A stretch of DNA of 64,000 nt, from the NCBI RefSeq assembly GCF_028583425.1, contig NC_072793.1:102285689-102349688 (forward strand), written 5' to 3'. The position numbers and the translations under genes were made by a program. Positions 1 through 64,000 of this stretch are shown here, in pieces (positions within the stretch are counted from its first letter, which is position 1; the number at the start of each line of letters is the position of its first letter). A model generated the notes under the pieces. It made no database searches, was not told the DNA's origin, and was given only the letters and a program-made list of their open reading frames with translations. This DNA comes from Eublepharis macularius. Its lineage: Eukaryota > Chordata > Lepidosauria > Squamata > Eublepharidae.

Positions 1-1692
1 CCCCAAGCTGGTTCTGAAGAACATCAGTTCTTTTTCGTGGGTGGATGGTGAAGGTGGGTTGGACTGTGCCTAGTTAAGTGGCGGTGTTGGGGAGTGTGCT
101 TTGAGTTTTCTAGGCGGTAGTTACCTTTAACTGAGGAGTGTGGGGGTGAATGTAGAGTCTGGGGTCATTTATTTCTCCCTTTGATGGGTTTAAATGCATT
201 TTTTAAAGGAACCTGTGTTTCTAAATCAGGGCATTGCGGAGTATTGGAACCTGCATATACTGTCACTGAAGATCAAGATTTGCCTTCACATTTAAACATG
301 TTGGAAAACCCTGCAAGTACTTGACAGCAGTGTCTGAATTGAATGTGCACTAGCTTCTATTTTTGGATCGCTAGTAGTATTTTTAATCTTGCTTTCAGTC
401 ATTTTGACTTTAAAAAGATGACATGATGGTAGTCTTGGGGGATTCTTAAATAATGGAGTGTAGGGGTACATGTAAGTGAAAGCAGAGGGAAATATGTGTG
501 GTTATCAGAAATGGTACAAGAGTAGAATACATTTGAACTACAAGTAGAAGTCTCAGGAGAAATTTTTGACAGCTGATGTTGTGTAGTGTTTAGTGTCGGA
601 TGAGTATATGTGAGGCCCAGGTTTGAATCCCCACTTTGCCATGGAAACTTGCTAGGTGACGTTGGGCCAGATATGCAGTCTCAGCCTCACCTAACTCATG
701 GGGTTGTTTGGGGGATGAAATGGCAGAGGGGAGAATAATTTAAGCCACCTTGGGTGTCCAGTGGGGAGAAAGGTGGGGTATAAATGAAATAAATAATGAA
801 AGCACCTAATTAGTATTTGGTGGCATCAGTCTATAGTATTTTTTTTTAATAAGTAACAAAGAATGAGTAAAAAGTATGAAGTAAAAGTGGTTGAGATAAG
901 GCAACTTTGTATAATATGTTTATGCTTTATGCTTGTGATGCACTGATCTCAGGCATACGTTCAATGAGCTCATTGTGCATCTGGTTCCATAATGTTAGGT
1001 TTACTTCTTACTTGCTACGTGCTACTTTTGAAAGGATCTGAGAGAAAAATATGGGATTTTATCATCTGTATAGGGTGAGCAATGTAAAACAACTCTCCTT
1101 TTCTTATTGGGGGAAAAGGAACTGTCCAAAATCCCAAATTACATGCCCTCCTCCTGTTTGCCCTCAAGAGTTCTGAACTGCACCCTCTTTTGGAGCTGTG
1201 TGGCCCTGTTAAGAATCACTGTGTTAGAAGATAGCATGATATTGTGTGGCTCTTAAATATCATGTATGATTATTGTCCTCTGTCAGGTACAAAATAGTAT
1301 CATTAGATTAGAAAGCATATGTTCTTGGGTTGTTCTCTCATATTTGGGCATCTGTATCATATTATAGTACTAAGACCCAGCTGGAATGATTTGGTGATGA
1401 CAGTTGTCATAAATGCAATATGATACTGCTGGCAGTGAAGTTAAAAGTAAAAAAATGTAATAGTTAAGGTTTCTGTTTTAGTTGTCTCCTTTCCCTGTTG
1501 AAGTTAATCTAGAAAACACTTTCTCTGAACCAATTTTTGGCATTAAACAAAGAATACTAGGGCTGTGAATGATTACTACATCCTAGTGAATGTGATGCGT
1601 TTGTCTTTACACCTGAAAGGATATTTTTCTACAGTTTTGCTGTTAAATGCCTGGATTACTCTGGCTATCTTGTGTACATTTTTTTAGAATAA
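1..1692 (+). other. WDR82 intron 1, left part
   Basis: AT-rich sequence with no reading frame resembling a known protein. WDR82 exon 1, which should encode residues 1-53 plus two bases of codon 54, was not found here or anywhere before 20173, so this is read as intron 1 with exon 1 off the left edge. The only recognised insertion is a SINE at about 578-798. Confidence 0.6.
578..798 (+). repeat. tRNA-derived SINE, decayed
   Basis: The stretch has the layout of a tRNA-derived SINE: an A-box-like segment near 580, a B-box-like GGTTTGAATCC near 623, the body phrase around GACGTTGGGCCAG, and an end reading GGGGTATAAATGAAATAAAT. It lies in WDR82 intron 1. The subfamily is not assigned. Confidence 0.6.
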
Positions 1693-1697
1693 GTCCC

Positions 1698-2456
1698 TGT
1701 AATGATTCCAAGTAAATGTGTGCATGTGTCTTTAAATGCTTAGTTTGAGCTAGGTGAAGAGTGGGGGTGAGAGAGGGAAGAGTGAGTGATGTGATTGGTT
1801 GATGACTGAGAGTGTGGGCGGAGTGAATGCAGTTTAGTCTGACAGTGCAGAGAGAAAGGTTTCAGTCAGAAGAAAGCAGGCTAGCTGTGTGCTGCCTGAG
1901 TATACTGAAGTATTTATGACAGAAATATAACCTGGGTGGAACCTGAACTGAGCATGTTTGTGAAAGGACACTCAGTCAGGGAAAGAGAGGCCAGCTGTGT
2001 GCTGCCTGAGCAGGTTTAATATTTTTGTGAATGGGAGTCAGAGAAAGAGGGGCTAGCTGTGTGCTGCCTATATTTGAAGTATTTGTGAGAGAACTATTGA
2101 GTCTAGTGAAGGAGGCTAACTGTGTGTGAAGCCTTAGAAGAGATCTGTGTGAATGAGTTTATAGGAAGTAACTTTAAGAACTAAGAACTACTTTTATGAA
2201 ACTAATACGCTTCTTGAAAAATAAACATTTATTTTGTTTTGTTATATCCCCGTGTAGCTGTCGTTGCTATATCCCATTCATATCCTCAGGGCCACATAGA
2301 ACCACGAAGGAGCCTGACGCTTAAACACGTTACCAAAGGGGAAATTTGAATAAAATATTTTGGAATAATATATTCCTGGTGGCAGCAAACTACCCAGAGG
2401 GTGTAAGGGGAAGATTAAAAGGAAAATCTACCCCAAAGAAAGTACATGTCATAACA
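1698..2456 (+). repeat. First LTR of tandem element
   Basis: 759 bp with TG...CA ends. A motif close to CTAGCTGTGTGCTGCCT recurs near 1881, 1991 and 2053, with a degenerate fourth copy near 2114, like repeated enhancer units. AATAAA at 2220-2225 is a plausible LTR poly(A) signal. I saw no difference from the middle LTR. Confidence 0.9.
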
Positions 2457-2458
2457 AG

Positions 2459-2478
2459 TGGAGGCATAGCGGTGGGAT
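2459..2478 (+). promoter_or_regulatory. Probable primer binding site
   Basis: Two bases after the LTR end comes TGGAGGCATAGCGGTGGGAT, beginning with the TGG that pairs with a tRNA CCA end. The first eight bases fit a tRNA ending TGCCTCCA, as some threonine tRNAs do; beyond that the match is imperfect. The tRNA identity is a guess. The equivalent site of the second unit is 6471-6490. Confidence 0.55.
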
Positions 2479-2511
2479 CTCAAACATCCTGAGGAGAAGA
2501 AAATATTTTAA

Positions 2512-2748
2512 GTGGGATATAATAGCCTGGGAGGAGGGAATATTCTGAGAGAAGGCATTCTGAGGGGACAGATAGCCAAAGAGACAGAGTGTTCAGTTAA
2601 ATCCTATGAGGAATATAGAACTGTTATAAAGGAAAGACACAGAAGAACTAGTAGGATTTATAAGAGTGAACATAATCTGGTGAAGTTTAGTAAAATTGTA
2701 GAAGGAATTACAAGTAAGAGAGAGAAATGGCAGAGTTTATGGGGATGA
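2512..2748 (+). CDS. Small leader ORF in retroelement, uncertain
   Basis: A 78-codon frame, basic and rich in K, R and E, lies between the primer binding site and gag and overlaps the gag start by about 20 bases in another frame. It resembles no family I know and may be non-coding leader. An identical copy lies at 6524-6760, but since the two units are duplicates this does not show selection. Confidence 0.25.
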   Translation: MGYNSLGGGNILREGILRGQIAKETECSVKSYEEYRTVIKERHRRTSRIYKSEHNLVKFSKIVEGITSKREKWQSLWG

Positions 2749-3419
2749 AAAAGGAGGCTCTGATTCAGAAATGCAGTGAGTTAAATTTACTTCATGAGGG
2801 GAAAAGTGTAGAAGAACTGAGAGTTATACTAATACAAAGCAGTGTGGAGCCTAGGAGTACTGCATCTGAGAGAAACCGTGAGGGAATGTATAATCCTAGT
2901 CCAGAATATTTAGAGTTTCTAAGAGAAAAAAACCAGTTTGAGAAGGAAAAGTTGAAAGTTGATGCAGAACAAAAACAGTTTGAATGGGAAAAGCTGAAAG
3001 TTGATGCAGAACAAAAACAGTTTGAGAGGGAAAAGTGGAAAGCTGAAATGGAACTTAGAGTTCAAGAGATGGAAAGACACACCAGTTTGGAAGCAGAAAG
3101 ATTACAATTAGAAAGAGAGAGACTTAAGAATGGGGACAAAAAGGAGGGAAACTCTGAACCCAGAGCTGATTTACCTCGAGTTACCCCAAAAGATTTTATG
3201 GTGTATGTGTCAGGAGAAGATCCACAAATTTTCCTGTCCACTTTTGAGCGATCTGTTCAGAACTGGGAAATACCAGAGACACAATATATGAAGTATTTAC
3301 CCAGCTTAATTAGAGGGGAATTGGCTGAGATCTACAACACATTTCCCTCAGTTAAACCTGTTGTTTATGCTGAATACAAAGAGGCAGTATATGACAGATT
3401 TAGGCTAGGTGCTGATTAG
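2727..3419 (+). CDS. Gag, N-terminal part (unit 1)
   Basis: 230 codons from ATG to an in-frame TAG. Residues about 65-135 form a highly charged helix with a near-exact internal duplication around KLKVDAEQKQFE, likely a coiled coil. The C-terminal part (about 150-230) resembles the N-terminal capsid region of Ty3/gypsy Gags, with aromatic and leucine-rich helices. The TAG at 3417-3419 interrupts the capsid just before the SCAN-like C-terminal domain, and the frame continues open after it. Ty3/gypsy Gag normally runs through in one frame, so this stop is either a mutation or a readthrough site. Confidence 0.75.
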   Translation: MAEFMGMKKEALIQKCSELNLLHEGKSVEELRVILIQSSVEPRSTASERNREGMYNPSPEYLEFLREKNQFEKEKLKVDAEQKQFEWEKLKVDAEQKQFEREKWKAEMELRVQEMERHTSLEAERLQLERERLKNGDKKEGNSEPRADLPRVTPKDFMVYVSGEDPQIFLSTFERSVQNWEIPETQYMKYLPSLIRGELAEIYNTFPSVKPVVYAEYKEAVYDRFRLGAD

Positions 3420-4961
3420 TTCAGAAAGAAGTTTAGAAGCCTAGTGCCTCAGAAAGAGAAGTCATTTAAGTCTTTTAGTGCCAAACTGACAGACTATTTT
3501 GATAAATGGATTTCATCTGCCAAAGCTAACTCTAAAGAGGGAATAAGGGATTTAATGATTTTGGATCAGTTTTTATTTCAACTTCCTTCAGAGATCAGAC
3601 TTCTGGTTAAAAATAAACTTCCAGAGAATATCAACCAAGCATCAGAGTGGGCAGATAGATTAACACTTAATAGAGGAGGATGGGATTGCCGTGAAAAGAA
3701 AGACTATTCTTATAAACCAGAGTTTAAATCAAGTAAAGGACAAGAGGGAGAAAAGAAAGGAACATATGAGAGAGCTGAGATGATAAAAAGTCGGGATAAA
3801 AATATAGAAAGAAACCAAGATGGATACTGGAATGATAGAAGATGTTTTGTATGTGGTCTGAAAGGGCATTTAGCTTACAAATGTCTAAAGAACCAACCCA
3901 AGCAAACAACGCTTGAGCATGTAAGGAGGGTCACTGGAACTGACTCAGATGATCAGAGTGATGAAGATGATAGAAACTCCAAAAGCTCAACAAACACAAA
4001 TGAAACACCCAGTAAGAACACTGCCTTACACATAAACACTGAAGAAACAGTCTACTTGTGTGGGGTAAAGACAGATAAGGTTGCTCAGGGTACTGAACTG
4101 AGAGAGGTGGTACAAATAAATGGGAGAGATACTTTAGCCATTCTAGACACAGGAGCCTCAGTAACACTGGTCAGGGAGGATTTTGTTGATAAGAAAAACC
4201 TGATTCCAGATAAACAGATATCCTTGCAAGATGTGTGGGGAAATTCTAAAAGAGTGCCACTAGCACGGCTAAAAATTAACTGGAGAGGAAAGGAAGAATA
4301 TTTTCCTGTAGCAGTTATTAAAGAACAGAAAATACCAGTAGTATTGGGAAGAGATGTAATGGGAGCAAAGGCAAGAATTCAAATACGCACTGACTCTAAT
4401 GATTTGCTACAAGTTGAAGCCAGGGGAGCAGAAGACAAGCCCCTAGGTATCCTAGCAACAGACACAATTGATACATTGCAGGAGGGAAAAAGAAAGAGAC
4501 AAACTCCTGTTAGTATTACTGCTGAAATGTCCCAAGAAAAAGGAAGAGGCATAAATAAAAACCCTGAGGAGTTTAAAAAAGAAATTATGAAGGATCCTGA
4601 GTTAAAGGACGTAAGAGAGGAGGCCAGGCAGAATGAGATGAATGCAGAAACAAACATTTTTGCATGGGGAAATGAGTTGTTACAGAAAAGGGTTACTAAC
4701 CTAAAGCTAATTTGTGAAAAAATAGATACGTCAGAGCAAGAAAACTCTTATCTGGATATAGAAAATAGAATGCCGAAAAAGACTCTAACTAGCCAGAGAA
4801 ACCTCAGATTTCAACTAGAGTCCTTAGAGAAACAGAATACACAAATTGATGAAGAGAATTTAGAACTCAGAACAGTTGAATCTTTGAAGAGTATGAACCT
4901 CAAGATGACTCAGTTACAATTAGAAAACAAAGAACTAGAAAGTGAGAAACAACAGCTTTAG
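3420..4961 (+). CDS. Gag C-terminal, zinc knuckle and retropepsin (unit 1)
   Basis: This frame is continuous with the Gag frame after the TAG and has no ATG at its beginning (the first usable Met lies in the SCAN-like helix), so it probably belonged to one Gag-Pro polyprotein. In order it shows a SCAN-like capsid C-terminal domain (MILDQFLFQLPSEIR), a CCHC knuckle (C-x2-C-x4-H-x4-C, bases about 3844-3885), an acidic/Ser-Asn linker, and an aspartic protease with DTGAS near 4147 and the C-terminal VVLGRD near 4342. The last 100 or so residues are predicted coiled coil. It ends at TAG 4959-4961, again followed by the same open frame. No RT follows. Confidence 0.8.
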   Translation, partial: FRKKFRSLVPQKEKSFKSFSAKLTDYFDKWISSAKANSKEGIRDLMILDQFLFQLPSEIRLLVKNKLPENINQASEWADRLTLNRGGWDCREKKDYSYKPEFKSSKGQEGEKKGTYERAEMIKSRDKNIERNQDGYWNDRRCFVCGLKGHLAYKCLKNQPKQTTLEHVRRVTGTDSDDQSDEDDRNSKSSTNTNETPSKNTALHINTEETVYLCGVKTDKVAQGTELREVVQINGRDTLAILDTGASVTLVREDFVDKKNLIPDKQISLQDVWGNSKRVPLARLKINWRGKEEYFPVAVIKEQKIPVVLGRDVMGAKARIQIRTDSNDLLQVEARGAEDKPLGILATDTIDTLQEGKRKRQTPVSITAEMSQEKGRGINKNPEEFKKEIMKDPELKDVREEARQNEMNAETNIFAWGNELLQKRVTNLKLICEKIDTSEQENSYLDIENRMPKKTLTSQRNLRFQLESLEKQNTQIDEENLELRTVESLKSMNLKMTQLQLENKELESEKQQL

Positions 4962-4976
4962 AAAAGTCTAGAGCTT

Positions 4977-5489
4977 ATGAAAACCTCTTTTAAGAAGGCT
5001 AAACATTTAGAAGTCAGTCACCAAAGTTTGGATATAGAAAACCAAAGGCTGCAGAAAGTCCTAGAAAACAGCAACAAAAAAATGCAGCATTTAGAAATGG
5101 TGATTTATTTTGCCGTTATTGCCTTTTTAATTGTCTTTCTACTAACGTACAGAAGCTATCAGTCAATTAGAAACAGACTTTATGTTGGAGGAGAGAAGCA
5201 ACTTGATAGTAAAGTTGCTGAACTGATTGAAGACAAATGGAAAGTACTAGAAAAGCTCAGCATGTGCAAAAAACAGTATAAAGAGTTAGGAAACGTCTTG
5301 AAGGATGCTAGCCTTTTAAATGAGTCACCCAGTGCATCAAACATGAAGAGAGCATGTAAAGAACTGAGCTCAAACCCTGTTCGCAAGAAAGAAATAGACT
5401 GTTTAGGAAAGAACAGAATATTGATAGAGAAACAACCAGAAGAAGCAAACAACGACCTAGTAGAGAAGGCCAAAGCCGAGATGACCTGA
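4977..5489 (+). CDS. MIA2/cTAGE5-like coiled coil and membrane protein, captured fragment (unit 1)
   Basis: 170 codons from ATG, in frame with Gag-Pro. Residues 1-40 are coiled coil, 41-58 a hydrophobic membrane segment (MVIYFAVIAFLIVFLLTY), and 59-170 a charged coiled coil. From the membrane segment on it resembles host MIA2/cTAGE5 of the TANGO1 family, which organises ER exit sites: an aromatic/RS stretch, then RNRLYVGGEKQL, then LIEDKWKVLEKLS, and a distal CKEL...KEIDCLGK block. These follow one another with the spacing I remember for the host protein. It is not a known retroviral product, so capture of host sequence is the best explanation. A general coiled-coil resemblance remains possible for residues 1-40. 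The frame ends at TGA 5487-5489. Confidence 0.65.
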   Translation: MKTSFKKAKHLEVSHQSLDIENQRLQKVLENSNKKMQHLEMVIYFAVIAFLIVFLLTYRSYQSIRNRLYVGGEKQLDSKVAELIEDKWKVLEKLSMCKKQYKELGNVLKDASLLNESPSASNMKRACKELSSNPVRKKEIDCLGKNRILIEKQPEEANNDLVEKAKAEMT

Positions 5490-5688
5490 GCCCAGCAGTG
5501 GAGCATCCCAGAGAGCGAGATGACACCCCAGTAGAGGAGGAACGCAAGTTAAAGAAACCCAAGTCTTTAAACCAAAAACCACAGAAGAGTGAGAAGTGGA
5601 CTTAACTGGAACTGCAGAGACAATAAAACATTCCCTAAGCCGGAGAAAGCTGCACACAACTCTTCTAAAAAAGAGATGTGTTCCGCTT

Positions 5689-5709
5689 AAGGAGAAGGGC
5701 GGGGGGATT
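5689..5709 (+). promoter_or_regulatory. Polypurine tract of unit 1
   Basis: A purine run (AAGGAGAAGGGCGGGGGGA followed by TT) directly precedes the middle LTR, as expected for the plus-strand primer. The same tract precedes the third LTR at 9727-9747. Confidence 0.8.
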
Positions 5710-6468
5710 TGTAATGATTCCAAGTAAATGTGTGCATGTGTCTTTAAATGCTTAGTTTGAGCTAGGTGAAGAGTGGGGGTGAGAGAGGGAAGAGTGAGTG
5801 ATGTGATTGGTTGATGACTGAGAGTGTGGGCGGAGTGAATGCAGTTTAGTCTGACAGTGCAGAGAGAAAGGTTTCAGTCAGAAGAAAGCAGGCTAGCTGT
5901 GTGCTGCCTGAGTATACTGAAGTATTTATGACAGAAATATAACCTGGGTGGAACCTGAACTGAGCATGTTTGTGAAAGGACACTCAGTCAGGGAAAGAGA
6001 GGCCAGCTGTGTGCTGCCTGAGCAGGTTTAATATTTTTGTGAATGGGAGTCAGAGAAAGAGGGGCTAGCTGTGTGCTGCCTATATTTGAAGTATTTGTGA
6101 GAGAACTATTGAGTCTAGTGAAGGAGGCTAACTGTGTGTGAAGCCTTAGAAGAGATCTGTGTGAATGAGTTTATAGGAAGTAACTTTAAGAACTAAGAAC
6201 TACTTTTATGAAACTAATACGCTTCTTGAAAAATAAACATTTATTTTGTTTTGTTATATCCCCGTGTAGCTGTCGTTGCTATATCCCATTCATATCCTCA
6301 GGGCCACATAGAACCACGAAGGAGCCTGACGCTTAAACACGTTACCAAAGGGGAAATTTGAATAAAATATTTTGGAATAATATATTCCTGGTGGCAGCAA
6401 ACTACCCAGAGGGTGTAAGGGGAAGATTAAAAGGAAAATCTACCCCAAAGAAAGTACATGTCATAACA
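5710..6468 (+). repeat. Middle LTR of tandem element
   Basis: 759 bp, with no difference from the first LTR that I noticed. It has no target-site duplication of its own and serves both as 3' LTR of unit 1 and 5' LTR of unit 2. The AATAAA is at 6232-6237. Confidence 0.9.
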
Positions 6469-6738
6469 AGTGGAGGCATAGCGGTGGGATCTCAAACATC
6501 CTGAGGAGAAGAAAATATTTTAAGTGGGATATAATAGCCTGGGAGGAGGGAATATTCTGAGAGAAGGCATTCTGAGGGGACAGATAGCCAAAGAGACAGA
6601 GTGTTCAGTTAAATCCTATGAGGAATATAGAACTGTTATAAAGGAAAGACACAGAAGAACTAGTAGGATTTATAAGAGTGAACATAATCTGGTGAAGTTT
6701 AGTAAAATTGTAGAAGGAATTACAAGTAAGAGAGAGAA

Positions 6739-7431
6739 ATGGCAGAGTTTATGGGGATGAAAAAGGAGGCTCTGATTCAGAAATGCAGTGAGTTAAATTT
6801 ACTTCATGAGGGGAAAAGTGTAGAAGAACTGAGAGTTATACTAATACAAAGCAGTGTGGAGCCTAGGAGTACTGCATCTGAGAGAAACCGTGAGGGAATG
6901 TATAATCCTAGTCCAGAATATTTAGAGTTTCTAAGAGAAAAAAACCAGTTTGAGAAGGAAAAGTTGAAAGTTGATGCAGAACAAAAACAGTTTGAATGGG
7001 AAAAGCTGAAAGTTGATGCAGAACAAAAACAGTTTGAGAGGGAAAAGTGGAAAGCTGAAATGGAACTTAGAGTTCAAGAGATGGAAAGACACACCAGTTT
7101 GGAAGCAGAAAGATTACAATTAGAAAGAGAGAGACTTAAGAATGGGGACAAAAAGGAGGGAAACTCTGAACCCAGAGCTGATTTACCTCGAGTTACCCCA
7201 AAAGATTTTATGGTGTATGTGTCAGGAGAAGATCCACAAATTTTCCTGTCCACTTTTGAGCGATCTGTTCAGAACTGGGAAATACCAGAGACACAATATA
7301 TGAAGTATTTACCCAGCTTAATTAGAGGGGAATTGGCTGAGATCTACAACACATTTCCCTCAGTTAAACCTGTTGTTTATGCTGAATACAAAGAGGCAGT
7401 ATATGACAGATTTAGGCTAGGTGCTGATTAG
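6739..7431 (+). CDS. Gag, N-terminal part (unit 2)
   Basis: The translation is identical to the unit 1 Gag N-terminal frame, including the in-frame TAG at 7429-7431. The identity points to very recent duplication. Confidence 0.75.
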   Translation: MAEFMGMKKEALIQKCSELNLLHEGKSVEELRVILIQSSVEPRSTASERNREGMYNPSPEYLEFLREKNQFEKEKLKVDAEQKQFEWEKLKVDAEQKQFEREKWKAEMELRVQEMERHTSLEAERLQLERERLKNGDKKEGNSEPRADLPRVTPKDFMVYVSGEDPQIFLSTFERSVQNWEIPETQYMKYLPSLIRGELAEIYNTFPSVKPVVYAEYKEAVYDRFRLGAD

Positions 7432-8973
7432 TTCAGAAAGAAGTTTAGAAGCCTAGTGCCTCAGAAAGAGAAGTCATTTAAGTCTTTTAGTGCCAAACTG
7501 ACAGACTATTTTGATAAATGGATTTCATCTGCCAAAGCTAACTCTAAAGAGGGAATAAGGGATTTAATGATTTTGGATCAGTTTTTATTTCAACTTCCTT
7601 CAGAGATCAGACTTCTGGTTAAAAATAAACTTCCAGAGAATATCAACCAAGCATCAGAGTGGGCAGATAGATTAACACTTAATAGAGGAGGATGGGATTG
7701 CCGTGAAAAGAAAGACTATTCTTATAAACCAGAGTTTAAATCAAGTAAAGGACAAGAGGGAGAAAAGAAAGGAACATATGAGAGAGCTGAGATGATAAAA
7801 AGTCGGGATAAAAATATAGAAAGAAACCAAGATGGATACTGGAATGATAGAAGATGTTTTGTATGTGGTCTGAAAGGGCATTTAGCTTACAAATGTCTAA
7901 AGAACCAACCCAAGCAAACAACGCTTGAGCATGTAAGGAGGGTCACTGGAACTGACTCAGATGATCAGAGTGATGAAGATGATAGAAACTCCAAAAGCTC
8001 AACAAACACAAATGAAACACCCAGTAAGAACACTGCCTTACACATAAACACTGAAGAAACAGTCTACTTGTGTGGGGTAAAGACAGATAAGGTTGCTCAG
8101 GGTACTGAACTGAGAGAGGTGGTACAAATAAATGGGAGAGATACTTTAGCCATTCTAGACACAGGAGCCTCAGTAACACTGGTCAGGGAGGATTTTGTTG
8201 ATAAGAAAAACCTGATTCCAGATAAACAGATATCCTTGCAAGATGTGTGGGGAAATTCTAAAAGAGTGCCACTAGCACGGCTAAAAATTAACTGGAGAGG
8301 AAAGGAAGAATATTTTCCTGTAGCAGTTATTAAAGAACAGAAAATACCAGTAGTATTGGGAAGAGATGTAATGGGAGCAAAGGCAAGAATTCAAATACGC
8401 ACTGACTCTAATGATTTGCTACAAGTTGAAGCCAGGGGAGCAGAAGACAAGCCCCTAGGTATCCTAGCAACAGACACAATTGATACATTGCAGGAGGGAA
8501 AAAGAAAGAGACAAACTCCTGTTAGTATTACTGCTGAAATGTCCCAAGAAAAAGGAAGAGGCATAAATAAAAACCCTGAGGAGTTTAAAAAAGAAATTAT
8601 GAAGGATCCTGAGTTAAAGGACGTAAGAGAGGAGGCCAGGCAGAATGAGATGAATGCAGAAACAAACATTTTTGCATGGGGAAATGAGTTGTTACAGAAA
8701 AGGGTTACTAACCTAAAGCTAATTTGTGAAAAAATAGATACGTCAGAGCAAGAAAACTCTTATCTGGATATAGAAAATAGAATGCCGAAAAAGACTCTAA
8801 CTAGCCAGAGAAACCTCAGATTTCAACTAGAGTCCTTAGAGAAACAGAATACACAAATTGATGAAGAGAATTTAGAACTCAGAACAGTTGAATCTTTGAA
8901 GAGTATGAACCTCAAGATGACTCAGTTACAATTAGAAAACAAAGAACTAGAAAGTGAGAAACAACAGCTTTAG
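7432..8973 (+). CDS. Gag C-terminal, zinc knuckle and retropepsin (unit 2)
   Basis: Identical in translation to the unit 1 frame: SCAN-like helix, CCHC knuckle (about 7856-7897), protease DTGAS (about 8159), VVLGRD and the terminal coiled coil. The second in-frame TAG is at 8971-8973. Confidence 0.8.
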   Translation, partial: FRKKFRSLVPQKEKSFKSFSAKLTDYFDKWISSAKANSKEGIRDLMILDQFLFQLPSEIRLLVKNKLPENINQASEWADRLTLNRGGWDCREKKDYSYKPEFKSSKGQEGEKKGTYERAEMIKSRDKNIERNQDGYWNDRRCFVCGLKGHLAYKCLKNQPKQTTLEHVRRVTGTDSDDQSDEDDRNSKSSTNTNETPSKNTALHINTEETVYLCGVKTDKVAQGTELREVVQINGRDTLAILDTGASVTLVREDFVDKKNLIPDKQISLQDVWGNSKRVPLARLKINWRGKEEYFPVAVIKEQKIPVVLGRDVMGAKARIQIRTDSNDLLQVEARGAEDKPLGILATDTIDTLQEGKRKRQTPVSITAEMSQEKGRGINKNPEEFKKEIMKDPELKDVREEARQNEMNAETNIFAWGNELLQKRVTNLKLICEKIDTSEQENSYLDIENRMPKKTLTSQRNLRFQLESLEKQNTQIDEENLELRTVESLKSMNLKMTQLQLENKELESEKQQL

Positions 8974-8988
8974 AAAAGTCTAGAGCTT

Positions 8989-9396
8989 ATGAAAACCTCT
9001 TTTAAGAAGGCTAAACATTTAGAAGTCAGTCACCAAAGTTTGGATATAGAAAACCAAAGGCTGCAGAAAGTCCTAGAAAACAGCAACAAAAAAATGCAGC
9101 ATTTAGAAATGGTGATTTATTTTGCCGTTATTGCCTTTTTAATTGTCTTTCTACTAACGTACAGAAGCTATCAGTCAATTAGAAACAGACTTTATGTTGG
9201 AGGAGAGAAGCAACTTGATAGTAAAGTTGCTGAACTGATTGAAGACAAATGGAAAGTACTAGAAAAGCTCAGCATGTGCAAAAAACAGTATAAAGAGTTA
9301 GGAAACTTCTTGAAGGATGCTAGCCTTTTAAATGAGTCACCCAGTGCATCAAACATGAAGAGAGCATGTAAAGAACTGTTCGCAAGAAAGAAATAG
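8989..9396 (+). pseudogene. MIA2/cTAGE5-like fragment, truncated copy (unit 2)
   Basis: Matches the unit 1 copy through the coiled coil and membrane segment, then has one Val-to-Phe change near codon 107. A 13-bp deletion (after about 9378, against 5367-5379) shifts the frame, so the product ends after 135 residues with the distal block lost. Downstream, a 39-bp segment around 9476-9514 is present in an extra tandem copy, and several substitutions follow up to the third LTR. Confidence 0.7.
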
Positions 9397-9747
9397 ACTG
9401 TTTAGGAAAGAACAGAATATTGGCAGAGAAACAACCAGAAGAAGCAAACAACAACCTAGTAGAGAAGGCCAAAGCTGAGATAACCTCAGCCCAGCAGTGG
9501 AACATCCCAGAGAGCGAGATGACCTCAGCCCAGCAGTGGAGCATCCCAGAGAGGAAGATGACACCCCAGCAGAGGAGGAACGCAAGTTAAAGAAACCCAA
9601 GACTTTAAACCAAAAACCACAGAAGAGTGAGAGGTGGACTTAACTGGAACTGCAGAGACAATAAAACATTCCCTAAGCCGGAGAAAGCTGCACACAACTC
9701 TTCTGAAAAAGAGATGTGTTCCGCTTAAGGAGAAGGGCGGGGGGATT

Positions 9748-10507
9748 TGTAATGATTCCAAGTAAATGTGTGCATGTGTCTTTAAATGCTTAGTTTGAGC
9801 TAGGTGAAGAGTGGGGGTGAGAGAGGGAAGAGTGAGTGATGTGATTGGTTGATGACTGAGAGTGTGGGCGGAGTGAATGCAGTTTAGTCTGACAGTGCAG
9901 AGAGAAAGGTTTCAGTCAGAAGAAAGCAGGCTAGCTGTGTGCTGCCTGAGTATACTGAAGTATTTATGACAGAAATATAACCTGTGTGGAACCTGAACTG
10001 AGCATGTTTGTGAAAGGACACTCAGTCAGGGAAAGAGAGGCCAGCTGTGTGCTGCCTGAGCAGGTTTAATATTTTTGTGAATGGGAGTCAGAGAAAGAGG
10101 GGCTAGCTGTGTGCTGCCTATATTTGAAGTATTTGTGAGAGAACTATTGAGTCTAGTGAAGGAGGCTAACTGTGTGTGAAGCCTTAGAAGAGATCTGTGT
10201 GAATGAGTTTATAGGAAGTAACTTTAAGAACTAAGAACTACTTTTATGAAACCAATACGCTTCTTGAAAAATAAACATTTTGTTTTGTTTTGTTATATCC
10301 CCGTGTAGCTGTCATTGCTATATCCCATTCATATCCTCAGGGCCACATAGAACCACGAAGGAGCCTGACGCTTAAACACGTTACCAAAGGGGAAAGTTGA
10401 ATAAAATATTTTGGAATAATATATTCCTGGTGGCAGCAAACTACCCAGAGGGTGTAAGGGGAAGATTAAAAGAAAAATCTACCCCAAAGAAAGTACAGGT
10501 CATAACA
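9748..10507 (+). repeat. Third LTR of tandem element
   Basis: 760 bp, followed directly by the GTCCC target duplication (10508-10512). It differs from the first two LTRs at about seven positions, for example CCTGTGTGG for CCTGGGTGG, GTCATTGC for GTCGTTGC, and a changed T-rich run near 10277. Confidence 0.9.
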
Positions 10508-10512
10508 GTCCC

Positions 10513-11127
10513 ATTGAAATCACTGTGACTTCTTTCTGAGTAAACAGAAAATCAGACTGCTTGTGTGTTATTATGTAGTTTGCCTCCTGTGTAAACAAAA
10601 CTCTCCTTTGTATTTTCATTGTTTCTTTTTCATGAAGGATTTTTAAAAGTTTGTTCTTTGCTTCAGTATGCTCAAGGCATGTTGTCCCTGCACACAACCT
10701 GTGTGTTGACTTCATGTGCACTCACCAGATGTCACAGATCAGAATTTATGCATGGTCTGCATCCAGGGAAAGAGGTGATATGGAAGACTCTAGTTCATGT
10801 CACACCTGTGGCTTTTGTTTTTGTTTGCTGTGCTGTCAGTTGTGCTTAAGACTCCCAAATGTCATTGCAGAAGGCACACATGCAGATGTGATCTTTGTCA
10901 TGCTAGAAACCTGTCAGGTTGACAGTACTGCTTTTGAGATTGGCCATTTGATTGGTGAAAAATTATTTGGTCGATTGACTGGTGAAGTATTAGTGACATC
11001 TTTAAAGCATTAAGCTTATTAGAATAAAAATGAAACTTTAACATATTTGATGCGTATGTTATTTACTAAAACAATTGGTTAATTTCATTGTTACACAATA
11101 AAAGGGGAAGAGGAAGTACCCCCTGAT
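10513..11127 (+). other. WDR82 intron 1, unassigned stretch
   Basis: I see nothing recognisable here. Short overlapping frames near 10620-11013 have no family resemblance and look like chance. Confidence 0.5.
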
Positions 11128-11365
11128 AATAATAACAAGAACAACAATATTCGATTTATATACCGCCCTTCAGGACAACTTAACGCCCACTCAGAGCGGT
11201 TTACAAAATATGCTGTTATCCCCACAACAATCACCCTGTGAGGTGAGTGGGGCTGAGAGAGCTCCGGACAGCTGTGACTGACCCAAGGTCACCCAGCTGG
11301 CTTCCAAGTGAAGGAGTTGGGAATCAAACCTGGTTCTCCAGATTACAATCCCGCTTCGCTTAACT
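11128..11365 (-). repeat. tRNA-derived SINE (intronic family, copy 1)
   Basis: Read on the - strand it has a tRNA-like head with B-box GGTTTGATTCCC, the body phrase CAGCTGGGTGACCTTGGGTC and a tail with a GGCGGTATATAAATCG segment and GTT-type repeats. Related copies lie at 18715-18838, 26218-26464 and, on the + strand, about 41985-42120. Confidence 0.75.
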
Positions 11366-11954
11366 AGGACTGAGATACCTGTCAGCAATAAGGTTTCCCA
11401 GAACAATTATATTTGGGGAAATTTTCAGTACACTTTCCAGAAAATTATCCATTGCCTTAAGTAGAACATAATCTGACTTGGCATATTTATTTGGCATATA
11501 TTTAGTGAACAATTTTTAAAGTTCTTCATATTAATTATATTCCTTAGTGTCAACAAATGTTTGAAGTTAGATATTTAATGAGGAAAGAAGCCAAATGATG
11601 TGTGACTTAAATATTATATTCAAGTAAATCTAAAGTTTTATGTGGAAATTGTTTTTGTTAGAATAACACTTCTAAAAATGTAAAGACCGTATAGCAAGCA
11701 CTTCCCCTTACATTGTTTAAATTTAAGAAAAAGTTCTGGAGGCAAAGAAACCTCAGAAACCTGTTGACATTCTAATTTTAGCATGCCCAAAGAACTGTGC
11801 AAAATATAACATGCACATGGTTGCTTTCTCATGTGTTTCAATAGAGTTTAACTCTTGTCCTCAGAGATCACTGAGGCACCTCATAACTTACATTTTCGCT
11901 TTGGTATTGATTTGACCTGTATAGTCCAGCAGGGAACATCATAATCTAGATTAT

Positions 11955-13830
11955 CACAGCAGAGTCTTGTCTGAGGAGATAGAGACTTTAATCAAGAAGA
12001 TAAAGCCAGGGAAAGCCCCTGGACTGGATTTGGTTATGCCCGAAGTCCTTCGTTCTGACACTGGATGGTGGGTCCAATTTTTGGCATCTATTTTTACATC
12101 AATCAACAACTCAGGCAAAATGCCCAGATCAAGCCATCTTTTTACCAATTCACAAAAAAGGGGACAAACTCAGTCCAACTAATTACTGGCCCATCAGTCT
12201 TTTGTTGGTGCTGGGGAAATTATATGTTTCATATTTATGGCAGAAACTTGAACACTAAATTCTATCAGAACATGTTCTTGCAGGGTTTATGCATGGACCA
12301 GTGTGCAATTCTCTACCATCTGGCAGAAAAAAATATATGATCTCAAGTGGTTCCCTATATGTTGCCTTATTGATCTATGAGCAGCTTTTGACTCTGTACC
12401 AAAAAAACAGCTATGAATCAAGTAGAGAACCACTTCTATTGACTGTTGACTGCTGTGGCTAATTGAAACACTATATGAGCCCTCCTATGCACATGTCTGT
12501 TACAGCAATCTTGGTCACTTGTCTGGATCTTTTCTGCTGTGAAGAGGGGTCCATCAAGGATGTGTTTTGGCTCCTTTATTGTTCAGTTTATATATGAGCA
12601 AGTTGTTTGTAAAGTTAAAATCATCCGACAATCACTCTCCCTCCCTAACTAATGCTGAAATACCTGTATTGTTATATGCTGATGATACTCTCCTCCTTTC
12701 CTGCACCCCTGTTGGCCTCTGCCGTTTGCTGAAATCCTTTTCTCGATATTGTATTGGAGGAAAATTGGAAATCAATAATAACAAGTCTAAGGTTATGATT
12801 TTTACTAAGCAACAGCGACCTCCAATTTATAATTGAGAAATTAATGGGGGAAAGTTAGAACAAGTTAAACAATTCCAATACTTGGGAATACTTTTTCTAT
12901 ATAACTTGTCACGGAAGCAACATACTGAGAAGGCCCAACAGTTAGCTGTCCAAACGACCAACACAATAACTCATTTTTTTTTCTCTAAAGGAGGCCAATA
13001 TATATCTGCACCACTCTCAGTATATAACTGTAAGAAGCTCAGTTGTTATATGGTACCCCAGTTTGGATCACAGGAGCTCCTCACTGTATGGCAGGAACTG
13101 TATTGAGAGCTGAATTAGGTGTGCGCTCTCTTGAAGCAAGGGTCTGGGCATCTGCTTTCAGATTCTGGCTCAAACTAATTCATGCCTCTTTGGGATTAGG
13201 TAGGCTTTTTTTTTTTTTACTGAGGATCGATGCCTTTAAATCAACCTGGCAGAAATTGGCAACCTCCTGCCTGGATTGACTGGGAATTTCCCCTAATGAT
13301 ATTGATTTCCCAAGTCTGACTTTTACTGAAAATTTGATTTTGAGATGCATTTATGATTTAGATGATCTCGGTACTACAATTCAAGCCCAAAGAGTGTCCT
13401 CTCAACCTAGAACTGGCATATCCAAAAACTAGCCCCGCGTATCTCGACTACCTGACAGTCCCTAAATATCAAAGAGCCTTTATGCTGGCTTGTTTTAATT
13501 CAACCCCAATGGCAGAACTATATGGCCATTTTGGAAGGATTTCATTAGCAGATAGATGCTGTAACTGTGACACAGGGAGCCTTGGCACCTTGCTCCATTG
13601 TCTTTTGAACTGTCCAAAATTCCAAAAGTATAGAATCGAGGTTATACTATAGCAGTAGCCAATTTTTTTTCATATGTAATCAAATCTAACAAATAGCCAG
13701 ATCTGGACAACCTTGAGTTTTAGCTGTAATTGTTATATTTTTTGCTATTATTATTACTATTACTATTATTAGCTGTTACTCTTATTGATTTTGTTTATTT
13801 GTTGGACTGTTGAATAAAGAGTAGCTTTAG
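11955..13830 (+). pseudogene. Non-LTR (LINE) retrotransposon ORF2, decayed
   Basis: Broken reading frames in several phases carry the reverse transcriptase motifs of a LINE in the right order: KPGKAPGLD near 12000, a degenerate palm region, HQGCVLAPLLFSLYMSKL near 12550 and the catalytic YADDTLLLS near 12676. Near the C terminus a Cys-His cluster (CCNCDTG...HCLLNCPKF, about 13558-13620) resembles the CCHC motif at the end of many LINE proteins. A short 3' region ends with GAATAAAG near 13812. Frameshifts and stops are many and the 5' end is missing. The clade is not assigned. Confidence 0.75.
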
Positions 13831-14381
13831 ATTATTATATATATTTATGACTTTATCCCCTCACCCCAACTTACAGATCAATAAAGTATGCAAATACACT
13901 TTCAACCATTTTCTAATGATACATAAAAATAATTATAGTTTTGGAACTGCCAAGTTTGTCTGATACTGCTTTGATAATAGCATCCGTCTGTTGTTAACTT
14001 TAGAAACCTTTAGAAATGAACAATTTCTGCAGAAGACTAAAACATAGTAAAGATTCCTTCCTCATATCTTTGATCCAGCATGCCAGCTCTAGTAATTTTT
14101 GCACTTTGATGCCTAGTTTGACAAATTAGATTTGCGTTTACTTATAGACATGGTTAACACTCACTCCTTCTGTTGTTTGGTTTTTTTTCTTGGCTTTATG
14201 TATTTTTAGCTACAGTTTCCCTCCGTTTGTTTGGTGTAGTCTAGCTTTGACTCTGTTAAGCCAAAGAGAATGCACAAAACCTGTACCTACTACCAGCACT
14301 ATTCTTTTTCCCTTTGCATTTGCCACTTAAACAAGAGAACATTGAGTTTCTGGTTTTTTATATACATTCTAGGTAAGTAAT

Positions 14382-14773
14382 GTTGAAAGTACGGGTGTGC
14401 GATTTGGGATTCAGATTCGGGTACAGTACCCGAATCGGACCCAATTCGCAATGATTCAGGATTTCCGAATCCAGCCCAGCATCCGCAGGGAGATCCCTGC
14501 CAAACAGCTGATCTTGCCGGCAGGGGTTTAAATGCCCCTTTCTGTGCCACTGCGAAGCAATGGCACGGGGGGGGGGTGAGGTGGGGGGGTTTGCTTCCCC
14601 TCACTTCAGTATGCTCCAAATCTTTATGGAGCATACAGAAGTGAGCTAAATACCAGAATCCGGAAGCGGCTTGCCACTTCGGGATTCTGGTAATTCTGGA
14701 TTTTTTTTCCACTTCGGATAAACCCAAAGCAGGAAACCCGAATTTTTTTAGCGTGCACACTCCTAGTTGAAAG
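14382..14773. mobile_element. hAT-type MITE with 8-bp target duplication
   Basis: GTTGAAAG at 14382-14389 is repeated at 14766-14773. Between them a 376-bp element (14390-14765) starts TACGGGTGTGC and ends with the near-complement of it (reverse complement TAGGAGTGTGC). Eight-base target duplications with short inverted ends are the mark of hAT transposons. There is no transposase, so the element is non-autonomous. The interior has G runs and stem-like GAATCC/GGATTC segments. Confidence 0.85.
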
Positions 14774-14834
14774 CCTTTTACATTAGTTGACTGATACCAC
14801 CTTGAATCTCAGTGAGAAAATCGGGATATAAATG

Positions 14835-14867
14835 ACATACATACATACATTCATACATACATACATA
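14835..14867. repeat. (CATA)n microsatellite
   Basis: About eight copies of CATA with one interruption. Confidence 0.85.
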
Positions 14868-15002
14868 GGAAGAAATTAAATTTTCAGTATTGTTTTTGCA
14901 TTTGTAGAAAATTGCTAACCCTTATTGGGACAGATCATGATAATCATGCATCCAATGTGCAAAATATATTTATAAGCTAGCCCCCTCATAATAAGAGGAT
15001 TT

Positions 15003-15205
15003 ATTTACTTACTTCATTCATACCCTGCTTTTCTTACTTATGGGGGCCCAAAGTAGCTTTCAACCATCTCCATTTTATCACCACAACAGCCCTGTGATGT
15101 AGGTTAGGCAGAGAGCATGTCACTAGTCCAAGGTCACCCAGCAAGCTTCCATGGGAAAGTAGGGATTTGAACCAACCAGATCTTAGTCCCTCATTCTAGC
15201 CTTTA
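15003..15205 (-). repeat. SINE-like fragment
   Basis: On the - strand it carries GGTTCAAATCCC, a GGGTGACCTTGGACTAG-like phrase and a degenerate tail, so it is probably an old tRNA-derived SINE. Confidence 0.5.
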
Positions 15206-15414
15206 CGCATATATTGTGTGTTATCTCCCTGGACCTAAGTCAGCTAATATCTTGATGCAAATGCATGAGATAATTCATCAGCAAGACTAAGCAATGCATA
15301 AAAACAGTATAACTGACTGTTGCCAAACACAGTCCTCCGAGAAGGCTCCACAAGGAGAAGACTGTCTGAGGAGCGCAGCTGGCATGTGGAAGTATTCAGG
15401 GAGATGCAGTATAG

Positions 15415-15600
15415 TAACTGTGAGGGCCTTTGGCTGTGAAGGGCTTTAAAGTTAATAACTAGACACTTTAAATTGGGCCCAGAAGCAAATAGGTAACCAT
15501 TTCAGTTGACAGAGCGCTGTAGTTATATGTTCCAAATGACTGACCCCAGGCACAAGTCTTGCTGCTGTAGTTTATACCAATTGAACCTTTCAAGACTTCA
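15415..15600 (-). repeat. CR1/L2-like LINE remnant
   Basis: The - strand resembles the C-terminal coding region of CR1/L2 LINEs. The + strand phrase AAGGGCTTTAAAGTTAATAA with TTGGGCCCAGAAGCAAATAG is typical of antisense copies. It is short and decayed. Confidence 0.45.
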
Positions 15601-16599
15601 AAGGAAACATAAATTACTATAAACTAAACTACTTAAAGCTAATTGCTTAGAGCAGGAGGTTTGCATATAGATTTCTTATGAAGGGGTGCACAGATAAGGG
15701 ATTGGTTAAGTATATTTTCATTTTTTACGGTTGCCCCAGGCCTTCCCACCCCCACCCCCCCATTATTTGGGAGAAATAGATGGTTTCCATATTGCACTAG
15801 GCTTTGGAGTAGGCGGTCTGTGAAGGTTACACAGGTTCAGGTCTTTCTACTGAACAGGATCCATTTTGATCATTGCTGCTGATGTTTTTGTGCCAAATGC
15901 AGAATTTTTCAGGGTTTGACAGGACTAAATTTAGCAGTGTTTGGATTTGCAGCAGGCAGGTAGCCTATGGGACATTCAAGGCTGCTGAAATTCCTGCCTT
16001 GGCAGGCATATTTAAGTAGATGAGTTCCCCAGGCAGCAGTAGTTGATTTCTTGAGGTATTTGATCTAAACCTAAAGTATAGCAGATTTTTTAGAATTGTG
16101 TTCCATTGCAAGAAAGTGTAAATCATGAAGACATTGTAAAATCAGTGCTGAAAGTTTGCCCACTTTGTCTTAAAATCTCTCAAATACATTCTGTTCTGGA
16201 TGCTGGTTATAATAAATAAGTGACACTTGAAAAAAATGTCCAATACACCTTGTGGTCCATTTCTGAATTATTTTGATGCACTAACCACAATAGATGTTGG
16301 CAAGATTTTAGAATTTTTTAATAAAGACTACCACTTACATTCTGGACGCTTTCCATTGTGTTTTTTTTTAAGTAGGAGACCAATAACCTGCCTGTTTTAA
16401 TGACCAAGGGGTGTTCTGTGAGTCAGCAGTTGATTTATGATGTACACCAAGGATTCACTGATGTGGTCCTTACATGATTTCGATAATGAGGCTCTCCACC
16501 TGAGAGCAGAGCTAGGAAGAGTCCTCCACATTTCTTTGTCAAGTACCTAGGTTGTTTATTTAATGGATCTTTCCACTCTTCTTTGTTTTAAAAAAGACT

Positions 16600-19435
16600 G
16601 AGGCTGCTTCTTTTTTACTACTTTCCATTTCTCCAAGCCCTTTGTTCAGTAACATCAACGTCCTAAGCAGCTTCCTAGACTGCTCCAGCAGATGCTGCAG
16701 TGTCCTCTGAGGGAGAAACTGAGGCAGTTATCTGGCACCAAGGCAAAAGGGCCATAGAAGCCCTTGCCTCTCCCTGTCTTTCAGCAACAGCTATGGAAGA
16801 GCAACCATCAGGTCCTGCAGGCTCTCAAACAGGCAGTGGTGGCCATTTGCATTTTGGAGGGAAAATCCAAGTGCACACCAGGAAGGCCCCATAAATGGCA
16901 TGGAGACTCTGCCAGGGAACACTCCAAGGTGGTGAGTAACTAGCAAGTGGGATCTTCCTGTAGTGTTTCTGAATCAGAGGTGGAAGGCCTCTCAGTTTCC
17001 ATAGAACTACAATTCTAGATGGAACAATTAGTTAATGCAGACAGAGAGAGGCACCCCTGAAGAGGTCCAGACAGACCCATTCTCCCCTCCTCTCTCCTGT
17101 GCTCACAAGAAGTGACATTCTTCCTAATAAGGCACTGGACAGCAGAAAATCCAACCACCCTGGCATACCAAGGCAACTGTCCTGTGTTCTAGAGGCAGAC
17201 TGGGTCTAGGTTTCTCGGGAGTAAGTTCCCAGGCTTGGCTGGCTGGTTGATCCAGCAATGCAGCTTTCCCAAGCCTCAGCCTAAATAGTCTAGGAGTTGA
17301 TCTGACTCAGCTGTACTTTCTGGCAGTTGTGGAGGCTCCTGAGACTTCTTTGATCAGGATCCTGCAAAGAAGTGCTTCTCCCAGAGCCTTGTTATGGGAG
17401 TGCATGCTGTCAGGCTGGCACTTGCTTTCTTTGCACTGCCCCGGCCCAGGCCTGCTGCCACCACTCTTATGGTGTGGGAACTTGTCCTGAGATGCTATGG
17501 GGCCAGATTTGTGTCCTGCCCAGCAGAGGCCTACTAGCTATCTCAGAGGCTGGTAGTAAGGTCTCTCTTGCAGGCTCTGGCAGCAGTGGCCTCTGGCGCT
17601 GCTGGAGCATGGTCAGCAGGTGTCTCTGCAGCATTAGGCCCTCCCCGATTCCATTGGTCCTCCTTGTTCCCTGGCCTTGGCTTCTCAGGCTCTTCCTGTG
17701 AGCCCTCCAAGTCTGAGTCACTGGGCCGGTCAGAGGGGGGTCATGACAGCAACAATGAAAGATAAAGCAGCTCTCTCATCCTTCTCATCTTTCAGATCCC
17801 ATGAAGAGTAGTCTGTAAATGACTCAGCTGGGAGAAAGGAATTGTCTGATGACAAAGAGCCCCTTCCTGCCCAGCACACCAAATGCCTTTTTCCCCAAAG
17901 AAATTCCCCTCACTCCTCTATAAAGCTAAAAAATTTTAAAGCTCCCAGCTCCCAATTTAGAGGAGCCAAAGGATGAGAAGGAAGAAGAATCAAATGAAGG
18001 AGACCTGGAGGTTCTGCAAGACTCCTGAGAACTAGGGTCTGTTTTTCCATTTCCCGTGTTCTTTACCACAGGTATCAAAGAAGAATGGGTCATTGCCCTG
18101 TCTCAGAGATTTCACGCTGGGAATTCTAAAAAGCTTTATTCCTTTCCATCTAAGAATACTAGATTGCTTAAAAATTCTAGTTATGGACATCCCTGTAGCT
18201 TCAGGGGTACATCTCTCCAAGAAAAGAGGAAGCAATATTGGCCACAAGAGTAATGCAGCACTGCACCAATCTGGTGATTAAAGCTTCCTTAGCCACATCT
18301 CTCATGACCAGGGAATCAGTCGTTTGTCTGCTCCCCCTACTCTGTCTCCAGATCTTAACCTTGCCTACCAGCATATCTCTAAAGTTTGGAAAGAGTGCCA
18401 TCTTTCACCTCTGGTGAAAACCTAGACTCAATGACGTTATCAGCTGGGGCTGTGACCACAGATGTCAGCACAGAGGAATGTATGGCTGACACATTGGAAT
18501 GCCAGTGCCCTAGCTAAGGCCAATTTAGCCATCTGGAAAGCTCTTTGGAAACAATCTGGTCAAAACTCTTGTGGAAACAAAGGATAAAAGAAGGTCATGC
18601 CCTTCTCAAGCAGAAAGGAAGACAGGAGACAAAAAAAAGACAGATCTCAGTTCTTTTTGTACTTACAGGTCTCTCTCCAGATATAGAAATTACTTTCAAA
18701 GATATCCTGGAGTAACAACAACAGCAACATTTGATTTATATACCACTCTTCAGGACAAGTTAACTCCCACTCAGAGCAGTTTACAAAGTGTGTTATTATT
18801 ATCCTCACAATGATCACCCTGTGAATAAAAACAGCCAGAGGTATAGACCTCAAAATCAAAAATGCTTCTCAGGCCAGTCTTCAAGACCAAGAAAATACAA
18901 CATGTGTCAGTAGAACAACTGATACCAGGAACCCTCCAGTGGGATGTTGACTCCAGAAATTCCCCCAATCCTGTGCGCAGTCCATGTCAGATCAATAGGT
19001 GCTAAGTAGGGTTGATCACAGACATTTCATTGAGCTCTCTCATCAGTAGTGATGGAGGTTGCTGATCTCCCCGATTCCCAAGTGTCCAAACAAGATGACA
19101 GAGATCGAGGATACTGAGCCTGTCTCTCCACAGACACATGCTTAGCCATCTCCTCCATTTTTTCACGGTGTAAAAAAACCCAGGAATCGGAGGGTCATCT
19201 TGGATCTCAACTTTATCAATAAGTTTGTGCAGTATAGAAATTAAAATTGAGATTTTCAGAACCGTCACTAAAGTGCTGCGGCAAGGAGCCTTTCTTGCAT
19301 CCATATGAAAACATCAGTCTGACCATCCACTTCCTAGAGGAGCACAGCTTCCTCATTAACCACCAGAAGAGTCACCTTGACTCCCTCACAATCCATTCTT
19401 CATCTAGGGGGAGTAATATTTTAGTTCCAAGCAAC
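16600..19435 (+). pseudogene. DIRS-like retrotransposon remnant
   Basis: Interrupted frames show a Ser/Pro/Gly/Glu-rich Gag-like part (about 17560-17765), a segment near 18465-18520 reading RNVWLTHWNAS as in the region before RT of DIRS elements, and RT pieces: VILDLNFINKFVQYRN (about 19192-19240), then a shifted FRTVTKVLRQGAFLASI, and after a deletion a stretch around HFLEEHSFLINHQKSHL (about 19328-19378). The pattern fits DIRS-type RT better than gypsy or LINE RT. No tyrosine recombinase was found. A SINE is inserted at 18715-18838. Confidence 0.5.
18715..18838 (-). repeat. SINE fragment (intronic family, tail part)
   Basis: Matches the left (tail) half of the SINE at 11128-11365, including TTGATTTATATACC and CCACTCAGAGCAGTTTACAA. 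The tRNA head is missing. It interrupts the DIRS-like remnant. Confidence 0.65.
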
Positions 19436-19439
19436 TGAC

Positions 19440-20172
19440 AATTTGGTTATAAGCTTATCTAATAACCCACCTTTTGTCAAGCAACTGACTTTACCAAGTC
19501 TGTTTCTTGGCTGTTCAGACCTTTGACTCAAGTTTCCAGGTCTGCTTAAGCATAGAGAACCTGTCTCTGAAACAATAGAGTTAGCATGACCTGCTCTGAG
19601 TCTCCTTTCTTGCACTTTCAACTCCCAGGCTCCCTGATCAGCTGATGCGGGGGGCTGCAGCTTGGAGCAGATGTCACACAGGACTGGTTTTCTGCTCCAA
19701 GCTTCCTTTTCCTTTCCCTCCTCCATCTACTGCCTATTGGAGGAAGCTGCCTTTTTCTATCCACCCTGGTTGCTACTTTCTTTCCTTCCTCCCTGGTCTC
19801 AGTTTGAACAAGAGGGACGAAATTGGGGGTAGGGGCAGTGTGGGGGATAGGGGATTTCTTTCCCCTGCATGTCTTATAAGTCTCCTACCTGTTCTGGTGT
19901 AATTCTAGACTTTGGGGTGGGAGTTGTTCATTGGGAGTTGTTGCTGATCCTACATCTTTTAAAATTTGCTTAAACTAGGATTTAAGAACCATCCATTTAA
20001 TTTAACTTACCATACATTTTCTGGTAAGTAAAGGCAAGACAGTCTTAAGACAGTAACTTAATTATTTGACTTATTGTGTGCAGCTCCTTTGTTAAAGGCT
20101 TTGATGTGACTGGCATTAGCAGAATTTTTGTGTTGAAACAGATATATTTGTTCTTGTATTTCCTCTTGGCAG
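19440..20172 (+). other. WDR82 intron 1, right end
   Basis: No recognised element. It ends in the acceptor TCCTCTTGGCAG at 20161-20172. Confidence 0.5.
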
Positions 20173-20270
20173 ACCAAAAAGAACACTATACAGTAAAAAG
20201 TATGGAGTGGATCTCATCAGATACACACATGCTGCCAACACTGTGGTATACAGTAGCAATAAAATAGATG
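20173..20270 (+). CDS. WDR82: WDR82 exon 2
   Basis: 98 bp, starting with the third base of codon 54 and ending with the first base of codon 87. It encodes [17 protein letters not shown] through SSNKID, bounded by TTGGCAG and GTAAGT. Confidence 0.95.
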
Positions 20271-23200
20271 GTAAGTGATATATTCTTCATTACTAATCTT
20301 TGCCTTCCTTTTGTCAGAATTAGATAGCATTGGAGGTTGTGGGGAAATACTGCTCTTGACTAAACTGAATATTTTATTCGCTGAAGCCTTTTAGGTGGTA
20401 AATGTCTGGGTTTTTTTTCTGTTAGGATTTAATTTCTAAAGCATTGCTTTCAAAAAAGTTCCTTGGCCAGTTGTTAGCAATGAATCAGGGTGAAATGTGT
20501 ATATCAGTGAATCAGTGCCTGTTAAAGGAGATGAAATGATCTGTTCAATTTGCCACTGGCTTAGTCCAAATCCTTAAAATATTTATTTAAAAGTATGTCC
20601 CACATGAACTTCAAATAAGTATACTTAGCATTGCAGCCTTTTTTCTTTCAAAATGTTAGAGAATTGTTGCTAAATTGTTTAGTGACACAAACTGTGTTTA
20701 AGTGATGCTTTTTATCAGAGCAGTCATTCACATCAAAATTTTTGTGTACCAGAATTTGTATTGATAACAAAATGAAATACAAACCAAACGTGATGGCCAG
20801 CTCCATGAATAGGGTTACCAGTTCTTCAGTATCAGTTGTGCAAAGGCCAGACTCAAGATAGAACTGTGTTACAAGGGAGCGGTGTTGCTTTTCTCTATCC
20901 CACTTAAATTTTTCTGCAGTTTTGATGTGTTCCTCAGCTGGACAAATAGTAGCTCCTTGGCATCATTTCATGTTAGAAAAAAGGCATGGAGAGAGGAACC
21001 TTAACACTCCCTCTCCTTTTCCTCATGTTGTGGCCCTGATCTAAATTGGACCTATTCACAGCTGCTGTTGTAAGGTAAAGAAATTCTGATACCTCCTTTC
21101 AGAGAACTCCCAGAATTATCTGGGCCCAAGTGCTCCTCTTCCCCAGCTTCTCTCTTGAATGTGAATTTTGAAAACTCAGAATCCATTGAAAGATACCAAG
21201 ATACTAGTTTTATGCATCCCATAAAGAGTTTGAGTTTGAGTTTGTAATTAGGGAATGGAATCATAGTACTTCTGACCTCAAAATTTCTGTTACAAAGTCT
21301 TGTCTCCTGCAGTTAATATTTAATAATACCTGGTTAATATATTGCCCTTGTTTTCTTTCTTAATTCTCATCCCAGGTTGAGATTCCAAAGGAATTAGTTT
21401 TGTCAGTTTAATTTGTGTATGGAATTTCATTTCCTACCCAGAGCTGTTTGCAGCTTGAATAAAATAATGATTGTGGTTATTGTCATGTTATCCAGAGACG
21501 ACACTGGGGAACTTGTGTATTTCAAAAAGGGCAGCAAGGTCAGAGTTTGGAGTAGAGATTAATTCAGAAGATTAATAGAAAGGTGGTGTAGACATACAAG
21601 GAGGGTGCCATATTCATGAAAATGTGACATGTTTAGAATTTATTGGCTTCTAGATCAGGAATGTTTAGTATGTTTGTGTGTCTACATATTGAATACTTCT
21701 GCATTTACTAAAAAATGTTTCTTACCTGTTACTGTATGGTAGCAGGTTGGCAGTGTTTACCTAGAATTAGTAAAGCATTTGTATTTTTAATTATCTCAAT
21801 TAATACATAAGCCTGGAATCAGTAGCTACTTTAAATTAGTTTCTTCTGATTGAAGCATGGTGGCTGGAATTTCTCAAATTACAAAGATATTGGTAAAATA
21901 CAACATATCATGTTACTTCACTGGTGGGTTCCCATTATTGGGTATGCAGAGAGAACTGTTCTTCCACATTGGTGCTGCTAACATTAACATCAGCTGCCTG
22001 ATGTGAATAACTGCTTTGATGTTAACATTGACATCAAAAACTGTGCCTGATAAAGGGAAGAGGAGAGTTTATGTAGTTCGTCAGTGGACTCATCAGCTAT
22101 ATTGTTCTCCCAAGCTTGACATTTAATTTGCGCTCTAGAAGATGCCATCTCTTAAACTAGGCAGACTAGATCGCTCCTCAGAGGGTTTGTTAATTTTACC
22201 TCTCTACAGAGTCATCCCTCTTCAGAGGGTTTGTTAGTTTCCTCTTTACCTCTTCCAAGGCTCTGTGAATTATTAACAAGCCCTCTGAAGAAGGATCTAG
22301 CTGATTCCTGTAGAGAGAGGTGAAATTGAAACTACGGTTCCCAGCTAACATTGCATCTCCTTTCACTTGAGTGTCCTTGTATAATTCGTATTGAGTGGTT
22401 TAGCTCTCAGGTACCTTGCTTGTGAATGAACACAATCCTATAGTTATTTAAATTGGCTGAATCCATGGTTGTCTTTTTTCAAGATGGGGTTCACAGCCAC
22501 ATATCTCAGAGCAACTGGAACTATCCCTTCTTTTATTGAGGTATTTGTACTCACCTAGAGATTGTGAAGACCTGGAAAAAATTGGAAAATTCAGGGGGAG
22601 GGGGGGAATCATACTGTGAGGCATTTTTTCAATTTTTTCCAACAGAAAAATCACATATTGGGGGTGGGGGAACTGAGAAGAAACTCCTATGAAATATTTT
22701 ATTTTAGAATGAGTGAAATGCTTCTTAAGCCAAGAATTTTTACACTAAAAATAATAGCATTAAAAAGTTTGAGGACTTTTGTAATTTCTTCAGTGGAAAA
22801 AAGGGGCAATTTGGGATAGAATTGAAAAAACCTTTTTTTTTCTTCTTGAATGAGAAAACCCTTGTTTTTCACTCATACCAAAAGTCCAGAATGAAAAAAA
22901 ATGTGAGGACTTCTGGGGAGCACTGAAAAAGAATCTCTCATATTATAGACATACAGGATTTTCAAGATCTTTTTGTTTAAAAGTGAAAAAATGGCAACAA
23001 TTAAAACACTATGTAATGATTATACACTATTAAAGTGTTCACTGTTTCAATGTTATGAAATGTAGTTTGATATCTAAACATGCTGCTTGTCCTACCTGTT
23101 GTAATCCTATGAGAAAGTTTTTTGATCAAATAGTATATATTTTTGTTTACTATAAAATATAGTTTTTACCTTCAACTTTTATTTTATCTACTTCTCAGAT

Positions 23201-26200
23201 GACAAAAATTAAAGATACATGTGCTGTGGTAAGCACAGGGTGCAACAGATTGCATCTTTCTCAAGTATTTGGTATACTTAAAAGTTTTTCTTACAGAAAA
23301 TGAAGGTATTTATTCTTTTAAATTCCATAAATATGCCAATAGTACAGTTTTAAATACTGCATTATAAATAATGCAATCCGTATTATTAAAACAGTACAAG
23401 AAGTTTAGGTTTGATATGAAATTGAGTATTACATATATTTCAAAATTCCCCCAAATTTCTGTTTTTCTGCTGGGGAAAATAGCGGTTTTTAATCATAAGA
23501 ACATAAGCAAAGCCATGTTGGATCAGGCCAGTGGCCCATCCAGTCCAACATTCTGTCACACACAGTGGCTAGAAATCCAGTGCCATCTTTTGTCTCAGAT
23601 GACAAAAATTAAAGATACATGTGCTGTGGTAAGCACAGGGTGCAACAGATTGCATCTTTCTCAAGTATTTGGTATACTTAAAAGTATACCAAAGTATACC
23701 CTGGGATGGGCGGTATATAAATTGAATAAATAAATAAAATAAATAAAGGACTGTCAGTGAGGCCAGGACACCAGAAGCCCTCCCACTGCCTTCCTTCCAG
23801 CACCAAGACAACAGAGCACCACCTCCCCACAAAGAGAATACCATCTATCTCCTGTGGCTAATAGCCACTGATGGACCTCTGCTCCATATATTTGTCCAGT
23901 CCCCTCTTGAAGCTGGCAATGCTTGTAGCTGCCACCACCTCCTGTGGCAACGAATTGCCACATCATGCTTCAAAGTTTCCTGAAAGTTTACATCTCTGTA
24001 ACCACCTGGACCCATTTGGGCAGCCTTTTATAAGAATTCAGAGGCCACAAGGGTAAACCTAGCTGTGGTGGACCATACACTTCTAAGCAGTTTATCTGCT
24101 TTCTCAGGCTTTACCAAGTGAAATTCACCTAAGCAACTGTGATCAGATTTGTATCCTGAGACTGAATCTGTTCCAAATGAGAAGAAATTGCATCAGGTGT
24201 GAGTGATTTTATCCTCAAAACACTTAGCAAGGATGTCACTGCAAGCCTGTATAAATCCTTTGAGAATTAAAATACAAGCACATCTGCTCACACACACACA
24301 CATACGATACAGAAAGGCCTTGCCAGGCAACATGGTGCAAAGCTGATGGTTTCAGAGAAGTGAAGCTTGCCTTGCTGCCATCAGTGCCGCTGAAGAAATC
24401 CAGTGTGTTCTCATTTGTGTTTAGTTGAAATCGTATCAAGTTTGCCTCCATTTGTGCTCTAATTGTCTGCCAAACCGTTTCATCACTTGAAGCTCCTCCA
24501 TGAAACATGGAACTTTCCAAACTGTACAGCAGAGCAGAAATTGTTTTGGAGTGATTGTGGCAGCCACCCAGGTTAATTCTGCATTCCACAGATTGACCGC
24601 TATTTTGACAGAAGCAGCAAACTTGGCAATTGGAAACTCCCTAACAGTCAACAGGAAGATTCTGGGAGTGGACCATACACTCCCATTGCCCCCTAGAGTT
24701 TCTCTCTGTCAGTCAGCCTAAACCTCATCAAGTGATAGGTCAATCTGTGACACAGGCAGAGTAGAAATTACCCCCAATACCAGACTATGCACTTTGTACA
24801 CAGTAAGAACCAAGTCAAAAGTATGTCCTGCTCCAAGTGTTGGGACTAGAATCTTCTGAGACAGCCCCATGGCAGCCAGGAAGTCCTAAACTACTCCCTT
24901 AAAGTCAGTTTCACCATGGAACTTGAAGTCCCTTGAGGAGCACAAGCCCACATGGGGGGTGAGGGTTATGTGTATGTGAGACACTCTGAAAAAGGAATAG
25001 GAAGTGAAGTAAACTTTCTTTTTGCAACAGCTGGTATGTACACAATATTTAGGTGCTTCTGAAATGCTGCTTAAATCTGATGGCAGTCCTTTGTGAAGAA
25101 TTCCACAAGCGATCGAAGCCTTATTCTACCTGCCTGATTCCAGACTGAGGTAGTAGTTTGTACAGTTTGAGGGTCTATGATACCACCCGGTACAGGAGGT
25201 AACTGTACAGGCCACTGCCTTGCCTGGGACAGAGCTCTGTCTGCTAAAAGGAGCTTCCTGCCAACATTAGATGGTGCCAGGTAACAGTTTCTACTTAGAG
25301 GGACTAATAATATATCTATTAAGAAAAAAGTAACATTCTGGAGTTAAGAATGGATAATCTTTTCATTGGAATGTGTTGTAAAACAGAACAGCATGTCAGT
25401 GTAGTCTGTTAATGTTTAACACTAAAAAAAATTTTGTAAAATGTGCCTGCCCAGCCTCTGGGTGACTGTGTAGAGAATAATCACCAATGAGTCACTGGAA
25501 AACCCCTGCTTGAGCAGATTTCTTTTATAAAATTGAAGGGCTGTGGAGATTATAAGCTTTTGACTCTTCTACATCTTCACTAGAGTGTGCTTAACTCAAC
25601 TGCTTGGGTTTAAGAACTCGGCCTTTTTTATTGCACATTACCCTTCTCTACTAAACCAATTAACTCATTTTCAGTTCCTCATTTATAAGTGAACCTATAA
25701 GTTCAAAATGCTAGTACGAAAATGGCACAATAAAATCTTCCTTATCTGTCCTAGTGTATTTAATTTACACATATAAGCTGCTGTATAGTTCACTTTTACA
25801 TTGTTGACTTTCTTTGATTATTTCTAACTTTTAAATCAGAGACTGAGCTTGTTTTCAGATGTTGCAGCAGTTTCAGTTAAGCCAAAATATACATGAACGT
25901 AGCTTGTTATACTCACACGTACACCTCCCCACCATGAGGAAGGCAATTAAGGATTTCTGGTTTGAAACAAACACTAGCTTTCAGTACAAATGCAGGCAGT
26001 CCTGGTGATTTGAAATTATTTCTGTTCTCATGAGCCCAGTTTATAAACCAGGTACAGAAGAATGGATTGTAGGGAATAAAGAAAGTCATATTCACTCTGG
26101 CTCCTGTATTTGTATGCCACAGGTACCTGGAGTTTTTTTCAAACCTGGAAACCTTAATTGCACCTTGCATGAGGGAGGAAGGGGAAGCATAAAGCACAAA

Positions 26201-29200
26201 CATGGCAACAAGTGCGTAACAACAACAACGACATTTGATTTATATACCACCCTTCAGGATGACTTAACACTCAGCAGTTTACAAAGTATGTTATTATTAT
26301 CTCCACAACAAAACACCCTGTGAGGTGGGTGGGGCTGAGAGAGCTAGAAACTGTGACTGACCCAAGGTCACCCAGCTGGCTTCAAGTGGAGGAGTGGGGA
26401 ATCAAACCCAGTTCTCCAGATTAGAGTCTGGTACTCTTAACCACTACACCAAACTGGCTCTCATGTAAATTGGATGTCTTCCCTCTCAAGGCCTTTCTTT
26501 CCATCTAGTTTTTTTTTAATAGAAAAATTAGGAGAACTCTGAAAAAACTCGCATGATTTTTCACCTATTTTGGAATGAGTAAAATGGCTTATTCAAAATG
26601 TGTCATAAAAAATGTTATTTGAGGCAATTTACAGCATTAGATAATTATTCTTTTGTATACTGTAGATATATATATATATATATACACACATTTTAAATCC
26701 TTTTATTAAAGAATTCAGAGTTTCCATGTTGTGAAATTTAACTTGATGTTCAAATATGCTGGTAGTACTACTTATTGCAACTTTATGTTTCTGTCAAAAT
26801 ACACTCTTTTTTTCTACCTTCCCCATTTATTTTTTGCTACCCATCAGATGGCCAAAATTAAGATCTGTGCTATGGTAGAGAAGGCTGCATCATTTTACAC
26901 CTATTTCTCAAGTATTGGGTGTACTTGCAATTTGTCTTCTAGACAAATTTTATACTTTTAATTCCATAAATGTGCCAAATAACCCAATGTTATATGTTAA
27001 CTAAGTCATTAAACAATCTAAAAAGCATCATTTAATCAGTAAAATAAGTTCAGGTTTGATAGGATAGGAAATGTTTCATATATTTTGGTTTACCTAGATT
27101 TTTGTTTTTTCTTATGTCTTCAAAATTTCCAGAAATTTTTCATTTCTAATCCTAAGAGTTTGATTCAGAGTCTGGGTCTCCTCCTATGTTCCAAAAGAAC
27201 TGGGTTTTGTTTATGGCTCTTGTTGAACTGGAGACTGTGTGTTCTTCTTAAGTTAGCAGGCCTGTTGCAGTCTAGCATGGCTGTGCTCCTCCATGCTGGG
27301 ATCTTAAAAGGACTGCAAATAGAAAAATGATTGTTTTTAAGCCAGTAAGTATAGACTTGAAACCTGAATCGCTCTCTTGCTGGGGCACTAACTGGAGGTC
27401 AGTAAAGTACCATTTTTATTCAACTATCCTGAGAGATTTTACTACTTGGCTTCAGTTTTTACGGCTATGGAAACTGTGTTAAGAACACTCACTGTCTTAC
27501 TTTCCGTAGTAAGTAAGCATTTATTGCCACCTGATAATGCAGAGTTGCTGTATGATAGTTCTTAGCATTGTTGGTATTTTCTTGCAGATACAATCAGATA
27601 TCTCTCTCTGCATGACAATAAATACATCAGATACTTCCCTGGACATAATAAAAGGTAAGGTCAGTAGCCAAAATCTTGGTACTGTACAAGCATGAGGAGA
27701 TAAATAAGGCAATGGTTGAAAAATACTGAGCTGTAGTAAATTTTGATCGTTCTTTACCTTTCTTGTCTAATTTTTCTACCCTTTCTGGAACCTATAGAAA
27801 TGTCAGGAAAATATTGTACTGGTTGCTTATATTTTTATTTTATGTTCTTGAAACATGTTTGCTCCGTTTCAGGGTTGTTGCTCTGTCAATGTCTCCAGTA
27901 GATGATACCTTTATTTCTGGGTCACTTGATAAAACAATAAGACTTTGGGATCTTCGTTCTCCAAATTGTCAGGTAAGAGGTCCCTTTTCATCAGAGTGAG
28001 GTGTGCTGTGAAATAGATTGTAGTTCTTGGAGCCACCAAGAGATGGCAGGGCAGCTCATACAAATTACATCCAAATCATGCCTGCCTCATGACATTTTCC
28101 TGTGAAGAGTAAAATGTGATAAAAGTCATATTTTTACTTTTGGAAGCAAATGTGGAAAAATTCCTTTCCGCTTTTTTCTTTTTAAATTCTAGGGTTTGAT
28201 GCATCCTCAAGGGAAGCCTGTGTGTTCATTTGATCCAGAGGGGCTGATTTTTGCAGCTGGTGTCAATTCTGAAATGGTGAAACTTTATGATCTTCGTTCT
28301 TTTGACAAGGTGTGTAATGCTCAGATGCATTTGAGTTATCTGGAATCTTAGAAAAAACTGATAAATATTATGCCTGTAGTAGAGTGGTATGGCTTTAGCT
28401 GTGCCCAGTTTTCTTTAAAAGAAGAACTAGAACATGTTGTTCCCCAGATTTTGTTACTCTTATAAAGTAAGAACATGTAGGATCTTTCGAGTTAGGGAGT
28501 AACCTATGGTGAATGATCTTGGTATTCATTCTTGCTTTAAAGCATAAAAAGTACTTTGCTAGATCAGATCAAGATAAATTTAGTCTTGCACTGTGCTCTC
28601 AATGAGGTGGCGACCAAGAGATGGTTTTTTTTCAGTGATGGCACCTTGCTTGGGCACTGCCTTCTTGCATTTTAGGCACCAAGCCAAAACATTTCTTTTT
28701 ATCCAGGCTTTTATCTAAGGGATTTGGTCTTCTGAAATTGTTTTTACAGTCTACATCTAACCCGAAGACTGTTTTATGAGGGTCCTTTTTAGGATCCTGG
28801 GTATTTAATGGCTGGGTTTTAATAATTGGTTAACTTTTAGCTGTTCAATGATTTTATCATGTTTCAGTTTGTGAGCTGCCTTGATCAGGTTGTTTGGAGA
28901 GGCAGCTTATATATCTAAATACAATAAGAGCCCAGCAACTAGCAGGCACTAGGTGGTCCAGCAGTGGACCATGTGTTAGGCTGTAAGCCACCCTAAGACT
29001 TGGTCACAACATTCACATGTTATTTTAATTTTACAGTTGAGAGATGATCCTATTCATAGGCTCCTATTTTTACTGATTTAATGAGCACAACAGCATAAAA
29101 TGAGCAAATAATCATATAAAAGCACATATACCATGCAATAAAAGAAGCCCCGTGGCACAGAGTGGTAAGCTGCAGTACTGCAGCCGAAGCTCTGCTCATG

Positions 29201-32200
29201 ACCTGAGTTTGATCCTGGCGGAAGCCGGGTTCAGGTAGCCAGCTCAAGGTTGACTCAGCCTTCCACATCCTTCCAAGGTTGGTAAAATGAATACCTAGTT
29301 TCCTGGGGGTAAAGTGTAGATGACTGGGGAAGGCTGTGGCAAACCACCCCGTAAAAAGTCTGCCAAGAAAACGTTGTAATGCAGCATCCCCCATGGATCA
29401 GTAATGACTCTGTGCTTGCACACCGTTACCTTGTTATACCATGCAGTATTTCCTCACTCATGATAACAGTATGATACTTAATATTAGTAAAAAATCTAGG
29501 ACAGATACAGTTCTTCATTAGAGATGAGCACAAAACAAACCACAGAACAAAATTCCAGATGGAATGGCTGGTTCATAGTAAAAAAAACACACGTTCTGCG
29601 GGGGCGCATTTTTACAAAGGAAACGACTTTCCTATCATTCCATTGCCGGTTCGGGAAGCCAGACGCTTTGGTGCCATTCAGTCCATCAGCCAGGCAATGG
29701 TGGCAGTCTTTTGGTTGCCCCCAATCTGAGGCTTCCACACTTGATTGGCAGCTGTCCCTGCCAACTAAAACGCTCCCATTCTGGCCCATCCAGCCAGGAA
29801 AAGGGCCGTCCCCTCAAAGTAGCTGCCAGCAGACCCTCCAGTTTTTACTACTGTGAAGAGAAAATGACAAGGGGGTCCCATGGATCATGCCTTTCCCGGG
29901 GTTCAATCTCTCTGAAACTTGGGGGGGGGGGTCTTTAGAGGACAGTGAGGACTAGCTCCCCTTCAAATTTGGTGGGTTTTAGACATTTGGAAGGTCAGTT
30001 TGTAGCCCCTAAAAGTAGCTGCTAGCAGACACTCCAGTTTTTACTACTGTGAAGAGAAAATGACAGAAAGGGGGGGACCCATGGATCATGCCTTTCCCGG
30101 GGTTCAATCTCTCTGAAACTTGGGGGGGAGGGTCTTTAGAGGACAATGAGGACTAGCTCCCCTGCAAATTTGGTGGATTTTCCTTGCAAAATGCCACCCC
30201 TATCGAAATTAAAAGCAAAACAGTTTGAGGGTAAGCCGGATCCAAGGGCAGAAAGAGGGGAGAGGGAAGCAGAAGCCACTCAAAATCAACGCTCTGCAAT
30301 GGGGACTCGCTGATTATGACTATGGACACTCGCAACCACGATTACACCAGTTATCCAACACGTGCACGGACTGGAGCAACAGGACACGTGTTCATCAGGA
30401 GTAAAATGGACACACTCAGGAAGGAACAGACATGATTCTAGACACTTGCATGACCTTGTGTAATTTGTCTCGTTTAGTCTGGCTGTGAGCATGAAGGGGC
30501 CCGTTCTGGGCTCCCTCGAACCGCAAGCTGGTTTGCAAACTGACTCAAGTTCGGCAAAGTTCATGGTTCGTGTTCCATGAAACTGAACAAACCACAAACC
30601 ATGTGGTTCGGGTTTTTCCCGGTTCATGCCCATGTCTATTCTTCATCCTCAATTTAATACTAGGAATTTATGGAAAGATGTGATTTATAAATAGTACAGG
30701 TATAGGCATTAAAGCTACAAAAATTTTAAAACTGTAAAACAAAACTTATAATAATAATTGTAAACATTTTATTTGCTTTTTTATGTCTGTTTCATTTGTA
30801 GTAATTCTGTCTCACTCTTCCCAGGTTTCTCTGTCTCCCTGCTAGCAAGCAAGCTAGAGAGAGATCACTCTATACAGAGGTTGTGCCCAAGGAAACCCAG
30901 CCTTCCCCACAGGAATCCTTTGCATTTCCAAACCTCTTCTAACACAAAAGCTTTATTTCACTATTGCTATCAACATATCTTGAATACATACAAGCTACAA
31001 AATTAGAGTGCATATTCTAAGAAATAAAAGTAAACAGAGACTCCTACAGTTCGTCATTGTCCTGTGCAGCCCCTATGCGTTTCTTCCTCTTGCAAATATT
31101 TTAAGAGACTCATAAACTGAATGGTCAGTTTAAAGGAAGCTATGCTAGTTGTTTTTAAAGAGAGCACCATAAGGTCTTTTGCATCATTCTCTTGTGAATA
31201 ATGGAAAACCCATTGAAACAGATTCTTTTGCACATGGAAATGTTAAGGCCAATTTCTGCACTCCCCACTAAATCTTAGTACATCTTCATCCTACCTACAT
31301 ATCTTGCATGTTGCTTCCAGCAAGCAGGTTTTCTTAGATAAATTTAATCTCATACTTTGTTACACTTGTCCTTTTTATCCCTTTTCCTGACAGTACAAGA
31401 AAAGACCTTCACAGGTGCTTTAGCTTGAAACCACTTCTTGCTCCACAATAGCACATAAGTCTCTTTTACATGTGAAAACAATTATGGGTGTTTACTGTAA
31501 TTCTTCTGTCAAGTTTTCACTGGACATGGAGCTTCACCAAACCCTGAAAGTTTCACAGATTGATTACATGTCTGCCTCCTCACTACACGTGGCATAGACA
31601 ACTGAATTTCTCAAGGACCTAATTATTTCAAAATGAGTAATTTGTACACATTGACTCCTTCATGCAGAATGACCTGGAAGATTGTGTCACATGTCCTTAT
31701 TTGTTGATTCCCCCCCCCTCCTTTCCCACTTTAGGGACCATTTGCTACCTTTAAGATGCAGTATGACCGAACGTGTGAATGGACTGGTTTGAAGTTCAGC
31801 AATGATGGCAAGCTTTTTCTTATATCAACCAATGGCGGGTTTATCCGACTCATTGACGCCTTTAAAGGAGCTGTGCTGCATACGTTTGCGGTGAGCCTGT
31901 TGTCCCTTACCTTTTGTTTTGTTTCCCTCAAAATTAGAAACCTTTTGTTTTGTTTCCCTCAAAATTTACACTAAATTAGTTCGATTTGTTGGTCATGTGT
32001 ATATATTTATTCTGCGTGAATATATACAGGCATTTGAACTACCATGTCTACATTTGATAACCAATTAATATTAGTGCATCAATTTTTTAAAATAAAATTT
32101 AATTTCCATTTCAAATGTGCTTTACGTACACATTTTAACTCTTGAAATCTTCAGATCCTAGAACACACCCTTTTAATCTAGGCAGGTAGAAGAAAGTCAT

Positions 32201-35200
32201 CTTCTAGAGATTTCCTGGTTCTTAACTGCAGGCATTTTTGATATTTTTCACACCTCTGTAGCTTTTAATCTTACTCTCTTTTGCAGGGATACAACAACAG
32301 TAAAGCTGTCACATTAGAGGCTTCATTCACCCCAGATTCTCAGTTTATAATGATCGGTAAGAGACATTTATTTCCTTTTAGAGCTTGTGGGACATCAGGT
32401 ATAAAACCATCCCTTGTGCATGAAATAGTTTCTACACAAAACAGGACTTGACCATGCAGACCTTTGCTAGAGTCATTGTTTCATAAGAAACTACATTGCT
32501 TGAGTTGCTGTTCGGTATATGATACTGATACTGGATAATCCATTCTGCAGGGTCTGAGGATGGGAAGATTCATGTCTGGAATGGAGAGAGTGGAATGAAG
32601 GTAGCAGTGCTGGATGGAAAACACACAGGTCCCATTACCTGTTTACAATTTAACCCCAAGTTTATGACTTTTGCCAGTGCATGTTCCAACATGGTAAGTA
32701 GATCTGTGCTGTCAAACTCTTGGTTAAATGGGATCCTTCATAAGAGGCTTATTCATTTGTTACAAAGAGGTCAAGAGGCCATATTCTATATTAATTCATA
32801 ACGCTCTGTTTAAAAAGTGAAACTATAACCTCCTATAAAATACTTCAGAATGACCCCTGTAACTTTCTAAATGGAAATAATGCAAGCTTAGTGAGAACTG
32901 AAAATGCTCCAGAAAGGATGGAGAGCAGTTTTAAAAAGGGAATAGTGGGAGAAATTGGCCTACTTAATCTCCTGATGGCTTGAAGGCTCCTGAAGGCAGG
33001 AGATTGTGAGGGATATGGTAGACTTTCCAAACTGATTTCTCCCTTTCTTTTATCCCTCCTAATTTGTCTATAGCCACTTGCTGAAAAGCTACAGTTCACT
33101 CTGCAAGTGGCTAAGGACTGAAGTTGAAATTCCCTACTCATGTAAAAAATGATATATGGTGGTAGACATATCCGAAAGCATGTGCATGCTTCCTCTGGGC
33201 TGGAAAGAGCTTGGGTCAGCATTCAGCAAGTGACAACTAGACACTATTTGCTGAAAATAATCTGGGTAGGAGCGCCTATGTCCATGTATTTTCAAAGTAA
33301 ACATGGCTTTTTTTATTTTTCACGTATGTAGAGCCATACAAGTCATACAAAGAGAGATAAGTAATTTAGAGTTGGCTTCCTCCGTTTCTTAAATTCACAC
33401 AATAATATGTTTCAAAATTCATGTGTGAGCAGCATGAACCAGTAGTATAGATACTCCAATCATTTTAAGTAGCATGTTCTAATGCTTATGCTACCCATTA
33501 TTATGTTTATAAGTACAAATGTGAGGCTTGATTTAATAAAGCAGTGAATTCATTCAGTCTTTCTTTTTAGTGATTTACATTTTTTAATTGTCTTGATGTA
33601 AATCAGCACCTCCTAATAGGATCTTTTGTATTGCATAATAATGTCTCTGCTAAGTCAAGATTTTCCACTTTGATCAAGCTGTCTTCTTGAAGAGGTGTGG
33701 TACGTTGGGGAAATAGATGGTAGTGTCATAAAATAGCCTCAGTCATGATACTAGTACCAAGAAGAAAAACCTACAGGCCAGACCTCCAAAGGCTACTTAC
33801 AGAACAAACAAGAAATACTAGATGTATTAGCCCTAACACACACATTTAAATACGTAAAATACACTGTTCACAAAATTACAGCAATAAAAATGTATACTAT
33901 ATAAGATTATTTTGTGCAGTTTCTACAGTAAACATAGTAATACATAGAAAAAATATAACACAAGTGTTATATGTGGCAAAAATGTACCCACCCTATACAA
34001 TTTAGCAATGAGCACAATTCCACTTGGTTTAGCAAATATACAAGCATAAATTCCGTAATGTGAGGAGGGATAAAACTGCCATGACTTGTAGGAATTCTTA
34101 AACAGAAGAAAATACAATCAGAATTATATATCATGTGCAACTCCTCCATTGATAGTTTCCTTACATAGTGGTGGTTTTAAGTCTACTCTGATAATTCTTC
34201 CCCTGAAAACTTTATTTCAAGCTCTGGCTGCTGTGATACTGTATCAGTCATGATACTGTTATGAGGTTTATTTAATGGTGCCAGAACAAAACAAAACTAA
34301 AGTGCTGTTGACAATCTGCATTTAACTGGGATGTGTTGGGTATCTGTTATGGCATATCTTTTAACTTTTGGTAGATATCTGCAGTATGGTTGCCTTAATC
34401 AAATTCATCAAAAAGAATAACCTAAACTAAGCCCATGCTGATCTTGCTGGAACTCTCAGCAGTTTTTGAAACAGTAAACCATTCTATGCTTTGGGGTCAG
34501 TGAGTGGTTCTGGGTGAGTTTTCTAGTTAGTTCATTGGTGAATAATAAGGTTCAAAAGGTAATCATTAGGAGGCAGCTCTTTGGACCTGTCATGAGTTCC
34601 ATCTGGTTCAGTTCTGTCCCAGTTCTACAAGATGTCTATCTCAGGCTTCTGAATGAGATTATCTGTAGCATTGGGATCAGTAAACCATCAATTTACTGAT
34701 ATTACCTTAAGCATCCAAGAGCAGCTGTATGTTCTGGATCAGTGACTGGAATCTGTGATCCAGTGTATGAGAGAAAAGAGATTGATGTGGATTCCAAAGA
34801 AGATGGAAATGTTGCTGCCAGGAGGAATGCTTGGGTCAGGAAGGGATTTGCCTTTGATAAGTGGGGTTACTGTTACCCAGTCTCTTCATGTTAAGAATCT
34901 GAGTGTTCACAGGAGTAGTCCTGTTTCTTGAAAGGCAGGCTGGCATTGTTATTAAGAATGCCTGCTTTCCTTTGGAATTGTGTGTCGAGGCTCCTTTTCT
35001 TTCTCAACAGTGTGTAATTGTGCCACATTGATTTATATTTCTGTAACTTCAGGCTTGATTATTACAGTGTGCTCTGTATGGGGCGGCCCTTCAAGATGAC
35101 TCATACAGCTGGTGCAGAATCCAGCTGTTCTTATCCTAGTAATTAGAAGTGCTGATTTTAACTTGTAGATAGCCTAGGTTCCTAATAGTTTAAATACCAC

Positions 35201-35642
35201 CTATCCCAGAATGAACTGAATTATCTTACCAGTTGGGATTTAACAGTAATAAAAGCAATAAAATGAGTTCATAAAAACAGTGGCAACACAAAACAGCAGC
35301 AGTTACAATGAATAAAATAATGTATAGAGCAATTCAGAAAACAACAGCAAATCAAACCAATAAAAGAGCAAGTGATAATCTACCTCTCTGGGTTGTAAAA
35401 CCTTTTTGTGTCAGTGGGCATTTGACTGATTTGCATTTCAATGGGCTTTTATGTTTTAATTTTTTGTTTATGGAAACTATTTGGAGCTATCTTTGAAAAC
35501 TGGTTTTTAAAATTAATTGTTACTTTAGAAGGTACTGACATTCTCTCACTCAGTGTCTTGAGCCAGCAGGTACTAGACAGTGCTTCATGCTTACACTTGT
35601 TTCTTCTTTCAGGCTTTTTGGTTACCAACAATAGACGACTAG
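20173..35642 (+). CDS. WDR82: WD repeat-containing protein 82, exons 2-9 (partial)
   Basis: Eight coding exons at 20173-20270, 27588-27654, 27873-27972, 28193-28309, 31735-31890, 32287-32356, 32551-32693 and 35613-35642 join in frame with GT/AG sites and encode residues 54 (last base) to 313, ending IDD-stop as in human. The missing 161 coding bases equal the first 53 codons plus two bases, so only exon 1 is absent. The protein is a nuclear seven-bladed WD40 propeller. In other vertebrates it binds Ser5-phosphorylated RNA polymerase II CTD, recruits SETD1A/B for H3K4 methylation, and belongs to a PP1-PNUTS complex. WD signatures seen include [10 protein letters not shown] and [10 protein letters not shown]. 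Differences from human are conservative except Leu-to-Pro in exon 5. No stop or frameshift was found. let-7g lies in intron 2. Confidence 0.97.
22188..22335. repeat. Imperfect inverted repeat in WDR82 intron 2
   Basis: ACCTCTCTACAG...CTTCAGAGGGTTTGTTA on the left faces TAACAAGCCCTCTGAAG...CTGTAGAGAGAGGT on the right, giving arms of about 45-60 bp with gaps. It may be a MITE remnant. Confidence 0.5.
22555..23490 (+). repeat. Unnamed dispersed repeat, copy A
   Basis: This segment resembles 26495-27130 in the same order and orientation. Shared landmarks are GAATGAGT(G/A)AAATG, the TGTTATGAAAT/TGTTGTGAAAT block, TCAGATG(A/G)C with AAAATTAA, TTTCTCAAGTATT(T)GG, and AATTCCATAAAT(A/G)TGCC. The copies are heavily diverged. 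No coding capacity was recognised. Confidence 0.55.
23193..23285 (+). repeat. 93-bp exact direct repeat, first copy
   Basis: TCTCAGATGACAAAAATTAA through GGTATACTTAAAAGT occurs again without change at 23593-23685, exactly 400 bp downstream. This copy is part of dispersed repeat A. Confidence 0.9.
23493..23970 (+). repeat. CR1-like repeat interrupted by a nested insertion
   Basis: The outer repeat begins AACATAAGCAAAGCCATG, carries GGATCAGGCCAGTGGCCCAT and resumes after the insertion with GAGGCCAGGACACCAGAAGC to about 23970. The same family flanks the retroelement at 56445-60796. The insertion, about 23593-23746, consists of the second 93-bp copy, a short TATACCAAAG repeat and a tail reading GGGCGGTATATAAATTGAAT plus an AAATA run. 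Confidence 0.7.
24060..25141 (+). other. WDR82 intron 2, before let-7g
   Basis: Probably old repeat sequence: GTGGACCATACACT occurs near 24068 and 24669. I could not name the family. No gene seen apart from let-7g downstream. Confidence 0.35.
25142..25225 (+). ncRNA. MIRLET7G: let-7g microRNA precursor
   Basis: The 84-nt hairpin has the mature 5p strand TGAGGTAGTAGTTTGTACAG plus TT at 25146-25167 and the 3p strand CTGTACAGGCCACTGCCTTGC at 25203-25223, with the loop containing GATACCACCCGG. Only two or so bases outside the mature strands differ from the human hairpin as I recall it. let-7 represses LIN28, RAS, HMGA2 and other growth genes. It lies sense in WDR82 intron 2, as in mammals, so it is probably processed from the host intron, subject to LIN28 control. 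Confidence 0.97.
26218..26464 (-). repeat. tRNA-derived SINE (intronic family, full copy)
   Basis: On the - strand it shows an A-box-like GTAGTGGTTAAGAGTAC, a B-box GGGTTTGATTCCCC, the CAGCTGGGTGACCTTGGGTC body, GGTATATAAATCAAATG and a GTTGTTGTT tail. It is the most complete copy in the window. Confidence 0.8.
26495..27130 (+). repeat. Unnamed dispersed repeat, copy B
   Basis: Diverged counterpart of 22555-23490; see that entry for landmarks. It contains a short TA microsatellite near 26666. Confidence 0.55.
27588..27654 (+). CDS. WDR82: WDR82 exon 3
   Basis: 67 bp, phases 1 to 2, encoding [20 protein letters not shown] plus K and part of Arg109. Acceptor TTGCAG, donor GTAAGG. Confidence 0.95.
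27873..27972 (+). CDS. WDR82: WDR82 exon 4
   Basis: 100 bp encoding [20 protein letters not shown] through SPNCQ, including the TIRLWD end of a WD repeat. Ends in phase 0; donor GTAAGA. Confidence 0.96.
28193..28309 (+). CDS. WDR82: WDR82 exon 5
   Basis: 117 bp, 39 codons, residues 143-181, beginning [20 protein letters not shown]. The human protein has Leu where this reads Pro (codon 147). The donor GTGTGT is non-consensus at +3 but is a GT site. Confidence 0.95.
28585..28922 (+). repeat. CR1/L2-like LINE 3' end
   Basis: Contains AGGCACCAAGCCAAAACATT and TTTCTTTTTATCCAGGCTTT, matching the C-terminal coding tail of CR1/L2 LINEs, then a 3' region ending near AGGCAGCTTATATATCTAAA. Confidence 0.6.
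29127..29445 (+). mobile_element. Sauria-type tRNA SINE with target duplication
   Basis: TATACCATGCA at 29127-29137 is repeated at 29435-29445, flanking a SINE (29138-29434). It has an A-box region (CCCCGTGGCACAGAGTGGTA), a B-box (GAGTTTGATCC), the body phrases GCTCAAGGTTGACTCAGCC and GACTGGGGAAGGC, and CAAACCACCCCGTAAAAAGT. The end GTTACCTT fits the ACCTT tail of Sauria SINEs, a squamate family. Confidence 0.85.
29511..30646. mobile_element. hAT-like non-autonomous transposon
   Basis: TTCTTCAT at 29511-29518 and 30639-30646 form an 8-bp target duplication. The 1120-bp element between (29519-30638) begins TAGAGATGAGCA and its reverse complement begins TAGACATGGGCA. Subterminal GGTTC/GAACC-type motifs are frequent near the right end (about 30530-30625). 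There is no transposase frame. Confidence 0.85.
29819..30185 (+). repeat. 196-bp tandem duplication inside the hAT-like element
   Basis: GTAGCTGC(C/T)AGCAGAC at 29819 recurs at 30015. The segment through CAAATTTGGTGG is repeated with small indels, including changes in the G runs. Confidence 0.85.
30647..31734 (+). other. WDR82 intron 5, right part
   Basis: AT-rich, no recognised element. A C run (about 31711) precedes the acceptor CCACTTTAG at 31726-31734. Confidence 0.5.
31735..31890 (+). CDS. WDR82: WDR82 exon 6
   Basis: 156 bp, 52 codons, residues 182-233, starting [20 protein letters not shown]. Both ends phase 0; donor GTGAGC. A 31-bp direct repeat follows in the intron at about 31910-31966. 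Confidence 0.96.
32287..32356 (+). CDS. WDR82: WDR82 exon 7
   Basis: 70 bp encoding [20 protein letters not shown] and IMI plus one base of Gly257. Acceptor TTTGCAG, donor GTAAGA. Confidence 0.95.
32551..32693 (+). CDS. WDR82: WDR82 exon 8
   Basis: 143 bp encoding the [16 protein letters not shown] blade through FASACSNM. Acceptor TTCTGCAG, donor GTAAGT. Confidence 0.96.
32694..35612 (+). other. WDR82 intron 8
   Basis: 2.9 kb with no recognised gene. Some stretches (about 34430-35110) may be old LINE sequence but I cannot place them. It ends in the acceptor TTTCTTCTTTCAG. Confidence 0.5.
35613..35642 (+). CDS. WDR82: WDR82 exon 9, coding part
   Basis: Encodes AFWLPTIDD then TAG at 35640-35642, the expected C terminus. 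Confidence 0.96.
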   Translation, partial: AFWLPTIDD

Positions 35643-38600
35643 TTCTGGATTCATCACTTCTGCTGGACAATTTTTGCACCATGTGAACAGCAATGTACTT
35701 GTAAAGATCACAAAAGTATTGGAAATGCATTACTTTGAACACACTTCTCCAGCACGTCTCTATATCATACTGTAGACCAGACTCTTCATTACTGTCATGC
35801 AAGAGGAATTCTTTATTTGGCTGTGCACTGCTTCGTTGGAAAAAAAGGATTAAAGATTTGCCAGCATCTCAACTGTAGAAGGAACTCATTCCTGCTGAGC
35901 TCGTTGGCAGTGGTGCTCTAACATATTCTGATTTAGAGTTGCCACAACTGAAACATACTGATACGTCAGTTCTCTTTCCTAGTAACTGAATGTTACTGCT
36001 TCCTGTAAACTCCTGGAGCCCTGGGCTTGTTAATTCTTGCAGCATGCTCCCCAAAGCCAGAAATTTCAACAGTATCCATGTTGCTCATTCTTAAAGTGCC
36101 ATATTTACTTACGCAACTTTTAATCCATAATACAGGTTCTGGGGAAGACTTCTTTGGCTGTCTTTATGCAGTGAGGTTTGTATCTGCTTAACAAGATCAG
36201 TGCCGATGCTGCTGAATTTTGAGCTCCCGGAAGATCACATAGAATAGTTGCTCATTTGCCCATGGCATCATCTGGAACATACAAGACACTTGAAGTGTTT
36301 CGATGGGCAGTTCTAAGCAATAAAGCAGTCTTTCAGATGGAAAATGCTCTGAAACAGACTTACTAAAAATTTGTCCTTGTAACCTTCTTTCTGTGTAAAC
36401 TTTGCTGTTATTGTCAATAGGAGCAGGGGCAATCGTATTTTTTACTATTAGATATTAAAAAGTAATCTTTGGACCAATACAGTATTGTGGAATGAGTTGG
36501 GGGAGGGGGGGTTGCTTGTCTTTCAAACAACATTCTTCCTGTTCTTCAGCAGGTACAGGTTGTACTCACTCTGGCAACTTTTTCCTCTGAGATCTTTATC
36601 TTATTCAGTATCCAGTCATGTTGTTAGATTAAAGTTAGCTTGGTTCTTTTTTTCCCCCATCAAGACTTGAATGCAGAATCTCCAGTTGATGCAGTTGTTT
36701 TCTTCCTTGGATGTCTTTTGCAGAAGGAAGAGGTTAATATAAACAGTCTTTGTCTCCTTTCCAGGACACCAGAAGACATCATTAAATTTAGCTTTTAATA
36801 CTGTTTAATAACTTAGGGGCTAATGATACTGATGCTACAGTTGTTACTGTTTAAGCAAGAACAAGTGTAATGCTTTGTGCTCTAATAGGGTCCATCCCCC
36901 TTCAAGCCTCTGTGCTTACTGAGTTCTCCCCAGTATTCTCCTAAGGAACCTAGGCCTCTTGGGCTATACCCTGGCTTTCCAGAGATTCCTGCAGGCAGAA
37001 GCTATGGATAAATGAAGTATTTTTTCTGGCATTATTAATGTATATTGCATCATTCAGAGTGCCATGCCTAAGCTAGTATAAGGAATATGCCTGTTTGGGT
37101 TTGATCTGTCTAGTATTGTATATGGTGCAGTAGTATCTTGCTCTGCAGTGATAATCATATGCTGAATGTTTCCTGATTTTGCCAGGGAGGGAGCTCCAGC
37201 TAAGGAGCTTTGTCTCAGTTGCCTAGCTCCTTGCCTGCAGGCTTCTGCTACACCAGTTCTAAGTCCAAAAGAAAGAATAAGACTGTTGGATGCAACATCA
37301 AGACTCAAGATGAAATTATTCTTAGTTGTGAATGATCCTGAAAGTGATTCATTTTAAGGTGCTCCCTCAAGCTGGTGGTGTTCTTTCCTCTGGGCGATTA
37401 GGATCTTAACACTTTGCTATGTTTTGGTTATACCACCTTATTTTCTAAAATAATAGTTTTTTTCTTCAAGTAGATTGCCATTTTTTTGGAGCTAGTTATG
37501 GATGAAATGTATCTTTTACTGGGATTAGCTTCAAGAAAAGCAATTTTTTAGAAGAGAAACAATCCTTTAGAAAAGCATTGCTGGAAAATGCATGGTCTAC
37601 AGCTTATGCATCTTTAAGTTGCACATAGCATTTGGTGTACTTTAGTGTGGCCTTAACGCTTTCAGTCAAAAATAAATTACAGTATTAGATGTAATGGAGC
37701 ACTGCTAATTTTGTATAAAATGTGTAGTGTTTGTTGGATGTTTTCTTCACTGCTGTATACTTTCAAAGAGCAGAAGAAATTATTTTCACCATTTTTAAGA
37801 ATAAACATGAATTACTTTGCTGAAGAGGTTGCAAAAGTAAAGTTAGTGTTTTTGATGAAGATCTGAAAGCTGAGGCAGGGCTTCCAATGAACCAAGACCA
37901 TTTGGGCCTCAGAAACACAAAGTACTATCTTCTAATCTCAGTGTGGCCCCCTTATGTTCTCCAGCATTTCTTGATGTATTTACAGGCTGCAAATGTCCTA
38001 CTGGGTCACTAGGTAAGCTGAGTCCATGTTGATCAAACAATACTAGGCAAAAGTGGCTGACTCTAATGGTTTTTGCTTTTAATGTATAAGAATGAATGTT
38101 AGCCTCTTTCCAGGCTTCAGCATGAACTTTTATGCCATATCAACTTGTATTGGACTATAATTACATGTACTCTTTTCTGCTTGTTTACCATATCACAAAT
38201 TTTCATTTTTGAAAATGTATTTAAAGCTTTCTTATAAAATCTAAGGTAGAAGCATCTACTCCTGGGGAGTGGGGAGAATGCCCAATTGCCTTGTTCCAAA
38301 GTGTCCTTGAATACACAGATTCATAGGGAAAGCCATAGGAGTCTGCTTCTACCACTAAAAAAGAAACTAACAAGTAAAACTAGTCATACAAATAACATCT
38401 GTAGCAGCTGCAATTCTTTGGGATTGTGAACTAAGGTTGCAAATCTTATCCATGTTACTTAGAAGCAAGTGCATGGACTGAATTCTGAGTAAACCGGCAT
38501 AGGAGTGGGAAAATCTCATGCAAATGCAAATTTCAGAGATTACCTTGCCTAAAAATAAAAATATGTTAGTGAATTGTTGTGGCAAAAATGTCATAGTGAA

Positions 38601-38780
38601 CTACATTTTTTGTGGTTGTAAATGAAAATAAGGTTTTGTAGCTAGGCTTTCATAATGTTAAATTGTATTGATCTTGTACAGTGAGACTTCCTGTTTCAGC
38701 ATTCACAGATATAATGAAGGGAGGGGAGCAAGGCCAGCATTCTCTGAGGTCTTAAAATAAACTGGAAACCTTGAAAGCAT
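35643..38780 (+). other. WDR82: WDR82 3'UTR, end uncertain
   Basis: AATAAA occurs at 36319-36324, 37671-37676, 37800-37805 and 38756-38761. Mammalian WDR82 has a 3'UTR of roughly 3 kb, which favours the last site, but the true end cannot be set from sequence alone. Confidence 0.5.
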
Positions 38781-40690
38781 CTTTCATTCCATTTTATGAT
38801 TCATACAAGAACACTGTGATAGCTGGACAGTAAAGTTCAGCGTTATTGAACTGAATTGCTTATCAGTTGGGTTGAGGGGACCTATTCGGTTACTTACAGT
38901 CACAAACATTACATAGTTCTTAGAAATTTAAACTCTTGCCTAACTATTGAAACCAGTGGGGTTTCAAACTGTTTTTTTGGCTTGATTGTGGCCAGTTACA
39001 ATAGTGTAAGAATGGCAATATGTGTACAGTGCACTTTTATATAAAATTGAAATCTCTCAACCCTCCACTAGAATCAAATGTCTGAGTCAAAACTTAATGT
39101 TTTACTGGGAGAAGCTTTAGTTAAGATTATGGTTTAATGTACTCATTTCGAATGGAAAAAATAATTTGTCTATTTTGGCTAAAGTGCATCTTCAGTTATA
39201 AATTTTACAAATTGACTTGAAGGTTGAGGTGTGTTCCTTTGGTTATGATCCATTTTGACTTAATTATTGCTTGTATTAAACTCTCTATATAGCAAAAAAG
39301 TATACCTTAAAGGTGGATAGGATGGATTTTTTCTGTAATTAAAGATGGTAGGAGACTATAAGATGAATTTCTGGAGCATTTTGATGATTTTTTTTTAATT
39401 GTAATAAGATTAAAACCATAATAGGTGAATGTGAGATGCTTCAGTGCAATGAAGCCTTAGATGTAGGGATGGCTAGATTCATTTCTACCATACTGCTTCT
39501 GTGAGAATACAACTACCTGTTCCGGTGATGAGTGGATGGCATGACCCAACTTAAATGTTACCAGGGCTTACATGTTAGTGGTTTTATGTTACAAAACCAG
39601 CCGTTATGCTGAAACCATTTTAAATATGCAAGTGAGTTGTTACAAAGATACATAAACACAGAAGATAAGTCTAAAGACACTGTAGTACTCTCATGCCTGA
39701 AGTAAAATGTGTTCAAAATACAAGCCAAAATAAGGAATTGCCATGAGAAATGTTGTCCTCTGTAACTTCAACTTGCCATCTTGCAGCTAAGAGTTACTGA
39801 AATAGAAACATTTTTCTGAGTATTTCCTGTAGGTCTAAAGTCTGGTTCAGTTGTCTTTTAATGGCATCATATTGCACCTTTTTCTTACCTTAAGTTGAAA
39901 TTCTGAGTCTCAAGTTCTTAACCTGATAAGCAAATACAAAAGATTTCTAGCCAACAGCTTGTAAGGTACCTTAAGCGCTGCTATTAAAAGTTTAACCCCA
40001 GCTGAGGTCATGTTGGGGGAATGCCCTTGTGGTCTGATGGAATGATGGTCTGGCCAGGGCCCTAGACAGGTTTACTTCCTAGTGTCTTGTCCCACCATCA
40101 GGCAGGTTCATGAAGGAACTGGGAAGACTGGAGATGCTTTCTTAACCTCATTGTTGGATGGCTTTTGAAAACAACCCAAAAACTTTGACTCGCCTACTTT
40201 AAAAACTACTATAGTGACATTAGTTTCATTTCAAGCCTCTCTCCATGTGCACCAATTACAGTCCTCTGGTTGTAACCCCAATTAGGATAGTTTACTGGGC
40301 ATCTAAAGCCCATTCCTTTCCTAAAGAAGGAATGTTGGATGGTTCAGCAGGAGTTGCAAGGCCATTTTTCCCCTAGAGCATTTAACAGGATTTGAGTGAC
40401 AAACATTTTCCAAGGTTTTAACTTTTAAAATTTAATTATGAGTTTTAAACTGGCATTAAAGGAAAAGAGAATGATGTAAGCAGGGTATAAATGATGTAAA
40501 TAAAGGGAAAGACTACAACAATTTTAAATAAGGATAACAGTAGTCCCATGTGATTCTCCGCTATACTTATTAATTGTATCATATTCATATTGTATGAGAT
40601 AAATTAATTCTAGTAAATTTCACTAAAATAGTTGAGGGGAAAGCATGTTCTATCTTCTGACACAAAACAAACAACAGAAAAAAACCAGCA
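38781..40690. other. Intergenic stretch between convergent 3' ends
   Basis: No gene or named repeat was recognised. Part of it may be distal WDR82 3'UTR. Confidence 0.4.
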
Positions 40691-40710
40691 AAATGTCTCA
40701 AATACATCCT

Positions 40711-40716
40711 TTTATT
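40711..40716 (-). terminator. PPM1M: PPM1M poly(A) signal
   Basis: TTTATT on the + strand reads AATAAA on the - strand, about 165 bp after the PPM1M stop. Confidence 0.65.
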
Positions 40717-40881
40717 AGAAAAAAAAATATGTAATGGAAATTGGCAGCTGTCATGAGTGACGGCGTATGAAACTTCCCCATTCTGCCCTTATTGACTGAA
40801 CTTCTTCCAAGGAGCTATGTACCTGTGGATTCCATGACAGCAACAGCAATATTGTCCAAAATGCAGTGGAGTCGTTTTTGC

Positions 40882-41041
40882 TTAGAAACACAATCCTAGT
40901 TTTTCATCCTTGTTATGCAATGGAATTACAAACACAGAAATATCATCATAGGAAGCAGGGGTGTTGTTAGCCAGAGTCCAATAGTATCCATCCTTCCTTC
41001 CCCTTGCTTTCCATACCAAACACTTGGCCAGTTCTGAAAAC
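40882..41041 (-). CDS. PPM1M: PPM1M exon 10, last coding exon
   Basis: Begins with the last base of an Arg codon and encodes FSELAKCLVWKARG, then YDDISVFVIPLHNK and the stop TAA at 40882-40884. The aspartate pair completes the PP2C metal site. Acceptor TTTCCATAG. Confidence 0.93.
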
Positions 41042-44000
41042 CTATGGAAACAAGACAATGATTGTGCTGTCCTACTAAACAGTGACTGGCAGTCTTCGTG
41101 AGAGAGATGAAGTTTGATCTTACCTATTAAGTAGCTAAGCTTTGATGCTCTCTTCACAGGTCTGGCATAGTCTCTTACATACTAAGAAAAGCCAAGCCCT
41201 TCATCTAGTTAGATGTAGTTACAAACTCACTAGGCCCTGAACATGCCCTCCCTCCCCTGCTCCCTCAGACTGACCCCCTTTTCTAAATCCTTACAGAGTG
41301 CAAAAGCCACATAACACTTTCCAATAGATCAGTCAGATAATCACAGAACCTGCCCTGAACTTTAGCCAGTAAGGTAAGATGCAACACAAGAAGCTTTGCT
41401 GTTATCGTTCTTATCCATGGGGCAATTAGCATCATTATCAACAGATAATGTTTTCCATTGGCTCTACACATTTAATACCGTGAGAAAAGTAGAATTCTCA
41501 ACGGTAAGAAGATATATTTTAGCATACAGTTAGTACCAATGAACTAGAATGTAGGAATTACAACAAACCATCCTTTGAACGATGAATCTCAGAACTATTC
41601 CCATTTAATCATCAGAACCATGATATGTGAAACAATGACCAGTCATCAAAGTCTATTGTGGAAAGGAGACTGAGCTTCTGCTATCTTCGTTTTAAATAAA
41701 ACTGTTAGCTATACCTGTATGGGTCAGTTTTGTTTTCTTCAAGAAAGCGCCTGACCACTTGGGCCACATCTTCATTGGACAGAACATCCCAAAGTCCATC
41801 AGTTGCCATAATGAGGACATCATCTTCCTTAATATTTTGTACCATCAAGTCAAAAATTTCCACCTAGCCAGAATTAATGAAAGACATGAGTTCTTCTTAG
41901 TCATCCTTCCCAAACCATCAGGTACCTGCAATTTCTGTAGGAGGGATTAAAGACTTTATCCTATTGTGGACTCGTATCCACAATAGGATATGAGGGCTGT
42001 CTAATCTGGAGAGCCGGGTTTGATTGCCCACTCCTCCACTTGAAGCCAGCTGGGTGACCTTGGGATAGTCAGTTCTCTGGAGCTCTCTCAGCCCCACCCA
42101 CCTCACAGGGTGTTTTGTTGTGGGCAGGGGTCATTTTGTAGAAAAAGAGCTGCAGGAACTCTAGCATATGCCACACCCCTTGATCAGGCTGAAATAGCCG
42201 GGATTTGGCTGCTGCCAGACGGGGGAGTGTTCCCCCACCTGGCAGTGGCCCGATCAGAGACCTTTTGGCCCCAATCCAGGCCGAAACAGACCCAAAATGG
42301 CTCGAAATGGCCATTTTGGGCATGTTTTGGCCTGGATCTGGCCCCAAATGGCCCAGATCGGGTCAGTGCTGGGCAGGGGAGGGGTCCCCCACCAGGCACC
42401 AACACAATCCTGGTGGTTTTGGTCCTGATCCTGGCCAAAACAGGCCCCAAATGGCAAAAAACGGCCATTTGGGCCCGGATCAGGGCCAAAACAGCCAAGA
42501 GCAAGTCAGTGCCGGGCAGGGGAGGGTTCCCCCACCTGGCACCGACCCAATCCGGGCCGTTTTGGCCCAGATCTGGGCCTGAAAGGCCCAAAATGGCCAC
42601 TTTGGGCCATTTTCTGCTGGGTTTGGGGCCGAAATGGCTGGGATTGGGTCAGTGCCCCCTCCTGGCACCGACCCAGTCCCAGCCATTTCAGCTCTGATCC
42701 GGGCCGAAATGGGCCCCAAATGGCCATTTTCGGATGGTTTGGCCCCATTCTCACTGGGATCAGGGCTGGAACGGCCGGGATCGGGTCGGTGCCGGGCGGG
42801 GGAACCCTTCCCTTCCTGGCACTGACCCAATCCGGGCTGTTTTGGCCCTGATCCGGGCTCAAAAGGGCCCCTTTGGGCCCAGATCAGGGGCAAAACAAAT
42901 GGGTCCGGGTCACTGCCAGGCGGGGGAGGCTTCCCCCACCCAACACCGACCCGATCCGGGCCCATTCACCCCTGATCCAGGCCAAAATGGGCCCAAAATT
43001 GCCGGAAATGGCCATATATGTGGGTATAGAGTCTGACTGGACCTTTTTCAGTGCCTGGGTACCATTAGTGAAATACTCTGCCAGGCAAATTCACAATATG
43101 TATGAAATCTGAAAAATCTTAACATTGTCTCTTAGAATTAAAGTAAATAAAAAGCATTTAGTCTTTGAAGTAATAAAGACATGCAGGCAGCATCTTCCAG
43201 AAGTGCTAGCATTCAGGGAACAAAATTTCTCTGCTATGTAAGGTTACTGGTCCATCTTCATGGCCCAGTCAAACTCTATACCCACATATACTGCCTGTGC
43301 AGCTCATATATCAGTGTCTGCTGGGGGGGGGGGGGAATCAAGGTTTGCAAGTCATATGTGAGGCTCAGAATTAATATACAAATTAAGCACATTTATTGAT
43401 TTGCAGTGTTTTATTCTGAGCACAAAATATGAATACAAATACTCTTGCCTCTCTGCATTTGACTATAGGACACACAATGGATCCAAAATCAGAAAGTCAA
43501 GAGCTATGATCAAAACACAAACTCTGTATGCCAAAAATCCCCAAACCCAATCCCTAACACCTCTACAGCCAAGGGGTTCCAGGTTCTGGGAAAGACTTCT
43601 ACCTGAGACCCCAGAGAATAGCCGCCAACTAGAGCAGACTGGATGGCCCCAAAACCCAACACAGTATTTAGTGCCTTCAAATACTCAAGGTCAATCTTCC
43701 TTTGACTCCAGTTAGCAGTTGTGTAAATAACTTGTCCCATCGTTTCCCAGTTATTAAGAGCTACTCTCTTTGGCTCAGACCCAATGTGGTAGAATAGTGA
43801 CCCAGCAGAACTCTGGTGCAGCAGCACCCACGTTCTACTGATTTCCTACCTTGGGAAGACAGGAGAGGAAAGGCTTCACTTCAACAACTGTTTCAATTAC
43901 TTTCAACTGATGATCTCCCAGGCCTCGTGACACAGCCAGAGTGCCAAGTAACCGAGCCTAAAACCAATTGGAAAAAGGATGTGCCATCATGAAGAGCTGA

Positions 44001-47000
44001 ACTCTGGCACCAATCTCTTCAGTGGTGTCATTAAACATACAGTGCTGCTTGTCACTTAGATGGCTATTTTTTTTATCCCTCTGGCAAAATGAAACTCACT
44101 ATCCAATAGGTCTTCAAAATCTAAAAAGATCACTTCTACAAATGGCTTACTACTAGAGCAGTAACCTAGTAAGATATGTCCACTTGGTTATAAAGGACCG
44201 TGCCTGGCAGATAACCCAAATTCAAACTTCACAAGCAAATGTTTACATGGATAAGATCACTGGTCAAACTAGCCATTACAAGCATACCAGATTTGTGCTA
44301 AAGCTTACCTTTATGAATAGGAAGATATCTGGTGCAACAACAGCTCCATGTCCAACTGCAAAAGTGTTTTGGAGATGGAAGAACAAGCCCTATGCTAAAA
44401 AAAAGTGGCCTATACCCTACCACTGAGCTCAGCAAAGTTTGGAGCCTTCCACCTAAGGAGACTTAAGGAGCCTTTCTTCAATTTGTGACTTTCCCATGAG
44501 AGGAAGAGCCACTTATGTTTATATACTGTCTTGTAAAGGCCAATGGCTATATACAATAAATTTACCTACCTACCACTTAAATTGAAGGAAGGTTTCGGAT
44601 TTTGCAGATTAGAGTGGCAGTGTACAGTTGTGACAGACAGCACTTTTTAAAAGCTTAGAAGTGCTGTACAGCTAAAAGACTGTGAAGGGTTAATTCTTCA
44701 CAGAAACAGAGCTTTGAGTGACAGGCTACTCCAAGGAATCTGATTGGGTAGCATGAACCGAACAGAGAAAGACTTCTGAACTGGATACAGGGGAGAAGGG
44801 GGTCTGATTTCAGCCCTAGCTGAGAGGAATCAAGTACTGGTACTTTTGAGATTCAGTCGTGATGGAGAGCAGTTTAACACAGACAGGAGAACTGGGAGAA
44901 GGTTGGCAAGAAAGTTAGGAAGGGGATAGATAGTGAGAGGAGAATTTCCTTATCCAGTTGTGGGAAGTGGATTTAATATTTTATGTACCTTTATGTGCCT
45001 TCTATTACTGTTATGCACTTTCACTATTCTCAGGAGCTAATGTAGTATTTATAACGCAACTTGCAAGAAAATGAGACTTGAAACAAAAGACCAAAGCAGA
45101 ATGTATGTTATACATGTAGATCACTGTGAGAAGTAAGATCAATATACTGTGAAGCTTGCTGCCAGGTCGATTGTGCTTGATAAACACCTGCTTATGACTT
45201 GACAACTGTTCAGGACTTGATACAGAAATCCCTTTGTAAAGCTGCTTATTCAAAATGCTACAATGAAAGCTAGCTGAAAGCTAATTAGATTAGCAGAACC
45301 TTTCAAGGCTGAAAGGAAACCACAAAGCAGAGGAATGGGTGCTGAATGTAACTTCAAGCACATTCCTAGGGAAGGGAGAGCGCTTCCCTCCCACGGAACC
45401 CAGAGAAATGTTCTCCGCTTGAAACCCACAAGGTTGCCAAAAGCAACAGCGGGGCCCCTTTACTAACTGTCACATGGACCAAAGGAATAGGCATGAATGA
45501 AAAGCCTATGAAAGAGATGTGTGGAGAAAGGAAGGAAGATGTCCCTTCCAGAGAGAGACCCAGGAGGATAAGATAAGCAATGGCAATATTGTAATTGTGC
45601 TATTGACCTAAGTTGTTTCTTCCAATAAGAATACCCTTAGACACTTGTATCATGAGAGGTAGTCGCCCGCTTGAGCCAATGGGGGCCACTGTATTTTCTC
45701 AGCCAATAGAATAACAAATATTATAATTAACCAAAAGGTATTAATTGCTTTGTACTGCTATTGTAGCTTTGATGAGCGTTGGGCACAAGAGGACCTTTTA
45801 CTCTTTGTGTAACCAATATTCCTCCATCATTTAATAAACAGTTATAGATTGCTTCATCCGCAGGACTCCACATCTGTCTCTTATTATGATTGGCTAAAGG
45901 GACATTTGGGACACCAGTTGTGCCCAACACAGTCAAGCAGGGAGTTAGCTCTGAAGTGTGAAGAGATCCCTGGTCTGGTGTGGTTCAAAACTGCCTTTGG
46001 AAACTTTAAGGGTCAGTTAAAAACTCAAGACAAGTACTGGTGTTTCCAGAGTAGGGGTTTGGGTACTGGAAAGAGAGTACCAGCCATTTGGAAACAAAAA
46101 AAAAGAGAGAATACTCAAAGAAAGTGTACTAGAGTGTTTGGAAAAACACTAGAACTAAAACTTCTCAGCATAAAGACTTAAATAATTGTGAAGAGCTGAA
46201 GAAACCCTCATGAGTCTGAAATATAAGAACTAATGTCTATGCACATACTGATTTTACCTCAAGGGTATCTATATTCAGTTAGCTCAGAAATTTTCAACCA
46301 CTGATTTCATCTAACCTTTCCCCTTGATGTTAAATAAAATATTTTGTTATTTTTGAATTTTTTTAAAAAAACACCTCTAGTGCCACTTAAATTGTTGAAG
46401 TCAAGGGAGGCACATTGTAACAGTCCACTGTAAATAATGAAGCAAGGGCTTGTATTTTTATTTATGTCATTTACAGTCTGCCTTTCTCACGGAGACTCAA
46501 GGCAAATTACACAGTGTGAGATTAGTACAGTCAATATCAAGAACATTTCCATAAACAATGCCATAGGGTAAATAGATACAAGTTCACAAAGACATAGCAT
46601 TAGCAGGAATCCAATACAATATGGTGGTGAAGTCTATGGTTCCTAACTCAGTGGATCATCTGAGATTCCCACCCCACAATACAGCCCTCCTATCTGAGTA
46701 AAAAAGCCTTTGGAATAATTTGGTTTTGCATTGTTTGCGGAAAGTCAGGAGAGTGGGGGCTCTCTGGACCTCCTCAGGTAGGCCATTCCACAAGGTAGGG
46801 GCCACCACAGAGAAAGCCTGTGTATGGGCTGCTGTTGATTTCACCGATGTCCAGGGTGGCACCTGCAAGAGACCCTGTTAAGATGAGCAAAGCTGCCGTG
46901 GAGGGACATAGGGAGAGAGGTGGTCCCGTAGGTATGCCGGACCAAGGCCATGAAGAGCTTTGTAAGTGATAACCAATACCTTAAACTGAGCATGGTAACT

Positions 47001-50000
47001 AATTGGTAGACAATGGACTGACTGCAGGATGGGAATGATGTTCACGCTCCTGCTTGCTCCTGATAACAGTCGAGCTGCAGTGTTTTGCACCAATTGGAGT
47101 CTCCTAGTTAGTTTAGATGGGAGCTCTATGTATAGTGCATTACCACAGTCAAGTCTTGATGTTACCATAGCATAGAGTGTGAACCTACCTGTTTTCCATG
47201 TCCATGGATAAGAGGGTACTTAAGGTCATCTTTCTCTACTGTCTTGTATCCCCTGAAATAGAAAGGGCATGGAGTCTTCATTCCAGTGAACTATTCTATC
47301 CCTGGAGGGCCACAGTCCAACACATAGACAGGAATGCTTATGTTTATTTGTTTCAATTGATTTCCATTCTTTCAGGGTATGGTATCACCATGCTGACAAT
47401 ATCCACCCTACCTCTTTGCTATACAATTCTAGGGAGACTGTGAAGGTTCTATTTGAGTATCCAAGATCAGCAATGGACTGGATGATGTCTAGCAAACTGA
47501 AGTTTATGTAAGACTGAAATACTGTTGACTGGGAACATAGCTGAGTCATGGACAGGTACACAGTCTGTGTGGGATGGGGTATGGACTTCCTCTTAAGACC
47601 CTGGCTCACAGAATGGGTATGCTTTTGGATTCCCCGCTTTGTACTTGCATCTTCAGCTAGTAGCATGGGATAGGAATGTGTTTTACCAGATTAGGAGGGT
47701 TTGATACCTGCATCCTTTCCTGGAGACCAACAATCTAGCCACAGCAATTCATGTAATCCATCCAGATTTGACTGCTGTTAATTGGAACCAATGATATGGA
47801 TATTATTCACATTCAATGGTAATTTCATTGGCTGCATGTTTATTTTGAGGCTCAATATTAAATGCTGGTTCTTAACCTTTAAACTGAAATCCATGATGGC
47901 CTCGATTCAGGATGTAAAGGATCACTTGCTCTCACATGAAATCTATTCACACGTGAAGATTTTCCTCAGACACATTTCTTTATATGTCCAATCCTCAGTA
48001 AACTGTTAAATTTCAACTGAGTGGTGAAATGGCCTTTTCAACAGTGACACCAAATGCACTGGAAATACCTCCAAGAGAAATCCATTTGCTCTTTCTACAG
48101 TAGGGTTTAGGCACCCAGTTAAGGTGGTATTCTTTAGGAAAACTTCTGCAAACCCAAATTTGATCTATTTGCTGCTGCCATCTTCTCAAAGTTTATGTGG
48201 TTGGTTATTTGCTGATTGGTTCTGCCTTGCTTCAACTCTGTTAACATTTTGTCAGTTTCATTTAATCAGTTTCATTTAGTACGATCTGTTTTTCCCATGT
48301 TTTTTAATTTAAATCAAATTGAGAGGTGGGACACAAATAAATATTTTAATGAAACTATGTGGCATTGTGGCCATATTTTACACAGCATCCCTTTAAAGCA
48401 CGATTGTATTAACTTCTCTAGGTAAGACAACATTCACAAAAACAAGCAAGAGTTTTACATCTGGAAACCACTTTCTTTACCTCTAACCAAGCCAAATTGT
48501 TATGATGGGAATTGGGGGTTGGGGGCGGGGAAGGTTGGTGTATTTTTTAAATTCAAGCTTAAGTTTGTGCACTAGAGTTCTCTTCATCAAATGCATGATT
48601 ATGCTAAAATATAAACTGACTCATCTTTAAACGGTCATAACAGTCCTATTTGTTATTGCTTAGACAGAACTAACACAGCAGTTAAAAATAAAATGCACCT
48701 ATGGCTTGCGGTTCTTACACTGATATATAGAGTTTTGCTCTGGGTGATATATGTATTGGGGGGAGAGGCAGAACAGACAAGAGCAAAAAGCCAACTACCA
48801 TATGCCGCAACCATTGCCATTAATTCTTCCAGAACTGTCAGTGTTCATTTCACCAGGCGCATAGTTACAGAGGGCAGAAAAGATCACAGACCTCTTAGAA
48901 ATACACCAACCTCCCCCCCCCCAACCCCCAATTCCCATCATAACAATTTGGCTTGGTTAGAGGTAAAGAAAGTGGTTTCCAGACTAGACAGGAAGCAGCA
49001 AATAAGGCAAGGAAGAAGTGGGGGCTGGCTGAGGAAGAACATGGAACAATTTGAGTGAGGGAGAGAATTGTTTGCCGGCTGAAACATTCCTGATCCAAGG
49101 CAGCCCGAAACCCTGGCCAAGAGGCTCGATTTACTTACCAGCCCTGCATCGAGTAATCCCGGTACAAGACTTTTTGACCCACATCATCTCCTTTCAATCG
49201 CCTTGGAAACTCAAACCGGGTGAACTCGTCAGCTAATAGCTTTGGGTAAATAAAAGCCTGAAAAAGAAAATGTAAGTTCTGCACAATGCACATGAAGTGG
49301 AAATATTTCAGCACACACCTATTTTGTAGAGTTTAAAGCATTTCCACTAATGATTAAGCATGCTGAATACAAAGCACAGGCCACCATTACAAAATAAACA
49401 GATTTTAAAAGGAAATCTCTCTTACCAGGTGCTGGATTCTTTGCCTTTCTGTCTCAGGGGTGAATTCGGTACTTAAAGGAATGATGCTTTGTTTTCTAAC
49501 AAGGAGTGCCCTGAGCCAAAAAGAATTCATGTTATTTTCAGGTAGGCCTCTGTCAGCATATATTTCCATATATGGCAATAGGTATTAGATGCAACATATG
49601 GATGCATGCTGCACATGTCTAGCTTTGCGGGATAATAATGCTAGGAAAGGTACCAGGCAGTAGGAAAAGAGGAATACCCGAAATGAGAGAGTATGACTCT
49701 ATAAAGGAAGCCACGCCCTCCAGTTTGCAAGATCTGAGCAAAGCTATTAATGATAGAATTTTTGGAGGTTTTTCATTCATAAGGTCACTGTTAAGTTGGA
49801 AGCGACTTGACGGCACATAACACACACACCATCAGCAGATGTGCAGGTGTTGCTTTGGGGGAGTGATAAGGCCCTTCCCCCTTTTTTTTGTTCCCCTTTT
49901 TTTCAAACTGAGTTTCTCCCAGGTTTGCAGAAGTCTTTCTCCTAAAAAAACTAACATTGGTTGATGTTTATTTTTCTGGCACCCAGCTCTCTCACTAAGA

Positions 50001-50468
50001 GCTCAAGCAGCATTCAGAATCAGATGGAGAGGGAGAAAGACAAATGAGAATCTTTTCAATCAGCAGAGAACACACAACGCATCCCACCATAAACAGATTT
50101 TTTTTTCTCATAGATGTTTCTTGCCACAGTTTTCACCAGCCACTGCAGCAGCATATCCAAAATACTTTGCCTGTTCTCACAGAGACTGTGTATTTATAGG
50201 TTCTGATGCTTTGTAAATTGAGTATCTACTTACTATGTGACTGACCTCTGTGTGAAAAGTGTGTGACAGATCTGCTATTTAACTAGCATTTCTCCCCCAC
50301 CTCCCAACATTCCTTTAGTGTCAGTTATACTTTATTAGTTCTGTACTCTGTGTCACTGTGTCCTGTGCATTACTGTAATTATTTGCAGTCCACATAAATG
50401 TGTTTTGTGCGGCTGACCAAGGGCACATACAGTAATAGTCACTTTTTACATGTCTCTTTCTCACTGCA

Positions 50469-50503
<35 letters not shown>

Positions 50504-53500
50504 AAGTGATTTCCATCAAGCACTCTTGTTCCAATGTTTGTTCTCTACCAAATACTTTCACTGGTTGTTTAAATAGTAAGGAACAGGTAAATGTGTCCAA
50601 GACCAAGACAGGACGGGCAGTCCTTTCAGTCCAAGGAAGACAGACTTTTGCAGTAACCCCCTCAAGCACAAGCACATGACTTTTTGATGCGGGGTGGGGG
50701 GAGCTGTATAAGGGCACAGGTGAAGCATCAGCCCCAAGTCAAGACTTGAGGCAACTATAAGCAAGTTTCTGTGATTCTTCTACCATGTTACCTGAGTAAT
50801 GCCAACTGTCTTCCGGCGGTGATAAATATCTGTCTCTACCTGCTCTGCAAGTGAGACTTTAATTGCCTTTAAAACCAGGAGTCTTTCTCCCATATATCTG
50901 AAAGGGATGACCTCCTGGACGAGAGATATACAGTGCCAACCTAAAATGAGTTACATTCTTTGAAGTCAATGACTTAGAACAACATAACTCTGTTTAGGAT
51001 GGCACTAATAAACCTTATCTGAAGAAGTGAGCGGTGGCTTACGAAAGCTCATAACCTACCACAAATTTTGTTCATCTTATAGTTGCTACTGAACTCTTGC
51101 TCTTTTCTACTGTTAGAGACAAACTAACACGGCGACCCATCTTGAACTAATAAACCTTGAAAATTTAATCTCAATTTGATGGAAAATGAAGTTCTATCAG
51201 AAATGTTTTTACCGTTGAAACCAATGCACAAAAAAAAGAAATTTAATGAACACTAATGAAATTTTAGAAATGAAACAAACACTTTAGAAATGAAATAAAA
51301 TTAAAAACTTTTATGTACGTGCACTCACAGCAAAAGGACAAAGTAGCTTCAGATGAGAATTTCACTATGCCTGCCTGCAATTTTGGTATGTGCTCCATTA
51401 TATACACAATGCTTGGATCCTGTGAAATCTCCATGAATGGAAGGCATTTCATTCTGCAGAACAGAACCATCCCTGCACCCATCCCACCCCAGCCTGAAAT
51501 AGTCATCAAAATGCTGCTTCTGGGAGACAGGGCGACTCTCAAAGGAAGAGCATGACAGGCACATCAGCAAAAATCACCCCCTCCTTCAGTGACAAGGAAG
51601 TTACCATGGGCCCATTTCCTGATGACTCCTTATTTTCATCAACATTCATAGTAATGCAACTAAAAGAAAACATCAGTTCAAAACTTATGCATGATACGTT
51701 CTAAGTAGTTAATCTGATCCATAACTATATCAAGCATAAGTCTAACACAACATTCTAATTATGAACAGAAACTATGCCTTAAAGCAAAATCCTTCTGATT
51801 TCAATTGAATTGTGTTACTTGTTTTAGCCAAATAGATGCTTACGAGTCCTACTAAAGCCATAGCATTGCACCTTTGACTCACCTGCTGTCACCTGCATTT
51901 GCCACATAGAGCTTTCCCTGAAGATAAAGCGCAGCTAGAGCTGTGCAGCCTCCTGATTGGTTGGAAGCTTCCATCTCCTGACCAATTACCTCATCCTGTT
52001 GATAAAATATTTGATTATTCAAGGCAGATTTTCCATCAAAGGCTTATGCTGGATTTCATCAACATTATTATGGATCTCAGTGATTAGTCAAGTCAGCTGG
52101 GTGTCATTAAATTTTTAGAGTTGGTTTACAAAACAGCCACCACTTTTTCTTTACACATCTGTGTTATGGGTACACAATCACATGAAGAAATTTAATGTGA
52201 ATTGGTGGCTTATGAGAGGATAAACACAAATATTGCAGTAATCATGATAAAACAAATAAAATATATGTAAAGAAGAGACATTCAGTTTACTGAATTTTGC
52301 ACCAAACCCTAAATTGCACAGCAAATGATCTGAATCATGGAGCGCACACATAACCTGGCAGAGTGCTGCATTATTTTTTCACAGCCACATAGACATAAGA
52401 CAATGCCGAGGCACTTCTATGTGGCTCATTATCTTGATTGCGACTTGAGCATGTCAAGATCTTTCGGAAACAATGAAGCAAGGTCACTTACACATTCCTG
52501 AAAGGCTTTCTCTAGTGCTCCAATGACAATATCTTCCTGCCGGATTTGCTTTTCTTCTACAAACTGTGGGTCACTTTGGCAAACGCACTGTCCATTGAGG
52601 TGCATTGGGGGACAGTCTTCAGTAATGCTTCTTACCACATCCTCTAGTTTCTGCTTGATGCAATAGTGCAGGTAGTTGGAAGCCATAATTGCTGCTTCTG
52701 GGCCACCATGTCCATCAAATAGTGCCCAGTAATAGCCAGTCAGATACTGAAAGGCAAAACAATTACAGTTCACATCATATGGGGCTTTCTTTCATGATAC
52801 TGCAGTGACATAGTAGACAGTGCATTTGATCCAAGTGTGAGAGATCCAGCTTCAAATTCTTGCTCAGGTGTGAAGCTCAATTTGTGGCCTTGGACAAGTT
52901 GCTGAACTCAGACCTGCACTGCCTACATGTACAGATCTAACCAAACAAGTTACGGTAAGCTATACAGAACACATGAAAAAAAGTAACTAACTAGTGCCAA
53001 TAATAAGTATACCACAGTCATGTATGCAAAAAGCTTCCATCATTTATATAATGAGTTATAACATACCCTTACAAATGCAAAGCATCCGTTCAATATCAAA
53101 GTACTAAGTCATAAATGACAATTACATGCAATTTTAATCACCAATTATAGTATCGTTGATTAACAATCAATGAATGTACACAGGGAAAATCCAGAAATAC
53201 AATAAAGTGACTCAGTGCTTAGTAGTCTCTTTGTTGTTAAAGGAAAAGGAGAAAATGAACATGGCTTGGTCCAATAAGGAGCCGGCCTGACTGTCTCATT
53301 TCCAGATGTTCTTTTTTCAAGCTGTTAGTGGTTATGGGTTTTGTGTGTGTGTGTTTAATAAGTGCAGCTTTGCCATCTCAATTGCCAAAAGGCAATTCTT
53401 CCAAATGCCTACCTTAATACTTTTGGCTAACTGTGCCAATAGAACACAGTGAGATGGGCTATGCCTGCATGTCCCACATGGTTACCATATTCTCTGAAGT

Positions 53501-54895
53501 TCAAAAACATAACATACATCCAGATTCATCTTTACCCCATGACCAATTTTTAAAGGGAAAAATAGCACGTAAAGTGTGTGCCACATTTAGACATTACATT
53601 AAATACATCAAAGGAAAGAGAACTGAGGACAGGCAAATCTACACCCATTGCATATGCATTCTATAGCTTTTCTCCAAAGGCACAAATTTGCTTCAAGCTA
53701 AAACACTATTTGGGCAGTCCTCGGAGAGAAGCAATTGGCTTTGCTACTCCACATTGTGGAGTCATATAGAAAAACAAGGAGATGCTTATTAGACCCTTTT
53801 GACAGCAATTCCTTCACATAACAAGGGCAGGCATTATTTCCATTGATGTAAGTTGCCAACAAGATCAAAATATATTTGTAGAATGTGCATGTGGGACTTG
53901 CAATGGATTCACAAAGCTATCAGCTGCCTACTGTCTGACGTACAAACCTCCCCACACTTCAAGGTTTATTCTGAACCTCCTTGTTTTACCCACAGCTATC
54001 TAAAACAGATTAATTAGGCAGATATAAATGCATTTCATGGGAGAGTATGCATGCTTTACTAGAACAAACTAAACCATTGATACATGGAGTTACACCACAA
54101 GAAGAGAAAGAGGAAGTACTGATTATTTGAGTGGTTAGCTAGTATTGACCTTGAATGCTTTGTACTCCCACATGAGTTCAATACAGAAATGAACAGCCCC
54201 ATTGAAAAAAATTCCAACAACGGTCAAAAAGAGTTTGTGTTATATCTGGAAGGTGAATGACTTTATGAAAGCCAAATAAGGAGAAGATCTCAGAGTTCAG
54301 TATTGATAGCAAGAAGTGTTAATGTAGTATTTTAGTGCCATACGTGCAAGGAAACACATACAAATGGACTGTCAGTAGCTACATAAGGCTGCACTTTGTA
54401 GAAGTACTCTTGCTCTGCCTCTTGTTATTTGTGAGAGTGTTTAACTAGCTTTGCCTACCATCATCTGAAAATGGAAACCTCAAATGAAAGTGGGTACTAT
54501 CCTCTCTGCTCTGTACACACAGAGCTCACATATACCATTGTGGAGACAATCATGTCCATCAAGAGAAAGGCACCCTGCCTCCACCCTCTTAAGCTAATCC
54601 TTGATGTTTAGTGTCCCTATCAGGGACCCACATTCTACACATGTTCAGAAGCACGCAGCTATGAGTTCATATACTATAGATATTTGGCATTCAAAATAGG
54701 CTCAGTCAACAGAGCCCTATTTCCAATTAAACCCTGCTATCAATATACTGAGACACTACGGCCAAACTCACCTCAGTAGAGCACAGAATCAGCCATTCTT
54801 GATCATCCTCTTTGCCATAGTCCTTCTTCCTAATGGAAATCTGACAGCATGTTGCTTGGTCTTCATTGAATTCTGATTTTTGTGCATTGATAACT
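40882..54895 (-). CDS. PPM1M: Protein phosphatase, Mg/Mn-dependent 1M, exons 2-10 (partial)
   Basis: Nine coding exons on the - strand (54772-54895, 52492-52746, 51883-51995, 49426-49510, 49139-49257, 47189-47252, 43850-43957, 41715-41863, 40882-41041) join in frame with GT/AG sites: 1177 coding bases including the stop. Exon 1 was not found and should lie beyond 64000 or be unrecognised. The product is a PP2C-family Ser/Thr phosphatase (PP2C-eta) using two Mg/Mn ions. Visible motifs are FDGHGG, GCTAL, ANAGDSR, SRGLGDHQLK, ATDGLWDVLSN and DDISVFVIPL, so the metal-binding aspartates are present. PPM1M is preferred over PPM1H/J because of QARLLGTLAVSRGLGDHQL-type sequence and the neighbouring WDR82. 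Confidence 0.93.
41715..41863 (-). CDS. PPM1M: PPM1M exon 9
   Basis: 149 bp, phase 0 to 2, encoding VEIFDLMVQNIKEDDVLIMA and TDGLWDVLSNEDVAQVVRRF, ending in DPY plus part of Arg. Acceptor TTCTGGCTAG, donor GTATAG. Confidence 0.95.
41985..42120 (+). repeat. tRNA-derived SINE fragment, + orientation
   Basis: Carries TCTGGAGAGCCGGGTTTGAT, the CAGCTGGGTGACCTTGGGAT body and CAGCCCCACCCACCTCACAG, the same family as 26218-26464 in the other orientation. It directly precedes the palindromic satellite. Confidence 0.75.
42190..43000. repeat. GC-rich satellite with palindromic units
   Basis: Six repeat starts occur near 42215, 42362, 42506, 42646, 42785 and 42906 (spacing 121-147 bp). Each unit contains two dyad centres: one around GGTGCCGGGCGGGGGAACCC and its complement GGCACCGACCC, and one around CCAAAATGGCC / GGCCATTTTGG. 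Units are thus nearly self-complementary throughout. Long open frames on both strands are a by-product of the composition. It lies in the PPM1M intron between exons 9 and 8. Confidence 0.8.
43013..43289. repeat. 28-bp inverted repeat beside the satellite
   Basis: TATATGTGGGTATAGAGTCT at 43013 is matched in reverse complement at 43262-43289 (ACTCTATACCCACATATA) with few differences. Confidence 0.75.
43850..43957 (-). CDS. PPM1M: PPM1M exon 8
   Basis: 108 bp, 36 codons, phase 0 at both ends: ARLLGTLAVSRGLGDHQLKV through KPFLSCLPK. Contains the PP2C GDH motif. Acceptor GGTTTTAG, donor GTAGGA. Confidence 0.96.
44640..45945 (+). other. Possible LTR-like sequence, boundaries unknown
   Basis: Two CCAATNNN stretches (about 45677 and 45700), AATAAA near 45833 and an end like GTTGTGCCCAACA near 45920-45933 suggest an old solo LTR. 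I could not find a target duplication or the partner end. Confidence 0.25.
46445..47180 (-). repeat. L2/CR1-type LINE remnant next to a splice donor
   Basis: The - strand encodes a C-terminal LINE segment (YAMVTSRLDCGNALYIELP, QLVQNTAARLLSGASR, KVLVITYKALHGLGPAYL) followed by its 3' region to about 46445. The homology begins within about a dozen bases of the PPM1M exon 7 donor (47188). Confidence 0.8.
47189..47252 (-). CDS. PPM1M: PPM1M exon 7
   Basis: 64 bp: last base of a Trp codon, then GYKTVEKDDLKYPLIHGHGK and Q. Acceptor CTATTTCAG, donor GTAGGT. Confidence 0.94.
48460..48983. repeat. 85-bp inverted duplication with 353-bp spacer
   Basis: The left arm 48460-48545 (TCTGGAAACCACTTTCTTTA onward) is repeated in reverse complement at 48899-48983 with only a few differences in the G/C runs. 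The spacer holds no recognised gene. It is in the PPM1M intron between exons 7 and 6. Confidence 0.9.
49139..49257 (-). CDS. PPM1M: PPM1M exon 6
   Basis: 119 bp, phase 0 to 2: AFIYPKLLADEFTRFEFPRR and LKGDDVGQKVLYRDYSMQG plus TG of Trp. Acceptor CTTTTTCAG, donor GTAAGT. Confidence 0.96.
49426..49510 (-). CDS. PPM1M: PPM1M exon 5
   Basis: 85 bp: last base of Arg (of GDSR), then ALLVRKQSIIPLSTEFTPET and ERQRIQHL. Acceptor TTGGCTCAG, donor GTAAGA. Confidence 0.95.
49630..49832 (+). repeat. SINE/LINE 3' fragment
   Basis: Ends with GGAAGCGACTTGACGGCACA and a CA run, a tail shared by many squamate short interspersed repeats. The head is not defined. Confidence 0.5.
50470..50500. repeat. (AC)n microsatellite
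   Basis: About 15 AC units. Confidence 0.95.
51008..51150 (+). repeat. Single arm of a fold-back repeat family
   Basis: TTATCTGAAGAAGTGAGCGG, then ACCACAAATTTTGTTC and CTCTTGCTCTTTTCTACTG match the right arm of the palindromic repeat at 55306-55560. Confidence 0.7.
51883..51995 (-). CDS. PPM1M: PPM1M exon 4
   Basis: 113 bp, phase 0 to 2: DEVIGQEMEASNQSGGCTAL and AALYLQGKLYVANAGDS plus AG of Arg. Contains the PP2C GCTA and GDSR motifs. Acceptor TATCAACAG, donor GTGAGT. Confidence 0.96.
52492..52746 (-). CDS. PPM1M: PPM1M exon 3
   Basis: 255 bp, 85 codons, phase 0: YLTGYYWALFDGHGGPEAAI, then PPMHLNGQCVCQSDPQFVEE through ALEKAFQEC. DGHGG supplies a metal-binding Asp. Acceptor GCCTTTCAG, donor GTAAGT. 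Confidence 0.97.
52795..52925 (+). repeat. Possible old tRNA-SINE
   Basis: TGTGGCCTTGGACAAGTTGC and a B-box-like TTCAAATTC suggest a decayed SINE. Confidence 0.35.
54772..54895 (-). CDS. PPM1M: PPM1M exon 2
   Basis: 124 bp encoding VINAQKSEFNEDQATCCQIS through EWLILCSTE, ending phase 0. NEDQA is characteristic of the PPM1H/J/M subfamily. The acceptor is CCACCAG; a second AG two bases on makes the exact start uncertain by 2 bp. Donor GTGAGT. Confidence 0.88.
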
Positions 54896-55305
54896 CTGGT
54901 GGCACAAGAAACTTTGGTTAGAACAAATCACTGGGATAAAGGACATAACTGAAATACTGTCCATTGCTCTAGGTCCAATGAATTTGCTGCCTGTCCTCTC
55001 AGTGAAGGACAGGAATGAAGAAGGGAGTGAGACCTCCCCATACACCTGATGCCATCTGGTAGACACCTGATGCCAACTGTCAACACTTTAAGCTGGCCCT
55101 TGTTAGTACAGTCATGAATACTCATGAACTGAACACAACGGAGAACTTATTATCCCACTATTTTAAACCAACCGCCTGGAAGTTAGAAGTCTCTTTGGCT
55201 GTTTGAGACAACACATCCCCCGATGTTGTCTCCTGGTACTGGCTTTGGCTTCTACAGTACTGTATGTAGAATGACCATTCCCTGTAATGCTCACTCTAAC
55301 ACATG

Positions 55306-55560
55306 TAGAAAAAAGCAAGAGTCCAGCAGCACCTATAAGACTAACAGAATTTGTGGTAGGGTATAAGCTTTCATGAGTCATAGCTCACTTCTTCTGATAT
55401 CTTCGTGAGTCACAGCTCACTTCTTCAGACAGTATCTGAAGAAGTGAGCTGTGGCTCATGAAAGCTCATCCCTACCACAAATTTTGTTAGTCTTATAGGT
55501 GCTATTGGACTCCTGCTCTTTTCTACTGCTACAGACAGAGTAACACAGCTTGATCTAACA
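55306..55560. repeat. Palindromic fold-back repeat
   Basis: Arms of about 100 bp: the left carries CACCTATAAGACTAACAGAA and the right TTTTGTTAGTCTTATAGGTG. AGCTCACTTCTTC / GAAGAAGTGAGCT lies nearest the centre, where a partial third copy sits at about 55400-55433. A single arm occurs at 51008-51150. Confidence 0.85.
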
Positions 55561-56325
55561 CACGTATCAGTCTTCTGACCAAGGAGATCAGGAGTTTATT
55601 TATTACAGCTGTCTGGTGAAAGCCTTGTATCCTAGCCGAGAACCACTTAGTGTCTCTCGTTTTAAAATTATTAAAATTAATACCGTCCTTGAAGTGTTTA
55701 AGAAAACAAGAATCACAAATATACATGACATTTCCTATTCTGTCCAGTTAAAGTCATTGCAATTTCTAAGATTCTTCCCACAGTATTTGTGGAAAGATAA
55801 GATAGTCTCATGGAAATCTAGATCTCAGAAATTTGGAGATAGCAGTACGTAGCAAGTTTATATAAGCATAGTTATATTAGCCACACATGATTTTATTAAA
55901 CCATTTGATTTGCACCCTCAAAAGGTGTGATACAAGGTACTCTGAGCATACAATCATTCTTTCTCAAAGTTCTGTAGCAAACACAGTTCAATTAGTTCTG
56001 TATTTTTTTTCTGAGCATGAAGCCATTTATTCAGCGAACAACAATATAACAGATTCTTGCCAGTATGTGAGATTAATCTTTTATGAGTAAAACTCAGTGG
56101 AACAGTTAGGAAAAATGCATATTTGCAACTTTGCACAGAAACCAGGAGAAATGCTCAGGCCTACATATGCTAACATTCAAAATCATACATCTCATGAACC
56201 TTGAAGTCTGCAAATGCCCTTACTCCACGGCCAGAAAACAAAGGATGAAGAGTAGCAGTTCATGAAGCAGGAGGAAAAATGAAAATAAAAGTAAATCATC
56301 CAAAGAGCAAGAGAAAGCACAATAA
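55561..56325. other. Unassigned stretch upstream of PPM1M exon 2
   Basis: AT-rich; no gene or named repeat seen. Confidence 0.4.
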
Positions 56326-56444
56326 GAATAATCCTGCTGGATCAGACCAGGATCCTATATCACACAGTGGCCAACCAGTTACTCTGGAGGGCCAGCAACA
56401 GGGCATAGAAGCCACAGGCTTCCCCCGATGTTGTCTCCTGGCAG
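56326..56444 (+). repeat. CR1-like repeat, left flank of retroelement
   Basis: GAATAATCCTGCTGGATCAG, CACACAGTGGCCAACCAG and CCCCGATGTTGTCTCCTGG match the family at 23493-23970. The repeat resumes at 60797. Confidence 0.75.
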
Positions 56445-58036
56445 CAATTCGACCCCAGCTCCTCCCAGCTGCCACCCCAGTGCACCGCTGGATCCCAGTG
56501 ACAGATGTGATGGGCCGCACCCAGCCGTACCCTACGGCCCTAATCACGATAGAGTACCTAGGGGTCCGCCACCAAATGGAAGTTGCCCGGGTAGCCCACC
56601 TACCCGTGCCAGTGCTGCTGGGAAGAGACGCCCCGGGGTTCTTCAGGCTCCTCAAACAGGCAGCGGAGAAATTGGGAAGAGACGCCCCCGGGAATGCCGG
56701 GCTGCTGCTGGAGGCGGCAGGGGAATTGGCAGGCCCTCAAGTTGCCACCGCTCTGCAAGTGGAGGAGGCCAACAACCCGGGCGAGGGTCCCTCTGTCAGA
56801 CCAGGGGCAGAACCACAGGTTGAAGACCCAGCAGGACCCCCGGCAGACCGCCCATTCCGTGATGCCCAAGGGGCAGATGAGTCCTTGCAGCGCTTGCGAG
56901 AGACAGCCGCTCGTGAGGAGGAGCAGGTGCGGGATGAACGGAGGTCCCAGCGGCTCCCTCGCATCAAGAAGCAAGGAGGGGTTTGGGTTCGCATAGCTCG
57001 TGCCCCAAGTGGCCAGGGGGAGGTCCGCCAGCTATTGGTGCTGGCGGCCTACCGGGCCGAAGTCCTCTGCACGGCCCATGAGCATGCGTGGGCCGGGCAT
57101 CTGGGGCACCACAAGACCCTGAAGAAGATCCTTGAACAGTTCTTCTGGCCCTCCGTGAATGCAGATGTAAAGGCCCACTGCCGCTCGTGTCCCACCTGCC
57201 AGCGGGTGGCAGCCCGCCGCCCACCGAAGGCCCCCCTCTCCCCGCTACCCGTCATGGAGACACCCTTCCAACAGATCGCGATGGACTTCATTGGACCGCT
57301 GCCACGCACACCCCGGGGCCACCGCTTTGCCCTGGTGATTGTGGACTATGCCACGCGGTTCCCCGAGGTCATCCCGCTGAAGACCATGCAGACCCCGGGG
57401 GTGGTCCGGGCCCTGTCCAAGTTTTTCGTGATGGTGGGGCTGCCAGATGAAATCCTGACGGATCGAGGGGGCCCGTTCTGAGCCACAGTCATGCGCCAAC
57501 TCTGCCGGAATTTGGGGATCCGGCAGGTGTTCACCTTGGCTTACCACCCTCAAACAGATGGTTTGGCAGAGCGGCTGAACCAGACTGTCAAGGAGGCCCT
57601 GAAAAAGATGACACGGGACAAGCCTCACCAGTGGGACCTGTACATCGACCTGCTCATGTTTGCCCTCAGGGAGACCCCGCAGGCCTCCACTGGCTTCAGC
57701 CCATTCGAGCTGCTATATGGGCGCAAGCCACGAGGGATGCTCTCCTGGCTGACAGAATGCTGGGGGCCCCAGGCCAGCAGCCCTGCGCCCACCCCACAGG
57801 AGTACTTGAGCCAGCTCCATGATCGGGTGCAACATTCCCAAGCCGAGGCGAACCGCAGACTGACTCGCACCCAGGCGAAGCAGAAAGCCGCCTACGACCG
57901 GGGTGCACGGATGAGGACTTTCCAGGCTGGAGAGAAGGTCCTGGTGCACCACTCGGTATTTCCCAGAGAGGGAGGGGACCCCTCTTGGAATTGGCCCCTA
58001 CCCAATTCAGAGGGTGCTGGGCCCCACTACCTATGA
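56445..58036 (+). pseudogene. Protease end and integrase, Gmr1-like
   Basis: The frame opens with a retropepsin tail (PVPVLLGRD near 56605) and a Pro/Glu-rich linker, then an integrase: zinc-binding HEHAWAGHLGHHKT...CRSCPTCQ (about 57079-57204), first catalytic Asp in QQIAMDFIGPLP (about 57271), second in ILTDRGGPF (about 57454), and Glu in DGLAERLNQ (about 57557). TGA at 57479-57481 breaks the core just after the second Asp; the same frame continues. After about 57980 the frame shifts. Confidence 0.85.
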
Positions 58037-58781
58037 AGTCCAGTGCGGGGTCGGCCGACGTCGGCGGAAGACCCTGCATGTGAACCTCCTGAAGCAGTGG
58101 CACGAGCACCCCGAAGAGGAATGTGGCATAGCTGAGGACCCATTGGAGCTTCCTGACAGTGAGCTGCCGTGGACCTCCAAAGCCCCGGAGTTTGAGGCGC
58201 CCAAGGTGGACCCCCAGCTTGATCCAGCTCAACGGGCCCAGCTACAGGACCTCTGCGCATGGGTTCCCGGGGTCTTCTCCCGCAGGCCGGGCAGCACCAG
58301 CCTGATTCAACATGCCATCCCAACCAGCCCGGGGCAGACAGCCCGGGCTACCTGGTGCCCCATCCCCAGGAAGTGGTAGGAGGCAGTGGAGAAGGAGACA
58401 AACGAGATGCTCCGGCTGGGTGTAATCGAACCCTCACGGAGTGCCTGGAGGAGCCCGATAGTCCTGGTGCCCAAGCCAGATGGGACCACCCGGTTTTGCA
58501 TTGACTATCGCGAACTGAATAAGGTGGCCCAGTTCGATGCCTACCCCATGCCCCGAGCAGACGTGCTGGTGGACCACCTGGGCTCCGCCCGCTACCTGTC
58601 GGCCCTGGACTTAACAAAGGGCTACTGGCAGGTGCCCGTACGGCCGGAGGACCAGGAAAAGACGTCCTTTGCCACCCCCCAAGGCCTCTTCCAATTCAAG
58701 AAGATGCCGTTTGGCCTGCATGGGGCTGCGGCCACCTTTCAGCGGCTGGTGGACCAGGTGCTGGGAGAGTGCCGGGCGTAG
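58014..58781 (+). pseudogene. Integrase C-terminal module and reverse transcriptase, first part
   Basis: After the frameshift, VLGPTTYEVQCG-like and KTLHVNLLKQWHEH sequence is the GPY/F-type end of integrase. RT begins after TAG 58377-58379 and shows VIEPSRSAWRSPIVLV, FCIDYRELN, ALDLTKGYWQVP and KMPFGLHGAAATFQR. TAG at 58779-58781 cuts the frame just before the catalytic motif. Confidence 0.85.
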
Positions 58782-58784
58782 GCC

Positions 58785-59660
58785 ATGGCGTACATTGATG
58801 ATATTATTATCTTCAGCCCCGACTGGCCCACCCACCTCCAACACCTGGAAGCCGTCTTAAGGGCCCTCCAACGAGCTGGGCTAAGGGCGAACCCAAAAAA
58901 GAGCCACCTGGGGTTCCAGGAACTCCAATACCTGGGCTTCGTGGTCGGGGGAGGACAAGTCAGGCCACCACCAGACAAGGTGGCCTCAATAGCCGACGCC
59001 CCACAGACCAAGACCAAGAAGCAGGTTCGGCGATTCCTAGGACTGCTGGGGTATAATGGGCGGTTCATCCCCCACTTTGCCTCCCAAGCGGCGCCCCTGA
59101 CGGACAGCTTAAGGAAGGGGCTGCCCAACCAAGTCCGGTGGACCCCAGAACTAGAGGCAGCTTTCAAAGACCTGCGGTCCGCCCTCTCTAACGCCACTGC
59201 CCTGTGGAACCCGGACTTTGACCGGCCCTTCACACTGGCCACAGATGCTTCGGACACCGGCCTCGGGGCTGTGCTGACCCAGGAACGTGATGGAGCAGAC
59301 GTCCCGATTCTCTTCCTGAGTCGGAAGCTACAGCCCGCCGAGAAACGCTATGCCACGGTGGAGCGGGAGGCCCTAGCGGTCAAGTGGGCGGTGGGGGCCC
59401 TGCAGTACTACCTGGCCAACAACCCCTTTATACTGCTGATGGACCATGCACCCCTGCAGTGGCTCCATCGCATGAAGGCGCACAACCCCAGGGTGCTACG
59501 CTGGTACCTCTCCCTTCTACCCTTCCAATTTACCATCAAATACCACCGGGGGGCACGGCATGTGGACACGGACTATATGTCCCGCATGTTTGAGACTGAG
59601 CCGGACCCCCACAACTCAAAGCCAAGCGGGGGGGTGTGTGTGTGTGTGTCCAGGGTCTGA
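58785..59660 (+). pseudogene. Reverse transcriptase end and RNase H, Gmr1-like
   Basis: Same frame after the TAG: catalytic YIDDIIIFS at about 58791, thumb with PKKSHLGFQELQYLGF, then RNase H with TDASDTGLGAVLTQ, YATVEREALAVKWA and MDHAPLQWL, ending near the polypurine tract. Confidence 0.88.
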
Positions 59661-60796
59661 GCCCCAGCCCCCAGACTTGACAAGAGGGAACAACAGGGGA
59701 CAAAAGGGTTGCAGCAACTCCACCCCCCAAGCCGGCAACCAGGGCCAGAACCTACCTGCTCCATGGGGAAGGGGCAAAAGGCCAGTACCTCAGAGGGGTG
59801 GAGGGGGCAAGGAGAAACCAGCCAGCCCCACCCTCCAGGGGGAAGAGAGGGGGCTAAGCAGGCTGGAGGGAAAGGGACACTGCAGGGAGAAGGTGGGTCC
59901 AGCAGCAGCAGCAGCAGCCCAAGCAGAGCCCTTACCTGGCAGGGAGAGGACGCCGCTGCTGCAGCCCAGAGCCACACCATGGCTAGAAGACAGCAGCCTG
60001 GCTCAGGAGTTGCTAGAAGCCAAGCCTCTCCAGGGGGGGCTGCCACAGGCATTCTGGGGGAGGAGATGGGTAACCCCGCCCAGCATTGCTGAGCAGGCAG
60101 CACAGAAGCTGGCTAAGGCAGCTCCTCGTGAGCAGGGCCAGGCAAGCTCAGTAGCTCAGAGGCTGGCTGGGGCAGCTCCTCGTGAGCAAGGCCAGGCAAG
60201 CTCAATAGCACAGAGGCTGGCTGGGGCAGCTCCTCGTGAGCAAGGCCAGGCAAGCTCAATAGCACAGGGGCTGGCTGGGACAGCTCCTCGTGAGCAAGGC
60301 CAAGGAGCCCTCAGCTGGGGATGGCTCGCACTCAACCCCACCCTGCCAGCAAGGCAAAAGAGCCCAGGAGGGATTAGTGGTTGGAGGGAAACACCTGGAG
60401 GAATGCACAGCTGGGCCCAGTCAGGAGGGGGAACAAGCCTGGAAGGAGGGCGGGGTGGAGAAAGGAAACCCTATAAAGGGTGGCTGGGAAGAGCTCTGCG
60501 GTGGTGGGTTTGAGTAGGAGTGATGGAGCAGAGTGGGAGTGGAGAGAAGCCAAGGAAAAGGCAAGAAGGAGAGTGGAGGTTTGAAGGAGAGTCTTGGGAG
60601 GAAGAGATGGTGGAATAGGCAGGGGGTAAGCAGGCCAGGTTGAGCAGGCCAGCGAGTGGATTGAGAGGGAGTCAGGGTGAGGTATACCGCCCCTCCTTCC
60701 ACAGAGCAGGGTCCTGCAGAATCCCTGGCCCCCCTGTGACGTCAGGGGCAGACTGCCCAGTGCCACGCCCAGTGGCAGCTGCGGCAAGCCCTGACA
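59635..60796 (+). repeat. 3' LTR of the Gmr1-like element
   Basis: Begins in a TG run after a purine/G tract (about 59618-59634) and ends CCCTGACA, about 1.16 kb. A TATA box (CTATAAAGGG at 60471-60480) fits a promoter near the U3/R border. The start is uncertain by a few bases because of the TG run. Confidence 0.65.
60118..60300 (+). repeat. 54-bp tandem repeats in the LTR
   Basis: GCAGCTCCTCGTGAGCA recurs at 60118, 60172, 60226 and about 60280, giving three full units and a partial one. Confidence 0.9.
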
Positions 60797-61035
60797 GGGG
60801 TTCCCACTGGTAATCATGGCTAGCAGCTGCTGATAGACCTTTCCTCCATCAATCTGTTTTAACGCTGTCTATGCTTGTGGCCATTGCCACATCATCTGGC
60901 AGCAAATGCCACATTTTAATTGGTCATTGAATCGGTCATTCCTTTTGTCTTTCCTGAATCTACTGCCCACCAGCTTCACTGGATGCCCTCAAGTTCTTGT
61001 ATTTTGGGAGAAGGCAAAAAAGTTCACTGAACCAA
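60797..61035 (+). repeat. CR1-like repeat, right flank of retroelement
   Basis: Resumes with GGGGTTCCC, ATGGCTAGCAGCTGCTGATA, then CTACTGCCCACCAGCTTCAC and GTATTTTGGGAGAAGG, continuing the repeat begun at 56326. Confidence 0.75.
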
Positions 61036-62390
61036 AAGCCTGTTGTGGAAGATTGCAGCAACCATGATATCTGTCATAATTAATCACAGCCAAGTTATAA
61101 ATACTCTGGTCTGGTCTAGGTTCTTAAGAAGCATTTTTAAAAAGTTACAAGGTCATCTGCATGGGCTCTGAGGGTGAGATTGGGGCAACAGAGGATGGCA
61201 CTTCCAGGATTGTAGCACCTGCGATGACTTTCATCCTTGGGTGCAGCAGATGGTTCACAATAACCAGTACAACATATGACCACAGTGCCATTTATAATGC
61301 TTCATCTCATAATTTCTTTTAGGTACAGCCTTTTACTAAAAAGTGTTTGATATATGGTCATAACTCAGTTTTAAGAGACTATAAAAATGTAGCTTGAATA
61401 TATCTGCCTTAAGATTTTTGTGTAAACAAGGTTGTTTTAAAAAATAAAAAAATAATTAAAATTTAGTAAAAATGAAAAATAAAACTTAAAAATGTTAAAA
61501 TCTCGTTTGTTAAAAATATTGTTTTTTAGCTAGCCTGCCCCAAAGTAGGATAGAGTAACACTTGGCTGCCTTCCTCCTCCTCCTCCTCCTCCCTAGGAGC
61601 CTCTCTTTTCTAGATAGGTCCTGTATTGAGTATTATTGTCACCTTCCTTTGTGTCTCTGTCAAGCGGTCCAAAGTTCAGTCTGCTCTTCCAGGCCATCGT
61701 AAGAGCACAGTTTATCCCCAGATTTCATCAAAGGAGCAAGTTTAGCACATTCACCATACCCAGTCAAAAAATTAATCCGTTACTTTCTTTAATTCAAAAT
61801 TAAGTCAATACTTTCTTTCCTAATTGGATGTTCTGTAGGAGTAACATGTAAATCTGAAACTATGCTGAAATCATTGAAGCAATGTCAACAAGGCTATTAT
61901 GGTACAATGTTGGACTTCTGTAAGTACATATGTGCCTTTGTTGGAAAAATATTTCCTTTATACCGTGGGTACCCTCCCCAATTAAGGGACACACAGCTTT
62001 TGTAGGTCAAGAGGTCAACGTTTATTGCAACAAACGGAGTTCCAGTCCAATTATTTGGTTCCTGGAACTCAAAGAATCAATAGTACAGTCACCAGTATTT
62101 ATTATTGGACATGAGTATTGAATCAGAGGTGTCTCTTTCCTATTGGTTGATTCCCTATTGGTTGTCCTTTCCTTATTAGTCGATTTCTTCTTACGTTACA
62201 CAATCCTACACATTTTATGTTAATATATCAGTTAAACATAAACCACAAACCCTTATGTCATCCTATGTTAATATACCAACTCCTTAACCTTTTAATATTT
62301 TTTATCTTTATTTAGCTAATATATTCAAACTGACCTATTTTCTCCTTACGACTTTGTTAACCTTTCCCTTGTCTGATTATCATGGTACAA
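61036..62390. other. Unassigned stretch
   Basis: AT-rich with a short CTC microsatellite near 61575. A possible antisense LTR near 61965-62120 (AACGTTTATTGCAA, an AATAAA on the - strand) could not be bounded. No gene seen. Confidence 0.35.
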
Positions 62391-63662
62391 TTACCAAGGC
62401 AATTTTTTTTTAACTTTTGTCTTTTTTTATTAAAATACTTCTTGAGGTAACAGAAAACACACCGTATACATGGAGCATGCACCTAAGAGCTGTAGCCGAA
62501 CTACCATGTGGATATTTCTTCCTATCATGGATGATGCAGGCCTCAGCCCTGCCCCCAGGAACTATGCAAGAAGATGGCTGCAAAAATATAAGCAGCCTCC
62601 ATCTTCACCTGAGGGGCTTGCTGGACACTCCCCCTCTCACTGAGCACCAGTGAAGACAGATCCCCCAGTGGAAGAGGGGGGGACAGAGAGAGACCCATGA
62701 CAAAACACTAGGCAGCATCTTCTTCTACCTGGCTATTGTCTGTTACTTTTAATAAAGGCTGCTTTCAGAAACAAAGTTAGCTTGAAGCACCTGCCTTCTG
62801 GGTCTCTGCCATTAAAAGTGGACAATCTGGAGGGCAAGCTTGCGACTTTTTCCCCAAGAGCTTCCTGTTGCTATTCCTGACTGAACCTTAGAGGCAGTTT
62901 GGCAGCTGCTGGAGGAGAGGGGGAGCTGCAGTCCCTTCTGTGTACAGTCCCCCTCTAGCTTAGCTGAGCCTAAACTCAAGAGCAAGTGTCAATAGTACAT
63001 GCATTGCCCTTGCTTTTCCCAAACTGGGGGGAAGGGCTCAGAAACAAAAAGGAGGCAGGGGCCAGAATTTTAATAGCTCCAGTTCTTTAGCATCCATCTC
63101 TTTGGTGGCAATATGATGACAGCAGTACATGTACTGAGATGAAAAAGCCACCAGCTTTTTCAACTCTCTGTGAAAGTGATGAGTTTGGAAAACTTCTCCC
63201 TTCAGTACTGGTGCTGCTACCCACCCACTGTCTGCTAATGGCTCCCCCACATCCTTCATACCCACTAGGTTGCTGTTTATGTCATACACTGCTGCTAATC
63301 CTTCACCCTGTATAACCCACCTGCCACAAGACATAGAGGCAGCCTAAAGCCTTGTCTTGTGGTCGAGCAGCTCAGAAACTGGCTGTACTTTCAGGCCTAA
63401 AAGGAATAAGAGATTAAAAGAGGGGCATTCCTTTTCCCTACTGCTTCCAAGGGTGGATCCCAACAGTAACATTCTGCAGGAGGAAGAAGACAGGGAGTAC
63501 AAGCTCTAGCATGGTGGGGAGGAGTGAATGTGCCACCTAATAAGAGGAGCAACAGGAAGGCAGCGAAACTTCACCTGAAAGAGCCAGTGAACCGCAGCAC
63601 TCAAGCAGAGAGGCTGGAACAGTGGAAATGCACCTCCCACCCCTTTTTACCAAGGCAATTTT
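62391..63662 (-). mobile_element. L1-type insertion of a 1.24-kb sequence
   Basis: TTACCAAGGCAATTTT at 62391-62406 is repeated at 63647-63662. The insert (62407-63646) has a T-rich left end that on the - strand reads as AATAAA followed by an A-rich tail. The right junction is TTTT|AA, the L1 endonuclease cut. So a polyadenylated RNA was inserted on the - strand by LINE machinery. Its source is not recognised. Confidence 0.75.
63038..63334 (-). pseudogene. Unidentified 98-codon frame in the L1-type insert
   Basis: Sense within the insert, from ATG to stop: GRWVIQGEGLAAVYDINSNL, VGEPLADSGW, VFQTHHFHRELKKL and YMYCCHHIATKEMDAKELEL. It looks like globular protein sequence rather than chance, but I do not recognise the family. 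It may be a retrocopy fragment of a host or retroelement gene. Confidence 0.4.
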
Positions 63663-63849
63663 AACTGACCGCCTACAGGCTGGTACATTCCCCTAGTCAC
63701 TCATCCTAAACATAGCAGATGGTTTGAAATCTCTAACAAATATATTTTCTTTCTACTTCCTTCTAACTTTATTTTATTCTAACTCCATAATTTTTATTGT
63801 ATATACCTTTTAATTATATAAGATGTTTATAGTATATATAATTCTAATC

Positions 63850-64000
63850 CCACACCTTAAAGTTGCAAACAACTTACAGTGACCCCGGCAAGGCAAGTGA
63901 GAAGCAGAGGTGGCTTGCTATTGCCTTCCTCTGCAGAGTAACCCCAGTCTCCCATGGCAGTCTCCTAGCCAAGTACCAACCAGGGCTGACCCTGCTTAGC
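63850..64000 (-). repeat. 5S rRNA-derived SINE, cut by window edge
   Basis: The - strand begins at the edge with GCTAAGCAGGGTCAGCCCTG, GGTTGGTACTTGG and AGGAGAC, matching the internal region of 5S rRNA, and continues into a GGAAGGCAATAGCAAGCCAC body and a GGGGTCACTGTAAG tail. It fits the 5S-headed SINEs of squamates. The 5' part lies outside. Confidence 0.8.

Follow-up and report, generated by a model that had tools for sequence, protein, structure and literature searches.

That LTR elements can take up host genes is well established for plants and for retroviruses. The avian leukaemia virus E26, which has the structure gag-myb-ets, is probably the nearest parallel to the element of the gecko Eublepharis macularius analysed here; in both, Gag is in frame with pieces of two unlinked host mRNAs, pol has been replaced and a helper is needed or would be needed, whereas E26 is a retrovirus with an oncogenic cargo and the gecko element is a heritable Ty3/gypsy element that carries pieces of structural proteins and is present in many copies. 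Regarding reptiles, capture of host mRNA by crocodile endogenous retroviruses is reported, of nectin3 by CrocERV31 and of KIT-ligand by CrocERV29 (PMC4299795). These too are LTR elements that took up host mRNA and spread in the genome of a reptile; however, they are retroviruses with one captured gene each, nectin3 replacing env and KIT-ligand lying between pol and env, and purifying selection is reported for their captured open reading frames, which is not clearly seen in the gecko cargo (PMC4299795). In maize, 425 LTR retrotransposons with host gene fragments have been described, and it is reported that, under the conditions used by the authors, none contained fragments of more than one standard nuclear gene per element, while the gecko element has two (PMC2774510). 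Template switches between unrelated packaged RNAs are described for LTR elements of plants (PMC13317346). A SCAN domain is reported from Gmr elements alone (PMC4131045) and has been linked to a Gmr1-like capsid (PMC3406341); the gecko element resembles Gmr1-like elements in having SCAN in Gag and an RNase H remnant at the end of pol, beside the tail of the coding region, and differs from them in having two host gene pieces instead of integrase, reverse transcriptase (RT) and half of RNase H. None of the literature matches listed names the gecko element in its title or at the start of its abstract, repeat libraries such as Repbase being outside the scope of that search, and among the matches listed none concerns a gypsy family of vertebrates in which two host genes are in frame with Gag and the fusion has left many descendants.

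The window, a stretch of 64,000 nucleotides of the E. macularius genome, contains at positions 1698-10507 a single insertion with the structure LTR-unit-LTR-unit-LTR, bounded at both outer flanks by the sequence GTCCC (1693-1697 on the 5' side and 10508-10512 on the 3' side), which was read directly as the target-site duplication. In each unit a Gag of the SCAN type is followed by a CCHC knuckle, a protease and, at the place of pol, the host gene pieces, and all parts between the duplications are on the forward strand. LTR 1 (1698-2456; 759 nt, TG...CA) is 100% identical to LTR 2 (5710-6468) and 98.9% identical to LTR 3 (9748-10507); the second internal unit spans 6469-9747. In the first unit, gag with its SCAN domain (PF02023, E=2.2e-14) occupies 2727-3872, the frame being broken by a stop at 3417-3419. 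A motif read from the translation at 3840-3885 (approximate coordinates), which we take to be the CCHC zinc knuckle, had no match in Pfam. The aspartic protease, with a DTG motif, lies at 4110-4361 and was matched by PF13975, PF13650 and PF00077 (E 4e-6 to 7e-5), the first slightly below its curated cut-off and the other two above theirs. A link between protease and cargo (4521-4669), found in 19 of the 20 mapped loci (L020 being without it), is probably the N-terminal part of an integrase. It is followed by a segment of Girdin/CCDC88A coiled coil (4670-5097, with a stop at 4959-4961), a segment of MIA2/cTAGE5 with the membrane stretch and the start of the coiled coil (5094 to about 5410), the tail, i.e., the end of the coding region of the element, with its frame shifted after a second deletion (5411-5604), and a polypurine tract, read by eye, directly 5' of LTR 2 (5688-5707). 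The tail also has a tandem 39-bp (13-residue) repeat, at 5485-5604 in the window, the copy number of which varies (also seen in L009, L013, L014, L019, L020, and L037).

TG...CA LTRs, a polypurine tract and a 5-bp target-site duplication are features of the Ty3/gypsy type, and the SCAN-type capsid in Gag is a Gmr1-like feature. A search for relatives of Gag with the 513-residue Gag-Pro-Girdin frame of the window, covering 7243 candidates in the length range, found none, the sole match being a girdin-like bat protein with a HOOK domain. In the second unit, Girdin lies at about 8682-9109 and MIA2 starts at about 9106 (placed by the 4012-base offset between the units); a 13-base gap near 9379 breaks the cargo frame, and a stop is found at 9394-9396. 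The two units are identical over the first 2834 internal bases, as LTR 1 and LTR 2 are over all 759 bases, while 11 mismatches and 52 gap positions fall across the last 420-446 bases. The confinement of these differences to the end of the units, within one pair of target-site duplications, suggests a later exchange with another copy. Elsewhere in the window, at 42044-42965, both strands have overlapping open frames in which motifs rich in proline and glycine recur, possibly as a tandem repeat.

The first-pass annotation had placed a captured MIA2/cTAGE5-like membrane and coiled-coil segment at 4977-5489, in the frame after Gag-Pro where pol should be. This stretch translates as described and follows Gag and protease with no RT seen between, and the homology to MIA2 is real, although only for its middle part, as the first approximately 40 codons are the end of the Girdin segment and the sequence after about position 5410 is the tail of the element. 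Protein searches with the later peptide of the cargo returned 42 proteins at E<=1e-3, 41 of which are named MIA2/cTAGE5 or MIA SH3 domain ER export factor 2, the remaining one being an unnamed turtle protein. The top five MIA2 matches are all from geckos (two isoforms of Eublepharis, and one each of Gekko, Heteronotia, and Sphaerodactylus); the match to Eublepharis MIA2 has E=5.7e-37 and 76% identity with 71% of the query covered, well beyond a generic coiled coil, and in the pairwise protein alignment 71 of 94 positions match. MIA3, considered as a source, is named in none of the 42 matches. Searches of the cargo against Pfam and PDB sequences gave weak, unrelated matches only.

At the DNA level, positions 5094-5366 are 89.0% identical to MIA2 exons of the same genome, where the host gene is located on contig C2 at about 46.89-46.92 Mb. 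These host exons agree at 100% with the E. macularius protein in the two stretches that align without running over into introns. Five of them (72, 22, 89, 72, and 111 bases, where the length of the first is taken from the Girdin join onwards and the last is only partly used) are fused in the element, with all four boundaries falling precisely on splice junctions, as 5094-5165, 5166-5187, 5188-5276, 5277-5348, and 5349 to about 5410 (partial). The MIA2 piece, which begins within an exon, thus derives from a spliced mRNA.

The preceding half of the cargo is derived from a second gene, CCDC88A (girdin), which the first reading had missed. Residues 60-292 of the translated stretch matched 1839 proteins at E<=1e-3; among the best 120 of these 1839, all names are girdin, GRDN, CCDC88A or uninformative, and geckos are on top. 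Gecko girdin matches the cargo with E=3.9e-34 and 82% identity in the protein search, and 118 of 158 positions match in the pairwise protein alignment. The source in the E. macularius genome is one large exon at C1:212730735 on the minus strand (88.4% DNA identity over 428 bases), and, since the piece lies within this single exon, splicing cannot be judged for Girdin. A paralogue at C2:33160903, presumably CCDC88C, was rejected as the source, with about 65% (65.5%) identity over 194 bases compared with 88.4% over 428 for CCDC88A. Both cargo genes therefore have their host loci elsewhere in the same genome, MIA2 on C2 and CCDC88A on C1, with the MIA2 copy spliced. The join between the two pieces falls inside coding exons of both genes, at the sequence GAAA (5094-5097), which both genes have in common there.

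In a tree of 23 MIA2 rows, all nine cargo sequences form one clade (100/98), sister to Eublepharis MIA2 (99/94) and within geckos (100/96). The proposed capture of the membrane and coiled-coil segment is supported by database homology, exact splice joins, phylogeny and the many dispersed copies of the element. Within this clade L039 branches first, followed by L035 (88/75). In a tree of 25 girdin rows, all ten cargo sequences are on one side of a branch (99/98); they cannot be placed among geckos owing to the high conservation of the host gene. The simplest account is a single capture in the eublepharid line, in which the two genes may have been acquired jointly or successively.

Regarding copies of the element, a six-frame search of the 2.24-Gb genome (72 contigs) with the peptide reported by the first-pass annotation, in which 150 of 289 candidates were scored, listed at least 150 matches, some places being represented by two rows. 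Where a listed match extends over 135 residues or more (78 cases), the frame is free of stops in 56, interrupted by one to three stops in 18 and by four or more in the other four. Twenty larger loci, picked for a high score and a long frame, have the mapped order LTR, leader, gag, protease, link, Girdin, MIA2, tail, LTR, although several are truncated (L020 and L022 are without gag, and several are without one LTR). Girdin and MIA2 are present in all 20 and likewise in L029 and L030 (22 of 22), in the same order. The query spanned the Girdin/MIA2 join, and the co-occurrence in 20 of 20 loci is therefore no independent test; a query of MIA2 sequence beyond the cargo of the window gave seven non-host places, and five of the six examined have Girdin directly upstream, while in the sixth (L038) Girdin was not seen in the stretch examined. 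In four of the 20 loci (L009-L012), one frame of 897-1030 codons comprises at least part of Gag, the protease, Girdin and the membrane stretch. L030 has an internal deletion in MIA2, and in L029 the MIA2 sequence is left after 63 bases and unrelated sequence follows; four matches resemble L029 in ending at about residue 68 (C1:5.05, 5.93, and 6.62 Mb, and C20:0.33 Mb).

LTR pairs were found in 11 of the 22 loci, with 91.3-98.7% identity in ten of them (two over shorter alignments), while the pair of L018, aligned only in part, has 80%. Exact 5-bp duplications flank eight of these eleven (L009, L010, L011, L012, L014, L019, L027, and L030), the duplication in L023 has one mismatch, and the LTRs of L018 and L026 are only partial. 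The target-site duplications at different loci indicate separate integrations. In L027 the cargo element sits, on the opposite strand, between the integrase and the RT of another, related element. On C10, at 92.15-92.61 Mb, eight short matches to query residues 117-170 are spaced at about 40-150 kb, and probably represent a segmental array carrying a fragment of an element.

What the cargo displaced can be read from six further loci (L034-L039), picked for a longer MIA2 match. In five of these (L034, L035, L036, L037, and L039), MIA2 reaches about residue 225 of the gecko protein and is followed by a peptide of the type NYS-VQKECLGIVWALNKLRSY, with an early end in L035. Pfam searches of L039 and L037 identified RNase H (PF17917, E=3.3e-18 and 1.6e-16) starting at profile position 46 or 44 of 105, and tblastn with the RNase H of another element matched L036, L037, L038, and L039 and gave no match in L034 and L035. 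The tail comes next after the RNase H-side sequence in L034, L036, L037, and L039, and no integrase was seen after RNase H in these four. The classical Ty3 order, with integrase after RNase H, was thus not seen in the older copies, and the lack of integrase 3' of RNase H fits an order of integrase before RT, which is the hallmark of Gmr1. A second gypsy-type element in the window, at 56249-59660, has the Gmr1-type order of integrase, RT and RNase H, its frame being broken at several places. Neither RT nor integrase was found inside the mapped cargo copies by tblastn with the integrase, RT and RNase H of this second element against 28 loci; the RT was matched only in L025 and L027, in both cases outside the mapped cargo element.

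The simplest reading of this arrangement is that the cargo replaced one block, from early integrase to the middle of RNase H, in an element whose pol had integrase ahead of RT, and the loss of integrase, RT and half of RNase H implies movement in trans. In the younger copies, MIA2 breaks off at about residue 173 and is succeeded by the tail, which is in a different frame. The sequence GAAC seems to flank this second deletion on both sides, the MIA2 side being read from the bases of host and window and the RNase H side being deduced from two reading frames of L037, with one base differing in L039.

Gag is under purifying selection. Under GY+F3X4, omega was estimated, without a test against omega 1, at 0.33 for Gag CA (18 rows), 0.51 for PR (17 rows), 1.02 for Girdin (21 rows), and 0.66 for MIA2 (21 rows), while spectrum-matched pair counts, for which codons with stops were filtered out beforehand, gave 0.48 for Gag CA, 0.72 for PR, 1.02 for Girdin, 0.94 for MIA2, and 0.99 for NC; the last value indicates that the spectrum-matched count misses constraint at some places where it is expected. 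The purifying selection that the first reading suggested testing for is clear in Gag and is not clear in the cargo, the GY estimate for MIA2 leaving room for weak constraint there. Loci with at least 35% gaps were left out of the copies-only selection sets; at a threshold of at least 40% gaps, the Girdin rows excluded were L036 and L037 and the MIA2 rows excluded were L029 and L030, and L038 is in neither set. Measured against the host, with the host's own branch thus included, NG86 ratios were 0.24-0.75 for Girdin and 0.38-1.11 for MIA2, and as out-of-frame dN/dS controls were uneven (NG86, 0.34 to 1.31), raw NG86 values were not relied on and the spectrum-matched count and GY with kappa were used; MG runs with kappa fixed at 1 were set aside.

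The cargo was also compared with a null model that starts at the host sequence and keeps the types of mutation (26 Girdin and 26 MIA2 rows, mutually related, selected by protein match and including the constrained branch of the host). Amino-acid changes in the cargo are about neutral relative to this null. In all 26 Girdin rows they fall short of the null mean, by 0.6 to 8.8, a shortfall to which stops contribute because the null counts them as changes, and new prolines are fewer than the null mean in 24 of the 26; in MIA2, changes reach or exceed the null mean in 19 of 26 rows, there is no depletion of prolines, and in 24 of the 26 rows the membrane stretch is less hydrophobic than the null mean. 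Constraint on MIA2 as a sequence of the ER-export type was accordingly not found. Stops are below the null mean in all 52 comparisons, with a lowest single-row P of 0.09. The aligned cargo preserves its net reading frame at all of the 22 loci, compared with 18 of 21 for PR, 14 of 20 for Gag CA, 12 of 20 for the tail and 8 of 22 for the LTR, and the MIA2 stretch as aligned is free of indels at all 22 (two of them with a partial alignment). Because Gag CA, the most constrained part, stays in frame less regularly than the cargo does, the figure of 22 of 22 must owe much to the picking of loci by cargo match, and with this sampling the evidence for maintenance of an open frame is weak.

These results bear on several explanations. 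Similarity by chance or of a generic coiled-coil kind, with which the weak and unrelated Pfam and PDB matches would agree, has next to no probability and is ruled out by E-values of 4e-34 and 6e-37 to single protein families, DNA identity of 88-89% to host exons and the exact splice joins. Regarding the route of capture, a Girdin-MIA2 retrogene made earlier by LINE activity might have been taken up at the DNA level rather than by template switching in a particle. Spliced MIA2 exons are compatible with both routes, and a join inside coding exons of both genes with a shared stretch of 4 nt is what a template switch predicts; this is not decisive, and we regard the retrogene route as unlikely.

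A different set of explanations concerns the cargo itself. It might be a working part of the fusion protein, with the Girdin coiled coil serving assembly and MIA2 anchoring Gag at ER exit sites. Such a role would suit the four of 20 loci in which the frame stays open from Gag through protease and Girdin into the membrane stretch, the indel-free MIA2 stretch, and the numbers of stops and, for Girdin, of amino-acid changes and new prolines, which in most or all rows do not reach the neutral mean; however, the MIA2 rows show neither reduced change, nor proline depletion, nor preserved hydrophobicity, omega of Girdin is near 1, a long Gag ahead of the membrane stretch would probably flip its natural orientation, and the sampling favours open copies, which makes this role improbable. 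The anchoring of Gag at ER membranes, which the first-pass annotation had offered as speculation, finds no support in the near-neutral change of MIA2 and the unpreserved membrane hydrophobicity. Alternatively, the frame may matter and not the sequence, stops leading to a long untranslated 3' end and so to nonsense-mediated decay. Near-neutral amino-acid change alongside few stops would be expected under this explanation, and the net frame is kept in the cargo more regularly than in LTR and tail, but the copies were picked by cargo protein match, Gag CA itself keeps its frame in only 14 of 20 loci, the 22 of 22 may be mostly sampling, and stops occur in 22 of the 78 longer matches (135 residues or more) that were listed; the explanation is thus doubtful. 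It is about equally doubtful that the new Gag-Pro-Girdin-MIA2 polyprotein is used, through membrane or coiled-coil association or as a long open frame, and allowed the element to outspread its pol-bearing parent.

The reading we prefer, with a probability of roughly 0.8, is that of a Gmr1-like Ty3/gypsy family which, in a eublepharid gecko, is non-autonomous, captured pieces of two genes, moved in trans and carries its cargo as a passenger. In the ancestor, reverse transcription would have fused Gag and protease, with the start of integrase, to CCDC88A mRNA, to spliced MIA2 mRNA and to the second half of RNase H, probably by template switching between co-packaged RNAs, with the loss of integrase, RT and half of RNase H. 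The chimera may then have been mobilised by the enzymes of an intact relative, its own Gag and protease remaining under selection, and a later deletion would have removed the end of MIA2 and RNase H and given rise to the younger subfamilies, the copy in the window among them. The cargo would most likely be a passenger that fills the space of the lost pol, lengthens the Gag-Pro frame and drifts in sequence approximately neutrally; the deficits of stops (52 of 52), Girdin changes (26 of 26) and Girdin prolines (24 of 26) relative to the null speak against a passenger, but come from related rows picked by protein match and include the host's constrained branch. The presence of intermediate stages in one genome, with a longer MIA2 and half of RNase H followed by the deletion, makes the steps of the capture readable in order, and the many copies make it possible to test whether a captured sequence is a passenger or a tool.
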